DNA of 57,887 nucleotides, taken from NCBI GenBank assembly GCA_020725335.1, contig DYFF01000019.1, forward strand, positions 1-57,887, read 5' to 3'. The DNA comes from Thermodesulfovibrio sp. GTDB lineage: Bacteria; Nitrospirota; Thermodesulfovibrionia; Thermodesulfovibrionales; Thermodesulfovibrionaceae. How positions within the stretch are numbered: position 1 is the stretch's first letter; the number at the start of each line of letters is the position of its first letter. The translations under genes and the position numbers were made by a program. Shown in pieces: positions 1-57,887 of this stretch. Under the pieces are notes generated by a model, which was not told the origin of the DNA, did no database searches, and was given only the letters and a program-made list of their open reading frames with translations.

Positions 1-266
1 AAAAAAAGATTATGAGTCTTGAGGAAGCCATAAGGAAAATAACCTTTTTACCTGCTAAAACTTTTAAAATTGAAAAGAGAGGATTGATTAAGGAAGGATA
101 TTTTGCTGATTTAGTTATATTTGACCCTTCAGAAATTGAAGATTCAGCAACCTTTGAAAGTCCTTTTAAGACAGCAAAGGGTGTTAAGTATGTGATAGTT
201 AATGGTAGTATATCCGTAGAAGATGGAACATTGACGGGTCTTCGCAAAGGGGAGATATTATTATGA
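1..266 (+). CDS. N-acyl-D-amino-acid deacylase, C-terminal end (partial)
   Basis: The reading frame is open to the left edge of the window, so this is the C-terminal part of a longer gene; the ATG at 12 is internal. The visible stretch has the closing pattern of amidohydrolase-superfamily enzymes: an alpha-helical SLEEAIRKIT segment, then GLIKEGYFADLVIFDP and a final YVIVNG strand with an extended tail. That combination is typical of N-acyl-D-amino-acid deacylases (D-aminoacylases), metal-dependent enzymes that remove the acyl group from N-acyl-D-amino acids. A dihydroorotase-like or other D-hydantoinase relative cannot be excluded because the metal-binding part is missing. The stop overlaps the next start as ATGA, so the two genes are probably co-translated. 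Confidence 0.68.
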   Translation, partial: KKIMSLEEAIRKITFLPAKTFKIEKRGLIKEGYFADLVIFDPSEIEDSATFESPFKTAKGVKYVIVNGSISVEDGTLTGLRKGEILL

Positions 267-904
267 AATTAGTAGGAATCACCTGTAGCATGAATGATAA
301 AAAATATTTTTTAAATATAGATTATATTGAAAAAATAGTAAGTCTTGGATTCCTTCCGTTTATGATAAATCCTCATATGCTTAACTTTAAAGACAAGATC
401 GTAGATACTATATCAGCCCTTATAATTTCTGGAGGTGGAGATATTAATCCTAAGTTTTATGGTGAAAAAAACATCGCTTGTAAAAATATAGTTCCCGATG
501 AAAGAGTAAAAGGAGAGTTTGAGCTTTTGGAAGCTTTTTTACCTACTAAAAAACCTATTTTAGGAATATGTTATGGCATGCAATTAATGAACTTATTTTT
601 CGGTGGGTCACTAATACAGGACATAAATACTAAAATAATTCATACAGATGGATACCATGAGATTGAAATATTCAGGGATTTTCCTCTTGGAGAAATTAGA
701 GGCATGGTAAACACTTCTCATCATCAGGCAGTGAAAAATCTCGGTGTCGGGCTTGAGGTTTTTTGCAAGACAGATGATGGCATTATAGAGGGTTTTTATC
801 TAAAAGAGCATCCTTTTTGCGTAGGTGTCCAATGGCATCCTGAGAGAGACAGAGGAAATATTTCCTACAGCCTTTGGCAAAAATTTTTAAAAAAGGTACA
901 ATAA
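263..904 (+). CDS. Peptidase C26 / gamma-glutamyl-GABA hydrolase-like class I amidotransferase
   Basis: A 213-residue single-domain class I glutamine amidotransferase fold. The nucleophile elbow GICYGMQ places the catalytic Cys at 103, and the QWHPER motif supplies His192 and Glu194, so the triad is intact. The SGGGDINP segment near residues 56-63 is the usual signature of the PuuD/peptidase C26 group, which hydrolyses gamma-glutamyl amides such as gamma-glutamyl-GABA. The exact substrate cannot be read from the sequence. It overlaps the upstream deacylase gene by four bases (ATGA), suggesting one operon concerned with amino-acid or peptide derivatives. Length is slightly below the 240-250 residues common in the family, with short loops rather than a missing domain. 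Confidence 0.85.
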   Translation: MKLVGITCSMNDKKYFLNIDYIEKIVSLGFLPFMINPHMLNFKDKIVDTISALIISGGGDINPKFYGEKNIACKNIVPDERVKGEFELLEAFLPTKKPILGICYGMQLMNLFFGGSLIQDINTKIIHTDGYHEIEIFRDFPLGEIRGMVNTSHHQAVKNLGVGLEVFCKTDDGIIEGFYLKEHPFCVGVQWHPERDRGNISYSLWQKFLKKVQ

Positions 905-907
905 ATT

Positions 908-1981
908 ATGAGCCCTTCAAGAAAATATAGAATTTCATTGGAGAGAAGTTTTTATGTATGGATTTTACTGTTCTTTATAGGTATTCTTGGTTATCTAAAT
1001 TATCAAATTCTAAAATCCTTTTTTGCTGCTGGTGGTTGGGCAATAGTTATTGCTTTAGTTTTTCATCCGATTTTTGATTTTGTACAAAAGTATATTAAAT
1101 ACAAGGGGCTTTGCGCTCTTATTACTATCGTTATGGTAATAGTTTTATTTCTTTTTCCTTTTGTCTTTATTTCCTATCAAATAATTCTTGAAGCAGGGGA
1201 GGTTATAAAAAATATCAACCTTCCTGAATTAATAAATACTATCACTACAAATCCTGTGCTTGCAAAAATTCTTAGTAAGCTTAGTTTTATAACTGGTGGA
1301 GATGTGGCGTCACTGGAGAATCTAATAAAAGAAGAACTTGCAGGAATTATGAAGAATGTAGCTTTTAGGATTGCACACGGTTTTGGAGATGTGGTTAGCT
1401 CAGCAATAAATCTTGTCTTAACTTTTTTTATTGCTTTTTTCTTTCTAAAGGATGGAGACCATTTTGTAAGAAAGATTATAGAATTTCTACCTTTTGCAGA
1501 GGCAGATAAAGTTTCCATAAAAAATCAAACGAAGAATATTATCTATACGACTTTTTATGGTGGAATTCTTATTGCTATACTTCAAGGTACAATTCTCGGA
1601 GTCACTTTTTATTTTTTGGGAATGCCTTCTGCTACTTTGTGGGGTTTTGCAACAGCTATAGCATCTTTCATCCCTGTATTAGGAGCATTTGCTGTATGGG
1701 GACCTGCTTCTATTTATCTTCTTTTGAAGGGATATATACTAAAAGGAATTATACTAATATTGGTGGGAGGTTTAATTATAAGTTCTATTGATAATGTTCT
1801 TAAGCCAATTATTATTAAAGGAAAGGTTAACCTTCCTTTAATTTTTATTTTCCTATCTGTTCTTGGTGGTATAAAGGTCTTTGGATTGATTGGTTTTATC
1901 ATTGGTCCTCTTATTTTTAGCCTTTTTGTCTCATTTCTTGAGATACTTAAAAACTTCGTAGGAGGTGGGGAACATGTTTGA
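908..1981 (+). CDS. AI-2E family transporter (PerM/YdiK-like membrane protein)
   Basis: A 357-residue polytopic membrane protein. A pair of hydrophobic segments near residues 12-60 and another at 65-90 are followed by a soluble amphipathic stretch (about 90-155), then four or five C-terminal membrane segments with the family-typical pattern of GILIAILQG, SFIPVLGAFAVWGPA and a final IGFIIGPLIFSLF. This is the AI-2E/PerM family, whose members are linked to autoinducer-2 export or to sodium/proton exchange; the real substrate here is unknown. It follows the upstream gene after three bases and its stop overlaps the next start by eight bases, so it is translationally coupled to the release-factor-like gene. 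No Shine-Dalgarno sequence is obvious before its ATG. Confidence 0.84.
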   Translation: MSPSRKYRISLERSFYVWILLFFIGILGYLNYQILKSFFAAGGWAIVIALVFHPIFDFVQKYIKYKGLCALITIVMVIVLFLFPFVFISYQIILEAGEVIKNINLPELINTITTNPVLAKILSKLSFITGGDVASLENLIKEELAGIMKNVAFRIAHGFGDVVSSAINLVLTFFIAFFFLKDGDHFVRKIIEFLPFAEADKVSIKNQTKNIIYTTFYGGILIAILQGTILGVTFYFLGMPSATLWGFATAIASFIPVLGAFAVWGPASIYLLLKGYILKGIILILVGGLIISSIDNVLKPIIIKGKVNLPLIFIFLSVLGGIKVFGLIGFIIGPLIFSLFVSFLEILKNFVGGGEHV

Positions 1982-3092
1982 AAGGAAGGATTTAGAAGCA
2001 TTTGAAAAATTTAGGGCGGAAGATAATTTTGTGGTAAGTCTTTTCCTTAATGTCTCACCTCAGGAAAGAAAAAGGGGGAGCTATTTATCAAAATTTAAGA
2101 ATTTTATTAAAGCATTACCAGAAGAAAGACTTTCTCATGTTAAAGAAGACATAGAAAAAATTGAAAAATTTTTACAAACTGAAAGAGAGTCTTTTAAAAA
2201 ATCTCTTGTACTTTACAGCTGCGTGAAAAAAGGTTTTTGGCAGAGGTATGATTTAAACATTGAACTTAAAGAAGAACTTGTTATTGATAAAACTCCCTAC
2301 ACGAGTCCTCTCTTTGATCTTCTTGATAACTATCAGAAGTATGGAATTCTCCTTGTTGATAAACGTTCTGCCAGGGTTTTTTTGGTTTTCTTAGGAGATA
2401 TTGAAGAATATGGGATGATTGAGCATGAACATGTTCCAGGTAAACACAAAAAAGGCGGTTGGTTTGCACTTGCAGAGAAGAGATATGAAAGACACATTGA
2501 GCATCATGTAAAGATGCATCTTAAGGACGTCGTTGATAAATTTAGTGATTTTTTGAAAGACAGAGAAGTCAGAAGACTAATAGTCGCAGGTCCTGATGAG
2601 GCTATTTATGAATTAATGAAAATACTTCCTGAAAGTATCAAGCAGAAGATAGTTGGAAGAACTTTTATAGAAAAATACGCCTTTGCAGAAGAAGTACTTG
2701 AGAAAGTTATGCCTATAATAAATGACTATGAACAGATGAAAGAGAGTAAAACTCTATCAGAACTTATTACACGTTCAAGAAAAAATGATAATGCGGTTTT
2801 AGGTATCGATGATGTAATAAAGTATCTAAGAGACAGAAGAGTAATGAAACTTATCATTCCGAAAGATTACAAAATCGATGGAAAGGTTTGTAATTCCTGT
2901 GGATTTGCTACTAAGCATGATGTTGACTGCTGTATAGAATGTGGTGACTGTGTAATGAAAACTTATAATCTCATAGAAAAAGTAACAGAAATGTCTTTGC
3001 AGAATGGTGCATTGATTGAAGTTGTGAAGGATGAAAAAGAAAGAAAGCAACTGATTGAGAATGGTGGGATTGGAGCATTCTTAAGATTTTAA
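1974..3092 (+). CDS. Bacterial aeRF1-family (baeRF-type) release-factor homologue with GGW in place of GGQ
   Basis: The ATG at 1974 is preferred over the in-frame GTG at 1965 because the strong ribosome site AGGAGGTGGGG lies just before it; this gives 372 residues. The protein follows the archaeal/eukaryotic release factor 1 plan. An N-terminal domain is followed by a middle domain whose GKHKKGGWFALAEKRYER region (about 157-173) aligns with the catalytic loop of eRF1, which normally reads GGQ, and then by an eRF1 domain 3-like part. That last part has a zinc ribbon (Cys306, Cys309, Cys319/320, Cys323, Cys326) and ends in NGGIGAFLRF, very like the archaeal aRF1 tail. Because the GGQ glutamine is Trp163, peptidyl-tRNA hydrolysis is unlikely in the standard way. 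A ribosome-binding role in rescue or hibernation is possible, but that is inference. Confidence 0.74.
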   Translation: MFERKDLEAFEKFRAEDNFVVSLFLNVSPQERKRGSYLSKFKNFIKALPEERLSHVKEDIEKIEKFLQTERESFKKSLVLYSCVKKGFWQRYDLNIELKEELVIDKTPYTSPLFDLLDNYQKYGILLVDKRSARVFLVFLGDIEEYGMIEHEHVPGKHKKGGWFALAEKRYERHIEHHVKMHLKDVVDKFSDFLKDREVRRLIVAGPDEAIYELMKILPESIKQKIVGRTFIEKYAFAEEVLEKVMPIINDYEQMKESKTLSELITRSRKNDNAVLGIDDVIKYLRDRRVMKLIIPKDYKIDGKVCNSCGFATKHDVDCCIECGDCVMKTYNLIEKVTEMSLQNGALIEVVKDEKERKQLIENGGIGAFLRF

Positions 3093-5858
3093 GTATTTTC
3101 TAAGATATGAAGCAGTATGAGAGTTTTTAACATTAAGAAATTCTTGGAGGCTTCCTTCATATACGAGGTAGCCTCCTTCTTCCCCTCCTTCAGGTCCAAG
3201 GTCAATTATCCAATCTGCATGAGTTATAACCTCTGGATTATGTTCAATTATTAATACAGTCGCTGATTTATCAGTGAGCTTTTTAATTACTTTAAGGAAG
3301 TTTTTCACATCTTCATAATGAAGTCCAACTGTTGGTTCATCAAGAATATATAGAAATCCTTTCAGAGAGTAAATTTTCTTTGTAGCAATAGAGTTAAGAA
3401 TCTCAGCGCATATTTTTAATCTCTGGGATTCTCCACCAGAAAGAGTTGTGGCCGGCTGTCCAAGCAAGAGATACCCAAGCCCTAATTCTTTTATAATGCC
3501 TATTTTATCCCTTAAGAGGGGTTCTTCTGAGAAAAATTCATAGGCTTCATCAAAACTCATGGATAACACATCGTGGATATTTTTTTCTTTATATTTAATT
3601 TCTAAAACTTCCTTTTTAAATCTCTTTCCCCCGCATTCCTCACAAGGAAGAAAGAGGTCTTCAAAAAAATACATCTCTACTCTTATAAAACCCTCTCCTT
3701 TACAAATCGGACAATGACCTAAAGAGCTATTAATTGAAAAGTGTCCAGAGGTGAAGCCTTTTAATTTAGATTCCTTTAGACTGGCAAATACTTCTCTTAT
3801 TTTCCCATAAATTTCCAAGTAGGTAACAGGCATAGATTTAGGAGTTTTTCCAATCGGGGATTGGTCAATAAGTTTCAATGTCTTTAAATTCTTTGTGCCC
3901 TCTATTTCACTATAAGGAAGGGAGTCTTCGCTACTTAATCCAAGTTTTTTAGCTAAAGCCTTGTATAAAGTATCTACTATAAGAGAACTTTTACCTGAAC
4001 CAGACACCCCTGTCACTACAGTAATGGAATTGAGGGGAATATTGATATCTATGTTTTTAAGATTATGTCCTCTTGCCCCTTTTAGAGTGATAAAATTTTT
4101 AAAGCTCATTAGGGTATCTGTGTTTACAATATATTCTGTTTTTTTGAGATAATTTGAAGTTATTGACTCAAATTCTAAAAAACTTTTTATATCACCAGAG
4201 AATACCACTTTACCACCCTTAACGCCACCTTCCGGACCCATTTCAACAATCCAGTCTGCTTGTGATATTACTTCTTTATCATGTTCTACCACTATTACTG
4301 TATTTCCATACTCTGTAAGTTCCTTCAATACCTCAATAATTTTTTCGGTGTCCCTTGGATGAAGCCCTACAGTTGGTTCGTCAAGTACATATATAGTAGA
4401 TGTAAGCCTATTAGCAATTTGATTAGAGATATTGATTCTTTGATACTCACCACCTGATAGTGTTTTAATTTGTCTGTCAAGGGTTAAATATCCAAGTCCT
4501 ACTCTATGAAGAAAATCAAGTTTCATCATTATCTGTCTAATAGGTTCTTCTACAATTTTTGATTGCTCAGCTGATAGATTAATTTTATGTAACAATTCTT
4601 TAAGTTGTTTAATAGACAGAGCATTTAAATCACTTATATCTAAACCATTTATTTTAAACGAAAGTACAGACTGTTTAAGCCTTTTACCTTTACATATAGG
4701 ACATAAGCGAGGTTTTCTCATCCTCGATAGAAAAACTCTTACATGTACCTTATACCTTTTTCTTTCAAGCTCCTCAAAGAAGTCGTTTAAACCGTAAAAA
4801 TATTGATTACCTGTAAAAATAATTTTTTTATGCTCTTTTGGTAAGTCTCTGTAAGGGATACTCACATTAATACCTGTAAGTTTTGCTCCCTTGATTAGCT
4901 GATCCTTCCACCATTTGAGCATTGGTCTTTCAAATATTTCTATGGCACCTTCTTTGAGAGATAGCTCTTTATCTGGAATTATTAAGTTTTCATCATAGGA
5001 AAGTATGTATCCAAAACCTTTACATTCAGGGCATGCTCCCTGAGGATGATTAAAGGAAAAAAGAATTGGTGATGGTTCTTCTGTCTTCATGCCACATTGG
5101 GGACATTCAGGTTCTTTTGGAAAATTAAGTAAAAGATTACTATCAGGCATGAAAACTTTTACTGTTCCCATTCTGAATGCTGTTTCAATAGAATCAGCAA
5201 GCCTTGATTTATCGGAGATTTTTAATCGATCTGCTATTACATTTAATGGATAGATGACATCATTTTTTAAATTCTCCATATCCCTTACTGAAAAAGCATT
5301 CTTTTCTATTGATAAAAACCTTGAAAATCCTCTTTGAGTGAGTTTTTCAACCTTATCATTTGTCTCAAATATAATAAAAGCTTTTTGTCCATAAAAATTG
5401 TTGAATATTTCCTCTACAATTTCTGAAGGATTCCATCTTTTGATTTCTTTACCACATTTAGGACAAATAGGCTTTGCTATCTTTGAAAAGATTATTCTTA
5501 AATAATCGTAAATTTCAGTATGTGTTCCTACTGTAGCACGAGAACCCTTAACAGGATTTCTCTGCTCAAGTGCTATAGAAGGTCTTAGATTGTCAATTAG
5601 GTCAACTTCGGGTCTTGGAAGTTTTTCAATAAACACTCTTGCATAGCTGGACATACATTCAATAAATCGCCATTGCCCTTCAGCATAAATGGTATCAAAA
5701 GCAAGAGAAGATTTGCCAGAACCCGAAATGCCTGTAATTACAGTAAATTTATTGTGAGGAATTTGTAAGTCTATGTTCTTTAAGTTGTTTTGCCTTGCAC
5801 CCTTTATAATTAAATACTCATCGTTTATATTATTTAGTTCTATCTGAGAAATGCTCAT
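3081..5858 (-). CDS. uvrA: UvrA-type excinuclease ABC subunit A (divergent subclass)
   Basis: A 925-residue protein with the UvrA architecture: two ABC ATPase halves, Walker A motifs GISGSGKSS (about 43-51) and GVSGSGKSS (about 615-623), and two LSGGE signatures (about 465 and 804). It also has the zinc-binding cysteine clusters of the signature and insertion domains (CPKC near 129, CPQC/CPEC near 250-275, CPICKG near 385, CPICKGEG with CEECGG near 712-740). It damage-scans DNA in nucleotide excision repair with UvrB. Oddities: both Walker B regions read DEPTVGLH rather than the common PSIGLH/PTTGLH, the segment after the first Walker A reads EQRNPVKGSRATVGT, and the UvrB-binding region looks shortened. 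It may therefore be a paralogue rather than the main UvrA. Its 3' end overlaps the convergent release-factor-like gene by 12 bases. Confidence 0.9.
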   Translation of the reverse strand: MSISQIELNNINDEYLIIKGARQNNLKNIDLQIPHNKFTVITGISGSGKSSLAFDTIYAEGQWRFIECMSSYARVFIEKLPRPEVDLIDNLRPSIALEQRNPVKGSRATVGTHTEIYDYLRIIFSKIAKPICPKCGKEIKRWNPSEIVEEIFNNFYGQKAFIIFETNDKVEKLTQRGFSRFLSIEKNAFSVRDMENLKNDVIYPLNVIADRLKISDKSRLADSIETAFRMGTVKVFMPDSNLLLNFPKEPECPQCGMKTEEPSPILFSFNHPQGACPECKGFGYILSYDENLIIPDKELSLKEGAIEIFERPMLKWWKDQLIKGAKLTGINVSIPYRDLPKEHKKIIFTGNQYFYGLNDFFEELERKRYKVHVRVFLSRMRKPRLCPICKGKRLKQSVLSFKINGLDISDLNALSIKQLKELLHKINLSAEQSKIVEEPIRQIMMKLDFLHRVGLGYLTLDRQIKTLSGGEYQRINISNQIANRLTSTIYVLDEPTVGLHPRDTEKIIEVLKELTEYGNTVIVVEHDKEVISQADWIVEMGPEGGVKGGKVVFSGDIKSFLEFESITSNYLKKTEYIVNTDTLMSFKNFITLKGARGHNLKNIDINIPLNSITVVTGVSGSGKSSLIVDTLYKALAKKLGLSSEDSLPYSEIEGTKNLKTLKLIDQSPIGKTPKSMPVTYLEIYGKIREVFASLKESKLKGFTSGHFSINSSLGHCPICKGEGFIRVEMYFFEDLFLPCEECGGKRFKKEVLEIKYKEKNIHDVLSMSFDEAYEFFSEEPLLRDKIGIIKELGLGYLLLGQPATTLSGGESQRLKICAEILNSIATKKIYSLKGFLYILDEPTVGLHYEDVKNFLKVIKKLTDKSATVLIIEHNPEVITHADWIIDLGPEGGEEGGYLVYEGSLQEFLNVKNSHTASYLRKYLKS

Positions 5859-5863
5859 CTTTT

Positions 5864-5894
5864 ATTGTAACTCTAATGTTAACCCTAAAGGCAA
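5864..5894 (-). promoter_or_regulatory. Candidate uvrA promoter, near-leaderless
   Basis: On the minus strand TACAAT (5864-5869) sits five bases before the uvrA ATG. A TTGCCT box (5889-5894) lies 19 bases upstream, longer than the ideal 17. There is no Shine-Dalgarno sequence. If used, transcription would start at or next to the start codon. Predicted by eye only. Confidence 0.35.
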
Positions 5895-5918
5895 AAATTG
5901 ATTATTATTTGCTCAATA

Positions 5919-5947
5919 TTGGAAAATTCAAACATTTTTGATATACT
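5919..5947 (+). promoter_or_regulatory. Sigma-70-type promoter for the binding protein/kinase operon
   Basis: TTGGAA (5919-5924), exactly 17 bases, then TATACT (5942-5947). The ATG at 5956 comes eight bases after the -10 box, so the transcript would have at most one or two untranslated bases. No ribosome site precedes the ATG, which fits leaderless translation. It is divergent from the uvrA promoter. Confidence 0.6.
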
Positions 5948-5955
5948 TTTTTTAA

Positions 5956-7077
5956 ATGAATAAAAATATGAAAAAATTTATATATATTTTTATCTTTTTT
6001 ATACTTATAATAAGCCTTTACTGGTTCAATTCTTTAAAAAATAAAGAGCCTATAAAAATTGGTCTTATGGTGACTCTTACAGGAGTATATCCTGATCTCG
6101 GCAGAGAGATAAGGGATGGAGCATTAATGGCTGTTGAGATGATAAATGAAAGAGGAGGTATTAATGGAAGGAATCTGAAACTTATCATAAAAGATAATAG
6201 ATACAATATAGAGGTGGCAAAAAGCAACTATGAAGAACTATACAAAGAAAATGTAATAGCAGTTATTGGTCCTGCAACAAGCACAACAGCAAAAAAGCTT
6301 CTTCCTATTATAAATGAAAAAAAACTCTTATCTATTGCTCCAACTCCTACTTCAACTGAACTATCAGGATTAGATGATTACATGATAAGATTGAGACCTA
6401 CAAACAGAGAGGAATCATTAGTATTAGCAGATTATGTTATTAAAAATCTAAAGGTTAAAAGTATAGCTATCATTTATGATATTATTAATCCTGTATATAC
6501 AAGTGACTTTATTAATTATTTTAAGCTTCCATTCGAAAAGAATGTAAAATTTTATATATATCCTTTTGATGAGACTAAGAATAATATAAAAAATCTTTCA
6601 AGAAAAATAATACGCCAATCAGTAGATGCTGTAGTGATTCTTATGGATGTTTATAATACAGCGCTGTTTGCACAAAATCTAAGGCTTTTTAAAGCAAATA
6701 TACCTATCTTGACTACTATATGGGCAAAATCTCCAAGATTAATAGAACATGGAGGTAAGAGCATAGAAGGAATTATCTCGGTAGATATTATTGAATGCCA
6801 AAAGATAAGACAGGAAAATGAGGAGATTAATAATAAATTCATTGAAAGATTTGGACATCCTATAAACTGTATATCAGTCCATGGATTTGACTCAGTCATG
6901 ATAATTAAAAGAGCTATAGAAGAAGGAGCAACAAGGGAAAATATAAGAGAGGTGATTCTAAAAATAAAAAAATTTAAAGGACTTCAAGGTGAAATCATAT
7001 TTGACGAATTTGGAGATATACAAAAAAAACCTTTCATATTAAAAATTGAAAATCGTAAATTTATAAAAGTGCAATAA
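5956..7077 (+). CDS. Periplasmic ligand-binding protein, branched-chain amino acid (LivJ) type
   Basis: 373 residues. A hydrophobic N-terminal segment (about 6-24) acts as a signal or membrane anchor; there is no lipobox cysteine. The rest is a type I periplasmic binding fold of the ABC branched-chain amino acid receptor family: IKIGLMVTLTG at the mature start, GALMAVEMINERGGING (about 56-72), and AVIGPATSTTAKK where ligand main-chain contacts usually lie. No ABC permease or ATPase lies next to it. Instead a sensor kinase starts at the last base of its stop codon, so it probably presents a ligand to that kinase rather than feeding a transporter. The ligand may be an amino acid, amide or aromatic acid and cannot be told from sequence. 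Transcription likely starts from the promoter at 5919-5947. Confidence 0.84.
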   Translation: MNKNMKKFIYIFIFFILIISLYWFNSLKNKEPIKIGLMVTLTGVYPDLGREIRDGALMAVEMINERGGINGRNLKLIIKDNRYNIEVAKSNYEELYKENVIAVIGPATSTTAKKLLPIINEKKLLSIAPTPTSTELSGLDDYMIRLRPTNREESLVLADYVIKNLKVKSIAIIYDIINPVYTSDFINYFKLPFEKNVKFYIYPFDETKNNIKNLSRKIIRQSVDAVVILMDVYNTALFAQNLRLFKANIPILTTIWAKSPRLIEHGGKSIEGIISVDIIECQKIRQENEEINNKFIERFGHPINCISVHGFDSVMIIKRAIEEGATRENIREVILKIKKFKGLQGEIIFDEFGDIQKKPFILKIENRKFIKVQ

Positions 7078-9314
7078 TGAAAAAAACATTTAGAATTTAT
7101 ACTCTTTTAACTTTGATTTCAACATCTATTTTATTGATTTTTTTTATTAACACAATTGTATTTATCATTGCTAAAAAGCAGATGAAAGAGGAAAAATCTA
7201 AGGAATATGAAACTACAATAAAAACTGTTTCCTACTACATTGATAGAATCATAGAAGAAAAAAGCAAAGATTTAAACATAATCTTAGGATATTTAAACTC
7301 ATCAGAGAAGTTTGAAAATAAAATAAATCATATAATCAATTTTTTATCTCTAAACCCAGACATAAAATATACTTTAATTGTTGACAACAAGGGAATTGTT
7401 AGATACATATTTCCACTAAAAGAGGCTATAGTAGGGATCGATCTTTCAAATGATCCGATTATCAATAATTTAGGAAAAATAAAGTTTTATGGACCTCATG
7501 TTTCAATAATAGACAAAAAACCTTATTATATAATTTCAAAGAAATTAAGCGAAACAACCATTTTAATTTTCATAGATATTCCAGAAATTAATTCACTTAT
7601 TGAAACATTAAAAAGCCAGGGTTATTATGCATTTATCTTAGACGAGAAGGGTTTTGCAATAGCCCATGTAAATGATGAAATCGTAAAACAGGGACTTAAT
7701 TTAAGTCATTATGATTTTATAAAAAAAGGTATAAAAGGTATAGAGGAAATGATAGAGGCAGATATTGATGATAAAAAATATGTGCTATTAGCCAGAAAAA
7801 TCCCCCAAACTGAATATACATTTTTTATCGGAAATGAATACTATGAAGCATTAAGTAATTTTTATCTTTTAAGAAGGAAAATTCTTTATATAATTTTATT
7901 GATTATTATCCTCTTATTCCCTATTAGTTTATTAATTTCAAAAAGATTTACAAAGCCTATACATAACATCATTTCTGTAATAGAGAAGCTTAAAAAAGGT
8001 GAATATAAGATTTCTAAGGTAAAATCGGATATAAAAGAATTAGAGGGAATTTCAGATGCAATTTATGAAATGGCTAAGATAATCTCCGATAGAGAAATAA
8101 AATTAAGAAAAATTTTCGAAGCTTCCAAGGATGCTATAGTAATATCTACTTTTGAAGGTGATATCTTAGATTTTAATGATGCAGCAGCAAAAATGTTTGG
8201 ATTTAAAGATAAAAATGAAGTGCCTCCAGATTTGAAAAAAGATACTTTTTACTATAATGATATATCAAATAGGAACTTTATACTAAATAAGCTTGCAGAA
8301 AAAGAATCAGTTGAAAACTATGAAGTTATTTTTAAGAAAAATGATGGTACTGTATTTTATGGTTTGATTTCCTCAAACCTTGTCAAAGATGATGAGGGTA
8401 AGGTTCTTTTTATTGTATCAACTATTAAAGACATAACTGAGAAGAGAAAACTTCAGGAGCAATTGTTTCAGGCACAAAAAATGGAAAGTATCGGTAGGCT
8501 TGCTGGTTCAATAGCCCATGATTTTAATAATATCTTATCTATAATACATGGAAGTAATCAACTTATTCAGATGCATGCAAAAAATAATCCTCAAATTGAA
8601 AAATATACCTCATCTATTACTAAGGGAGTAGAAAAGGCAAGAGATTTTATAAAGAAACTTTTGGCTTTTTCAAAAAGACAACCATTTATTCCTAAAATTT
8701 ATGATTTAAATGAAATCATAAAGGAGGAAATTAAACTTATCAAATCTTCAATAAGAGAGGATATAATACTTGAATTAAAAACTTCTGATTCACCTTTATT
8801 AGTTAATCTTGATAGAACCCAGTTTACACAGATAATTTTAAATCTGACTGTGAATGCAATGGATGCTATGCCAGATGGAGGGAAAATTACAATTTCAACA
8901 GAAGAAAAAAATTTCGAATATGAAGATAAAAAAATATATCCAGTTATAATGGAGGGGAATTATGCGTGTATAAATTTTTCAGATACAGGAATAGGCATCC
9001 CTGAGGAAATAAAAGATAAAATATTTGAACCTTTTTTCACCACAAAAGTTGATGGAACAGGTTTAGGACTGGCTACCGTATATGGAATTGTTCAACAACA
9101 TAATGGCTTTATTACTGTTTACAGCGAGGAAGGTAAAGGTACAACATTTAAAATTTATCTGCCTCTCTCCATTGGTTTTGAAAAATCGCAGGAAGAAAAA
9201 GACAATAATGATAAAATCAGTATAAAGAATATTCTATTAGTAGAAGACAATAATGAGGTAAGAACAATTATGGTTTTGAAGTATATTCATTTTCTAATGG
9301 CTCAGAAGCCTTGA
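7077..9314 (+). CDS. Hybrid sensor histidine kinase, reading frame cut inside its receiver domain
   Basis: 745 residues as read. Order of parts: membrane segment (about 8-32), extracytoplasmic Cache-like sensor (about 35-262), second membrane segment (about 266-290), HAMP linker (about 290-340), PAS domain (about 345-460), HisKA with IAHDFNN (phospho-accepting His481), and HATPase with the N box (589-602), DTGIGIPEE (636-644) and a GTGLGLATVYG box. The C-terminus begins a receiver domain (NILLVEDNNEVRT, about 715-729) and then loses frame, ending in 17 unrelated residues. The receiver continues in another frame from 9269. The kinase core is intact and could still act if its target is a separate regulator. 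Its start overlaps the stop of the binding-protein gene by one base, so the two probably form a ligand-sensing unit. Confidence 0.88.
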   Translation: MKKTFRIYTLLTLISTSILLIFFINTIVFIIAKKQMKEEKSKEYETTIKTVSYYIDRIIEEKSKDLNIILGYLNSSEKFENKINHIINFLSLNPDIKYTLIVDNKGIVRYIFPLKEAIVGIDLSNDPIINNLGKIKFYGPHVSIIDKKPYYIISKKLSETTILIFIDIPEINSLIETLKSQGYYAFILDEKGFAIAHVNDEIVKQGLNLSHYDFIKKGIKGIEEMIEADIDDKKYVLLARKIPQTEYTFFIGNEYYEALSNFYLLRRKILYIILLIIILLFPISLLISKRFTKPIHNIISVIEKLKKGEYKISKVKSDIKELEGISDAIYEMAKIISDREIKLRKIFEASKDAIVISTFEGDILDFNDAAAKMFGFKDKNEVPPDLKKDTFYYNDISNRNFILNKLAEKESVENYEVIFKKNDGTVFYGLISSNLVKDDEGKVLFIVSTIKDITEKRKLQEQLFQAQKMESIGRLAGSIAHDFNNILSIIHGSNQLIQMHAKNNPQIEKYTSSITKGVEKARDFIKKLLAFSKRQPFIPKIYDLNEIIKEEIKLIKSSIREDIILELKTSDSPLLVNLDRTQFTQIILNLTVNAMDAMPDGGKITISTEEKNFEYEDKKIYPVIMEGNYACINFSDTGIGIPEEIKDKIFEPFFTTKVDGTGLGLATVYGIVQQHNGFITVYSEEGKGTTFKIYLPLSIGFEKSQEEKDNNDKISIKNILLVEDNNEVRTIMVLKYIHFLMAQKP

Positions 9315-9559
9315 ATCGATTTGAAGAAATTAAAAATATTATAGACCTATGCCTTTTTGACATAATAATGCCCTCTATGGGAGGTTTTGAACTTTATAAG
9401 AAGATAAAAGAAATTAAACCAGATATAAAAGTATTATTTATGACTGGATATGCAGATAATTTATTGCAAATTCAAACAATCATTAAAGAGGGACAACAAG
9501 TTATAAATAAACCTTTCAGTATAGCTGAACTAAAAAAGAAAATAAAAGAACTTTCTTAA
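9269..9559 (+). pseudogene. Detached remainder of the kinase receiver domain
   Basis: Read in the frame of 9269, the sequence gives YGFEVYSFSNGSEALNRF and then the receiver core with FDIIMPSMGG (phosphoacceptor Asp), LFMTGYAD and the conserved Lys in NKPFS. This is the direct continuation of the receiver that begins at the end of the upstream kinase frame. Only two bases separate the Thr codon of EVRT (9264-9266) from this frame, where about eight residues are expected, so the lesion looks like a deletion of roughly 22 bases, not a single-base slip. There is no convincing start codon or ribosome site for separate translation (an ATG-less stretch until a TTG at 9311). Confidence 0.78.
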
Positions 9560-9567
9560 TTCCTTTA

Positions 9568-11979
9568 CTATTCCGTTTGATTATTTTCCTTTTCTTTGTC
9601 CTTTTTTTTCAATAAATCAGACATTTCAACAAGTTTTCTCATAACAAGATAATTTATTGTGCCTTTTGGATAACTACCGTCGTGTTGGAGTTCACCTGCT
9701 TTCATATCTGTTAATATCTCAAGCCCTTCCTCTGCATATTCTATAGCGTATATGTGGAATTTGCCTTCTTCAATTGCTTTTTGAATTTCTTCTTTTAGCA
9801 TAAGATGTTTAATATTTCTTTTAGGGATTATTACCCCATGACTTCCATCAAGTCCTCTAATTTTACATAGTTCAAAAAATCCTTCTATTTTTTCATTGAT
9901 ACCGCCAACAGGTTGAACTTCTCCTCTCTGATCCATTGAACCTGTTACTGCAATATTTTGCTTGAGAGGAATTTCTGCAATACTACTTAGAAGAGCATAA
10001 AGTTCAGCACATGTGGCTGAGTCGCCTTCTATCATTTCATAGAGTTGTTCAAAAGTAAGTGACGCACTGAGGCTAATTGATTTCTTTATAGCGTACTTAC
10101 TCCAAAGATAACTTGAAAGAATCATTATGGCTTTTTCGTGGATTTTGCCTGACATTTTTGTTTCTCTTTCAATATTGACAATACCTGCTTTACCTAAATA
10201 GGTTCGCGCAGTAATTCTTGAGGGTTTACCAAAACTATAATCACCTAGATCAAGCACTGCGAGCCCATTAATTTGTCCTACTTTACTACCTGTAGTTTCA
10301 ATAATTAATACATCTTCAAGAATTAATTCTCTTAACTTCTCCTCTATACTTGCTGACCTATAAACTCTTTGATCTAAAGCTTTCAGGACATGTGAAGATT
10401 TAACTACATTTTTGCCGTCTTTTTTTGCCCAAAAATGAGATTCTCTCACAATGTCTGCGATAGAACTAAACTGAGTTGAAAGCTTTTCTTGATGTTCTGC
10501 AAGCCTTGAGCCATATTCTACAATTTTTGCTACCGCAGAACGATGAAAAGGAAGAAGCCCTTCTTCTTTTTGGCAAAGCGCTACAAACTGAGCATATTTT
10601 TTTATGTTCTCTTCATTCCTTGGCATTCTAATATCAAAATCAGCCTTTACTTTGAATAGTTCTTTATATTCATCGTCATAGTTATACAATAAATAATAGA
10701 GTAAAGGGGTTCCTGTAAGAATTACTTTCACATTAAGTGGAATAGGCTCTGGTCTTAAAGTAGAAGTTGTTATGAGTCTATATTGTTCCCATACATCTTC
10801 TATTCTAATTTCCTTATTTCTAAGCGCTCTTTTAAGGGAATCATAGGAGAATAAATTTTTTAACAGGGCTAAAGCATCTATTACAATGTAGCCACCATTT
10901 GCTTTATGAAGTGAGCCTGCTTTTATCATTGTGAAATCTGTAATAGCCATTCCGTACTGAATTTTATATTCTATGCTTCCAAAAAGATTTAAATAAGTAG
11001 GATTGGGCTCATATACCACAGGTGCGCCTTCTGTATTAGAGTTATCAACAAGAATGTTAACACTATATTTTACAAAAGAAGCCTCTTTCGGTATTTTTAC
11101 AAATGGTGGGATAGGAGGTGTAACCTCTTCTTGAATTTTAAAATCTTGAAGGTTATTAAGAATGTCTTCCTTTACAGCATCAAGATATTGATTTATTTTT
11201 TCATTAAAAGAGTATTTATTTTTTAAATCTTCTATTGGCTGTTCAATTACATCAAGAGCAATTTGTCGCTCTAATTTAATGAGCATTTCCTTTACCACTT
11301 TATCTGCTTCACGCACAGCCCTTACTACGTCATCAAGTTTTTCCTGAAGCATTTTCCCAAATTCATCAATTCTTTTTCTTGTTTCAGGTTCAAGAGCTTG
11401 GAATTCATCTTCTGTAAGAGGTTCTCCATCTCTTTTTATGGGAACAATTATAAGCCCTGCTAAAGCTTTTCTTATAGCAAAGCCTTTATTCCTGGCTTCT
11501 TCTTCTATGGCTGAAAACCATTCTTTTTGTTTTTGCTGAAAATCTTCAAGTATTTTATTTCTTTGTTTATCATACTCTTTAGATTCAAAAGCTTTGGGTA
11601 TCTCAGTTTTAAGAGTATTAATAAGATTTACCATATCATTTTGAAATTCTTTAGCCTTTCCTGCTGGGAGACTCACTGCTATGGGATTGTCAGGTTTTTT
11701 AAAATTATAAAGATAACACCAATCAGGTGGTATAGGTTCACTTTTAACTTTTTCTGCAAGAAGGGTTCTAATAGCACGCATCTTACCCGTTCCTTGAGCA
11801 CCTAAGGCATATATATTGAAACCTTTTGCAGGTAAATTTAATCCAAAATCAAGAGAAGCAATAGCTCTATCTTGTCCAATTGTACCAATTAAAGGTTTTT
11901 CATCGAGAGTTGTTTCAAATTTAAAAATAGATTCATCACATTTTTTATATACATCATGAGATTTTAGCTTTAATATCAT
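9568..11979 (-). CDS. LonB-like ATP-dependent protease (AAA_32 / Lon family)
   Basis: 803 residues. The N-terminal AAA+ part has a P-loop GAQGTGKM (60-67) ending in Met where Thr or Ser is usual. A long coiled-coil insertion follows (about 125-280), and then the second half of the ATPase domain. The C-terminal Lon protease domain carries EGDSATCAE with nucleophile Ser654 and GGINEKIEG with Lys697. The 43-residue spacing matches the Ser/Lys dyad of classical Lon. It belongs to the soluble COG1067-type group that lacks the LAN substrate-binding domain of LonA. The ATG at 11979 is supported by the ribosome site AAGGAGG. It would degrade damaged or specific regulatory proteins; its substrates are unknown. 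Confidence 0.9.
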   Translation of the reverse strand: MILKLKSHDVYKKCDESIFKFETTLDEKPLIGTIGQDRAIASLDFGLNLPAKGFNIYALGAQGTGKMRAIRTLLAEKVKSEPIPPDWCYLYNFKKPDNPIAVSLPAGKAKEFQNDMVNLINTLKTEIPKAFESKEYDKQRNKILEDFQQKQKEWFSAIEEEARNKGFAIRKALAGLIIVPIKRDGEPLTEDEFQALEPETRKRIDEFGKMLQEKLDDVVRAVREADKVVKEMLIKLERQIALDVIEQPIEDLKNKYSFNEKINQYLDAVKEDILNNLQDFKIQEEVTPPIPPFVKIPKEASFVKYSVNILVDNSNTEGAPVVYEPNPTYLNLFGSIEYKIQYGMAITDFTMIKAGSLHKANGGYIVIDALALLKNLFSYDSLKRALRNKEIRIEDVWEQYRLITTSTLRPEPIPLNVKVILTGTPLLYYLLYNYDDEYKELFKVKADFDIRMPRNEENIKKYAQFVALCQKEEGLLPFHRSAVAKIVEYGSRLAEHQEKLSTQFSSIADIVRESHFWAKKDGKNVVKSSHVLKALDQRVYRSASIEEKLRELILEDVLIIETTGSKVGQINGLAVLDLGDYSFGKPSRITARTYLGKAGIVNIERETKMSGKIHEKAIMILSSYLWSKYAIKKSISLSASLTFEQLYEMIEGDSATCAELYALLSSIAEIPLKQNIAVTGSMDQRGEVQPVGGINEKIEGFFELCKIRGLDGSHGVIIPKRNIKHLMLKEEIQKAIEEGKFHIYAIEYAEEGLEILTDMKAGELQHDGSYPKGTINYLVMRKLVEMSDLLKKKDKEKENNQTE

Positions 11980-12158
11980 ATTTAACCTCCTTAAAAGGTT
12001 TTTTTATTATAACACTTTATAATTATGAATTAACCAAATGCAAGTTTTCTTTTGTTATTGCATTAGCCATCTTAATTTTTTCTTGAATATGTTTGCTAAT
12101 GACCAATATCTAAGTTTAAACAAAAGATACAAGATTTGTGTTAAAATTTATTTTGTAA

Positions 12159-13286
12159 ATGAATCTAAATAAAACAAAAACTCTTCTCATTTTTTCAGTT
12201 CTCATTTTAATTCTTATCTTATTAATCTTTTTCTTATTAAAACCTTCAAAAATAGATAAGTATAAGGTAGAGAAGAAAAAAATGATTAATTCTGTCTACG
12301 CTTCTGGGTATATTGACTCTTCAGACAGTGTAAATATTAAATCAGAAGTTTCAGGCTATGTTGAAAAAATCATGGTAAGAGAAGGCCAGGAAGTAAAAAA
12401 AGGTCAAGTACTCTTGGTCATAGCAAATGAACCTATAAGAGAAAATTTAAGGGATGTAGAGGCTCAGCTCGCTTCAGTGAGAGATAGATTGGCTCCAGAT
12501 TCTGATTTTAAAAAAGAATTAACTCATAATATTGAAATAAGAAAAGCCATTCTTGAAAATGTTGAAAAAAACTTTAATAGAAGGAAGGCTTTATATGAAG
12601 AGGAATTAATTTCAAAGGAAAAATTCGATGAAATTAAGAGAGAGTATGAAGTTGCAAAGAGAGATTATGAAAGGCAGATAAGTCAATATAACGACACAAT
12701 AAAAAACTTAAATTACCAATTAGAAAGTCTCAAAGCAAGGAGACAAGCACTTAAATCGGAATTAGACAAATACTACATTAGATCCCCAATTAATGGCAAA
12801 ATTCTAAGAAAATTTGTTAATGAAGGGGATTATGTTAATCCTATTCAACAGAGTAATGCTTTATTTTCTGTGGGAAATGAGAAAAATCTTGAAACCGTTC
12901 TACTTGTAGATGAGGAATATATCACCATGGTTAAAACTGGCATGAAGGTTTACATTACACTTGATTCTTATCCAGGAGAGACTTTTGAAGGTAGGGTAAA
13001 AACTATTGAGAGTCAATCTGATAGAACGACAAGGACAGTTAAGGTAAAGGCTGATGTAAATTACGGAAAAGCAGTATTTTTTGGTTTAACTGTTGAAGCA
13101 AATATCATTATAAAAGAAGTTGAAGGGATTTTTATTCCAGAATCAGCCTATAAAAACGGTTATGTTGAAGTATTAGAGGGAAGGAAAGTGAAAAAAATAA
13201 AAGTGAATGTTTCCCCGGAAAAATATAAGGGTTACGTTCTTGTTTTAGAAGGGCTAAAGGAAGGACAAGAAATAATAGCACAATGA
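12159..13286 (+). CDS. MacA/HlyD-type periplasmic adaptor protein
   Basis: 375 residues: one N-terminal membrane anchor (about 7-27), a first lipoyl half (SGYVEKIMVREGQEVKKGQVLLVI), an alpha-helical hairpin rich in Lys/Glu (about 90-200), a second lipoyl half (YIRSPINGKILRKFVNEGDYV), then beta-barrel and membrane-proximal parts. This is the membrane fusion protein of a tripartite ABC efflux or lipoprotein-type system. It overlaps the permease gene by four bases, and permease and ATPase follow directly. A TAAAAT box at 12142-12147 may be the -10 of the operon, with an 11-base leader and no clear ribosome site. No outer-membrane TolC-type gene is in the window, so the exit duct must be encoded elsewhere. 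The substrate is unknown. Confidence 0.88.
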   Translation: MNLNKTKTLLIFSVLILILILLIFFLLKPSKIDKYKVEKKKMINSVYASGYIDSSDSVNIKSEVSGYVEKIMVREGQEVKKGQVLLVIANEPIRENLRDVEAQLASVRDRLAPDSDFKKELTHNIEIRKAILENVEKNFNRRKALYEEELISKEKFDEIKREYEVAKRDYERQISQYNDTIKNLNYQLESLKARRQALKSELDKYYIRSPINGKILRKFVNEGDYVNPIQQSNALFSVGNEKNLETVLLVDEEYITMVKTGMKVYITLDSYPGETFEGRVKTIESQSDRTTRTVKVKADVNYGKAVFFGLTVEANIIIKEVEGIFIPESAYKNGYVEVLEGRKVKKIKVNVSPEKYKGYVLVLEGLKEGQEIIAQ

Positions 13287-14536
13287 AACATATTGTATTT
13301 GTTACTTTAAAACTGCTTTTTGAAAGAAAAAGGCAGACTATAGTAGCTATTGTCGGAGTATCAATTGGTGTAGGAGCTTTTATTGCTATGGCGTCTCTTA
13401 TGAATGGTTTTCAGAAATATTTCATTGAACAAGCTTTGGATTTAAATGCCCATGTAACATTAAAAGTGAAAGATGAACCTGATAAAGGGAAAATACTTAA
13501 ACAAGTTTATGGTGATAATTTGTATTTTAATGTTTACGGGTCAAAACCTAAGGAGTTGAAGGATAAAATTATAGATTATAAATTCTTGATATCTAAATAT
13601 GAAAAAGATGCAGAAATAATTGGAATAGCACCCCATCTTACAGGACAGGGAATTGTGAAGTATGGCACTGTTGACAAATCAGCATCACTTATAGGTATAG
13701 ACCCAATATTAGAAAGAAAAGCCTCTGTTATTGATAAATTTATCTCAAATAAAAAACTCGATATACTCACTTCTGATAGAGATAGCGTTATTATCGGTAA
13801 ACTTCTGGCAAGAGACCTTGGAATTGATGAAGTAGGTAAAAAGGTTATAATAACTACACCTAATGGTGTTACGTATCTTTTTAAAGTAGTTGATTTTTTT
13901 GATTCTGGTATCACAATGCTTGATCAGACAAGAATATATATGAACTTGAAAACCCTTCAAACTATTCTTAATAAACCAAACGAGGTTAATGAAATAATTT
14001 TTAAAATAAAGGATGTTTATAAAGCAAATGAAATTGCGGATAGAATAAATAGGGAAACAAGTTATTACACTGAAAGTTGGCAGAAAGCCTTTAGAAATTT
14101 TTTACAACTTTTTAAAATCCAGAATTATATTACCTATATGATTGTTTTTGCAATTCTTATAGTCTCAGCTTTTGGGATTTTCAACATTATAATGATGACT
14201 GTGCTTGAAAAGAAAAGGGATATAGCTATACTAAAAGCATTAGGTTATGAAAATGTGGATATAATAAAAATATTTGTTTTCCATGGAATAACAATAGGTT
14301 TTTTAGGAGCTATATTTGGCTCTTTTTTAGGTTATGCTATTCAGGAATTTCTTGCATCTGTGAATGTAAGCGTAGAAGGTTTAGTAAGAACAAAGGGATT
14401 TGCATTAGATAGAAGTCCTTTATATTTTCTTTATGGTATTTTATTTGCCTTTACTTTTTCAATTTTTGCAGCTTTCTATCCTTCCTACAAAGCTTCAAAA
14501 CTTAATCCAATTGATATCTTCCGGAGTAGTGCTTGA
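13283..14536 (+). CDS. MacB/FtsX-type ABC transporter permease
   Basis: 417 residues with the four-segment MacB/LolC topology: one membrane helix near residues 15-38, a large periplasmic domain (about 40-275), and three helices at the C-terminus (about 285-308, 335-355, 382-405), ending ASKLNPIDIFRSSA, a typical MacB_PCD/FtsX close. The ATPase is a separate gene immediately downstream, so it is a split system like LolCD or YknYZ and not a MacB fusion. The start overlaps the adaptor gene and the stop overlaps the TTG start of the ATPase gene. It works as a mechanotransmission transporter at the inner membrane. Confidence 0.87.
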   Translation: MKHIVFVTLKLLFERKRQTIVAIVGVSIGVGAFIAMASLMNGFQKYFIEQALDLNAHVTLKVKDEPDKGKILKQVYGDNLYFNVYGSKPKELKDKIIDYKFLISKYEKDAEIIGIAPHLTGQGIVKYGTVDKSASLIGIDPILERKASVIDKFISNKKLDILTSDRDSVIIGKLLARDLGIDEVGKKVIITTPNGVTYLFKVVDFFDSGITMLDQTRIYMNLKTLQTILNKPNEVNEIIFKIKDVYKANEIADRINRETSYYTESWQKAFRNFLQLFKIQNYITYMIVFAILIVSAFGIFNIIMMTVLEKKRDIAILKALGYENVDIIKIFVFHGITIGFLGAIFGSFLGYAIQEFLASVNVSVEGLVRTKGFALDRSPLYFLYGILFAFTFSIFAAFYPSYKASKLNPIDIFRSSA

Positions 14537-15219
14537 GTAGTATTATTCAACTTAAAAATATTAATAAAAAGATTAGAGAAGAGCTAATACTTCGAGACAT
14601 CAATCTGTCTGTAACAAAAGGAGAATTTATAAGTATAATCGGACCTTCTGGATCAGGTAAAAGTTCTCTCCTATATATCATAGGACTTTTAGACATACCA
14701 AGCGATGGTGAGGTATTTATAGAAGGAGAAAAAGTAGATTTCACTGAGACTCACAAAATTGCTCATTTAAGAAATATAAAATTTGGTTTCATCTTTCAAT
14801 TTCATTATCTTATCGCAGAATTTAGTTTGCTCGAAAATGTTATGGTTCCCATGTTAAAAGCAGGTAGAACAAAAGAAGAATCAAAGGAAAGAGCCTACTT
14901 GCTTCTTCAAAAATTGGGACTTAAGGGAAAAGAGAAGAGAAAACCTTTTCAAATTTCAGGCGGTGAGCAACAGAGGGTTGCTATTGCAAGAGCTTTGGCA
15001 AATGAACCAATTGTAATAATAGCTGATGAGCCTACAGGCAATTTGGATTCAAAAAATACAGCAATTGTTATGGATATTTTTTGTAACTTACATCTTGAAG
15101 GCAAAACAGTAATAATGGTGACTCATGAAATAGAACTCACTGAAAGGACTGAGAGAATTGTGAAAATGTTAGATGGAAATATTATAGAAGATATTGAACT
15201 TGACAAGAAAAAATGTTAA
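14533..15219 (+). CDS. ABC transporter ATPase, LolD/MacB class
   Basis: 228 residues with all ABC motifs: Walker A GPSGSGKSS (about 36-44), Q-loop in FIFQFHYL, signature ISGGEQQRVAIARAL, Walker B IVIIADEP with TGNLDSKN as D-loop, and the switch His in VTHE. The QFHYLIAEFSLLENV segment is that of the o228/LolD subfamily that pairs with MacB-type permeases. The start is a TTG (14533) overlapping the permease stop, which implies translational coupling. It energises the efflux complex made with the two upstream genes. Confidence 0.9.
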   Translation: MSSIIQLKNINKKIREELILRDINLSVTKGEFISIIGPSGSGKSSLLYIIGLLDIPSDGEVFIEGEKVDFTETHKIAHLRNIKFGFIFQFHYLIAEFSLLENVMVPMLKAGRTKEESKERAYLLLQKLGLKGKEKRKPFQISGGEQQRVAIARALANEPIVIIADEPTGNLDSKNTAIVMDIFCNLHLEGKTVIMVTHEIELTERTERIVKMLDGNIIEDIELDKKKC

Positions 15220-15944
15220 ACTTGTGTATGATTCTGAAACTTTCTATATCTTTACTTTTAATTATTCTATCCTTTATCGCAGCCTATACAATGTTTGAAA
15301 TATTTGGTAAAACAGAAAGGAGAAAGAACATGGATATATTAAAAAAGATTCATCGTATTAATGGAAGATTCTTTTTCATAGTATTCTTATTTGGCGCTAT
15401 AGGGTGTATATATATGCTTTCTCAATCAAGGGCAGAACTTACACCAAGAGCGACATTACATGCCTTTTCAGCTGTTGCAATTTTCTTAATCTTTTCCCTT
15501 AAAATCTTATTTATTAAGTATTATAAGCAGTTTTACTCCTATGCAAAATTAATTGGAGTGTTAGTGGTATTATTAACATTCAATCTATTGGCATTTTCAA
15601 CAGGGTATAGTCTTGTAACAGGACAGTATAGTAAAAATTTTAATACAGAGGCTGTTGGTCAGCAAATGATTGTAGCAAATAAAGAAGCTAATGTTGAAAA
15701 TGGTAAGAAACTATATGCTCAGTTATGTGCATCTTGTCATTATACAGATAAAAAAGATTTTAAGAGGGCAGCTCCAGGATTACAGGGAATATTTAAGGAA
15801 AAATATCTACCCTCAAGTAAAAAAGCAGTAACTGTAGAGAATGTAATTAATCAAATTAAAAATCCCTATAAATACATGCCTTCTTTTAATGATTTAACAG
15901 ATTCGCAGATTAATGATATCGTTAGTTATCTGAAGACTCTTTAA
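15213..15944 (+). CDS. Membrane-anchored c-type cytochrome with four N-terminal membrane helices
   Basis: 243 residues. Four hydrophobic segments (about 5-26, 48-70, 80-102, 110-132) resemble the cytochrome b561/DUF-type helical bundles, followed by a periplasmic monohaem cytochrome c domain: CASCH (Cys172, Cys175, His176) and a likely axial Met222 in the KYMPSF segment. The arrangement suggests electron transfer at the periplasmic face, but no partner reductase or oxidase is next to it. It overlaps the ABC ATPase gene by seven bases and precedes the YyaL-type gene by six, so it belongs to the same transcript. I do not recognise a specific family name for the fused form. Conserved His residues in helices (HRING, LHAFSA) could bind haem b, which is speculative. 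Confidence 0.78.
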   Translation: MLNLCMILKLSISLLLIILSFIAAYTMFEIFGKTERRKNMDILKKIHRINGRFFFIVFLFGAIGCIYMLSQSRAELTPRATLHAFSAVAIFLIFSLKILFIKYYKQFYSYAKLIGVLVVLLTFNLLAFSTGYSLVTGQYSKNFNTEAVGQQMIVANKEANVENGKKLYAQLCASCHYTDKKDFKRAAPGLQGIFKEKYLPSSKKAVTVENVINQIKNPYKYMPSFNDLTDSQINDIVSYLKTL

Positions 15945-15950
15945 AATTAA

Positions 15951-18023
15951 ATGAATCCAAATAGACTGATTTATGAGAAAAGCCCCTATTTGCGTCAGCA
16001 TGCTTATAATCCTGTGAACTGGTATCCTTGGTGTAAAGACGCTTTTGAAATAGCTCAAAAAGAAAATAAGCCTATTTTTCTGTCAATTGGTTACTCTACC
16101 TGTCATTGGTGTCATGTTATGGAAAAAGAATCCTTTGAAGATGAGGAGATAGCTGAAATATTAAATCGTTTTTTTATATCAATAAAAGTTGACAGAGAAG
16201 AAAGACCTGATATTGACAGCATCTATATGAAAGTGTGTTATTTATTCCAAAACAGAGGAGGATGGCCTCTTACAATATTAATGACGGCTGATAAAAAGCC
16301 TTTCTATGCAGATACCTATATACCTAAAGATGATCTTTATGGCAAATTTGGCTTAAAAAAATTACTTCTTAGGATAGTAGATTTATGGGAAAATAACAGT
16401 AATAAAATTAGAGAAGTCTCCGAGGGTATAACTGAATCTCTGAAGAAGATAGTGAGTAAATCGAATGAGAAAATCGCATTGTCTGAATCTACAATTCACA
16501 AGGCCTATGAAGGTTTGAGAATAGTTTTTGATAAAGATTATGGAGGTTTTGGTAAATCACCCAAGTTCCCTCTACCCTTAAATTTTCTATTTCTCCATAG
16601 ATATTTTTATAGATATAAAAATATGACTGCCTTAGATATGTCTTTGCAAACGTTAAAGAAAATGCGATTGGGAGGTATTTATGACCACCTTGGCTTTGGT
16701 TTTCATAGATACTCAACTGATCGAGAATGGATACTTCCTCATTTTGAAAAAATGCTTTATGACAATGCGCTTTTAATGCTTTCTTATGCCGAAGCATTCC
16801 AAATTACTAAGGATGAATTTTTTAAAACAGTTGCAGAAGAGATAGCTACTTATCTTTTAAGAGATATGTATTCATCAGAAGGTGCTTTTTATTCTGCAGA
16901 AGATGCTGATAGCGAAGGAAAAGAAGGAGAGTTTTATCTCTGGACTTATGATGAGATAGAGCAAACCTTAACGGAAGAAGAATTTAATGCAGTAAAAATT
17001 ATATATTCCCTTTCTAAAGAGGGTAATTTTTATGAAGAGGCTACAAAACAAAAGAATGGTAAAAATATTATCCATATAGAAAAATCTTTGGAAGTCCTTT
17101 CTGAAGATTTAAATATCGAGAAAGAAGAACTTATAAATACCATAGAAAGTATTAGGTATAAACTCTTTAATAAGAGACAATCGAGAGTAAAACCCGCAAG
17201 AGATGAGAAAATTCTTACAGACTGGAATTCTTTAGGAATTGTAGCCTTTTGCAAGACAGGGATTATTTTTGAAAAATATGAATATATTGATATTGCAGAA
17301 AAGTGTATGAGTTTTTTATTAAATAATATGTTTGATAATTCAGGCAAATTGCTTCACAGATTCGTAGAAGGCGAAGCATCTGTATTCGGATATCTTGAAG
17401 ATTATGCCTATCTTATTTGGGCATTAATAGAGCTTTATTTTGCTACATTCAAGAACGAATATTTACTGAAAGCCTTAGAATTAACCGATTTTACTATAGA
17501 ACACTTTATGGATAAAGAAAATGGTGCATTTTATCATACTGCAGACTATGCAGAGATTGTTATTGAAAGAATTAAGGAAATATACGACGGTGTAGTTCCT
17601 TCAGGGAACTCATTAATGGCATATAATTTTTTAAGACTATCTCGCTTAATTCAAAAGAGAGAGTATGAGCAATTAGCGAATAAAATTATTTATTTTTTCA
17701 GTAAGGACATTGAAAAAATCCCAGCCTCCTATATTTTCTCTATCATATCTCTTGATTTATTAATTAATGGCAGCATGGAATTAATTGCTATTCCAAACGC
17801 TTCAAAAGAGGATGAGATAAAATTTTTAAGGTCTTTGCAGAGAGAATTTGTTCCTAATCTTCTTCCTATGATAAAAGATTCTTTTATGGAAAGTATTTTT
17901 GATTGGACGAAATTATTTGAAAAAATCGAGGGAAATTCTACCTACTATCTTTGTAAAAATTTTACCTGTCAGTCTCCAATGATTGATAGAGTTAAGTTAA
18001 TGGATTTCATATTAAATTCTTAA
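15951..18023 (+). CDS. YyaL/SPATA20-type thioredoxin-like protein (DUF255)
   Basis: 690 residues, the usual length for this family. The N-terminal thioredoxin-like domain opens with [21 protein letters not shown] and has the CHWC motif (Cys51, Cys54) in [12 protein letters not shown]. The remainder is an (alpha/alpha)6 barrel related to N-acylglucosamine epimerases and glycoside hydrolases ([32 protein letters not shown]). The family is widespread but its biochemical role is unsettled; redox and sugar-related activities are both guesses. It is the last gene of the run that began at 12159, and its end overlaps the convergent miaA gene by 17 bases. Confidence 0.88.
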
Positions 18024-18948
18024 TTTTCACAAACACCTCCTCTGCTATTTTTTCGTAGTCTGCTCTACCTGTAATGTCAATCCAGAGAATGTCTTTTTCC
18101 TTTTTAAACCATGTGAATTGTCTTTTAGCGTAATTTTTGGTTCTTTTTTTAATTAATCGTATTGCTTCATCAAAGCTATAAAGGTCTGATAGATAGCCCG
18201 CAACTTCTTTATATCCAATTGCCTGTAAGGAGGGTATTGGTTTAATACCTCTATGGTGTTTTTTTATTAAATTTAGTATTTCTCTTACCTCCTCTATTAA
18301 GCCTGACTTAATCATTGAGTCCACTCTTTTTTCGATTCTATGGTAAAGTTCCTTTCTGTCACGAGTAATTCCAATTTTAATAAATTCCCAGGGTAATGGT
18401 TTTGTTAACTTTTTTTGTATATCACTTATACTTTTATTCTCTTTAAAGAAAACTTCCAGAGCTCTAATAGTTCTTCTTAAATCTTTAGGATTTATCCTTG
18501 AAGCTGCTTGAGGGTCGACATCTTTTAAGAATTGATAAAGACTGCCGGGACTTTTTTTTTCTTTTTCAACTAGTTCCTTTCTTAAATTCCAATCTGCATC
18601 TGCTCCTTCAAAAATTCCTTCTGTCATTGCTCTTAAATAAAGACCTGTACCACCAACAATAAGTGGGATTTTATCTTTTTCTAATAGATTTTGAATAATT
18701 GTCTTAACTCTTTCAATATAATCACCCGTGCTAAAGTATTCCCAAGGTTCAACTATATCAATCATATGATGAATTACTTCTGTGCGCTCTTGTGAGGAAG
18801 GTTTAGCAGTGCCTATATCCATATATTTATAAATTTGCATTGAGTCAGAACTGATTATTTCGGTTTTAAGTAATTTTGCCAACAAAATGGAAATTTCTGT
18901 TTTACCTACAGCTGTAGGACCTAAAAGAATTAAAACTAAATTTTTCAT
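18007..18948 (-). CDS. miaA: tRNA dimethylallyltransferase
   Basis: 313 residues with the MiaA hallmarks: P-loop GPTAVGKTE (9-17), [18 protein letters not shown] (substrate-binding and catalytic Asp region), [12 protein letters not shown], and the C-terminal [15 protein letters not shown] stretch that holds tRNA. It transfers a dimethylallyl group to A37 of tRNAs that read codons starting with U. Nothing key is missing. A TATAAT box lies nine bases before the ATG with no Shine-Dalgarno sequence, so expression may be near-leaderless. Confidence 0.95.
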
Positions 18949-18957
18949 AACCTATTT

Positions 18958-18963
18958 ATTATA
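18958..18963 (-). promoter_or_regulatory. Candidate -10 box of miaA
   Basis: TATAAT on the minus strand, nine bases upstream of the miaA ATG. No good -35 was found at 16-18 bases. The predicted transcript would begin about two bases before the start codon. Confidence 0.4.
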
Positions 18964-19119
18964 AACAAATACTACTACGTTGCTTAATGTACAAATCTAA
19001 ACGGAATTATATTTATTGCCTTAAACCGTCCTCCTTTTTAGGTGTTATTTTGATTTAAGGGTATCTTGGTTTTGGTGAGAATTTTTTAAAATTAAGAGTT
19101 CTTATATTAGGATGGCGTC

Positions 19120-19665
19120 TTATAGGGCAATTCCTTCAAATTTTTTAAGCCATTTTTTGAAGATATTAACCTTTTCTTCACCATAGTTTGAAAGATCCGT
19201 GATAATCTCATCAACTGTCCTAATTCTAACTGAACCATCTGATTCCTTTGAGAAAAATTTATCAGAATAGGCAATTATTTGTTCTTCTAATGAAATAGGT
19301 ATCATATCTCTATGTGGTAAAGGAAGATTTTTTTTAATTATTTCTTCTTTTGTTATCCCCACTCCTGTATGTCTTTCACAAACCAAAGCAAATTTTTTAA
19401 ATCCCTCTTTTTCGAGTAATTCTTTACCAAGATATCCATGGGCAATGTAAGGATAAGAACCATAGCACTCGAATTTTGGTGTATTTGTCATAAAAATTCC
19501 TATGTCATGCAGCATTGCTGCATTGTATATAAATTCTTTATCAACATCAAAGTTCTCAGATATTTTTATAGCTTTTTCTGCAACAGCCTTTGAATGATTT
19601 ACCAGAATCTCAAAAGCTTTTGAGTTAGGATCATAAAATTTTTCTATTATTTTTAAAGGTTCCAT
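19120..19665 (-). CDS. HD-domain phosphohydrolase family protein
   Basis: 181 residues with the HD superfamily pattern: His24 (LVNHSKAV), His53-Asp54 in AMLHDIGIF, a further His in HGYLGKELL and a C-terminal Asp in AYSDKFFS. All metal ligands expected of an HD hydrolase are present. Small stand-alone HD proteins of this type (the YqeK/HDIG-like group) hydrolyse nucleotides or dinucleotides, but the substrate is unknown here. The ATG at 19665 is seven bases from a palindromic ATTATAAT box shared with the divergent methyltransferase gene. Confidence 0.82.
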   Translation of the reverse strand: MEPLKIIEKFYDPNSKAFEILVNHSKAVAEKAIKISENFDVDKEFIYNAAMLHDIGIFMTNTPKFECYGSYPYIAHGYLGKELLEKEGFKKFALVCERHTGVGITKEEIIKKNLPLPHRDMIPISLEEQIIAYSDKFFSKESDGSVRIRTVDEIITDLSNYGEEKVNIFKKWLKKFEGIAL

Positions 19666-19672
19666 GAAATTT

Positions 19673-19680
19673 ATTATAAT
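19673..19680. promoter_or_regulatory. Shared palindromic -10 box for two divergent, apparently leaderless genes
   Basis: ATTATAAT reads TATAAT on both strands (plus 19675-19680, minus 19673-19678). On each side exactly seven bases separate the hexamer from an ATG: 19665 on the minus strand (HD protein) and 19688 on the plus strand (methyltransferase). Neither gene has a Shine-Dalgarno sequence. No good -35 was seen on either strand. Confidence 0.5.
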
Positions 19681-19687
19681 CTATTCT

Positions 19688-20173
19688 ATGAAAATTAATC
19701 ATATAAGCACACCTATTGGAGTTCTCTGTCTTTTTTTTGATGAAGAATTCAATTTGATAAAAATTACAAAACCAAAGAAATTAAGAACTATAAATGAAAA
19801 AGCACATTCAGAATTTATAAGAAATATAAAAATTCTTTTTGATGACTATTTTGAAGGCAAGACAATAATAATTGACTATCCAATAAAAATGCACAGTATT
19901 TCAGAATTTGATAGAAAAGTATTAAATTTCATCAAAAAAATTCCATTTGGACAAACAGTTTCATACAAATGGATTGCAAAAAACCTTAAAACTTCGCCAA
20001 GAGCAGTAGGACAGGCATTGAAAAGAAATCCTTTGCCAATCATAATACCTTGCCACAGAATAATAAAATCCAGTGGAGAAATAGGTGGTTATTCACTTGG
20101 TATAGAAGCAAAAAAATGGTTAATTGAACATGAAAAAACTATCTTATATAAGCTTCCGTCACATAAAACCTGA
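19688..20173 (+). CDS. Methylated-DNA--protein-cysteine S-methyltransferase (O6-alkylguanine repair)
   Basis: 161 residues from the ATG at 19688; an ATG at 19664 is in frame but would overlap the divergent gene's start and lacks a ribosome site. The C-terminal DNA-binding domain contains FGQTVSYKWIAK and AVGQALKRNP (the helix-turn-helix with the arginine-finger-like residue), then the active-site PCHRII with acceptor Cys122 and the family-typical GGYSLGIEAKKWLIEHE. It removes alkyl groups from O6 of guanine in a single-turnover suicide reaction. Its end overlaps the convergent glucan phosphorylase gene by 35 bases, including the last residues of both proteins. Confidence 0.93.
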   Translation: MKINHISTPIGVLCLFFDEEFNLIKITKPKKLRTINEKAHSEFIRNIKILFDDYFEGKTIIIDYPIKMHSISEFDRKVLNFIKKIPFGQTVSYKWIAKNLKTSPRAVGQALKRNPLPIIIPCHRIIKSSGEIGGYSLGIEAKKWLIEHEKTILYKLPSHKT

Positions 20174-21833
20174 CCATTCTGTGAGTATTAAAATAGTAAG
20201 CGTTCATGGTTATTACATTTTTCATAATCTTTATCCATATCCCTCTTTTTTCATAAAAAAGAGGCAGTATTTCAGTAGCAAGCTTAAAATATAAATCTTC
20301 TGCATCTCTTTTTTGGTCAGAAGTCTCTTCCATAGTTCCTATTGCCCAACCAGTATATCCCTCGATCCAGCCTTCTATCCACCAACCATCAAGAACACTG
20401 AAATTAGGCACTCCATTATGTGTTGCTTTCATACCAGAAGTTCCAGATGCTTCATAAGGTTTAAGTGGATTGTTAAGCCATATATCAACTCCAGATACAA
20501 GTTTCATTGCCATTGCCATGTCATAATTAGGCAAATAAACTATTTTTACTCTGTCCTTTAATCTCTCCTTGATCTCAAAAATTTTCTGAATCAATTGTTT
20601 ACCACCTTCATCTCTTGGATGTGCTTTACCAGCATATATGATCTGAATTCTACCTTCGCCTATGATGGCTAATCGTTCTGGATCGGACATTAATAAATCT
20701 GCTCTCTTGTAAGGAGTTGCTCGTCTGGCGAATCCTATTGTAAAAGTGTCATAATTAAAATTTGCGCCTGTTATTCTGTTAACATAATCAATCAAGGTTC
20801 TTTTTGCCTGCATATGAGCATCCCAAATTTCTTCAGAAGGAATTCTCCAAGCTCTAACAAAAATTTCAGGTTCATTTGCCCAACCAGGAAGATATTTATT
20901 ATATAGATTTTTAAAAGGCTCTGAAACCCATGTATAGGGATGGACACCATTTGTAATAGCATGGATTTCATATCCCGGAAACATTCTTTCAGAAACTTCT
21001 TCATGTTTTTTAGAGACTCCGTTTATATATTCACTTAAATTAAAGCCAAGCAGAGTCATGTTAAGCATTCCGTCACCTGCAAGTTTTTTTAATAACCACA
21101 TAGGAATTAGCTCCCCGAGTATTTTTTGAACAATATCATAGGGAAATCTATCGTGTCCTGCTTCGACGGGCGTATGAGTTGTAAAGACACAGATATTTTT
21201 AACTTTCTCTATATCCCATACGAGTTCATCAGACCAAACCTCTTCTAAGGGTTTTTTAAATTTATTAAGTAGTTCCAGCGTTAACAGGCTTGAATGTCCT
21301 TCATTCATATGATACTTTCTTATCTCAAAACCAAGTTCCTCAAGCATTCTAACTCCACCAATTCCGAGAATTGCTTCTTGTTTTAGTCGATAACTTAAAT
21401 CCCCACCGTAAAGAAAGTGGGTTAAGTTTCTGTTTTCAGGGTCATTTTCTGGAATATCAGTGTCTAAAAAGATTATTGGAACCTTACCTCCTGTAGTGCT
21501 TTCAATAATATAAAGCCAGGCGGTAATATAAACAGTTTTACCTTCTAAAGTTATAGAAATTTTCTTGTCAATTTTCGTAAGGAATTTTTCAATGCTCCAA
21601 GGATCAGGATGTTCTATTTGTCTGCCAAATGGATCAAGTTCTTGTTTAAAATATCCCAATCTATGTATTAAAGTAATTCCTATCATTGGAATTCTTAAGT
21701 CTGCAGCAGATTTAAGAGTGTCACCTGCTAATATTCCGAGTCCTCCGCTGTAAGTGTGCATCTCTGGTCTTATACCAATTTCCATAGAAAAATAGGCTAT
21801 ACTCGTGTTTTTTATGAAGTATTCTAATTCCAT
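20139..21833 (-). CDS. glgP: Alpha-glucan phosphorylase (short form)
   Basis: 564 residues of the compact glycosyltransferase family 35 type found in thermophiles. Motifs: FSMEIGIRPEMHTYSGGLGILAGD is the opening signature; HMNEGHSS and TTHTPVEAGHDRF form the sugar site; RRATPYKR binds phosphate. EASGTSGMKA carries the pyridoxal-phosphate Lys469. It cleaves alpha-1,4-glucan (glycogen, maltodextrin) with phosphate to glucose-1-phosphate. It lacks the extra N-terminal DUF3417 domain of the longer forms in some relatives. It overlaps mqnD upstream by ten bases, so the two share a transcript though their roles are unrelated. Confidence 0.92.
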   Translation of the reverse strand: MELEYFIKNTSIAYFSMEIGIRPEMHTYSGGLGILAGDTLKSAADLRIPMIGITLIHRLGYFKQELDPFGRQIEHPDPWSIEKFLTKIDKKISITLEGKTVYITAWLYIIESTTGGKVPIIFLDTDIPENDPENRNLTHFLYGGDLSYRLKQEAILGIGGVRMLEELGFEIRKYHMNEGHSSLLTLELLNKFKKPLEEVWSDELVWDIEKVKNICVFTTHTPVEAGHDRFPYDIVQKILGELIPMWLLKKLAGDGMLNMTLLGFNLSEYINGVSKKHEEVSERMFPGYEIHAITNGVHPYTWVSEPFKNLYNKYLPGWANEPEIFVRAWRIPSEEIWDAHMQAKRTLIDYVNRITGANFNYDTFTIGFARRATPYKRADLLMSDPERLAIIGEGRIQIIYAGKAHPRDEGGKQLIQKIFEIKERLKDRVKIVYLPNYDMAMAMKLVSGVDIWLNNPLKPYEASGTSGMKATHNGVPNFSVLDGWWIEGWIEGYTGWAIGTMEETSDQKRDAEDLYFKLATEILPLFYEKRGIWIKIMKNVITMNAYYFNTHRMVRFYVTEAYIR

Positions 21834-22630
21834 ATCCCCTCCGCCTCTATTTTCTTTATGAAAGTAATCACGGATTTTTGTCCTTTATCCCCTAAATTAA
21901 TAGAAAATTCATTAACATAAGTATTAATATGAGATATTATTACTTCATCATTGAGTTCCTGGGCATAATTTTTTATAAAGGGTAGAACTTCTTTAGTATT
22001 TTTTATTGAATAATAGATGCTTTCTCTAATTATTTCCTCTAATATTTTCTTGTTAATAATATTTTTTTTTGCAATAATGCATCCAAGAGGAATATATGTG
22101 CCTGTTTCATTTTTCCAAAACTCTCCTAAATCTACAATAAGTTTTAATCCAAGAGACTCGTAGATAAATCGACCTTCATGAATAAGCACTCCTATATTAA
22201 CTTCGTCATTTGCTAACTTATCAAATATTTCATTGAAAGTAAGAAACTTTAATGAATATTTTTTATCTGGGAAATTTTTCTTCCAATAAAACCACATAAG
22301 TGCGGAAGCGGTTGTTAATTTTCCCGGAAGCGCTATTTTTATTTCACTCAATTCTTTAAGTTTTTCTAAATCTTTTGTCACTGCTACAGGTCCTAATTCT
22401 GATACGGCTCCGCCTGAATTAAGAATATCGTAATCATTTTGAAGATAATAAAAGGCATGAACTGAAACTTTTGATATAGGAAGACTTTTATGAAGACATA
22501 AATTATTTAGTGTTTCTACGTCTTCTATTATAAAATTGAATTTATAACCTCTCAAATCAATTTTTTCTTTAATCATAGCATAAAAAATAAAAGTATCGTT
22601 TGGACAGGGTGATATACCGAAATGTAGCAT
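21824..22630 (-). CDS. mqnD: 1,4-dihydroxy-6-naphthoate synthase (futalosine menaquinone pathway)
   Basis: 268 residues. The opening GISPCPNDTFIFYAM is diagnostic for MqnD, and NSGGAVSELGPVAV with ALPGKLTTASALMWF completes the family pattern of a periplasmic-binding-type fold. MqnD converts cyclic de-hypoxanthinyl futalosine into 1,4-dihydroxy-6-naphthoate, so the organism makes menaquinone by the futalosine route. The other mqn genes are not in the window. A TTTACA/TAAAAT promoter ends six bases before its ATG. Confidence 0.93.
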   Translation of the reverse strand: MLHFGISPCPNDTFIFYAMIKEKIDLRGYKFNFIIEDVETLNNLCLHKSLPISKVSVHAFYYLQNDYDILNSGGAVSELGPVAVTKDLEKLKELSEIKIALPGKLTTASALMWFYWKKNFPDKKYSLKFLTFNEIFDKLANDEVNIGVLIHEGRFIYESLGLKLIVDLGEFWKNETGTYIPLGCIIAKKNIINKKILEEIIRESIYYSIKNTKEVLPFIKNYAQELNDEVIISHINTYVNEFSINLGDKGQKSVITFIKKIEAEGIWN

Positions 22631-22636
22631 AAAATA

Positions 22637-22666
22637 ATTTTACAGATATTGAAACATTTATGTAAA
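22637..22666 (-). promoter_or_regulatory. mqnD-glgP promoter, leaderless type
   Basis: On the minus strand TTTACA (22661-22666) is followed by an 18-base spacer and TAAAAT (22637-22642). The mqnD ATG comes six bases after the -10 box, about where transcription should start. No ribosome site is present. Confidence 0.55.
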
Positions 22667-22712
22667 CTATGGTATTTTAAAAAATTAAGATTCATAGTTA
22701 AGGAGGATAAAT

Positions 22713-23021
22713 TTGGCAACTACAAGATCAACAATTAAGAAGAGAAGTAAATCTGTTTTAAAAAGAATAAGACAAAATGAAAAAAGAAGATTGAGAAATC
22801 AGTCATGGGAAACTAAAATTAAAACTTCAATAAAAAAGGTTGAAGAGGCTATTTCTAAGAAAGAGAAAGAAATTGTTCAAAATGTTTTAAATGAAGCTGT
22901 GAAGATAATAAGCAAAGCTGTTGCAAAGGGAATTATACATAAAAATACAGCTTCAAGAAAAATATCAAGATTAATGAAAAAAGTTAATTCCTCTTTTGCC
23001 TCTTCTGCTTCAAATAATTGA
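22713..23021 (+). CDS. rpsT: 30S ribosomal protein S20
   Basis: 102 residues, highly basic and helical, with the S20 pattern: an opening ATTRSTIKKRSKSVLKRIRQNEKRR region (read in two blocks), and KGIIHKNTASRKISRLMKKVN near the end. The start is a TTG at 22713, fixed by the strong AAGGAGGAT ribosome site just upstream. S20 binds 16S rRNA early in 30S assembly. It is slightly longer than the usual 85-90 residues because of extra Lys-rich turns and a Ser/Ala tail. A strong terminator follows, so it is a single-gene unit. Confidence 0.96.
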   Translation: MATTRSTIKKRSKSVLKRIRQNEKRRLRNQSWETKIKTSIKKVEEAISKKEKEIVQNVLNEAVKIISKAVAKGIIHKNTASRKISRLMKKVNSSFASSASNN

Positions 23022-23048
23022 AATAATTAAAATAATCACAGATTTTCT

Positions 23049-23086
23049 AAGTCCTCGAAATTTAGTATTTCGAGGACTTTATTATT
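23049..23086 (+). terminator. Rho-independent terminator after rpsT
   Basis: Perfect 13-base-pair stem: AAGTCCTCGAAAT (23049-23061) and ATTTCGAGGACTT (23067-23079) with a five-base loop, followed by TATTATTT. Confidence 0.88.
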
Positions 23087-23130
23087 TAATAAATTCTAAG
23101 AAATTTATTACTAACCCATAACAAATTTTA

Positions 23131-23136
23131 TATAAT
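23131..23136 (+). promoter_or_regulatory. Candidate -10 box of the EmrB-type transporter gene
   Basis: TATAAT with the ATG (23143) starting six bases after it and no ribosome site. A -35 match at the right spacing is poor. Confidence 0.42.
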
Positions 23137-23142
23137 ATCCAA

Positions 23143-24648
23143 ATGAAAAGATTCTGGATAGTTCTCACCGTAATGCTGCCAACATTTATAGAGATACTTG
23201 ATACAACTATAAATAATGTAGCCTTAAGACACATTCAGGGTGATATGTCAGCGGGCATTGATGAATCTACTTGGATCATTACTTCCTATCTTGTAGCAAA
23301 TGCTGTAGTCATTCCTATGGCAGGATGGTTGAGTAGATTATTAGGAAGAAAAAACTACTTAATATTCTCTATTGCTCTCTTTACTATTGCTTCTTTATTG
23401 TGCGGAATTGCTTGGAATCTAAGCTCACTTATATTTTTTAGAATACTTCAAGGAATCGGGGGTGGTGGACTTCAACCCCTCAGTCAGAGCATTTTGCTTG
23501 AAACTTTTCCTAAGCATCAATATGGAAAAGCTATGGCTATATATGGAATGGGAATAATATTAGCTCCAATTTTTGGTCCTATGATAGGTGGTTGGATAGC
23601 AGATAATTTTTCTTGGAGATGGATATATTATATAAACATACCTATAGGTTTTATATCCATCTTGATGACGTATTTAGTAATAGAAGACCCGCAGTATCTT
23701 AAAAGAGAACGACTTAAAATTGATTATCCAGGAATCATTTTTCTATCGCTTGGCATAGGATGTCTTCAGGTTGTGCTTGATAAAGGCGAAAGAGAAGACT
23801 GGTTTGAATCCGATTTAATAATAACATTATCAATAGTAAGTATTATAAGTCTTCTAGTTCTTGTATGGTGGGAATTAAAAAGGGCAGAACATCCTGTAGT
23901 TAATTTAAGACTATTTAAGGACAAAAACTTTTTATTCGGAAATTTAGTTATGTTTTTTACTTTTATCAATCTCTTTGGCAGTATAATTTTACTACCGATT
24001 TATGTTCAGAGTCTTATGGGTTATACAGCATTTTTAGCAGGATTAGTGTTAGGTCCAGCAGGAATAGTTCAGTTATTAGCATTTCCCATAAGTGGAAGAA
24101 TATCTGATAAAATGAATCCTAAAATACCTCTTGCTTTTGGAATCATAATGTGTGCTTATTCAACATATTTAATGAGTCTCTTTAATCTTCAAGCAGATTT
24201 TTGGAGTTTTGTATATCCAAGGGCTGTTCTAGCTATTGGAATGGCATTTGTCATAACGCCTTTAGCAGTAATGACAGTAGCTTTTGTGCCTAAGGAGAAA
24301 ATGCAGGATGCGACTCCTTTAAGCGCTGTTATAAGAAACATAGGTGGCTCGGTTGGAACAGCTATTGTTACAACAATTATCAGTCAAAGGTCTCAGTTCC
24401 ATCAATCAAGACTTGTAGAAAATTTAACTCCATATGATATTTCTTATCAATTAGCTATTGAAAAATTAAATGAATATCTTTCAACAAAGTCATTTTTAAA
24501 TGCAGAGGGAGTTGTATATAAAGAATTAATAAGACAAGCTCAAGCTATAGCATTTAATGAAGCTTTTTGGATTTTGAGTGTCTCTATGGTTTCTATGTTA
24601 TTAACTGTAGTATTTTTTAAAAGACCACGATTTAAAACTAAACAATAA
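23143..24648 (+). CDS. DHA2-family drug efflux MFS transporter (EmrB/QacA type)
   Basis: 501 residues with about 14 hydrophobic segments. It opens with ILDTTINNVALRHIQGD, the D1 motif of the DHA2 family, and has motif A-like GWLSRLLGRKN between helices 2 and 3 and motif C GIILAPIFGPMIGGW in helix 5. Such transporters use the proton gradient to export hydrophobic drugs or bile-acid-like compounds, usually with an EmrA adaptor; none is adjacent here. The gene stands alone between two terminators. Confidence 0.9.
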   Translation: MKRFWIVLTVMLPTFIEILDTTINNVALRHIQGDMSAGIDESTWIITSYLVANAVVIPMAGWLSRLLGRKNYLIFSIALFTIASLLCGIAWNLSSLIFFRILQGIGGGGLQPLSQSILLETFPKHQYGKAMAIYGMGIILAPIFGPMIGGWIADNFSWRWIYYINIPIGFISILMTYLVIEDPQYLKRERLKIDYPGIIFLSLGIGCLQVVLDKGEREDWFESDLIITLSIVSIISLLVLVWWELKRAEHPVVNLRLFKDKNFLFGNLVMFFTFINLFGSIILLPIYVQSLMGYTAFLAGLVLGPAGIVQLLAFPISGRISDKMNPKIPLAFGIIMCAYSTYLMSLFNLQADFWSFVYPRAVLAIGMAFVITPLAVMTVAFVPKEKMQDATPLSAVIRNIGGSVGTAIVTTIISQRSQFHQSRLVENLTPYDISYQLAIEKLNEYLSTKSFLNAEGVVYKELIRQAQAIAFNEAFWILSVSMVSMLLTVVFFKRPRFKTKQ

Positions 24649-24650
24649 AA

Positions 24651-24678
24651 AAGGAGGGGCAACCAATCACCCCTCCTT
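24651..24678. terminator. Bidirectional terminator between the MFS gene and acs
   Basis: AAGGAGGGG (24651-24659) pairs with CCCCTCCTT (24670-24678). A-rich DNA lies to the left and T-rich to the right, so it can end both the rightward MFS transcript and the leftward acs transcript. Confidence 0.85.
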
Positions 24679-24690
24679 ATTTAGTTTTAA

Positions 24691-26658
24691 TTATTTTCTG
24701 CCTGTTATTAATTCTTCTACTACAGATGGATCGGCAAGAGTTGAAGTATCTCCAAGTTCCTCTAATGCACCAGACGCGATCTTTCTTAAAATTCTTCTCA
24801 TTATTTTACCACTTCTTGTTTTTGGCAATCCTGCTGCAAACTGAATCTTATCTGGAGTTGCAATAGGCCCGATCATCTGTCTTATATGTGATACGAGCAA
24901 TTTCTCAAGGTCTTTAGATGGTTCATATCCTTCTTTTAGAACAACATAAACATATATACCTTCACCTTTTATGTCATGGGGAAAACCAACGACAGCTGCT
25001 TCTGCAACAGAAGGATGGGCAACAAGGGCTGATTCTACTTCAGCTGTTCCGATTCTGTGTCCTGACACATTTATGACGTCATCAATTCTTCCCATAAGCC
25101 AATAATCACCGTCTTCATCTACTCTTGCTCCATCTCCTGTAAAATATTTACCAGCAAAACGAGAAAAATAAACTTCCTTTATTCTTTTATTTTCAGCATC
25201 TCCCCATGTGCCTCTGAGTATTCCTGGCCATGGTTTTTCAATTACGAGATATCCTCCTTCATTTACACCTGCAGGAGAACCATCTTCCTTGAGAACTCTT
25301 GGGATAACACCGAAAAACGGTCTTGTAGCAGATCCTGGTTTGAGAGTCATTGCTCCAGGGAGAGGCGTTATCATAAATCCCCCTGTTTCTGTCTGCCACC
25401 ATGTGTCTACAATAGGACAACGTTCTCTTCCAACATGTTTGTAATACCACATCCAGGCTTCTGGATTGATAGGTTCACCTACAGTGCCAAGAATTCTTAA
25501 ACTTGAAAGATCGTACTGATAGGGCCATTTTTCACCCTCTCTCATTAATGCTCTAATTGCTGTTGGTGCGGTATAGAATATATTAACTTTATGTTTTTCA
25601 ACAATTTCCCAAAATCTTCCAGGATTTGGATAGGTTGGGACACCCTCAAACATTAAAGATGTTGCCCCTGCACTGAGAGGTCCATAAACTATATAACTGT
25701 GTCCTGTTACCCAACCAATATCTGCTGTACAGAAGAAAGTTTCTTCAGATTTATAATCAAAAACCCATTTGAATGTTAAATTAGTATATACCATATATCC
25801 ACCTGTGGTATGTAGAACTCCTTTTGGCTTACCAGTTGAACCTGAAGTATATAGAATGAATAAAGGATCTTCTGCATCCATTTGTTCAGGTTCACAGTAA
25901 TTTTTAATTTCAGGGTCATTCATAAGGTCATGCCACCAAAAATCTCTCTCGGGGTCCATATCAACGAAATTTGGAGTTCTTTTTACAACAACTACTTTTT
26001 CTACGGATTGAGCACCATCAAGAGCTTGATCTGAATTAGCTTTAAGAGGAACAAGTCTTCCACCTCTTACTCCTTGATTCGCTGTAATTAGTAGTTTTGC
26101 ACCACAGTCATTTATTCTATCCCTCAAAGACTGAGCAGAAAATCCAGCGAAAACTACACTATGAATTGCTCCGATTCTTGCACAAGCTAAGAGAGCTATG
26201 GGAAGTTCAGGAATCATAGGAAGATAAATTGATACTCTATCACCTTTTTTTATGCCGAGTTTTTTTAAAACATTTGCAAATCTATTAACTTCTCTATAAA
26301 GCTGCCAGTATGTATACGTTTTTACTTCTCCATCATCTGCTTCCCAAATTAGTGCAGCTTTATTTCCAAATGTAGCAAGATTTCTATCGAGGCAGTTATA
26401 AGATGCATTAAGCTTACCTCCAATAAACCATTTTATATATGGTTTATTGAAATCATAATCTAAAACTTTATCCCATTTTTTATACCACGTAATGTTTTGT
26501 TCAGCAATCTCACCCCAGAATCCTTCGGGGTCTTCTACCGAACGTTTGTAAAGAGCCTCATATTCTGCCATACTTTTGATGTAGGCTTTCTCTGAAAGCT
26601 CCTTTGGTGGAGGGAAAACCCTTCCTTCTTTAAGTAATACATCAATTCCTTGAGTCAT
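24691..26658 (-). CDS. acs: Acetyl-CoA synthetase, AMP-forming
   Basis: 655 residues, the normal Acs length. Adenylation core motif [11 protein letters not shown] (about 268-278), [11 protein letters not shown], the hinge region [17 protein letters not shown], and the C-terminal [12 protein letters not shown] with catalytic Lys618. That lysine lies in a PX4GK context, the site modified by Pat-type acetyltransferases in enteric bacteria. It activates acetate with ATP to acetyl-CoA. A ribosome site AAGGAGG precedes the ATG. The ActP-type symporter gene is 93 bases upstream in the same direction, so acetate import and activation are encoded together. A GNAT-fused ligase that could acetylate Acs is encoded at 44619-47315. 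Confidence 0.96.
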
Positions 26659-26751
26659 AACTCTACCTCCTTTTTTTCTATTGATTTTAACACTGTATAC
26701 TATCCCTAATCAAATAAACTATTTTATTAAATAATTTTGATTTTTTTATCA

Positions 26752-28293
26752 TTATTCAGCGCCTATTCCTATGTAAGATCTTATTTTTTCAGATTCAAAT
26801 TTTTCCTCTGCTTCCTTTTCCCTTGTAAGTAAAGATACAACAATACCAACTACGAATGCAGCTATAAATGATACAATAGCTGGACTTTTAAGGGGGAATA
26901 TAGGTTGAGGATTTTTAAGTATATCCACCCATACTGTTGGACTTAAGATTATCAAAATAACACTCAATGCTAACCCTGTATAAATACTCCATATAGCACC
27001 TTGAGTAGTGAATTTTTTCCAAATTATTGACATTAATAATGCTGGAAAATTTGCTGATGCGGCAATAGCAAATGCTAAACCTACCATAAAAGCTACATTT
27101 TGTCCTTTAAATGCTATACCTAACAAAATTGCCAAAACACCCAAAATCAAAGTAGCTATTTTAGCAGCCCTTACTTCTTGTTTTTCATCAGCTTTACCCC
27201 TTCTTATAACGCCTACATAAATATCATGGGAAACAGCTGAAGCTCCTGCTAAAGTTAGACCTGCTACAACAGCTAAAATTGTTGCAAAAGCTACTGCAGC
27301 TAAGAAACCAAGAAAAATTTCGCCTCCAAGGGCTTCAGCAAGAAGCGGTGCAGCCATGTTACCACCTTTGTCAATCTTACTTATTATTTCGTGTCCTACC
27401 AAAGCTGCAGCACCAAATCCAATAGTAAAGGTAAGAATATAAAAATAACCAATAAATCCTGTTGCATAAAATACTGACTTTCTTGCCTCTTTAGCGTCTG
27501 GTACAGTGTAAAATCTCATTAAAATATGTGGTAACCCCGCTGTTCCAAACATTAATGCAATGCCTAATGATATAGTGTCAATAGGATTTTTTACAAGTCC
27601 TCCGGGTTCAAGCATTTTCTCTCCATATTTATTAGTGACTGTTGAGAACAGGTCGACATAATTAAATCCAAATTTAATTAAAATTAAAAAAACCAAGATT
27701 GTTGCACCGCCAAGAAGTAAGACGGCTTTAATTATCTGGACCCAGGTGGTAGCAAGCATTCCACCAAATAAAACGTAGGCAATCATTAATGCGCCAACTA
27801 CAATTACTGCAATTTCATAAGGAAGTCCAAACATCAATTTAATTAATGATCCTGCTCCAACCATCTGTGCTATAAGATATAACAATACTGTAATAAGTGC
27901 TCCTGTTGCAGCAGCTGATCTTATTTGTCGTTGTTTGAGACGATAAGCAACAACATCGGCAAATGTATATTTTCCCAAGTTTCTTAATTGTTCGGCAATT
28001 AGAAACATGACAATAGGCCATCCAACAAGAAATCCCACAGAGTAAATTAATCCATCGTAGCCTTTGAGCGCAACTAATCCTGCGATACCCAGAAAGCTTG
28101 CTGCAGACATATAATCACCAGCAAGGGCAAGTCCGTTCTGAAACCCGGTTATACTTCTTCCAGCAGCATAAAACTCTGCAGTAGTTCTCGTTCTTTTTGC
28201 TGCCCAATAGGTTATATAAAGAGTTCCAGCTACAAATAGAAAGAAGAAAATTATGGCTGTTAAAGTTGGTTGTCCAATGGTTGTCTCTAACAC
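26752..28293 (-). CDS. actP: Cation/acetate symporter, ActP-like sodium:solute symporter
   Basis: 513 residues with about 13 membrane helices, solute:sodium symporter family. The pattern [32 protein letters not shown] (read as two blocks), [24 protein letters not shown] and [18 protein letters not shown] is that of ActP, the acetate/glycolate permease. Its start overlaps the stop of the DUF485 gene by one base, as in the yjcH-actP pair of enterics, and acs follows. It probably imports acetate, or another short carboxylate, with sodium or protons. The exact substrate should be treated as likely rather than shown. Confidence 0.9.
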
Positions 28294-28589
28294 TATTCAC
28301 CTCCTAATTTTTCTCTGACACTAGCAACTTTTTCATCATAGCTTTTATTAGCCCATGCGACATAAATGCCTGTAAGAATCCATGAAAGAACAATTACTCC
28401 TATTCCTATTGGGATACCTACTGTAATAGGCCCATAAATTTTTTGATTGAGAAACTCTTTGCCATAAGCAAGTAAGATGATAAAGCCAAAGAATATAAAT
28501 AGTTCAAGTACAGTAAGAATTATTGATATGGCATTCTTACTCCTTACAATCATTCTGAATTCAGGTGAGTTTAAAATCCTTTCTTTCAT
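28293..28589 (-). CDS. DUF485 inner-membrane protein (YjcH-like partner of ActP)
   Basis: 98 residues with two membrane helices (about 22-44 and 57-80) and the [13 protein letters not shown] opening of the DUF485 family. Such proteins are encoded next to ActP-type symporters and are thought to be a small accessory subunit. Good ribosome site GGAGGCGAC before the ATG. One-base overlap with the symporter gene. Confidence 0.87.
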
Positions 28590-28601
28590 CTTGTCGCCTC
28601 C

Positions 28602-29294
28602 TCAAAATTGATATGCTTCTTTTTTTATTATTGTTTGAGATGTTCTATTATCAATTGAACCTATATTTATCAATTCTCCAATTGTGAATATTTTTAATTC
28701 CGTAAGATAAATAATTAATTTTTGAAAAATCTGAGCAGTAATAAAGGCATCTGATAATGCATCATGTAGCTCTCTTACCTCAATTCCTAAAGATAAAGCG
28801 ATGTCTTCAAGAGAATTTTTATTTATAAAATCCTGTGATAAAATCCCTTTATTAATAAGCCATTTATAAATTAATAGAGTATCAATTCCTATAGGATCAA
28901 AGAAATCCTTTAAATTGTTTCTTGTTTCTCTTTTTAAAAAGGACAAGTCTATATCAACACAATGTCCAACAAAAATACAATCTTTTGAAAAATCTTTAAA
29001 TTCTCTTAGTATAGGCCCGATTTTAGGGCAAGTTTCCAGTTCTGAAGGGGTAATTTCATGAATCATTATACTTTCTTTTCTAAATTTTTTTGTTGTTGGA
29101 CTTACTGTTCTGTAAAAAACTTCTCCTATTTTTATAGTCTTCCCTTTCATTTTTATGGCACCGATTGCTATTATATTGTCCTTGAATTCATTTAAACCTG
29201 TAAGTTCTGTGTCAACCACCACGAAATTGGTATCTGCAATTAGTTGTTTTGAAACAGCATTTTTTTCTATTTTTTTTCTAAATAATCTAATCAT
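28602..29294 (-). CDS. DnaQ/PolC-type 3'-5' exonuclease (copy 1)
   Basis: 230 residues with the DEDDh exonuclease motifs: VVDTELTGL (Exo I, Asp and Glu), FVGHCVDIDLSFL (Exo II) and HDALSDAFITAQIF (Exo III His and Asp). It is a free-standing epsilon-like protein, not part of a polymerase. Here it sits between a cNMP/CBS/DUF294 protein and the acetate symporter. The same neighbourhood, with a paralogue of both proteins, occurs at 36741-41801. Its role in that setting is not known; degradation of a small RNA or a nucleotide-linked signal is a guess. Only three bases separate it from the upstream gene. Confidence 0.85.
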   Translation of the reverse strand: MIRLFRKKIEKNAVSKQLIADTNFVVVDTELTGLNEFKDNIIAIGAIKMKGKTIKIGEVFYRTVSPTTKKFRKESIMIHEITPSELETCPKIGPILREFKDFSKDCIFVGHCVDIDLSFLKRETRNNLKDFFDPIGIDTLLIYKWLINKGILSQDFINKNSLEDIALSLGIEVRELHDALSDAFITAQIFQKLIIYLTELKIFTIGELINIGSIDNRTSQTIIKKEAYQF

Positions 29295-29297
29295 TTT

Positions 29298-31175
29298 CTA
29301 TATTATCATCAATTTATATCTCTCTATCAGAATGTCCTGAAGTTTTGATATAAGCTGAAAAGTGTCTTTTAATAATTTTTTCTCAAGATTACTTAAAGAT
29401 TCAGGATCAATAAAGTTATCTGGCATTTTTCCTTGGAGTATTTGTTCATACTGATGCCTTATTCTTAAAAGTGTTAGGAATTCAAAGGCATATATGATTT
29501 CATCTGCATAATCTTTTATAACTGTATGCTTATTTTTTAATATCTCTATTCTTTCTAAAGTTGAAGTTTCTTTAACTCCTTTTTCAAGACTAAATAATCT
29601 TATAATATCTATAATAGGAGCTATACCTTTTATCTTAAGGTTTAATTTATCTTTATGTTCTCCGCTTTTTTCTACGACGAAAGTTTTAAAAAATCCCAGA
29701 GGTGGTTTATTCCGAACAGCAAGATTAGCGAGATATCCAAGAAATACTTTCTGATCTTTAACTATTCCTAAAAGATAATCTCTTAGGTTTTCCTCAAGAG
29801 TGAGGTCACCATAAATACCTCTGAAGTCAAAAAATATATTTGACAGATTAATATTTTCTCCTTTAGGCATATAAATCCATTGTGAAAAATACTTTTTCCA
29901 TACTCTTATTGGCTGACACCACTTAGGATTACTTGCCATTATGTCACCAGGGCATGGAGGAAACCCACATTTTAGAAGGTTTTCTTTTACATAATTTGTA
30001 AATTCAATGAAGTATTTCTGAACTGCTTCTTGCTGTTCCTGAGGAGGATCAGCATAGATAAGAGCATTGTCTTGATCAGTCTTGAAAGTTTGCTCCTTTC
30101 TTCCTTCTGAGCCAAGCGCAATCCAACAATAGGGAACAGGTGGCTGTCCAAATTCTCTTTCAGCAAACTGTATAATTTTTCTAACTATTCTATCATTTAT
30201 TTCTGTTATGATTCTTGTAATATTGCTTGCTTTAGCACCCTGAGAAATTAGATTACCTACAATAGTGTTTACCTGTTTTGACGCATTAATTAGACCTTCA
30301 ACAGTCTGATGAATTTCTAAGTCTCTCACGATTGTAATAGGTGAAAATCCTTGAAGCATCATTATATCATGGTTTGTGATAATTCCATTAATTTTGCCGT
30401 TCTTTATTACTAAAAGGTGATGGATATTGTATTTAAGCATCCTTACTACAGCCTCAAAACAAAAATCTTTTGCATCTATTTTAATAATTGGATAGCTCAT
30501 TATGTTTTTAACTGGTTCATCAACATTTCTTGCTGAGGCAACGACTTTCTTTCGTAAGTCTTTGTCTGTAATTATTCCTAATGGAATTCCTTGATCATCT
30601 ATTACTATCAGAGAACTTATAGAATTTTCGCACATTATTTTTGCTGCATCTCTTATTGAGGTGGTTTCATTAACTGCAACAACATTTTTAGTTGCAATTT
30701 CCTCAACAGGTGTAGTAAAAAGAATTTTATCTACGGTATATGTGATAGCTTTTTTACTCTGATCATCCCTGTAACCCTTGTCTAAATAGATATTCATAAA
30801 AGATCTCAAGAAGAAATCTCTTACCTCTGGATATTTATTTATTAAAGTTGAAATGGTTTCTTTTGGTATAAGATAGCAAATGGTATCATCAATCGCTACT
30901 ATATTTGCTCTTGATTTATCACCGCTCATGAGTGAAACAAAGCCGAAACTATCCCCCTCACTTCGGTAGTCGATAATTATTTCTTCATTTTCAACTCTCC
31001 TGTAGACTTTAACTCCACCTTTTTTTATTACATAAAGAAATTCACTTGGTGGACCATCCTGAAGAAGAATATGAGTTCCTTTAGGATAATACTCCATAGA
31101 GGTTTTTACTGTTACAGAATTAATCACTTCATCGCTTAAAAATTCAAAGGGTGGTACTGCTTTGAGAAACTCCAT
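29298..31175 (-). CDS. cNMP-binding / twin CBS / DUF294 nucleotidyltransferase protein (copy 1)
   Basis: The ATG at 31175 gives 625 residues and starts exactly at the cNMP fold (MEFLKAVPPFEFLSDEVIN); an upstream ATG at 31262 would add 29 hydrophobic residues and is less likely. Order: cyclic-nucleotide-binding domain (1-125), two CBS domains (about 150-275), DUF294 nucleotidyltransferase core with ALGSEGRKEQTFKTDQDNAL (about 350-368; GS and D-x-D metal motif) and the DUF294 C-terminal helical domain. It resembles GlnD's nucleotidyltransferase part, so it could nucleotidylate a target in response to adenosine nucleotides. The target is unknown; the adjacent symporter is a candidate by context only. 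Confidence 0.87.
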   Translation of the reverse strand: MEFLKAVPPFEFLSDEVINSVTVKTSMEYYPKGTHILLQDGPPSEFLYVIKKGGVKVYRRVENEEIIIDYRSEGDSFGFVSLMSGDKSRANIVAIDDTICYLIPKETISTLINKYPEVRDFFLRSFMNIYLDKGYRDDQSKKAITYTVDKILFTTPVEEIATKNVVAVNETTSIRDAAKIMCENSISSLIVIDDQGIPLGIITDKDLRKKVVASARNVDEPVKNIMSYPIIKIDAKDFCFEAVVRMLKYNIHHLLVIKNGKINGIITNHDIMMLQGFSPITIVRDLEIHQTVEGLINASKQVNTIVGNLISQGAKASNITRIITEINDRIVRKIIQFAEREFGQPPVPYCWIALGSEGRKEQTFKTDQDNALIYADPPQEQQEAVQKYFIEFTNYVKENLLKCGFPPCPGDIMASNPKWCQPIRVWKKYFSQWIYMPKGENINLSNIFFDFRGIYGDLTLEENLRDYLLGIVKDQKVFLGYLANLAVRNKPPLGFFKTFVVEKSGEHKDKLNLKIKGIAPIIDIIRLFSLEKGVKETSTLERIEILKNKHTVIKDYADEIIYAFEFLTLLRIRHQYEQILQGKMPDNFIDPESLSNLEKKLLKDTFQLISKLQDILIERYKLMII

Positions 31176-31284
31176 TATGTCTTCAATAATTTTTACCACA
31201 AAATAAATAAATATATGCAATATATATGCCACTCTATTTATATGTGAATATTTAAGTATCATTATTACTGATTGGTTTAATCAT

Positions 31285-31299
31285 GTTACTAAAAGTAAC
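31285..31299. promoter_or_regulatory. Palindromic operator candidate GTTACTAAAAGTAAC
   Basis: GTTACT and AGTAAC arms flank AAA, a perfect inverted repeat in the 250-base stretch between two divergent genes. A further AGTAAC half-site lies at 31316-31321. A near-copy, GTTACAAAAAGTAAA, sits upstream of the paralogous module at 41862-41876, which suggests a common regulator. No regulator gene for it is recognised. Confidence 0.5.
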
Positions 31300-31425
31300 A
31301 AAAAATGTTTATTTTAGTAACTTTTCATCCTTAGCCTATATGTGTTTTTTTAAAGTTTTAAAATTTAACAGAAATTTAAAGAATATTTAACATTACTGTA
31401 ACATTATTTAGTTTAAATTTAAATA

Positions 31426-31707
31426 ATGGCAATTATAAAAAGTGAAAAAATTTTATGTCCTATGTGTAAATCAGATGCAGTTTATAAGTATGGCAAAACT
31501 AAAACTGGAAAGCAAAGGTATTTATGCATGTTATGTAACAAGCAATTTACATTAAATGGTAAACAAAATAGTCATGAGTATATCAGTTGTGAGTTGTGCG
31601 GGAATAAAATGTATGTATATATGAGAGATAATGATAAAAAGATTATAAGATTTAGATGTTCTAATTATCCAAAATGTAAAAATTATAAAATTAGGAGGCT
31701 AACATGA
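31426..31707 (+). CDS. Twin zinc-ribbon small protein
   Basis: 93 residues. The first half, CPMCKSDAVYKYGKTKTGKQ with CMLC (Cys11, 14, 34, 37), is the InsA/transposase-type zinc ribbon; the second half (Cys55, 58, 78, 84) looks like a topoisomerase-type ribbon with YPKC. There is no catalytic transposase part and no flanking inverted repeats, so it seems a domesticated DNA- or nucleic-acid-binding protein. It overlaps the HMA2 gene by four bases and faces the ATPase operon, so it may regulate that cluster. This is context-based inference. Confidence 0.72.
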   Translation: MAIIKSEKILCPMCKSDAVYKYGKTKTGKQRYLCMLCNKQFTLNGKQNSHEYISCELCGNKMYVYMRDNDKKIIRFRCSNYPKCKNYKIRRLT

Positions 31708-32075
31708 AATTTTATATTCATGATATCCCTGGTAGATTAAGAGTAAAAAGTCCTTTGCTTAAGAATAATCCAAATGCAGAGTTTGAGCTAAGAAAGGCAC
31801 TAAGTACATTAGAAGGACTCGGGGTTGTTGAGACTAACTTAATCACAGGAAGCATTCTTATACATTATAATGCGAAAAAGCTTAATAAGAATGATATATT
31901 AAGACTCTTAATAAATAGAGGTTACTTTGATCCATCAAAAGCTGTAACAAATGATGAATATATCAAGAAAACAGTTGAAAAGACTGGTAATTTTGTAGTA
32001 AAAAGTTTTGTTGGCACAGTTATTGACAGTAGCTTAGAGAACACACCTCTGAGATTTATAACGGCTATATTGTAA
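31704..32075 (+). CDS. HMA2-type domain small protein
   Basis: 123 residues. The N-terminal 70 residues fit the heavy-metal-associated-domain-2 pattern (IPGRLRVKSP and, later, ITGSILIHYN), an HMA-like fold without the CxxC metal ligands. A short C-terminal amphipathic/hydrophobic tail (about 90-115) may touch the membrane. The same two motifs recur in the ATPase N-terminus and in the protein at 35879-36337. It shares a transcript with the zinc-ribbon gene. Role unknown; an adaptor for the ATPase is a guess. Confidence 0.75.
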   Translation: MKFYIHDIPGRLRVKSPLLKNNPNAEFELRKALSTLEGLGVVETNLITGSILIHYNAKKLNKNDILRLLINRGYFDPSKAVTNDEYIKKTVEKTGNFVVKSFVGTVIDSSLENTPLRFITAIL

Positions 32076-32095
32076 AATCTAAATTTAACTTTTTT

Positions 32096-35000
32096 TTAAA
32101 TCTTAATCTTTTTTAAATTTTCATTTATAACTAATGAACCCGCTGTTGCAAGAGAAATCACACCATAATCAATCATTTTAAGTTGAGTAATTCCTAATAA
32201 ATTTCTTAGTCCAGGAATGAAAGATATGGCAATCTGCAAAAGTAATGTTCCACCTACTGCTAAATTTAAATATTTATTTGAAAAGGTATTAATTCGGAAA
32301 ACTGATTGCTTTTCTGATTTGCAACTGTAAGCATGAAGTATTTGTGATAGAGAAAGTGATAAGAAGGCAATACTACTTGAGGCTGGTGATATTCCATATC
32401 TTGAAATACCATAGAGATAGGCAGTCATAGTTGAAAGAGTTATTGCTGAAGCCTCTAAGAAATGTTTTTTTAACTGTTTCCTGTCAAGTAACTCTTCGTG
32501 AGGGTCTCTCGGTGGTTGTTTCATTAGCTCTTTGTCCAAAGGTTCGATTGATAGGGCTAAGCCGGGGAATATGTCAGATATAAGATTTATCCAGAGCAGT
32601 TGAATAGGAGTTAAGGGCTGACCAGCTCGTAATGCTATGCAGGAGAGCATTGTAAAAATTTCACTCAGATTTGTAGAAACAAGATAGTGGATGGACTTTC
32701 TAATGTTTACATAGGTATTTCTTCCATGGGCAATTGCATTTTCTAATTTGGTAATATCATCATCTTCTATTACTATTTCTGCTACATCTCTTGCAATTTC
32801 GGTTCCAGCTTTGCCCATAGAAATACCTAAATTAGCTACTTTTAAAGCAGGTCCGTCATTAATACCATCACCTGTCATAGCCACTTGTCTTCCCTTTGCC
32901 TGAAGTGCCTTTACTATTTTCAATTTATCTGTTGGTGTCGCTCTTGAAAATACATTAATGTTGTCTATGTCTGTCTGTCCATTTTCCATTTTTGATGTCT
33001 CTATTACATTTATAGAACCATCTTTGCTTAGACTTAATTCATTTGCAATAGCCTTAGCAGTTAAGGATTGATCTCCTGTAATCATGATTGTTTCTATACC
33101 AGCAAGGTGGAATCTTTTTATGAGCTCTTTAACTCCATCCCTAATTGGGTCTTTGAAACCTATTAAGCCAAGCCATACTATATCAATACTATCTATAATT
33201 TTATTGCAGTTACATTCTTCATTGTTTAGCTCGTTTATCAAATCTTTGTATCTTTTCTCAAGAATTCCATAGCAAAAACCTAATACTCGGAGTCCTTTAG
33301 AGGACATCAACTCATTTGCTTCTGAATACATAACTAATTCTCTCTCTGTAAAATGCTTTATATCACCGTTGTGCATTAATTGATTGGAGAACTCAAGGAG
33401 TTTATCGGGTGCGCCTTTTATGGCAACAAGATACTCTTCAGGATTTTCTGTTTCATGAATTGTTAGCATGAAATGTCTGTTTTCAGCTCTATAAAAAGTT
33501 TTTATCCTTTTGAACTTTTCTCTTAATTGTTCCGGATTATCTGATAGATAATTTGCGAGCTTTACCAAAGCATTCTCTGTAGGTGTACCAACTATATTAT
33601 ACCTCCCATTGTCAAAAGTTAGTTTGCTGTCATTGCATAGGATTGAAATTTTGAGAAGTTCTTTGATGGTTGGATTTTCTTCAATTTTAATAGGCGATTG
33701 AAACTCATAAAGTCCTTTCCCATCAGATTCAAATAGTTTAGTATCGGCAAAAACCTCTGAGACAGACATTTTGTTTAGGGTTAGTGTCCCTGTTTTATCA
33801 AAACAGACTGTGTTTATAGTGCCTAATGTCTCAACTGCCTTCAATTCTCTTATAAGTATTCCTTGCCTTCTTAAATTAGCCATTCCAAGGGCAAAAGTAG
33901 TTGTGGCAACAGTTGGTAAACCCTCTGGTACAGCAGCAACTGCTAAAGATATGGATGATTTCAACATTTCTAATAGTCCATATCCTCTAATAAGTCCTAT
34001 GATAAAGACAGCAGCACAGATTACGGCACTAATTATTGATAGTTTTATACCAAGACTGTCAAGTTGATTTTGAACAGTTGTTTTTGGTGTTTCGTGTTCT
34101 TCTATGAGAGATTTAATTTTACCAATCTCTGTTGCTTTACCTGTCGCAACAACAACTGCTTTTCCATGTCCTCCTACAACAAATGTACCTCTGTAAACCA
34201 TGTTACAACGGTCTGCGAGGGGGATTTGGTCACCATTGTTAAATATACATAGATTTACAAATTTAGTTACGGGAAGGCTTTCTCCAGTAAGCGCAGATTC
34301 ATCAACAGTTAGATTAATACTTTCAATTAGTCTACAGTCAGCATTTATGAAAGTACCTGGCTTAAGTAGGAGTATATCACCTGGTACTAATTCTTCAGAT
34401 TCTGTAATTTTTAATTCTCCATCTCTGAGCACTTCTGATTGATGTTCAAATATTTTATTGAGAGACTTAATGAGGCTCTCTGTCTTTCTCTCAGTTTTAT
34501 AACCAATAAAGGCATTAGTAATTATTACTCCGATTATAAAAACTGCATCTGTTATGCCTCCCGTTAAAATTGATATTAAGGAGGCAACACCAAGTAAAGC
34601 TACAGGAATTGATTTGAACTGATTTAATAAAAGAGAAAGCCCTGATTTGGTCTCTCCCTCATCAATTGAATTTGCTCCGTAATGTTTTAGCCTATTTTTT
34701 GCCTCTTCTGATGTAAGTCCGAAATTTTCATCAGTTTTTAGTTTCTTAACTATATCTCTCCAGTCAATAATATGCCAATCTTCATATTTCTGTTGTGATT
34801 TTAATTGTATTTTTTCCTTAATTTTTTGAATTATTTTATTGCTTAGTTTAGATTTTTTCACATCTTCAGTTTGATCTCTTTTACTTGATACAAAAATTTT
34901 TCTAAATTCTTCAGCTAAATTTTCTACAGTTTGAATTACCTCTACTAAAGGTTTTTCAGTATCATAATAAATCAATAAAGAACCCGTAGTAAGATTTATT

Positions 35001-35131
35001 GAAAAGTCAGATACGTAGGCTATTTTTTCAAGATGACTTGTTAAAAATTCTGCAAATTCATTGGAATTTTTTAAGCCTATAATTTTTAATCTGACTCTTC
35101 CAATTACTTCTTTATGAACGATTCTTACCAT
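32096..35131 (-). CDS. P2-type cation-transporting ATPase with N-terminal HMA2 domain
   Basis: 1011 residues. An HMA2-like domain (about 1-75; EVIGRVRLKI and TTGSLLIYY) precedes the cation ATPase N-domain (about 120-190), actuator, and catalytic core with DKTGTLT (phospho-Asp445) and GDGINDGPAL. Residues known to bind calcium in SERCA are kept: PEGLP in helix 4, NLSE in helix 5 and NLISD in helix 6. So it looks like a Ca2+ (or Mn2+) exporter, not a heavy-metal P1B pump, even though it carries an HMA-like domain. The HMA2 domain has no CxxC. It is the last gene of the run from 36628, six bases after the 22-mer repeat gene. Confidence 0.9.
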   Translation of the reverse strand: MVRIVHKEVIGRVRLKIIGLKNSNEFAEFLTSHLEKIAYVSDFSINLTTGSLLIYYDTEKPLVEVIQTVENLAEEFRKIFVSSKRDQTEDVKKSKLSNKIIQKIKEKIQLKSQQKYEDWHIIDWRDIVKKLKTDENFGLTSEEAKNRLKHYGANSIDEGETKSGLSLLLNQFKSIPVALLGVASLISILTGGITDAVFIIGVIITNAFIGYKTERKTESLIKSLNKIFEHQSEVLRDGELKITESEELVPGDILLLKPGTFINADCRLIESINLTVDESALTGESLPVTKFVNLCIFNNGDQIPLADRCNMVYRGTFVVGGHGKAVVVATGKATEIGKIKSLIEEHETPKTTVQNQLDSLGIKLSIISAVICAAVFIIGLIRGYGLLEMLKSSISLAVAAVPEGLPTVATTTFALGMANLRRQGILIRELKAVETLGTINTVCFDKTGTLTLNKMSVSEVFADTKLFESDGKGLYEFQSPIKIEENPTIKELLKISILCNDSKLTFDNGRYNIVGTPTENALVKLANYLSDNPEQLREKFKRIKTFYRAENRHFMLTIHETENPEEYLVAIKGAPDKLLEFSNQLMHNGDIKHFTERELVMYSEANELMSSKGLRVLGFCYGILEKRYKDLINELNNEECNCNKIIDSIDIVWLGLIGFKDPIRDGVKELIKRFHLAGIETIMITGDQSLTAKAIANELSLSKDGSINVIETSKMENGQTDIDNINVFSRATPTDKLKIVKALQAKGRQVAMTGDGINDGPALKVANLGISMGKAGTEIARDVAEIVIEDDDITKLENAIAHGRNTYVNIRKSIHYLVSTNLSEIFTMLSCIALRAGQPLTPIQLLWINLISDIFPGLALSIEPLDKELMKQPPRDPHEELLDRKQLKKHFLEASAITLSTMTAYLYGISRYGISPASSSIAFLSLSLSQILHAYSCKSEKQSVFRINTFSNKYLNLAVGGTLLLQIAISFIPGLRNLLGITQLKMIDYGVISLATAGSLVINENLKKIKI

Positions 35132-35137
35132 TTAAGA

Positions 35138-35857
35138 TTATTCGGCTTTTCTTTTTCTTTTATCTTTGCTTTCCTCAATAGTTTCAGAGATTTCTGTTGA
35201 AATAGTATTAGTGTTACAAGCTGTCTGTTCAGAAGATATCCTTCTTGTTAATTCTGGAGTTTTACTCGTAGGTAGTATGGCACCAATTACTTCTTTTATT
35301 CCTCCGATTGTTATTAGAAGAATATCTTTCACAGAATTCAATGCTACATTTCCTATTGCATAGGCAGTCTCAATAGCTCTTATAGAGGTTGCTTTAACTA
35401 CTTCTTCCACATTTCCGCCTATTTCAGAAGTTGCCTCAACAACTCCTTCAATTGTTTTCTTTGCAACCATAGCTACATCTCCTCCAACGGAAGAAGCACT
35501 GCTTATAGCTGTTTTAACTGTTTGTGCAGCAGCAGACACTACATCGCCACCTACTTCAGCGACACCCAAGATTATTCCCTTAGCCACATTTTTTGATGTC
35601 ATTACAAGCCCTGTTCCCATTTCTTCCGTTGCTTTCATAGCTTCTTTAGTGACTTCCCGAACTACTAATAGGGTATCAGTAGCAAGTGCCCCGGAAGTTT
35701 TAAGAGTAGTTGATACGGTATTTTTGACTAAATTTACTATTTCATTTTCAATCTCATTTACTCCTTTAAGTCCGCTAACTATACCATTCTTTATTGATGC
35801 ACCCATTGAACTAAAATCAACCTGTGACCTTTCAACATTAATTGTTTCATTTGACAT
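35138..35857 (-). CDS. Protein of seven tandem 22-residue amphipathic repeats
   Basis: 239 residues; I do not recognise a named family. From residue 37 to 190 it is made of seven back-to-back 22-residue units without a gap. The consensus opens GGDV, has a small-residue and Lys/Thr middle (TVKxAI) and ends xxEV/xxEI; units 4-6 are clearest (starting at 103, 125, 147). Such 22-mers resemble apolipoprotein-type or phasin-like amphipathic helices that lie on membranes. The C-terminus (191-239) is polar with Lys/Arg. Good AAAGGAGG ribosome site. Placed between an HMA2-membrane protein and the P-type ATPase, it may scaffold the pump on the membrane. That is inference. Confidence 0.8.
   Translation of the reverse strand: MSNETINVERSQVDFSSMGASIKNGIVSGLKGVNEIENEIVNLVKNTVSTTLKTSGALATDTLLVVREVTKEAMKATEEMGTGLVMTSKNVAKGIILGVAEVGGDVVSAAAQTVKTAISSASSVGGDVAMVAKKTIEGVVEATSEIGGNVEEVVKATSIRAIETAYAIGNVALNSVKDILLITIGGIKEVIGAILPTSKTPELTRRISSEQTACNTNTISTEISETIEESKDKRKRKAE
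35288..35749 (-). repeat. Seven tandem 66-base (22-codon) coding repeats
   Basis: Units at protein positions 37-58, 59-80, 81-102, 103-124, 125-146, 147-168 and 169-190 of the gene at 35138-35857. The pattern is clear in protein; the DNA copies have diverged, so this is an old duplication kept by selection on helix register. Confidence 0.75.
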
Positions 35858-35878
35858 TTTAAACCTCCTTTTTTAAAT

Positions 35879-36337
35879 TTAATCTTTTGATATAAGAGAG
35901 TTTAAATAGAAGAGGGCTGTATACCAAGGAATAGCAGATAAATTTCCTCTTGCTATTTGGTATATTGCACTGATAATGAGGAATAAAAGTATAGTGCTTT
36001 TTAAATCTAATACTTCTGATGATAACTTTCTTATGACTCTATTTAAGTAACCGATGTTTTTATTTACTGAATTAATTATTCTTTTTTTAGGTATTTCTTC
36101 ACTCTTCTTAATTTGAAATAAATTTAAATTTTTTAACAAATTAATTATCTCTTCCGCTGAATTATTAAATTCCAATATCATGCTTCCTGTAGTAGGATTT
36201 GTTCTTATGTTTATAAATGCTCCAGTATTTTTAAGATTATCCGATAAAAAATTAAGAAGGTCCGTATTCCCTTTTGAATTAAGGAATTTAATCCTTATTC
36301 TACCGTAGGAAATATGAGCAATATACCCCTCTATCAC
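35879..36337 (-). CDS. HMA2-domain membrane protein
   Basis: 152 residues from a GTG start at 36337. The HMA2-like fold (about 1-72) shows YGRIRIKFL and TTGSMILEF, and lacks CxxC. A basic linker follows, then two closely spaced membrane segments (about 112-128 and 134-150). It is directly adjacent to the DUF5132 gene (no bases between) and 21 bases before the repeat-protein gene, so all are co-transcribed. The HMA2 domain could contact the same domain of the ATPase. Function unknown. Confidence 0.75.
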   Translation of the reverse strand: MIEGYIAHISYGRIRIKFLNSKGNTDLLNFLSDNLKNTGAFINIRTNPTTGSMILEFNNSAEEIINLLKNLNLFQIKKSEEIPKKRIINSVNKNIGYLNRVIRKLSSEVLDLKSTILLFLIISAIYQIARGNLSAIPWYTALFYLNSLISKD

Positions 36338-36628
36338 TTAACCTTTATCCTCTTGATTCATTAAATTTGATGATATTTCCTCCATTTTTTCTTGAGCTAT
36401 TTCTGATTTTACTTCTGCTACAATGTCTTCCACTACTTCTCCCACTTCAGCAACTATTTCTTTACCCTTTTCATAGGCGCTAAGTCCTCCTTTAATGGCT
36501 GCTTTTGCAATTGGTTTAGCAATAGAAGCTAACATAGGAATAACTACTGGCGCTAAAACAGATGCTCCTATGCCGATAGCAAGACCTGTGAGTATATTTC
36601 CTTTAAACCCATTATTAAATAGTCCCAT
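36338..36628 (-). CDS. DUF5132-type small membrane protein
   Basis: 96 residues from the ATG at 36628, chosen because the TTAGGAGGTGA ribosome site is just upstream (an ATG at 36664 is less likely). The Gly/Ala/Pro-rich hydrophobic stretch GNILTGLAIGIGASVLAP and the following PIAKAAIKGG are the signature of DUF5132. The C-terminus is a Glu/Lys-rich helix. DUF5132 proteins are often found beside HMA2 proteins and P-type ATPases. They recall the mycobacterial PacL proteins, which gather P-type ATPases into membrane platforms, although sequence homology is not evident. First gene after the 112-base gap below the DUF294 gene. Confidence 0.8.
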   Translation of the reverse strand: MGLFNNGFKGNILTGLAIGIGASVLAPVVIPMLASIAKPIAKAAIKGGLSAYEKGKEIVAEVGEVVEDIVAEVKSEIAQEKMEEISSNLMNQEDKG

Positions 36629-36722
36629 AAAATCACCTCCTAAATAATACTTAAATTTAGACAAAAATCCTTATCTAATTTTCACAAAATTTATTAAAGA
36701 TATCAATAGGATTTTTAATTAC

Positions 36723-36749
36723 TTTTCCTAAGGATATTAATTAGGAAAA
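36723..36749 (-). repeat. Inverted repeat at the DUF294 stop, before the DUF5132 gene
   Basis: TTTTCCTAA (36723-36731) and TTAGGAAAA (36741-36749) form a perfect 9-base-pair stem with a nine-base loop, overlapping the DUF294 stop codon. There is no following T-run on the minus strand, so it is not a standard terminator. It may slow, attenuate or process the mRNA between the symporter half and the ATPase half of the run. Confidence 0.5.
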
Positions 36750-38582
36750 ATATCTTAAATTGTATTTGTCAAAAAGAAGTTTTTGAAATTCTTCTATTTT
36801 TTTGAAAATATCTCGAAGTATTTCTCTTTCTGTTTTAGACAAATCTTTTGGATTTATATAGTTGTCTGGGGGAATGTTGTTTCTTATTTTTTTAGCTTGT
36901 GACTTAAGTCTTAAAGTCATAAGAAATCTGTAACTTTCTTCTAAATCTCTTGCAAAATCAGATGTGAAAATAGATATGTTTCTGAGGTTTCTAATTCTTT
37001 CAAAGGTGTTTGTATTTCTTATTTCATTATGAAGGGATAAAACCCTTATACCCTGTGTAATAGGGAAAATTCCATATTTTTTAATATCAATTTCCCCTTT
37101 ATGTTCCCCTTCCTTTTCAGTTTGGAATTTCCCAAGAAAACCAATAGGGGGTCTAAATTTTATGGCTTCTGACGCAAGGAAGGGTAGGAAATGTTTAGAT
37201 GTTTTAATCTTATTAAAGATAAACTGCCATAATTCCTCTGTTAGTTCTTCTTTACCAAAAACATTTCTGAAATCAAAAAAGATACTGATATTTAATACAT
37301 TTTCAGGTTTTGGATTTTCCATCCATCTGGTGATTTCCTTGAACCATTCATCTTTTGTTCTTCTCCAGTATGGGTTACTAATCATGACATTCCCTAAACA
37401 AGGTGGAAAACCAATATTAAGTAGATAATCAATATATCTTGTTGAGAACTTTTCGAAATATTCTTTATTATTAGAGTTGTTTTCGAAAATTAAAGCATTG
37501 TCTTGATCTGTTTTAAGGCTTTGTTCTCTTCTGCCTTCTGAACCAATGACCATAATTGCATATTCACAAGAGGGCAAACCACATTCTTCCTCTACCATTT
37601 GAGCAATCTTTATCATAAAACGATCATTAAGCTCAGCAATATATTTACCTACATATTCAGGGTCTAAACCAGACATCACTCCTTCAATAACGCTCTCATT
37701 AACAAGACTATAAATATAGGAAAGTTCCTCTACGTTTTTTGCTCTATCAATTTCTTTGATGAGAAATAGTATGTTTTTGCTTTCATGTGAGATAACGACT
37801 CTGTCATCAAGAATACCCCAAATGGCACCATTTTCCTTTATTACCAATTTTCTTATACCGTGTTTAGCCATAACTAAAAGAGCATTAAATAGAGGCTCTG
37901 AAGCATCCATGGTTATTATTGGAAAAGTTGCTATGTCTTTTGCTTGAATTTTAAATGGATCAAGTTCTTTTGCAAGGACTTTTTTTATTATATCTCTTTC
38001 GGTAATGATTCCAATATCTCCACCTTTTTGTACAAGGCAGAAGGTTGAGTCATTCTCAGCCATTGTTTTAGATGTATCTGTTATATTTAAGTCGCCTCTT
38101 ATTAAAATAGGTTCTTTAATTTTAATATCCCTTATTCTAACATCTAAAAGTCTTTCCATCTGGAAGGAACTTGTTAGTTTCGGTATTCTATGAACTCTTT
38201 TAGCCAGTTCTTTTGTAAAAAATTTAGCAAAATCGTCGTATTGATGAAGTAAATATTTAAATTTTTCTTTTTTTATTTGTATGATTTGTGTATCCTCTTC
38301 AACTATTCTTGCAGTAGATGCTGGAGGCAAGTCGCTCATCAAAGATACATATCCGAATATATCACCCCTTTTTAGATGAGCAATTAGTTGTGAATTTCTC
38401 TCAAGAAAAACTTCACCATTTAATATGATATACAGAAAATTTAATGGTTCACTGTTTTCTCTAAAAAGTATTTCTCCTTTTTTTAAAATTTTTAAGTCTG
38501 AGGTTGACACAATATCATTAATCTCTTTTTCAGGAAGATTATCGAAGGGATAAGTTTGTTTTATTATCTCTTTTATTTCCAT
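36741..38582 (-). CDS. cNMP-binding / twin CBS / DUF294 nucleotidyltransferase protein (copy 2)
   Basis: 613 residues with the same order as the protein at 29298-31175: cNMP-binding fold (1-125), CBS pair (about 150-270), nucleotidyltransferase core with IGSEGRREQSLKTDQDNAL (about 343-360) and a C-terminal DUF294 helical domain. The metal-binding Asp pair and the GS are kept. It follows the YggT-like gene by three bases and closes the symporter half of the run. The two copies are similar in plan but clearly diverged, so the duplication is not recent. Likely a nucleotide-responsive regulator of the transport module. Confidence 0.87.
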   Translation of the reverse strand: MEIKEIIKQTYPFDNLPEKEINDIVSTSDLKILKKGEILFRENSEPLNFLYIILNGEVFLERNSQLIAHLKRGDIFGYVSLMSDLPPASTARIVEEDTQIIQIKKEKFKYLLHQYDDFAKFFTKELAKRVHRIPKLTSSFQMERLLDVRIRDIKIKEPILIRGDLNITDTSKTMAENDSTFCLVQKGGDIGIITERDIIKKVLAKELDPFKIQAKDIATFPIITMDASEPLFNALLVMAKHGIRKLVIKENGAIWGILDDRVVISHESKNILFLIKEIDRAKNVEELSYIYSLVNESVIEGVMSGLDPEYVGKYIAELNDRFMIKIAQMVEEECGLPSCEYAIMVIGSEGRREQSLKTDQDNALIFENNSNNKEYFEKFSTRYIDYLLNIGFPPCLGNVMISNPYWRRTKDEWFKEITRWMENPKPENVLNISIFFDFRNVFGKEELTEELWQFIFNKIKTSKHFLPFLASEAIKFRPPIGFLGKFQTEKEGEHKGEIDIKKYGIFPITQGIRVLSLHNEIRNTNTFERIRNLRNISIFTSDFARDLEESYRFLMTLRLKSQAKKIRNNIPPDNYINPKDLSKTEREILRDIFKKIEEFQKLLFDKYNLRYFS

Positions 38583-38585
38583 TAA

Positions 38586-38819
38586 TTACAGATATCTTAC
38601 AACTAAAATACGAAGTATTACTATAGTGATTATTATAAATATTGTTGTTCCCTTAGGGAAAATTTTTCTACTAATTACATATAATGGTTCAGTTACTTTT
38701 ACAAATAATGAATATATGGGATTTTTCATATCTTTTGTGAAAAGAGATAATGTGACTCGTCCTATGACGAGCCACATTATAAAGGAAAGGGTGTAATTAA
38801 GAAAAATCTTAAATGTCAT
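38586..38819 (-). CDS. YggT-like small membrane protein
   Basis: 77 residues with two membrane helices (about 6-25 and 58-76). The middle segment, KNPIYSLFVKVTEPLYVISRKIFP, has the NPI...TEPL...R.I.P spacing of YggT-family proteins (written here as one 24-residue span in positions 32-55: key residues Asn32, Pro33, Thr42, Glu43, Pro44, Arg50). Function unknown. It overlaps the symporter gene by four bases, so it is probably produced with it as a small partner. Confidence 0.55.
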   Translation of the reverse strand: MTFKIFLNYTLSFIMWLVIGRVTLSLFTKDMKNPIYSLFVKVTEPLYVISRKIFPKGTTIFIIITIVILRILVVRYL

Positions 38820-40825
38820 TCTTCAACTCCACCTTTAATAGCACCCTTAGGATATCTTATATTATCTACAAATTCTTGTAAATTCTTGTCAGGTGCAGGC
38901 GTAAGCCTTGATACTATTAACGCTACAATAATATTAGCCGGAAGCCCAAATATACCAGCTGCGATTGTCTTTATACCAAACCAATCAACACCATAGAATC
39001 TGCTTCCAATTATATAATATCCTGTTACTATTAATCCAACTATCATACCAGATACTGCACCAGCCTTGTTCATTCTTTTGTCCCAAATTCCAAAAACTAC
39101 AGCAGGGAAAAATGTTGCAGCAGCAAGTGAAAATGCCCATGCAACGAGTTCTACAATTATTGCAAGTTTAAAGCTTGCTACATATGCTCCTATGCCAGCT
39201 ACCACAAGTAAAAGTGCTTTTCCAAGTTTAACTCTTGTAGAAGGAGAAATGTTAGGATTAATTATCTTATAGTAAAGGTCATGTGATATGGCATTTGACA
39301 TTGTAATTAGTAATCCATCTGCTGTTGACAGGGCTGCTGCCAGTCCTCCTGCAGCGATTAAGCCTGCTACAACATAGGGTAATCCAGCAATCTCTGGTGT
39401 TGCGAGCACCACAGCATCTGCCTTTATTATTATTTCAGAGAATTGAATTATGCCATCACCATTCATATCTTTTATGGATATCAAACCAACAGCTGCCCAC
39501 TTGGAAACCCATGCGGGTAAAGCAGTAAATGCCTGTCCCACAATATTGGTGAGAACTTCGCTCCTGGCAAAAGCAGCATAGGCTGGAGCTGTAAAATATA
39601 GTAGGAATATGAAAAATAATGCCCACGCAGCAGAACTTCTCGCCTCACGAACTGTAGGCGTTGTATAGAATCTCATTAAAACATGAGGAAGTCCAGCGGT
39701 TCCAACCATTAAGCAGAGAGTAAGAGCAAGAAAGTTAATAATACCCTTTGTATCAGTCGGAGGAGATGTATACGATTTCGGTGGTTTTGACATCGCTTGA
39801 GCCTCTTTCATTGCAGCTGTCCATTTTTCTTTCGCTTCTTCAGGGGTTTTTGGATAGTCCTTCAGTGTTTTTTCAATTTTTGCCTTCTCAGGATCATTAG
39901 CAGATATGTTTTTCAATTTTTCTTGAAGCTCAATTTTGCCTGTATGCCAACTTTGAGGCAATCCCTTTATCTTTTCATTAAGTTCATTTGCCTTCTTTTT
40001 CCATTCTTGTCTTATTTCTATTTCTTTTACATCGTTTATAAGATCTTTCTGTTTTGACTCTATAACTTGTAATGCCTGTCCGTACATAATTTGAGGTATC
40101 GGTACGCCTGTATGTTTATATGAGATTGCAACAACTGGAATCATATAGGCAACGATTAAGATTATATACTGAGCAACTTGTGTCCATGTTACAGCTCTCA
40201 TCCCACCAAGGAAGGAGCATACTAAAATACCGGCTAAACCTAGAAAAACTCCTGCTTCAAATGGAATTCCAACAAATCTACTTGTAATAATTCCTACGCC
40301 TGTTACTTGGGCAACAAGATAGGCAAAGGAGACAATAAGAGCAGATAGTATCCCAATAATTCTTGGGAGTTTACCACCATAACGCTCTTCAAGAAAGTCA
40401 GGAATGGTAAACTGTCCAAATTTTCTAAGATAGGGCGCAACTAAAACAGCTAAAAGCACATAACCACCTGTCCATCCCATTATAAAGGCTAAGCCATCAT
40501 ATCCTTGAAGATAAAGTGCACCTGCCATACCTATGAATGAGGCAGCACTCATCCAGTCAGATGCTGTTGCCATTCCATTGAACACAGCAGGAACTTTTCT
40601 ACCTGCAACATAATATTCAGCAACTGCAGATGTTCTTGAAAGAAAACCTATCGCTGCATATACTCCGATTGTTCCAAACAGGAAGGCATATCCAATATAT
40701 TTCTGAGGAAGTCCTAAAGTTTCTCCAATCCATAAGGCTATTACAAATAAAACAAAGACACCCGTGTAAATACCGTATATTTGACGAAGTTTTTTTGACC
40801 ATGCTTTTATAGCATCATTTGCCAT
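38816..40825 (-). CDS. VC_2705-type sodium:solute symporter with helical insert and EF-hand loop
   Basis: 669 residues, longer than ActP. Shared SSS pattern: AEYYVAGRKVPAVFNGMA, DWMSAASFIGMAG, GTAGLPHVLMRFY and STADGLLITMSNAISHDLY. A highly charged, helical insert (about 252-355) interrupts the transporter. A perfect 12-residue EF-hand calcium loop, DMNGDGIIQFSE (453-464), lies between later helices. The long form with the DUF4212 partner is the VC_2705 subfamily, thought to move acetate-like or other organic anions. It belongs to one run with the exonuclease, DUF4212, YggT-like and DUF294 genes. The calcium loop and the Ca2+-type ATPase downstream suggest, but do not prove, a calcium link. 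Confidence 0.88.
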   Translation of the reverse strand: MANDAIKAWSKKLRQIYGIYTGVFVLFVIALWIGETLGLPQKYIGYAFLFGTIGVYAAIGFLSRTSAVAEYYVAGRKVPAVFNGMATASDWMSAASFIGMAGALYLQGYDGLAFIMGWTGGYVLLAVLVAPYLRKFGQFTIPDFLEERYGGKLPRIIGILSALIVSFAYLVAQVTGVGIITSRFVGIPFEAGVFLGLAGILVCSFLGGMRAVTWTQVAQYIILIVAYMIPVVAISYKHTGVPIPQIMYGQALQVIESKQKDLINDVKEIEIRQEWKKKANELNEKIKGLPQSWHTGKIELQEKLKNISANDPEKAKIEKTLKDYPKTPEEAKEKWTAAMKEAQAMSKPPKSYTSPPTDTKGIINFLALTLCLMVGTAGLPHVLMRFYTTPTVREARSSAAWALFFIFLLYFTAPAYAAFARSEVLTNIVGQAFTALPAWVSKWAAVGLISIKDMNGDGIIQFSEIIIKADAVVLATPEIAGLPYVVAGLIAAGGLAAALSTADGLLITMSNAISHDLYYKIINPNISPSTRVKLGKALLLVVAGIGAYVASFKLAIIVELVAWAFSLAAATFFPAVVFGIWDKRMNKAGAVSGMIVGLIVTGYYIIGSRFYGVDWFGIKTIAAGIFGLPANIIVALIVSRLTPAPDKNLQEFVDNIRYPKGAIKGGVEE
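39434..39469 (-). other. EF-hand calcium-binding loop inside the symporter
   Basis: Encodes residues 453-464 of the symporter at 38816-40825. Positions 1, 3, 5, 6, 8 and 12 of the canonical loop are Asp, Asn, Asp, Gly, Ile and Glu. Confidence 0.7.
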
Positions 40826-40827
40826 TT

Positions 40828-41085
40828 TTAATCCTCCTCTAAGCCATATTTTTTGTCTAATTCATTCATTTTCATTGAATAAAGATAATTAAGAATAACA
40901 AATATAGCAATTGAACCTTGAGCACCCATGTAATAGCCAAGCGGGAAACCGAATATTATAATGTTATTTAGAGAAGAAGCAAAGATTGCAGCAACATAAG
41001 ATACAACAAACCATATGAGCATAATTAAATACATGACAATTTTATTTTCTCTCCAGTAAGCCTCAATAGTTTGTTTAGTTATCAT
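40828..41085 (-). CDS. DUF4212 small subunit of the VC_2705-type symporter
   Basis: 85 residues with two membrane helices (about 17-38 and 50-70). The pattern YWRENKIVMYLIMLIWFVVS (residues 10-29), GFPLGYYMGAQGSI and a closing LDKKYGLEED is the DUF4212 family, known as the small partner of this symporter type. It ends two bases before the symporter start. Confidence 0.9.
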   Translation of the reverse strand: MITKQTIEAYWRENKIVMYLIMLIWFVVSYVAAIFASSLNNIIIFGFPLGYYMGAQGSIAIFVILNYLYSMKMNELDKKYGLEED

Positions 41086-41096
41086 AAGACACCTCC

Positions 41097-41801
41097 TTAA
41101 TTAGAATTGATAATTTTTTCATATTGGCCAAACATGTATCCGGATACATGTGGTTTCCCTATTTTTTTTATAAAATCGAACCATGAAGAGCTAATTTGCT
41201 GAAATAATGCTATTTCTCTCTGAAATATTTGAGCTGTTATAAATGCATCATAAAGAGCATCATGAATTGTGTCCATTTTTATTCCAAATGCTTCAGCAAT
41301 TTCAGCCAAGTTTTTTGCTCCTTTGAATTTTTTTGAGATAAGACCTCTTTCTAATAGCCAATAAAAAACTATATATGTATCTATTGCTTCTGGATTAAAT
41401 TCTATGTTAAGGTGCTTTTTAAATTCTTTCCTGAGGAATTTAATATCAATGTCAATGAAATGTCCTACTACTGTTGTATTTTTAATAAAGTCAAAAAATT
41501 CTCTAAGAATAAGTTTTATATCAGGAGACTGTTCAATTTCCGTAGAGGTCAATTTATGAATTAATACTGTTTCATCTTTTGGTTTGCAATGTGGATTAAT
41601 CACTCTGTAAAAAATATCTCCGATTAAAATACTTCTTTCCTTCATCTTGATTGCTCCAATTGAAATTATGCTGTCATGCTTTTCAATTAATCCTGTAAGC
41701 TCTGTGTCCAGTACAACAAATTCTCTTTTTTTAAGAAGTTTTGAATCTATTTTTGTTTTTTTAAAAAAATTAAACATGAAAAAGAAGATATCAAATAACA
41801 T
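41097..41801 (-). CDS. DnaQ/PolC-type 3'-5' exonuclease (copy 2)
   Basis: 234 residues as read from the ATG at 41801; an ATG at 41777 (MFNFFKKTK) is also possible, and neither has a clear ribosome site. Motifs: VVLDTELTGL (Exo I), VVGHFIDIDIKFL (Exo II), HDALYDAFITAQIF (Exo III). It is a paralogue of the protein at 28602-29294 and again belongs with a symporter and a DUF294 protein, here as the first gene of the run. The recurrence of the pair argues that exonuclease and DUF294 protein work together in controlling carboxylate transport or its mRNA. The mechanism is unknown. Confidence 0.85.
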   Translation of the reverse strand: MLFDIFFFMFNFFKKTKIDSKLLKKREFVVLDTELTGLIEKHDSIISIGAIKMKERSILIGDIFYRVINPHCKPKDETVLIHKLTSTEIEQSPDIKLILREFFDFIKNTTVVGHFIDIDIKFLRKEFKKHLNIEFNPEAIDTYIVFYWLLERGLISKKFKGAKNLAEIAEAFGIKMDTIHDALYDAFITAQIFQREIALFQQISSSWFDFIKKIGKPHVSGYMFGQYEKIINSN

Positions 41802-41861
41802 GCCACTATAAAATGCTTTGAAAAATATAGATATTTTTAGTTATTATGGAAAAATAAAATT

Positions 41862-41876
41862 GTTACAAAAAGTAAA
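41862..41876. promoter_or_regulatory. Second copy of the operator-like motif, GTTACAAAAAGTAAA
   Basis: Matches the perfect palindrome at 31285-31299 at 13 of 15 positions. It lies about 60 bases upstream of the first gene of the second exonuclease/symporter module. Confidence 0.42.
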
Positions 41877-41906
41877 ATTATTAAGAAAAAAAGTGACAAA
41901 GAAAAG

Positions 41907-43145
41907 TTATTTTCTTTTTTGTTGTTTTAGAAAAAGAAAGGCGATAATCATACCGGCAAAACAGCATACGGCAACAAAAGGAAATATAGAGAAATAAGAA
42001 CCTGTTAAATCCTTTATTTGTCCTGAAATTAAAACTCCTGTAATTGCTCCAGTTCCGTACGCTGTAAATACGAGTCCATAGTTTTTCCCATAAAATTTAG
42101 TTCCATAGAAAATTTTTGTTGCTGTAGGGGCGATTGCAAGCCATCCACCAAGATTTAACCATAGCAAACAGAAGCCGATAATAAATATAATTTTTTCTCG
42201 CACTCCATATATTAATAAAGAAGCAGTTGCGATTATAAAGAATGACAAAATTACAGCAGCTCTTGGTTTTATTTTATCTGTTAGCCACCCAAAAAAAGGT
42301 CTACCTAAGAAATTAAAAATAGCATATAAAGAGACTGCAAGAGCAGCTGTTTCAGATGTTAAACCTACTTCTTTACCTGCAGGTGCTGAAATTCCAATAG
42401 CCATTAATCCAGCAAAACATCCTATTGTATAGGTTAACCATAGAGCCCAAAAGGAAGTAGTTTTTACCATTTCTTCTCTGTCAAATTCTATATTAACTGT
42501 AGTGTTGTTAGAAGGATTTTTTACAGTAAAACCTGAAGGTTTCCATCCTTCAGGAGGAAATTTATAAGGGATTGAAAGGATTATAAGTATGATTAGAAAG
42601 GCAAAGCCTAAATATAAAAAAGTGTCTAATGGTCCGACTAAATCAATTAGTTTTTTTATTATAGGAGCAATTATTAAGGCGGAAAGCCCGAATCCACCAA
42701 CTGTTAATCCAATTGCTAAACCACCTTTGTCAGGAAACCATTTTGCAGAAGTTGCAATAGGAACTCCATACATAATGCCAACTCCGGTTCCACCTATTAC
42801 TCCATATAATAAAGTTAGGCTATTGATATCTTGTGAAAATGAAGCAGAAATCCATCCTATTCCAACCAGAATTCCACCTAAAAACATTGTAAATCTTGGC
42901 CCCCATTTTTGCATTAAATTTCCTGCAAAAGGCATGGCAAAGGCGAACATAGCTAAAAATATCATAAATGGTAATCCACTCTCTGTTGCGGTTATACCCC
43001 AAAGTTTTTCAAGAGGTGGTCTAAAAATACTAAAGGCGTAAATAGCTCCAAGACAAATATTTATTGTGAGTCCAAAAAATACATATAACCATCTACCAAT
43101 TTCTGCTCTCATCCCGAAAACTTTCATATTTTTTATATATTCCAA
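41907..43145 (-). CDS. OFA-type MFS transporter (oxalate/formate antiporter family)
   Basis: 412 residues, 12 hydrophobic segments. NICLGAIYAFSIFRPPLE in the first helix and GTGVGIMYGVPIATSAKWFPDKGG are the marks of the OFA group, which exchange or take up monocarboxylates such as oxalate, formate, lactate or pyruvate. The start is a TTG at 43145, with an AGGTGA ribosome site just before it; internal ATGs at residues 7 and 12 are alternatives. Its position between the symporter module and the NtrC-like regulator supports a role in small organic acid transport. Confidence 0.87.
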   Translation of the reverse strand: MEYIKNMKVFGMRAEIGRWLYVFFGLTINICLGAIYAFSIFRPPLEKLWGITATESGLPFMIFLAMFAFAMPFAGNLMQKWGPRFTMFLGGILVGIGWISASFSQDINSLTLLYGVIGGTGVGIMYGVPIATSAKWFPDKGGLAIGLTVGGFGLSALIIAPIIKKLIDLVGPLDTFLYLGFAFLIILIILSIPYKFPPEGWKPSGFTVKNPSNNTTVNIEFDREEMVKTTSFWALWLTYTIGCFAGLMAIGISAPAGKEVGLTSETAALAVSLYAIFNFLGRPFFGWLTDKIKPRAAVILSFFIIATASLLIYGVREKIIFIIGFCLLWLNLGGWLAIAPTATKIFYGTKFYGKNYGLVFTAYGTGAITGVLISGQIKDLTGSYFSIFPFVAVCCFAGMIIAFLFLKQQKRK

Positions 43146-43269
43146 TCAATCACCTATGATAAAAAATAGCATGTAAGATAAAAAATAAGAGAATTATAAA
43201 CTAAAAATTTATAGAAATTAAAATAAAATAAACTGAATTATAGATAAGAATTTATTATAGCTTTAGAGT

Positions 43270-44622
43270 TTAAGAAGAACGAGGAATCCCCCATTTTTTT
43301 CTTTTTTCCCATAGCGCTTTTCTTGTAATACCAAGCATTTCAGCAAGTTCTTGTTCTGTATATATAGATTGGTATTTGAGGATAAACTCTTTTGTATACT
43401 CTTCAATTGAAAGAGCTGGTATTTCCTTTGTCCTATCAACAAATTTCTCTTGATATTGTATATATTCTGGAAGGTCTTCAGGGGTTATTGTGTCTGTTTC
43501 ACAGAAAACAACTGCCTGCTCAATAACATTTTGCAATTCCCTTATATTACCAGGCCAAGGATGTTTGTATAGAAGTTTTATAGCCTGGGGGTCTATTTTT
43601 TTTAAATTTTTACTCATCTTTATTGCAAATTTACGCATGAAATGATGAGCAAGAATTTCAATATCCTTGCCTCTTTCTCTTAAGGGAGGTATGTTTAAAG
43701 AAATCACATTCAACCTAAAAAAAAGGTCTTCTCTAAACTTTCCTTCTTTTACAGCTTCAATTAAATTTTTATTAGTAGCAGATATAAATCTAAGATCAAC
43801 TTTCTTGTTTATGACGCTACCAAGAGGACGAATTTCCATGTCTTCTAAAACTCTTAGAAGCTTTGCTTGAAGACTTAAAGGTAAATCACCGATTTCATCA
43901 AGAAAGACTGTTCCTCCGTCTGCTATTTCAAGAAGCCCTTTTTTATCTGAAGTAGCACCTGTAAAAGCTCCCTTTACGAAACCAAAAAGTTCACTTTCCA
44001 GAAGATGTTCAGGAAGGCTTGCACAGTTTATTGCTACAAAGGGTTTTTTCTTTCTATAACTTGACTCATGGATTGCTCTTGCAAAAAGCTCCTTGCCTGT
44101 TCCTGTTTCACCAAGAAGGAGCACATTGGTAGGAGTGTTGGCAATCTTTTTTATCTTTTCAAAAATATGTTTTATTTCAGTAGATTCACCAATTATTGGG
44201 GAAAATTCTTCTTTATCTCTATAGATTGTTGCTTTTTCTTTTTGTTCTTCAAGTTCTGATTTTTTCCCTAAAATCTCTTTTAAAGAGGCTTTTATTTCTT
44301 CGTAAACAAAAGGCTTTATTAAAAAATCGTCAACTTTTAGTTTTAAAGCTTTTAATGCTGAGCCCACAGAGGGATAGGATGTAGTTAAAATAATTTTTAC
44401 ATTAGGATTTAAACTTTTAATTTTATTTGCTAACTCTATACCATCCCCATCTGGTAATTCTATTTCAATGATTGCAAAATCATGAAGATAAGATGCATAA
44501 ATATTTAAAGCCTGTTGAAAATTTGATACGCAATCAACATTAAACCCTTCTTTTTGTAAATAGTTACTTAGATTGTTTCTTAGATTTATATCACTATCTG
44601 ATATGAGAAGTCTCTCACTCAT
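43270..44622 (-). CDS. NtrC-family sigma-54 activator with Glu at the phosphoacceptor site
   Basis: 450 residues: receiver (1-118), AAA+ sigma-54 interaction domain (about 140-370) with Walker A GETGTGKE, the GAFTGA loop and DEIGDLP, then a Fis-type helix-turn-helix (about 405-450, YTEQELAEMLGITRKALWEKR). In the receiver the phosphoacceptor Asp is replaced: IIEIELP puts Glu53 where NtrC has Asp54, and the acidic pair reads D9-S10. The Lys of LIKPF is kept. Asp-to-Glu at this site makes NtrC active without phosphate, so this protein may be constitutive or controlled otherwise. No kinase is next to it. It is probably translated with the ligase/GNAT gene, overlapping it by four bases. Confidence 0.92.
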   Translation of the reverse strand: MSERLLISDSDINLRNNLSNYLQKEGFNVDCVSNFQQALNIYASYLHDFAIIEIELPDGDGIELANKIKSLNPNVKIILTTSYPSVGSALKALKLKVDDFLIKPFVYEEIKASLKEILGKKSELEEQKEKATIYRDKEEFSPIIGESTEIKHIFEKIKKIANTPTNVLLLGETGTGKELFARAIHESSYRKKKPFVAINCASLPEHLLESELFGFVKGAFTGATSDKKGLLEIADGGTVFLDEIGDLPLSLQAKLLRVLEDMEIRPLGSVINKKVDLRFISATNKNLIEAVKEGKFREDLFFRLNVISLNIPPLRERGKDIEILAHHFMRKFAIKMSKNLKKIDPQAIKLLYKHPWPGNIRELQNVIEQAVVFCETDTITPEDLPEYIQYQEKFVDRTKEIPALSIEEYTKEFILKYQSIYTEQELAEMLGITRKALWEKRKKWGIPRSS

Positions 44623-47315
44623 GAATTACTTTCAAGATTTAGCAAAACTTTAACACTATCATCTTCTACATTATGTTTAATGAAGCCTAATCTTTCAGCT
44701 AGTTCAAGCATGTAAGTATTAATTCTTAAAATATCCATCCATATTCTTTTTACTCCTAAATCTCTTGCTACTTCAATAGCATAATTGCAGAGAACTTTTC
44801 CGACACCTTTGCCTTGCCATGCGTCTTCTACAAGAATAGCCATATCTGCATCTATTCCGTCAGGATCGCGGGATACTCTAACATCACCAATTATTTTTTC
44901 TTCGTCTCCATCTTTTACTACACAGACAAAAGCTAAGTTTCTATCATAGTCAACCTGACAGAATTTAACAAGATTTTCATGCCTAAGATCAATTGCTCTT
45001 TGGAAAAATCTTAAGCTTATAGTTCTTTCAGAACATCTACCGAGAAGATTGGCTATAAGAGTCTCATCTTCCGCTTTTATAGGTCTGACAATTGCTTTTG
45101 AATTATCTTTTAGCTCAACCTCCTTATATAAATGGACAGGATATGGACATATACTTAGATGTGGAGGGCAGAATTCACCTTTTACAATAGCCTTTTTCTT
45201 TGGCGCAGTTTTATCAAGAATAATGCTACAGTCAAGGGCAAAAATCTCTGAATCACTAATAAATAGAGGATTTATATCAAACTCTTTTATCTGAGGAAAA
45301 TCTGATATTAGATAGGAGAATCTTACGACTGTCTCTTCAAGTCTTTTTAAAACGTCTTCATAATAGGGATATTTACATAGATATTTATAAATTTTTGTTT
45401 CTTCCATTAATCTTTTAGCAAGCGTCTGATTTAATGGAGGAAGTCCTATTGAGTAGTCTTCAAGTGCTTCTAAAAGATTTCCACCTGTTCCGAATAGAAC
45501 TACTGAACCAAAGGTTGGATCTTTTTTTGCTCCTAAGGCAATTTCATAACCATATGTGATAACCATTGGTTGAACGATTACAGAGGCAGAGGAGTCTCCG
45601 TGTTCTTCAGCAACTTTTTTAAGCCATTTAAAGCCTTCTACTGCTTCAAGTTCGTCTCTTATGTCAAGAATAACTCCGCCTTTTTTGAATTTATGTATTA
45701 TTTTAGGAGTATCTATTTTAAGGACTATTGGATAGCCAATTTCTGAAATTGCTTTTTTTAATTCATCAAAGTTGTCTGCTTTTTTAGTTAGAATTACAGG
45801 GATTCCATAAGCATTGAGAATTTCAGATGCTTCAAAGAATGTAAGAATGGATCTGCCTTCATTTATGGCATTTTCAATTATGTTTTCAGCTTTTGCTGTT
45901 TCAAACTGTATGTTTTGTAATATGGTTTGAGGTGTTTCAAGAAGTAACTTAAGGTTGAAATCGTAAAGATACATGTACATAAATGTCCTTACAGCTTGCT
46001 CAGGAGTTACAAAAGTAGGGATTCCATAATTATTTAAAATTTCTCTTGCTTCTCTTACAAGCTCTGCTCCCATCCAGTTTGTTAAGATAGGTTTATATGG
46101 ATTTTCTTTTGCTATCTTTGCTACTATTTCTGCTGTTTGTTCAGGAGATGTACCTAAGGAAGGTGTTAGCATCACCAGAACTGCATCCACGTTTTTATCT
46201 TTTAATATAATTCTTAATGCTTTTTCATAATCAGACGGAGTTGTATCAGAGACAAGGTCAAGAGGATTTCTTATAAAACGTATAGGCACATTGCCTTCTA
46301 ATTCTTTTTTTATTTCTTCAGAGAAAGTAGCTAATTCTCCTCCGAGTTTAATTAGACTATCAACAGCAGTTACTGCAGGTGCCCCGGCATTTGTAATAAT
46401 AGCCAACTTTTTACCTCTTGGCCTTCTTTGTTTTGATAAAGTTTCAGTTATATAAAACATATCGAGAGTTTCATCAACTCTGACTGCCCCAGCTCTTTTA
46501 AATGCTGCATCATAAACCTTATCCTCACCGGCGAGGAGCCCCGAATGAGTTAAAGCAATTTCAAGGGATTCTACAAATTTTCCAGATTTAACTATGACGA
46601 TTGGTTTAGAAAAAGCAAAAGAACGGGCTGATGTCATAAATTTTCGACCATTTTTTATTGACTGCATATATATGACTATGGCTCTTGTTGATGGGTCTAC
46701 TCCAAAAAAATCTATAAGATCCGCAATATCTATATCTATATCAGAACCTAAAGAGACAAAATAGCTAAAACCTATGTTTTTATCAACTGCTCTATCTAAA
46801 AGAGCCACTGACAAAGTAGCGCTCTGAACTATTAGGGCAATATTGCCTTTAATTAATTTCCTTCTGAATAAACTCGCATTTACATTAAGTCCGGGTCTTA
46901 TAAAGCCAAGTGTGTTAGGTCCTAAAAGACGAAATCCGTATTTTCTATGTATTTCCTCAATTTTTTCTTCTAACTGAACGGCTTCCTTAACTTTTGTTCT
47001 GAAATCTGGACATAATAAGATTACACCTTTTACTCCTTTCTGCCCACATTCCTCCAGGTTTTCAATAATATTTGAATCACAATCTTTTGAAATAATAACA
47101 AGGTCTATGTCTTTTGATATACTGCTTAGAGAATGGTAAGCTTCTACGCCTTGAACAGAGTCATACTTTGAATTAACAGGATAAACTATACCTCTATAAC
47201 CTTCACCTATAAGATTTCTGAAAACAGTATATCCTATTGTACCTGGTTTATCGTCAGCTCCTATAACTGCTATTCTCTTTGGATTAAAAAAATGCTCCAG
47301 ATTATATATTGACAT
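44619..47315 (-). CDS. ADP-forming acetyl-CoA ligase fused to a GNAT acetyltransferase (Pat-like)
   Basis: 898 residues. CoA-binding Rossmann domain (about 1-130), succinyl-CoA-ligase-like parts to about 460 with [11 protein letters not shown] (candidate phospho-His257), ATP-grasp beta part (about 490-710), and a C-terminal GNAT domain (about 735-898) with the acetyl-CoA loop [10 protein letters not shown]. This is the domain plan of the lysine acetyltransferase Pat/PatZ. In the enteric enzyme the ligase part is considered inactive for lack of the catalytic His; here the His is present, so it could both make acetyl-CoA from acetate and acetylate proteins. The Acs in this window carries the Pat-type target motif. 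Ribosome site AAGGAGAAG. Confidence 0.9.
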
Positions 47316-49779
47316 CTTCTTCTCCTTCTAATATTCTTCCCACACTTACTACAACATCCTGTGATGAAAGGTCTATTAATCTCACTCCCATGGTATTTCT
47401 TCCCTGAGATGGTATATTAGATACTTTGAGCCTTATCATTTTACTACTACTACAAAGTATTATCTCCTCCTCTTCCATAACCTGCATGGCTGCTACCACT
47501 GCTCCAGTTTTTTCGTTTACTTTCATGTTGATAACTCCTACTCCCGCTCTTTTCTGCAAAGGATATTCATTAATTGGTGTTCTTTTACCAATTCCTTTTT
47601 CTGAGATGGTGAAAATAAAAGAGTTTTCAGATACTACATCACCTGAGACAACCTCATCTTCTTGAGAAAGCCTAATACCTATAACACCCTTAGCAGAACG
47701 TCCCATTGGTCTAACATCTTTTTCATTAAATCTTATGGACATACCTTTATTTGTTGCAATAATTAGATGGCTATGCCCTGTTGTCTTCCTTACAGATATG
47801 AGTTCATCATCTTCTTCAAGGTCGATAGCTATCACTCCTCTGCTTCGTATATTTCTGAATTCTTCAAGAGAAGTTTTCTTTACGAGTCCTTTTTTGGTAA
47901 ACATAGTAAGATATCCTTCTTCAAGATCTTTACAGACAAGAGCTGTTGTAATTTTTTCACTCTCCTGAAGTGGTAGTAAATTAACTATTGCTTTTCCCTT
48001 TGAAAGTCTTCCTGCTTCTGGAATTTGATGAATTTTTAAACAGTAGACTCTTCCATAATTACTGAAAAACAGTATGTGGTCGTGAGTTGAACCAATTAAA
48101 ACAGCTTCCAAGTAGTCTTCAGAAACCGTTTCCATTGGAGTTAACCCTTTACCCCCTCTTTTCTGACTTCTATAATCATTGAGTGCTGTTCTTTTTATAT
48201 ACCCAAGATGTGTAAGGGTTATTACCATTTCCTCCTCTGGAATTAGGTCTTCAATGTCAATCTCTTTTGTTTCTGTGATGACCTCAGTTCTTCGAACGTC
48301 GCCGAATTTTTCTTTTATTTCAATAAGTTCATCTCTAATAATTTGTTTCACCAGTTCTTCACTTTCAAGAATCGCTCTAAGTCTCTCGATTTCTTTCAGA
48401 ATTGTCTCATAGTCCTGAATTATTTTTTCTCTTTCCAGCCCCGTAAGTCTATGCAATTTCATATCGAGAATTGCATGAGCTTGAATATCAGTAAGGGGAA
48501 ATCTTGTCATGAGCCTCATTTTTGCTTCTTCAGGATTTTTTGAACTTCTTATGATGGAGATTACCTCATCAAGATTCTCAACTGCTATTTTTAGTCCAAG
48601 AAGAATATGGGCTTGATGTTCAGCTTTTCTTAAGTCAAAGGCAGTTCTTTTGAGAACTATGTCTTTTCTGTGTTTGAGAAATTCTTCCAACATCTCTTTA
48701 AGATTTAAAATTCTCGGCTGTCCATCAACGATGGAAAGCATAATTCCACCAAAGGTAGTTTCCATCTGGGTATGTTTATAAAGATTATTTAAAATAACCT
48801 CTGGCATTTCTCCCCTTTTTATTTCAAGTACTACTCGAATGCCCTCTCTGTTGGATTCGTCTCTGATTTCAGTTATCCCCTCTATTTTCTTCTCTCTAAC
48901 AAGTTCAGCAATTTTCTCTATTAACCTTGCCTTATTTACTTGATAGGGAACTTCAGTAATTACGATTCTCTCTTTTAAAATTTTTCCTTCTGGTTCTGTC
49001 TCAAAAAGAGATGATTCTTTTCCCTTTTTCCCCCTTGCTTCCTTTTCAATCTTTACTTTTGCTCTTATCTTAATTAAACCTCTTCCCGTAAGATACAGTT
49101 CTTTAATCCCTTCAATCCCGTATATTATTCCTCCAGTGGGAAAGTCTGGCCCTTTAACATTATTCATAATCTCTTCAATAGAAATTGAGGGATTTTCAAT
49201 TAAAATTAACAGGGCATCGATTATTTCGTTAAGGTTATGGGGAGGAATATTCGTTGCCATTCCAACGGCAATTCCTGATGAGCCATTTATAAGAAGATTA
49301 GGTATTCTTGTTGGAAGAACGAGGGGTTCTTCGGTAGTTCCATCAAAGTTAGGCGAAAATGGAACTGTTTCTTTATCAATATCTTGTAACAATTCTTCAG
49401 CTATCTTGGTAAGTCTTGCCTCTGTATAACGATATGCTGCGGGAGGGTCGCCATCAATTGAACCAAAATTACCCTGTCCATCAATAAGAGGATACCGCAT
49501 GTTAAAATCCTGAGCAAGCCTAACTAAAGCATCATATACAGCTTGGTCACCGTGAGGATGATATTTTTTTAAGACCTCTCCAACTACTCCAGCACACTTT
49601 GAATATTTCTTACCAGCGAGAAGGCCTTCGCGAAACATGGCATAGAGGATTCTTCTTTGAACAGGCTTGAGCCCATCTCTTACATCTGGAAGAGCTCTGC
49701 CTACGATTACGCTCATTGCGTAATCAAGATAGCTTATTTTCATCTCTTCTTCAATATTTACCTTTAGTATGTTTGTCAT
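47302..49779 (-). CDS. gyrA: DNA gyrase subunit A
   Basis: 825 residues. N-terminal cleavage domain with QRRILYAM (41-48), catalytic Tyr118 in [10 protein letters not shown], and a six-bladed C-terminal beta-pinwheel. The GyrA box reads QKRGGKG (expected QRRGGKG), which separates it from ParC. The quinolone pocket holds Gln79 where E. coli GyrA has Ser83, while Asp83 matches E. coli Asp87. The gene overlaps the ligase/GNAT gene downstream by 14 bases, an unusual pairing. Ribosome site AGGGAGAGT. It introduces negative supercoils together with GyrB, which is not in the window. Confidence 0.95.
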
Positions 49780-49844
49780 ACTCTCCCTCTATGTTTTTTA
49801 TGGAATTTATAATAGATAGGAATTCTATAAGATGTTTTCATAAA

Positions 49845-50045
49845 TTATTTGCAACTACTGCAGGAAGAAGCTTTACAAGAGGAACAACCAGAATTACCTT
49901 TTTGAACTCCTTTCATTGAAAAAGAAGAGAGTTTTTTGGTTATTTCCCCAGAGTTACATTTAGGGCATATTACTTTTTTGTTTCCAAATACAAGCACTTC
50001 AAAATTCTCTCCGCAACTCTTACACACATATTCATATATGGGCAT
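49845..50045 (-). CDS. FmdB-type zinc-ribbon small protein
   Basis: 66 residues. The N-terminus MPIYEYVCKSCGENFEVL with CPKC is the FmdB/CxxC_CXXC_SSSS regulatory ribbon; the tail is unusually Cys/Ser rich (CSSCKASSCSSCK), the typical close of this family. Ribosome site AGAGGTG. A TATAAT box lies in the divergent region about 50 bases upstream. Function unknown; these proteins are often suggested to be regulators or metal-linked. Confidence 0.85.
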   Translation of the reverse strand: MPIYEYVCKSCGENFEVLVFGNKKVICPKCNSGEITKKLSSFSMKGVQKGNSGCSSCKASSCSSCK

Positions 50046-50156
50046 ATTAACACCTCTAATAATAAAATTTAAGCATCTTTATTATATCATAGCTTGCCTT
50101 ATACCTGAAAATTCTTTTAAAGTAAATATTATCAACAATCATAGGAGGAGATATCT

Positions 50157-50747
50157 GTGATAAAAACACTAAGAAAAAATGCTAAGTATTTTTATTTTTT
50201 GTTTTTTCTCGTTATCATAACTTTTGTTTTTTGGGGAGTAGGTACAGTAGATAAGCCAAAAGCTGATTATGTAGCGGAAGTTGATGGACAGAAAATTTAT
50301 GCTGATAGATTCTGGAGACATTATGAAGAAATCAGGAAATTTTATAGAGAAGTTTTTAAAGATAAAGCAGAAGAGATGGAAAAAGGACTTAAAGAAAAGG
50401 TGCTTGAAGATCTTATTAATGAGGAAGTCTTGCTCTGGTTCGCAAAGAAGTACAACATTGAAGCAACTGATAAAGAAGTACAAGAAGCCATTATAAATGA
50501 CCCAAGATTTATGAGAAATGGAGTTTTTCAAAAGGATATATATTTTCAGATTTTAAAGCTAAATAGACTAAATCCAGCTCAATATGAAGCATCTCTCAAA
50601 AGAGAAATCACAATTGGTAAGAGTCTTCAGATTATAGCTTCCTCTAAAGGTGTAAGCGATATCTCTGACGATATTTACATAAAAGCTTTTTTAAAATCTA
50701 TTAGAGACCAAGTAAATATTAAAATAAATAAAGAGGCAATATCTTAA
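50157..50747 (+). CDS. SurA-N/PpiD-like membrane-anchored chaperone without a PPIase domain
   Basis: 196 residues from a GTG start fixed by AGGAGGA. One membrane helix (about 12-32) precedes a periplasmic SurA_N_3-like helical domain (about 38-175), ending where a parvulin domain would begin in PpiD or SurA. The missing PPIase part is not caused by a frameshift: the frame ends with a polar helix and a clean stop. It lies two bases before cdaA and so is likely co-transcribed with the c-di-AMP cyclase, its regulator and glmM. A role in folding envelope proteins is inferred. Confidence 0.75.
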   Translation: MIKTLRKNAKYFYFLFFLVIITFVFWGVGTVDKPKADYVAEVDGQKIYADRFWRHYEEIRKFYREVFKDKAEEMEKGLKEKVLEDLINEEVLLWFAKKYNIEATDKEVQEAIINDPRFMRNGVFQKDIYFQILKLNRLNPAQYEASLKREITIGKSLQIIASSKGVSDISDDIYIKAFLKSIRDQVNIKINKEAIS

Positions 50748-50748
50748 T

Positions 50749-51516
50749 ATGGAGAGACTTTTAAGTCAACTCAGATGGCAGGATCTGATTGACATTATCA
50801 TAGTATCATACATTATATATAAAATCTTTTTTCTTATTAAAGGTACACGTGCAGCAAGAATGCTTATAGGAGTAGGTGTTTTACTTGCTCTTTCTTTATT
50901 TTCAAGGTTTCTTGAACTTTATACACTTGATTGGCTCATCCAGAGCTTCTGGACACAAATTGTTATTGTTCTTATTATCCTTTTTCAGCCTGAGATAAGG
51001 AAGGCTCTTGCACAGATGGGAGAAACACCACTTTTTCATAGATTTAGTTCAGCTGAAGAGATGAAAACTATAGAGGAGATAGTTAAAGGCTCACAGTCTC
51101 TTGCAAATAAAAAGATAGGTGCGCTTATTGTATTTGAAAGGGATGTAAGTCTCGCAGAGTACATTGAAATAGGTGTTCCACTCGATGCAAAAGTTACAAA
51201 AGAGCTTTTAATGAGTATTTTTCATCCTACAAGTCCAATTCATGACGGAGCAGTAATAATAAAGGGAAATAAAGCCCTTGCAGCAGGATGTTTTTTGCCA
51301 ATAAAATTAGGAGCAGATTTGAGTAAAACCTATGGAACGAGACACAGAGCAGCCCTTGGAATAACAGAAGAAACAGATGCTGTGGCAGTAATAATTTCAG
51401 AAGAAACCGGATCAATCTCTCTGGCTGTAGATGGAAAGCTTGAGAGTAATCTTGATATGGAAAAACTCAGACAAAGACTTACTAATTTATTCACGAGCGA
51501 GAGAGATAGGAAATGA
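50749..51516 (+). CDS. cdaA: Diadenylate cyclase (CdaA/DacA type)
   Basis: 255 residues. Three N-terminal membrane helices (about 12-75) precede a DisA_N cyclase domain (about 100-245) with the two catalytic motifs: DGA (166-168) and RHR (198-200) in GTRHRAALG. It makes c-di-AMP from two ATP. The gene order cdaA-cdaR-glmM is the classical one, in which CdaR and GlmM control the cyclase and link it to cell-wall precursor synthesis. It is less usual outside the Firmicutes. Confidence 0.95.
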   Translation: MERLLSQLRWQDLIDIIIVSYIIYKIFFLIKGTRAARMLIGVGVLLALSLFSRFLELYTLDWLIQSFWTQIVIVLIILFQPEIRKALAQMGETPLFHRFSSAEEMKTIEEIVKGSQSLANKKIGALIVFERDVSLAEYIEIGVPLDAKVTKELLMSIFHPTSPIHDGAVIIKGNKALAAGCFLPIKLGADLSKTYGTRHRAALGITEETDAVAVIISEETGSISLAVDGKLESNLDMEKLRQRLTNLFTSERDRK

Positions 51517-52166
51517 ATAAAATTTTTAAAAATATCCTTACGGAAAATCTTACAATTAAGATTATTTCCATAGCTTTAGCATTATTTTTGTGGTTTTTTG
51601 TTACCTTTAAAGGTCAAACAGAAACATCTTTAGATATTCCTTTGGAATTAAAAAACACTCCTTCTGATATGGAAGTTTTTAAGCAAAGCGTCAAAAAAAT
51701 ATCTGTTTCCATATCTGCTCGAGAGAGAATACTAAAGGAAATAACTCAGAATGACATAAGAGTTGTAGTAGATATTTCAAATGTAAAACTTGGTGAAAAT
51801 TCAATTCCTATTACAAAATCTTCTATTAAACTTCCAAGAGGAATTGAAATTCTCAGGATAGACCCTTCTACTGTTAAATTGCTTGTTGATAAAAAGGAGC
51901 AAAAAACTATACCAGTTAGACCTGTAATAACAGGAAAACCAGCAAAGGGATTTATTGTCAGTGATATAGAAGTTAATCCATCCTTAATTAGAATCGAAGG
52001 TGCTCAGAAAGAGCTTGATAGAATTCGTCTTATTAAAACAGAACCTATTGATATAGAGGGAATTAGTGAAAGTATTACAGTTCAGGCAAAAATAGACCCC
52101 GAAGGTAAAATTTTTAGGATAGATAAAGACATTGTTTATGTGAAGGTCAAAGTAAGGAGAAAATAA
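51513..52166 (+). CDS. cdaR: YbbR-domain regulator of diadenylate cyclase
   Basis: 217 residues. A membrane anchor (about 15-32) is followed by two YbbR-like repeats (about 40-115 and 120-205), instead of the four in Bacillus CdaR. It overlaps cdaA by four bases and shares one base with glmM. In the known system it binds CdaA on the outside of the membrane. Confidence 0.88.
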   Translation: MNKIFKNILTENLTIKIISIALALFLWFFVTFKGQTETSLDIPLELKNTPSDMEVFKQSVKKISVSISARERILKEITQNDIRVVVDISNVKLGENSIPITKSSIKLPRGIEILRIDPSTVKLLVDKKEQKTIPVRPVITGKPAKGFIVSDIEVNPSLIRIEGAQKELDRIRLIKTEPIDIEGISESITVQAKIDPEGKIFRIDKDIVYVKVKVRRK

Positions 52167-53524
52167 TGGGACTTTTTGGAACGGATGGTATAAGAGGCAG
52201 TATAAACACTTATCCTATGACACCTGAAATTTGTCTAAAGGTAGGAATGGCTTTATGTGATCTTCTTAGAGAAAAGCTTAGCCATAAACCTAAGATTTTA
52301 ATTGGTAAAGACACGAGAATATCAGGATATCTTATAGAGTCTGCTTTAACATCAGGAATAACTTCTATGGGTGGAGATGTTTATCTGCTTGGTCCGATTC
52401 CTACTCCTGCAATAGCTTTTCTGGTCAAAAGCATGAGAGTTGACGCAGGAATTGTTATATCTGCTTCTCATAATCCTTTTAATGATAATGGAATTAAAAT
52501 ATTTTCTAATAATGGTTTCAAACTTACAGAAGAGCTTGAGAATGACATTGAAAAATTAATTAAGGATACTAATTTTCCTTATAAGAGACCAACGGCAAGA
52601 GAATTGGGTAAAGCCTATAGAATTGAAGATGCTCAGGGAAGGTATATAGAATTTATAAAATCAACTCTTCCTAAGAATGCAAATCTTGAAGGCTTAAGAG
52701 TCGTTATAGACCCTGCCAATGGTGCTGCCTATAAGATTTCACCCATGCTTTTTCACGAGCTGGGAGCGGAGGTTATAACAATAAATGATAAGCCTGATGG
52801 ATTAAATATTAACAAGGAATGTGGAGCCCTGTATCCTGATGCGCTCATAAAAAAAGTTTTGGAAACTAACGCTAATCTTGGGATTGCCCATGATGGAGAT
52901 GCTGATAGAACAATACTTGTAGATGAAAAGGGCAATGTTGTAGATGGAGATTTAATTCTTACTATTTTGGCAGAGGATTTAAAGAGAGAGAGAAAACTGA
53001 AAAAAAATACAGTTGTTGCTACCATAATGACTAATAAGGGCGTAGAAAATTACTTGAATAATAAGGGAATAAAACTTATTAGAACGAAGGTTGGAGATAA
53101 ATATGTAGTAGAGACTATGCTTAAAGGCGGATATAATCTTGGAGGAGAGCAATCAGGTCATATAATATGTATGGATTATACAAATACCGGTGATGGAGCA
53201 ATTACTGCTGTGCAGATGGCTTATCTGATAAAGAAAAATCAAATTTATCTAAGTGAATTGGTAGCAAATATTCCCCGCTATCCGCAGATGCTGAAGAATA
53301 TAAAAATTCCTGAGGGATTATCGAGAGATGAAGTGTCCAGAGTTGTAAAAAAATTATGTCATGAAGCTTCTATTGTTGAGAAAAAAATTAATGGAAGAAT
53401 AGTAATAAGACCTTCGGGAACAGAGCCTAAGATAAGAATAATGGCGGAAGAAGAAAATTCAGAAAGATTAAAAGAAATAATGATAGAGATTGAAGAAATA
53501 GCAAGCAAAATATTAATTCACTAA
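52166..53524 (+). CDS. glmM: Phosphoglucosamine mutase
   Basis: 452 residues. Opening LFGTDGIRG, active-site SASHNPFNDNGIKIF with phospho-Ser101, metal loop DGDADR, GGEQSGH and the C-terminal phosphate-binding RPSGTEPKIR are all intact. It converts glucosamine-6-phosphate to glucosamine-1-phosphate for peptidoglycan and lipopolysaccharide. In Bacillus and Listeria it also restrains CdaA; the overlapping order here makes that plausible. Confidence 0.95.
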   Translation: MGLFGTDGIRGSINTYPMTPEICLKVGMALCDLLREKLSHKPKILIGKDTRISGYLIESALTSGITSMGGDVYLLGPIPTPAIAFLVKSMRVDAGIVISASHNPFNDNGIKIFSNNGFKLTEELENDIEKLIKDTNFPYKRPTARELGKAYRIEDAQGRYIEFIKSTLPKNANLEGLRVVIDPANGAAYKISPMLFHELGAEVITINDKPDGLNINKECGALYPDALIKKVLETNANLGIAHDGDADRTILVDEKGNVVDGDLILTILAEDLKRERKLKKNTVVATIMTNKGVENYLNNKGIKLIRTKVGDKYVVETMLKGGYNLGGEQSGHIICMDYTNTGDGAITAVQMAYLIKKNQIYLSELVANIPRYPQMLKNIKIPEGLSRDEVSRVVKKLCHEASIVEKKINGRIVIRPSGTEPKIRIMAEEENSERLKEIMIEIEEIASKILIH

Positions 53525-53527
53525 AAA

Positions 53528-54694
53528 TTATTTTTCTTCTAAAAACTGATAGCATTTAAAGAGATCTTTGGAGTTTTGTTTTCCTGAGAGAGTTAATGCT
53601 CTGTATCTGCATCCCCCAAAACATTCATTTATAAAGGGACAGTTAATGTGACTACATTCAAGCTCTTTTAAAAGAATAAATTTTTTCTTTTTCCATAATG
53701 TGTTAAGTCCCTCATCAACATTTCCAAGAGGAGATTCTTCATAGAAGGAACAGAATGCAGCCTCGCCTGTAGCAAGAACAGCAAGAAGATGTGTTCCACA
53801 GCCGTAACCTTCAGCTTTAGGATGTTCTTCTTTAGTAAAACCGTATTTTCTCATTATTTTCCCAGATAGTTCAGGTTCAACCCAAAATTCTTGATTAAAT
53901 TTAAGATTGCCAGATAGTGTAAGAGCATCTACAGTCCATTCTCTTACTCCCAAATTTTTAATGAGTTTTTCAAGTTTATCAAACTCATGTAGATTTTTTT
54001 TGTGAATTACTGTTGCCACAGATACATCAAAACCCTTCGTTATTGCCCTTTTTATAGCAGAAAGAGTCCTATCAAAAGTATTTTTCCCTCGTAGACTTTC
54101 ATGCCCTTCTTTAATGCCATCAAGGCTTATCTGAATTTCCTGAACATTTAATTTATTGAGCCAATCTTCAGTTAGTATAATTCCATTTGTGAAGAGGATT
54201 TTTCTAAATGCTAACTCTGGTAAGAGGCTATTTATTTTATCAAATTGAGGATGCAAAAGAGGTTCCCCGCCTGTTATTAGTAGCCTTAATCCTTGTAGTT
54301 CCTCAAAATCTTTTAGAATTTTGGTTATTTTATCAATTGGCAGATCAACCTCTCCCCCTTCTCCTACAAAACAGTGTTTACATCTAAGATTGCATCTCTT
54401 TGTTATCTGAAGTTCCAGATAGCGTAGTGAGGGCAGAGGAGCCTGTTTTATTTTTGGATGGAGTCTCTTTACTGGTTTGTCTGTTATTATGCCTTCTTCA
54501 AGGCAAAAATTTATTAAATCTGAGAATTCTTCCTTGTCTTTATTTTGAAGGGTATTTCTTTCTACTTTTTGCAAGAATTCTGATGCTTTTTTATCAAGAC
54601 AATATAGTTCATCGGTTTTCACATTATAGAGGGACGGGAACTCAATAAGCTTTATGAAAAAGTTTTCCTTAAGATAATAATCATTTAAGCTCAT
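53528..54694 (-). CDS. Radical SAM/SPASM protein with a PqqD-like N-terminal domain
   Basis: 388 residues. A PqqD-like domain (about 12-75) of the kind that binds peptides precedes the radical SAM core with TKRCNLRCKHCFVG (Cys101, Cys105, Cys108), ITGGEPLLHP and LFTNGI. The C-terminal SPASM region has GYGCG, AFCSF, CSHINCPFINECFGGC and a final KCYQF. Together they fit peptide-maturing enzymes, but no short precursor peptide was found nearby. It is convergent with glmM (three bases apart) and overlaps the nuclease gene by 14 bases. Its real substrate is unknown. Confidence 0.85.
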   Translation of the reverse strand: MSLNDYYLKENFFIKLIEFPSLYNVKTDELYCLDKKASEFLQKVERNTLQNKDKEEFSDLINFCLEEGIITDKPVKRLHPKIKQAPLPSLRYLELQITKRCNLRCKHCFVGEGGEVDLPIDKITKILKDFEELQGLRLLITGGEPLLHPQFDKINSLLPELAFRKILFTNGIILTEDWLNKLNVQEIQISLDGIKEGHESLRGKNTFDRTLSAIKRAITKGFDVSVATVIHKKNLHEFDKLEKLIKNLGVREWTVDALTLSGNLKFNQEFWVEPELSGKIMRKYGFTKEEHPKAEGYGCGTHLLAVLATGEAAFCSFYEESPLGNVDEGLNTLWKKKKFILLKELECSHINCPFINECFGGCRYRALTLSGKQNSKDLFKCYQFLEEK

Positions 54695-56009
54695 AAATAG
54701 ATAATCTCTCGGGAATATGACAGTTTAAGCCTAATTTACCAGTTATACTTTCCTTAAAGCTCTCAATTACGCTTTCTTCTCCATGTAGCAGAAAAACTTC
54801 AGGTTTATTTTTTATTTTACTAAGCCAGCTTAGAAGTTCGCTCTGGTCAGCATGAGCTGAGAAACCACCGATTGTATAAATTTTTGCTTTTACTGGCATC
54901 ATTTTACCGAGTATGGGAACTTCTTTTTCTGCGTCAACTATTCTTCTTCCAAGAGTACCCTTTGCCTGAAACCCAACAAAGACAATACTACATTCTGGTC
55001 TATTTATATTGTGGTATAGATGATAAGCAACTCTCCCACCTTGACACATACCGCTACCAGCAATTATGACAGCCATTGATTTTATGTTATTGAGTTTTTT
55101 TGATTCATCAACAGTTTTTACAAAATGAAGCTTCAAAGCAGTTTTTTTAGGATTCCTCATTTCTCTCAAAGCTTCATCATCAAAAACTTCTGGATGAGAA
55201 AGATATATTCTCGTTGCTTCTTCAGCAAGGGGACTGTCAAGATAAACATTTATGGGTTCTATTAGTCCCTGTCTTACAGCACGATTTAGTATGTATAATA
55301 AATCCTGTGTTCTTCCTACAGCAAATGCGGGTATAATTACATTTCCTCCTTGGCGGAATGTATCTTTTATTGCTTGCAAGAGTTCTTTAATACTCTCATC
55401 AAGGGTCTTATGGAGCTTATTACCATAGGTTGATTCAATGACAAGATAGTCTGCTTTTTCTGGCGGGGAAGGGTCTCTAAGAATCGGATATCCTGTTCTC
55501 CCTAAATCGCCGGAAAAAACGGTTTTTTTACCATTAGCATCTATCACTGCAGTAGCAGAGCCGAGTATATGACCTGCATCCAGAAGGGTTATTCCAATGC
55601 CATTGAAATTGTATTCCTTTTGATAAGGTAAAACTTCAATTTGTTTTAACGCTTTCTGAATATTTTCCTCATCATAAAGTGGTTGTTTATTATGTTCGTT
55701 TTTCTGTACTTTCAGGGCATCAAAAAGCATAATTCCAAGAAGGTCTCTGGTAGCTGGAGTAGTGATAATTTTTCCTCTAAAGCCTTCTTTCACAAGCTTT
55801 GGAATTAATGCAGAATGGTCAAGATGAGCATGTGTCAGAATCATCAGGTCTATTTTTCTGGGATTAAACGGGAAGGGTTCATAATTTAGGTATTCCTTTT
55901 CGTCTTCCTGAAAAAGACCGCAATCAATTAGGATATTTTGTCCGTTAGTGGAGAATAAAAAGCAAGAACCCGTAACATTTTTTGTAGCACCGAAAAATTG
56001 AATTTTCAT
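54681..56009 (-). CDS. Metallo-beta-lactamase/beta-CASP RNase-type protein
   Basis: The ATG at 56009 (MKIQFFGATKNVTGSC) is the natural domain start and gives 442 residues; an ATG at 56045 overlaps the divergent start. The metal site HAHLDH runs from H60 with D64 and H65, SGDLGR and a C-terminal GFSAHADQSELL complete it, and a beta-CASP cap lies between. It belongs to the CPSF73-like bacterial group of RNA-processing nucleases, distinct from RNase J. It may process mRNA ends; the target is unknown. Confidence 0.9.
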   Translation of the reverse strand: MKIQFFGATKNVTGSCFLFSTNGQNILIDCGLFQEDEKEYLNYEPFPFNPRKIDLMILTHAHLDHSALIPKLVKEGFRGKIITTPATRDLLGIMLFDALKVQKNEHNKQPLYDEENIQKALKQIEVLPYQKEYNFNGIGITLLDAGHILGSATAVIDANGKKTVFSGDLGRTGYPILRDPSPPEKADYLVIESTYGNKLHKTLDESIKELLQAIKDTFRQGGNVIIPAFAVGRTQDLLYILNRAVRQGLIEPINVYLDSPLAEEATRIYLSHPEVFDDEALREMRNPKKTALKLHFVKTVDESKKLNNIKSMAVIIAGSGMCQGGRVAYHLYHNINRPECSIVFVGFQAKGTLGRRIVDAEKEVPILGKMMPVKAKIYTIGGFSAHADQSELLSWLSKIKNKPEVFLLHGEESVIESFKESITGKLGLNCHIPERLSIYELK

Positions 56010-56032
56010 GCAGAAATGATAACATAAAGTGA

Positions 56033-56038
56033 TATAAT
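56033..56038 (+). promoter_or_regulatory. Candidate -10 box of the cysteine desulfurase gene
   Basis: TATAAT followed after five bases by the ATG at 56044; no ribosome site. The divergent nuclease gene has TATCAT (56016-56021 on the minus strand) six bases before its ATG, so this divergent pair may be leaderless on both sides. Confidence 0.42.
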
Positions 56039-56043
56039 AATTC

Positions 56044-57183
56044 ATGATTTATCTTGATTACAACGCAACAACACCTATTGAACCTCGTGTAAAAGAAGAA
56101 TTAATAAAAGCTTTAGAAATATTTGGAAACCCATCAAGTTCCCATATCTTCGGCAGAAAAGCAAAAGAATTGGTAGAAACTGCAAGACAAAAAGTTGCAA
56201 ACCTGATTGATGCTGATGCAGAGGAGATAATTTTTACCTCTGGTGGGACAGAGTCAAACAATCTTGCCATATTTGGAAGGGCTTTGTGTTTTACCAAAGG
56301 TCACATAATAACCTCATCTATTGAACATCCAGCTGTTCTTAATCCTTGTAGGCAACTTCAAAGGATGGGATATGAGATTACGTTTCTTCCTGTAAATTCT
56401 AATGGAATAGTTGACCCCGATGACCTAAAAAAAGCATTAAGGAAAGACACCATACTTGTGACAATTATGCACTCCAATAATGAAACAGGAGTTCTTCAGC
56501 CTATTAGAGAAATTGGAGAGATTTTACTCCAAAGGGAGATTCCCTTTCATACAGATTGTGCCCAAAGCATAGGAAAAGTGCCTGTTTCAGTGAAGGAATT
56601 AAATGTTAACATGTTATCTATTGCAGGACATAAGTTCTATGCACCTAAGGGTGTGGGAGCTCTCTACATTAAGAAAAATTTTATTATAAAGCCTCTTTTG
56701 CTTGGAGCATCCCATGAAAAAGGATTAAGACCAGGAACTGAAAATGTTCCCTATATTGTGGCTCTTGCGAAGGCATCTGAAATAATTAGGGAAGAGTTCG
56801 ACGAAATAAATAGTCATTTAAACAACATTACAAGTGTATTTATGCAGAAACTCTTGACTTTAGATGGAGTAAGACTAAATGGAGATGTAGTATCGCGACT
56901 TCCAAATACTTTAAATGTTTCAATAAAGGGAATAGTGGCTGATGAGTTTGTTGAAAAAATTGGTGATAGAGTTGCTATATCAGCAGGTTCAGCTTGTCAT
57001 GCAGGCATTAGAAAACCAAGCCATGTTCTAATTGCTATGGGATTAAAGGAAGAAGAAGCAATATCATCCATAAGAATAAGCACAGGAAAATTTACAACCT
57101 TAGAGGAAATATATAAGGCTTTGGAAATAATCGACTTTGAGATAAAAAAGTTAGGAAATAGATTATGGAAGAAAAAAACATAA
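56044..57183 (+). CDS. Cysteine desulfurase, NifS/IscS type
   Basis: 379 residues. Opens [14 protein letters not shown]; pyridoxal-phosphate Lys197 in [10 protein letters not shown]; active Cys318 in SAGSACHAG, on the longer flexible loop of group I enzymes. It takes sulfur from cysteine for iron-sulfur clusters or tRNA thiolation. No iscU is next to it. It shares its 3' end with the macrodomain gene. Confidence 0.93.
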
Positions 57184-57692
57184 TGGATAAAAAGATTAGA
57201 ATCATGACAGGTGATATAACAGAGAGAGATACAGATGCAATAGTTAATGCTGCAAATAGCTATCTTAAACACGGAGGAGGTGTTGCTGGAGCAATTGTTA
57301 AAAAGGGTGGGCAGATTATTCAAGAGGAAAGTGATAAAATAGGATATGTACCAACAGGTTCTGCAGCAATCACAACAGCAGGTGCTTTAAAAGCTAAGTA
57401 TGTTATACATGCTGTTGGTCCAATATGGGGACTGGGGCAGGAAGAGGAGAAATTAAGAAGCGCTGTTTTAAAATCCCTTAAGATAGCTGATGAATATAAG
57501 TTGAAAAGCCTTTCATTCCCTGCTATAAGCTCTGGAATATATGGTTGTCCAAAGGATATGGTTGCCAGAATTTTAATTGGGACAGCTGTAGAATATCTGA
57601 AAAAACAGAATACAACTCTTGAAGTTATTGAATTTTGCCTTTTTGATGAAGAAACTTATCGCTACTTTAAGAGTGAGTTTGATAAAATATAA
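57165..57692 (+). CDS. Macrodomain protein (O-acetyl-ADP-ribose deacetylase-like)
   Basis: 175 residues from the ATG at 57165; an ATG at 57183 ([13 protein letters not shown]) gives 169 and is the more usual domain start. Motifs: [20 protein letters not shown] binds ADP-ribose, then [22 protein letters not shown] and [12 protein letters not shown]. It hydrolyses ADP-ribosyl or O-acetyl-ADP-ribose bonds. It overlaps the desulfurase gene by up to 19 bases. Confidence 0.9.
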
Positions 57693-57698
57693 CTTGTA

Positions 57699-57770
57699 GC
57701 CGGGATAGCTCAGCGGCAGAGCAGTCGATTCGTAATCGACCGGTCGTGGGTTCAAATCCCATTCCCGGCT
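57699..57770 (+). tRNA. tRNA-Thr (CGT anticodon)
   Basis: Cloverleaf is complete: acceptor GCCGGGA with TCCCGGC, D stem GCTC/GAGC, anticodon stem GTCGA/TCGAC with loop TTCGTAA (anticodon CGT at 57731-57733, reads ACG), and T stem GTGGG/CCCAT with TTCAAAT loop. 72 bases; discriminator T, and CCA is not encoded. Confidence 0.93.
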
Positions 57771-57773
57771 TAT

Positions 57774-57887
57774 TTAATTGGTGTGCCTATCTGCTACTTT
57801 GGTAGCTCCAAAAGAATCTGGTTTAGTAACTGCAATATAACCAGAACCTACTATCATTTTTATAACTTCTTTGACTAAGGTTCTTGT
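57774..57887 (-). CDS. C-terminal end of an unidentified gene (partial)
   Basis: From the right edge, the minus strand is open for 37 codons in one frame and ends at a TAA (57774-57776). The visible tail includes VKEVIKMIVGSGYIAVTKPD and ends ADRHTN. I do not recognise it. It is too short to name, and it could be a chance open frame. Confidence 0.4.
   Translation of the reverse strand, partial: TRTLVKEVIKMIVGSGYIAVTKPDSFGATKVADRHTN

Follow-up and report, generated by a model that had tools for sequence, protein, structure and literature searches.

The window, by which we mean the whole 57,887-nucleotide stretch of Thermodesulfovibrio DNA analysed here, contains a set of genes that may well encode one system: an ATP-driven P2A Ca2+ pump together with partner proteins that organise a specialised membrane patch or fold. 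We give this reading a probability of about one half. Bacteria keep cytosolic Ca2+ low, and little is known of how their calcium pumps are placed and organised. The gene set ties a calcium-type pump to defined small membrane proteins plus a repeat protein in distant phyla, and names and sequences are now given for asking whether bacteria make domains or compartments for their calcium pumps.

The gene set and its distribution

Four minus-strand genes lie in one tight run with gaps of 0, 21 and 6 bases, exactly as the first-pass annotation had claimed. They encode a 96-residue DUF5132 protein (36338-36628; Pfam PF17195, 4.6e-13, over the cut-off), a 152-residue HMA_2 protein with a GTG start and two C-terminal membrane helices (HMA_2-TM; 35879-36337; PF19991, 2.1e-14, the other Pfam HMA_2 match in the run being at 7.6e-10), a 239-residue protein of 22-residue repeats (the 22-mer protein; 35138-35857; assigned by lag-22 periodicity, an AlphaFold2 model and a 24-row alignment), and a 1011-residue P2A (SERCA/PMR1-type) cation ATPase headed by an HMA_2 domain (32096-35131; assigned by Pfam, NCBIfam and alignments). 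On the plus strand lie the genes for a 93-residue zinc-ribbon protein (31426-31707; NCBIfam NF050000, 55.8 bits against a cut-off of 28) and a free HMA_2 protein of 123 residues (31704-32075; PF19991, 3.6e-13), which overlap by 4 bases. This pair (31426-32075) had been described as divergent; it is present, but it and the operon converge, their 3' ends 20 bases apart. The zinc-ribbon protein has a ribbon of the InsA/IS1595 type without the transposase.

The Thermodesulfovibrio set is an inserted cassette (31263-36740), flanked on each side by a DUF294-type signalling gene. It is read as inserted because five sister genomes have the empty site, the flanking genes there being about 125 bases apart. 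All six genes are under purifying selection (dN/dS 0.05-0.24, with 0.08 for the ATPase and 0.05 for DUF5132 against Thermodesulfovibrio sp. SKW4). The three HMA_2 matches of the genome, its sole DUF5132 gene and its sole 22-mer gene all fall within this locus. Riboswitch control was considered and set aside: one tRNA was the only Rfam match in the window, and there was none in 12 relatives.

With the 22-mer protein as sole query, a search through 85,000 genomes returned 74 loci, from Nitrospirota, delta-, gamma- and alphaproteobacteria, Planctomycetes and Methylomirabilis. Where the sequence left room, the ATPase gene lay directly downstream of the 22-mer gene in 58 of 67 loci, with HMA_2 and DUF5132 genes upstream; HMA_2-TM was present in 56/67 and DUF5132 in 53/62. 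Free HMA_2 matches occurred in 52 of the 74 loci and the zinc-ribbon gene in 25. The free HMA_2 gene is a partner in most relatives. Common to distant phyla, the set is patchy within them. Desulfuromonas sp. CSMB_57 (L192), whose genome is not labelled as a MAG, has all of it. The 22-mer gene had no match in 72,556 plasmids, among which the low-complexity filter may conceal some.

The first-pass annotation had named rare co-occurrence of the genes as grounds for giving up its idea, and the idea passed this check. Among 101 relatives, 19 had both the HMA_2-headed ATPase and DUF5132, 2 the ATPase alone, 1 DUF5132 alone and 79 neither (Fisher p ~1e-17); for the ATPase and the 22-mer protein the corresponding numbers were 16, 5, 2 and 78 (p ~1e-12), relatedness being uncorrected in both values. 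Two loci (L193 and L194) have the gene order shuffled and the set retained. The idea that lone 22-mer genes mark a different pump was dropped, as three such genomes encode an HMA_2-type ATPase at another site, with MetK after it. Two relatives (G059 and G078) have 22-mer matches and no HMA_2-type ATPase match. Several sequenced relatives (family f3: G017, G049, G058, G076 and G098) lack the 22-mer protein but have the other three, the ATPase, HMA_2-TM and DUF5132, and the repeat protein is therefore not indispensable.

The partner proteins and the membrane

The 22-residue repeat that had been claimed for the 239-residue protein was borne out by its lag-22 identity: 0.246, where shuffled sequences average 0.090 and none of 2000 attains the observed value. 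In the AlphaFold2 model, helices span residues 60-78, 83-102, 106-124, 128-146 and 150-194, and most of the repeat core has pLDDT >85; VGGD/IGGN turns break the helices about every 22 residues, and the charged tail is disordered. An alignment of 24 rows drawn from across phyla has 29 invariant columns. No sequence relative was found among solved structures. The model resembles designed helical-repeat proteins (VIA Z 13.8 over 146 residues, rmsd 3.9, 16% identity), at a level usual for unrelated helical repeats. The sequence would suit a fold of helical repeats as well as an amphipathic coat on the membrane.

By hydropathy, the DUF5132 protein has one hydrophobic Gly/Ala-rich segment at residues 12-30 and, after it, an amphipathic helix rich in Glu, Ala and Lys; DUF5132 is not named in any paper found by an open-access literature search. 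In its AlphaFold2 model (mean pLDDT 85.5), HMA_2-TM has a ferredoxin-like domain to which one strand is added at the N terminus, and then helices at 83-105, 112-130 and 133-151. Its residues H8, R13 and R15 are invariant in 24 sequences, and its only sequence match among solved structures was at chance level (E 0.62) and was discarded. CxxC, the metal site of classical HMA metallochaperones, is missing from the HMA_2 domains of the set, as had been noted earlier: it is found neither in the first 130 residues of any of 66 cluster ATPases nor in proteins P0003 and P0005. A GRxR signature in the HMA_2 domain is invariant in the 66 aligned pumps.

The pump has all of SERCA site II and the greater part of site I, and shares with two partner proteins an HMA_2 domain that carries basic residues (GRxR) and no metal-binding cysteines. 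If the genes form one system, the basic faces of these domains may tether pump and small proteins to one another, or else to acidic lipid. DUF5132 and the HMA_2 protein with two helices would be embedded in the membrane, and the 22-mer protein would line it or form a helical array, in either case as a scaffold. Such a patch could lie at the cell surface, for efflux, or on an internal compartment, for storage.

The ATPase might also be an ordinary surface Ca2+ efflux pump with a few partner genes in loose association, the small membrane proteins and HMA_2 domains serving only to regulate or stabilise it. Its core is that of a normal P2A pump, with SPCA1 and LMCA1 as the closest solved structures, and small membrane partners such as PacL1 do stabilise P-ATPases (PMC9374683). 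However, the partners show more conservation and steadier linkage than loose accessories would, as judged by the 29 invariant columns of the 22-mer protein and the dN/dS of 0.05 for DUF5132, and we regard it as a possible but rather doubtful account.

In other loci, a second, divergent MetK is the fifth member of the set (45 of 53 loci with room); it is missing from the genome of the window. This paralogue keeps the catalytic residues, and four methionine-site residues are changed. The residues for ATP and triphosphate are among those kept. Among 58 sequences, the catalytic His14 is present in all, position Q98 is mostly Leu, Ser or Met (48/58), and Arg at K269 and His at D238 occur in 58/58, so that the methionine-site residues of methionine adenosyltransferase (Gln98, Lys269 and Asp238) are not those of the paralogue. 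Gln98 and Lys269 bind the methionine carboxylate (PMC3853416, also for the role of Asp238). With its altered methionine site the paralogue may represent a new enzyme activity, and we propose that it is an optional enzyme of a wider system. Of the 37 loci that extend far enough upstream, 12 have the genes of a Pst-PhoU phosphate operon next to the set, most of them in Nitrospirota, and CorA and CDF genes are also neighbours in some other loci; these neighbours fit divalent-cation and phosphate handling.

Another possibility is that the set builds an internal Ca2+ store with phosphate or carbonate, a bacterial counterpart of the acidocalcisome or an equivalent of the ferrosome for calcium. The pump would fill the store, the 22-mer and HMA_2 proteins would shape its membrane, and Pst-PhoU and the MetK paralogue would feed or process phosphate. 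The adjoining Pst-PhoU genes and the retained ATP and triphosphate residues of the paralogue are consistent with this, as is a set of many parts, several of them HMA_2 proteins, which resembles the plan of organelle clusters. Two uncultured Thermodesulfovibrionales strains, MYR-2 and YQR-1, moreover, form intracellular carbonate (PMC12710302). Nevertheless, Pst-PhoU and MetK are missing beside the set both in the window and in a second genome (G003), and the set has no organelle protein of known function, which makes a store of this kind unlikely. We hold it to be distinctly improbable that the genes specify an undescribed bacterial calcium-storage compartment in which the ATPase would load Ca2+, the 22-mer, DUF5132 and HMA_2 proteins would shape the membrane, and phosphate would be handled by the MetK paralogue, which would have ceased to be a methionine enzyme.

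Pump class and ion site

The pump of the preferred reading, an organised membrane patch or fold, has the features of a P2A calcium ATPase. It carries PF00690, PF00122, PF13246 and PF00689, with matches to Pfam P-type domains down to 1e-53, and its DKTGT motif is kept in 66 of 66 cluster pumps. The HMA_2 domain occupies residues 6-112, DKTGT residues 445-449, and the ion ligands are E403, N821, E824, N849 and D853. Profile scores place the ATPase nearest the PMR1/SPCA subtype, yet its 618.5 bits lie below the PMR1 equivalog cut-off of 798.3 (TIGR01522).

Retention of SERCA-type calcium ligands, asserted in the first-pass annotation, held for the equivalents of E309, N768, E771, N796 and D800, kept in 65-66 of 66 pumps, but not for Glu908, which is Gln in 65/66. 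At Ca2+ site II (SERCA E309, N796 and D800), E403 is conserved in 65/66, and N849 and D853 in 66/66; at site I, N821 and E824 (SERCA N768 and E771) are conserved in 66/66, and Ser or Thr stands at the T799 position in 65/66. With five SERCA ligands retained and Gln in place of Glu908, Ca2+ is the likeliest cargo, the conservation of ligands being a prediction of Ca2+ rather than a proof.

Mn2+ had been offered as an alternative cargo. In yeast PMR1, Q783 is needed for Mn2+ transport (PMC5143377), and every one of the 66 cluster pumps has Leu, Ile or Phe at the equivalent position; Mn2+ is therefore less likely. Transport of Mn2+ or another transition metal, and not Ca2+, would fit with the ability of PMR1-type P2A pumps to carry both Ca2+ and Mn2+, with the presence of Candidatus Manganitrophus (L163) among the carriers and with CDF-family genes near the set in some loci. 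However, the Manganitrophus ATPase reading frame is in pieces and an Mn2+ riboswitch was not found in the window or in 12 loci, and together with the substitutions at Q783 this leaves such a cargo very unlikely.

Comparison with known systems

In the ferrosome fez clusters, too, several small membrane proteins accompany a P-type ATPase, FezB being a P1B-6 ATPase and FezC a DUF4405-like cytochrome (PMC10979944 for the nature of FezC). The ferrosome reading was dropped because the pump here is P2A (618 bits, against 247 bits for the heavy-metal profile) rather than P1B-6; no DUF4405 match was found among the window proteins of the set.

In the mycobacterial PacL/Ctp metal efflux platforms, to which the set had been likened, DUF1490 proteins accompany P1B ATPases (PMC9374683, PMC13043812). 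PacL is a small protein that spans the membrane once, has a Glu/Ala-rich stretch on the cytoplasmic side, is encoded next to a P-type ATPase and clusters this pump into membrane foci. The DUF5132 protein shares the general plan of such a protein, its segment 12-30 being the single membrane helix ahead of the Glu/Ala repeats. Kinship was not supported: even at E up to 1 no protein of the set matched DUF1490, a His/Asp/Cys metal-binding motif was not seen at the C terminus of the DUF5132 protein, the pump is P2A whereas those of the PacL systems are P1B, and HMA_2 and 22-mer partners are not described for PacL systems. The PacL comparison is an analogy.

The pump resembles SERCA, PMR1/SPCA and LMCA1 in its catalytic domains and site II residues, with human SPCA1 and Listeria LMCA1 as the best PDB matches, and differs from all of them in its N-terminal HMA_2 domain of about 110 residues. 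It has Glu at the position of SERCA E771, which SPCA1 and LMCA1 do not, and Gln at E908, where the same region of site I has Arg795 in LMCA1. CoBaHMA domains are HMA variants with conserved basic residues, found in calcyanin and at the heads of ATPases. The HMA_2 domains of the set, with no cysteines, a conserved GRxR and, in the model, an extra N-terminal strand, resemble CoBaHMA domains in these features.

The gene run and its site

Four genes encoding a DUF5132 protein, an HMA_2 protein with two membrane helices (HMA_2-TM), a 239-residue 22-mer repeat protein and an HMA_2-headed P2A ATPase run on the minus strand from 36628 down to 32096, with gaps of 0, 21 and 6 bases, as the first-pass annotation had described. 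The same annotation took a neighbouring zinc-ribbon and free HMA_2 gene pair to be divergent. These plus-strand genes (31426–32075, four-base overlap) run towards the operon and end 20 bases from it, and are therefore convergent. The zinc-ribbon protein (31426–31707) has an InsA/IS1595-type ribbon without a transposase; in many genomes it accompanies the gene for the free HMA_2 protein and perhaps regulates it. Comparison with Thermodesulfovibrio sp. SKW4 gave dN/dS values of 0.05 to 0.24 across all six genes, indicating purifying selection.

A search of the window's genome found no further matches to HMA_2, DUF5132 or the 22-mer protein beyond this locus. The two other proteins with this ATPase domain are of different kinds from the set's pump: one combines a CxxC-bearing HMA head with a CPC motif, and the other lacks an HMA_2 head.

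By sequence comparison, the set is a cassette between two DUF294-type genes. These are 5.5 kb apart in the window, and in five sister Thermodesulfovibrio genomes some 125 bases separate their orthologues; this comparison would fit gain or loss alike. The cassette occupies the same site in two relatives (G003 and G004), the G004 copy being without the ATPase and 22-mer genes. The flanking DUF294/CBS/cyclic-nucleotide-binding genes (29298–31262 and 36741–38582) are each grouped in a module together with a symporter gene of the acetate type.

Association of the genes across genomes

Co-occurrence, proposed earlier as a check, was found among 101 relatives. The HMA_2-type ATPase, called at a clear score step (at least 686 bits, the next being 583 and lower), was present in 21, DUF5132 in 20 and the 22-mer protein in 18. 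ATPase and DUF5132 occurred together in 19 genomes, ATPase alone in 2, DUF5132 alone in 1 and neither in 79; the corresponding counts with the 22-mer protein were 16, 5, 2 and 78. The p-values (Fisher, about 1e-17 and 1e-12) take no account of shared ancestry, but presence is patchy inside families and genera.

Scanning genome contigs with the 22-mer protein alone yielded 74 loci, assigned by record titles to Nitrospirota, deltaproteobacterial lineages, Methylomirabilis, Brocadia, Loosdrechtia, and gamma- and alphaproteobacteria. In loci with room, the 22-mer gene was preceded by DUF5132 (53/62) and HMA_2-TM (56/67) and followed by the ATPase (58/67) and a MetK gene (45/53). Two loci (L193, L194) keep the set with altered gene order and strand, and three genomes whose 22-mer gene has no adjoining pump encode a same-type ATPase, then MetK, elsewhere. 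The association is real and, within the open-access literature, undescribed.

Of 37 loci with enough sequence beyond DUF5132, 12 have Pst-PhoU genes there, chiefly in Nitrospirota, and CorA or CDF genes lie downstream in some; these neighbours point to cation and phosphate handling, but are lineage-bound.

Several loci depart from the common plan. In a Chromatiales MAG (L188:9137-17257), apparent Fe3+ ABC transporter genes take the place of the ATPase downstream of the DUF5132, HMA_2-TM, 22-mer and free HMA_2 genes, and the ATPase is encoded at another site in the genome. Nitrospiraceae MAG UBA9159 has three 22-mer genes (L155, L180, L190) without an HMA_2-type pump nearby, one directly 5′ of phosphate transporter genes. 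The whole set is present in Candidatus Manganitrophus sp. GAC4 (L163), of a manganese-oxidiser lineage, where the ATPase frame is apparently split, through either genuine decay or a sequencing error. A second cluster type (L090, L091, L092 and L095, in G040, G049, G058 and G239) has an HMA_2-headed P1B-like ATPase with DYGTG or DFGTG in place of the CPC membrane motif, paired DUF5132 genes and two adjacent CAX-type Ca2+ exchangers.

The MetK paralogue

A divergent second MetK family, which retains the catalytic residues and has altered methionine-binding ones, adjoins the pump (L057:7802-9010, and the equivalent place in most relatives). It is additional to the housekeeping gene in nearly every set-bearing genome, and its gene often overlaps that of the ATPase by a few bases. 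In 58 sequences H14, D16, K245, K265 and D271 never vary, K165 and R244 hardly do, and Q98, D118, D238 and K269 are mostly or wholly replaced. Gln98 and Lys269 bind the methionine carboxylate, and Asp238 contacts ribose and methionine (PMC3853416); the acceptor site is likely to be altered. The window's genome has one MetK and lacks the paralogue, which is therefore not essential to the set.

The pump, its cargo and its partners

Among 66 pump sequences, G11, R12 and R14 of HMA_2 are invariant and the first 130 residues contain no CxxC, in agreement with the earlier claim. Pump residues were assigned, by motif and established knowledge of SERCA, to what we take to be the equivalent SERCA positions. 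The proposal of SERCA-type calcium ligands is upheld at E309, N768, E771, N796 and D800, kept in 65 or 66 of 66 pumps, but not at E908, which is Gln in 65; at T799, 65 pumps have Ser or Thr. SPCA1 and LMCA1, the nearest solved relatives, lack the Glu that the set's pump has at E771. In LMCA1 there is only one site, Arg795 standing in for site I (PMC11977196). Loss of Q783 in PMR1 abolishes Mn2+ transport (PMC5143377), and this position is Leu, Ile or Phe in the pump. Of the two cargoes first suggested, Ca2+ or Mn2+, the ligand pattern together with this replacement would make Ca2+ the likelier.

We give a probability of about one half to the candidate reading of the set as a scaffolded Ca2+ pump. 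A plain pump with only minor partners is a weaker alternative, and a storage compartment is more doubtful still. Least probable is some other cargo.

The mechanism envisaged by the first-pass annotation, in which HMA2 domains would dock and DUF5132 and the 22-mer protein would serve as membrane scaffold, is plausible. The HMA_2-TM model (mean pLDDT 85.5) shows a ferredoxin-like domain bearing one additional strand at its N terminus, plus three helices, of which two are hydrophobic. The 22-mer protein, with no sequence match among solved proteins, is strongly amphipathic in its helices, which in the model are broken by conserved glycine turns about every 22 residues; it is possibly a stacked helical repeat or a membrane-lying chain of helices. 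The DUF5132 protein has a single hydrophobic stretch and a Glu/Ala-rich helix and, without detectable homology, is similar in plan to PacL1 (PMC9374683).
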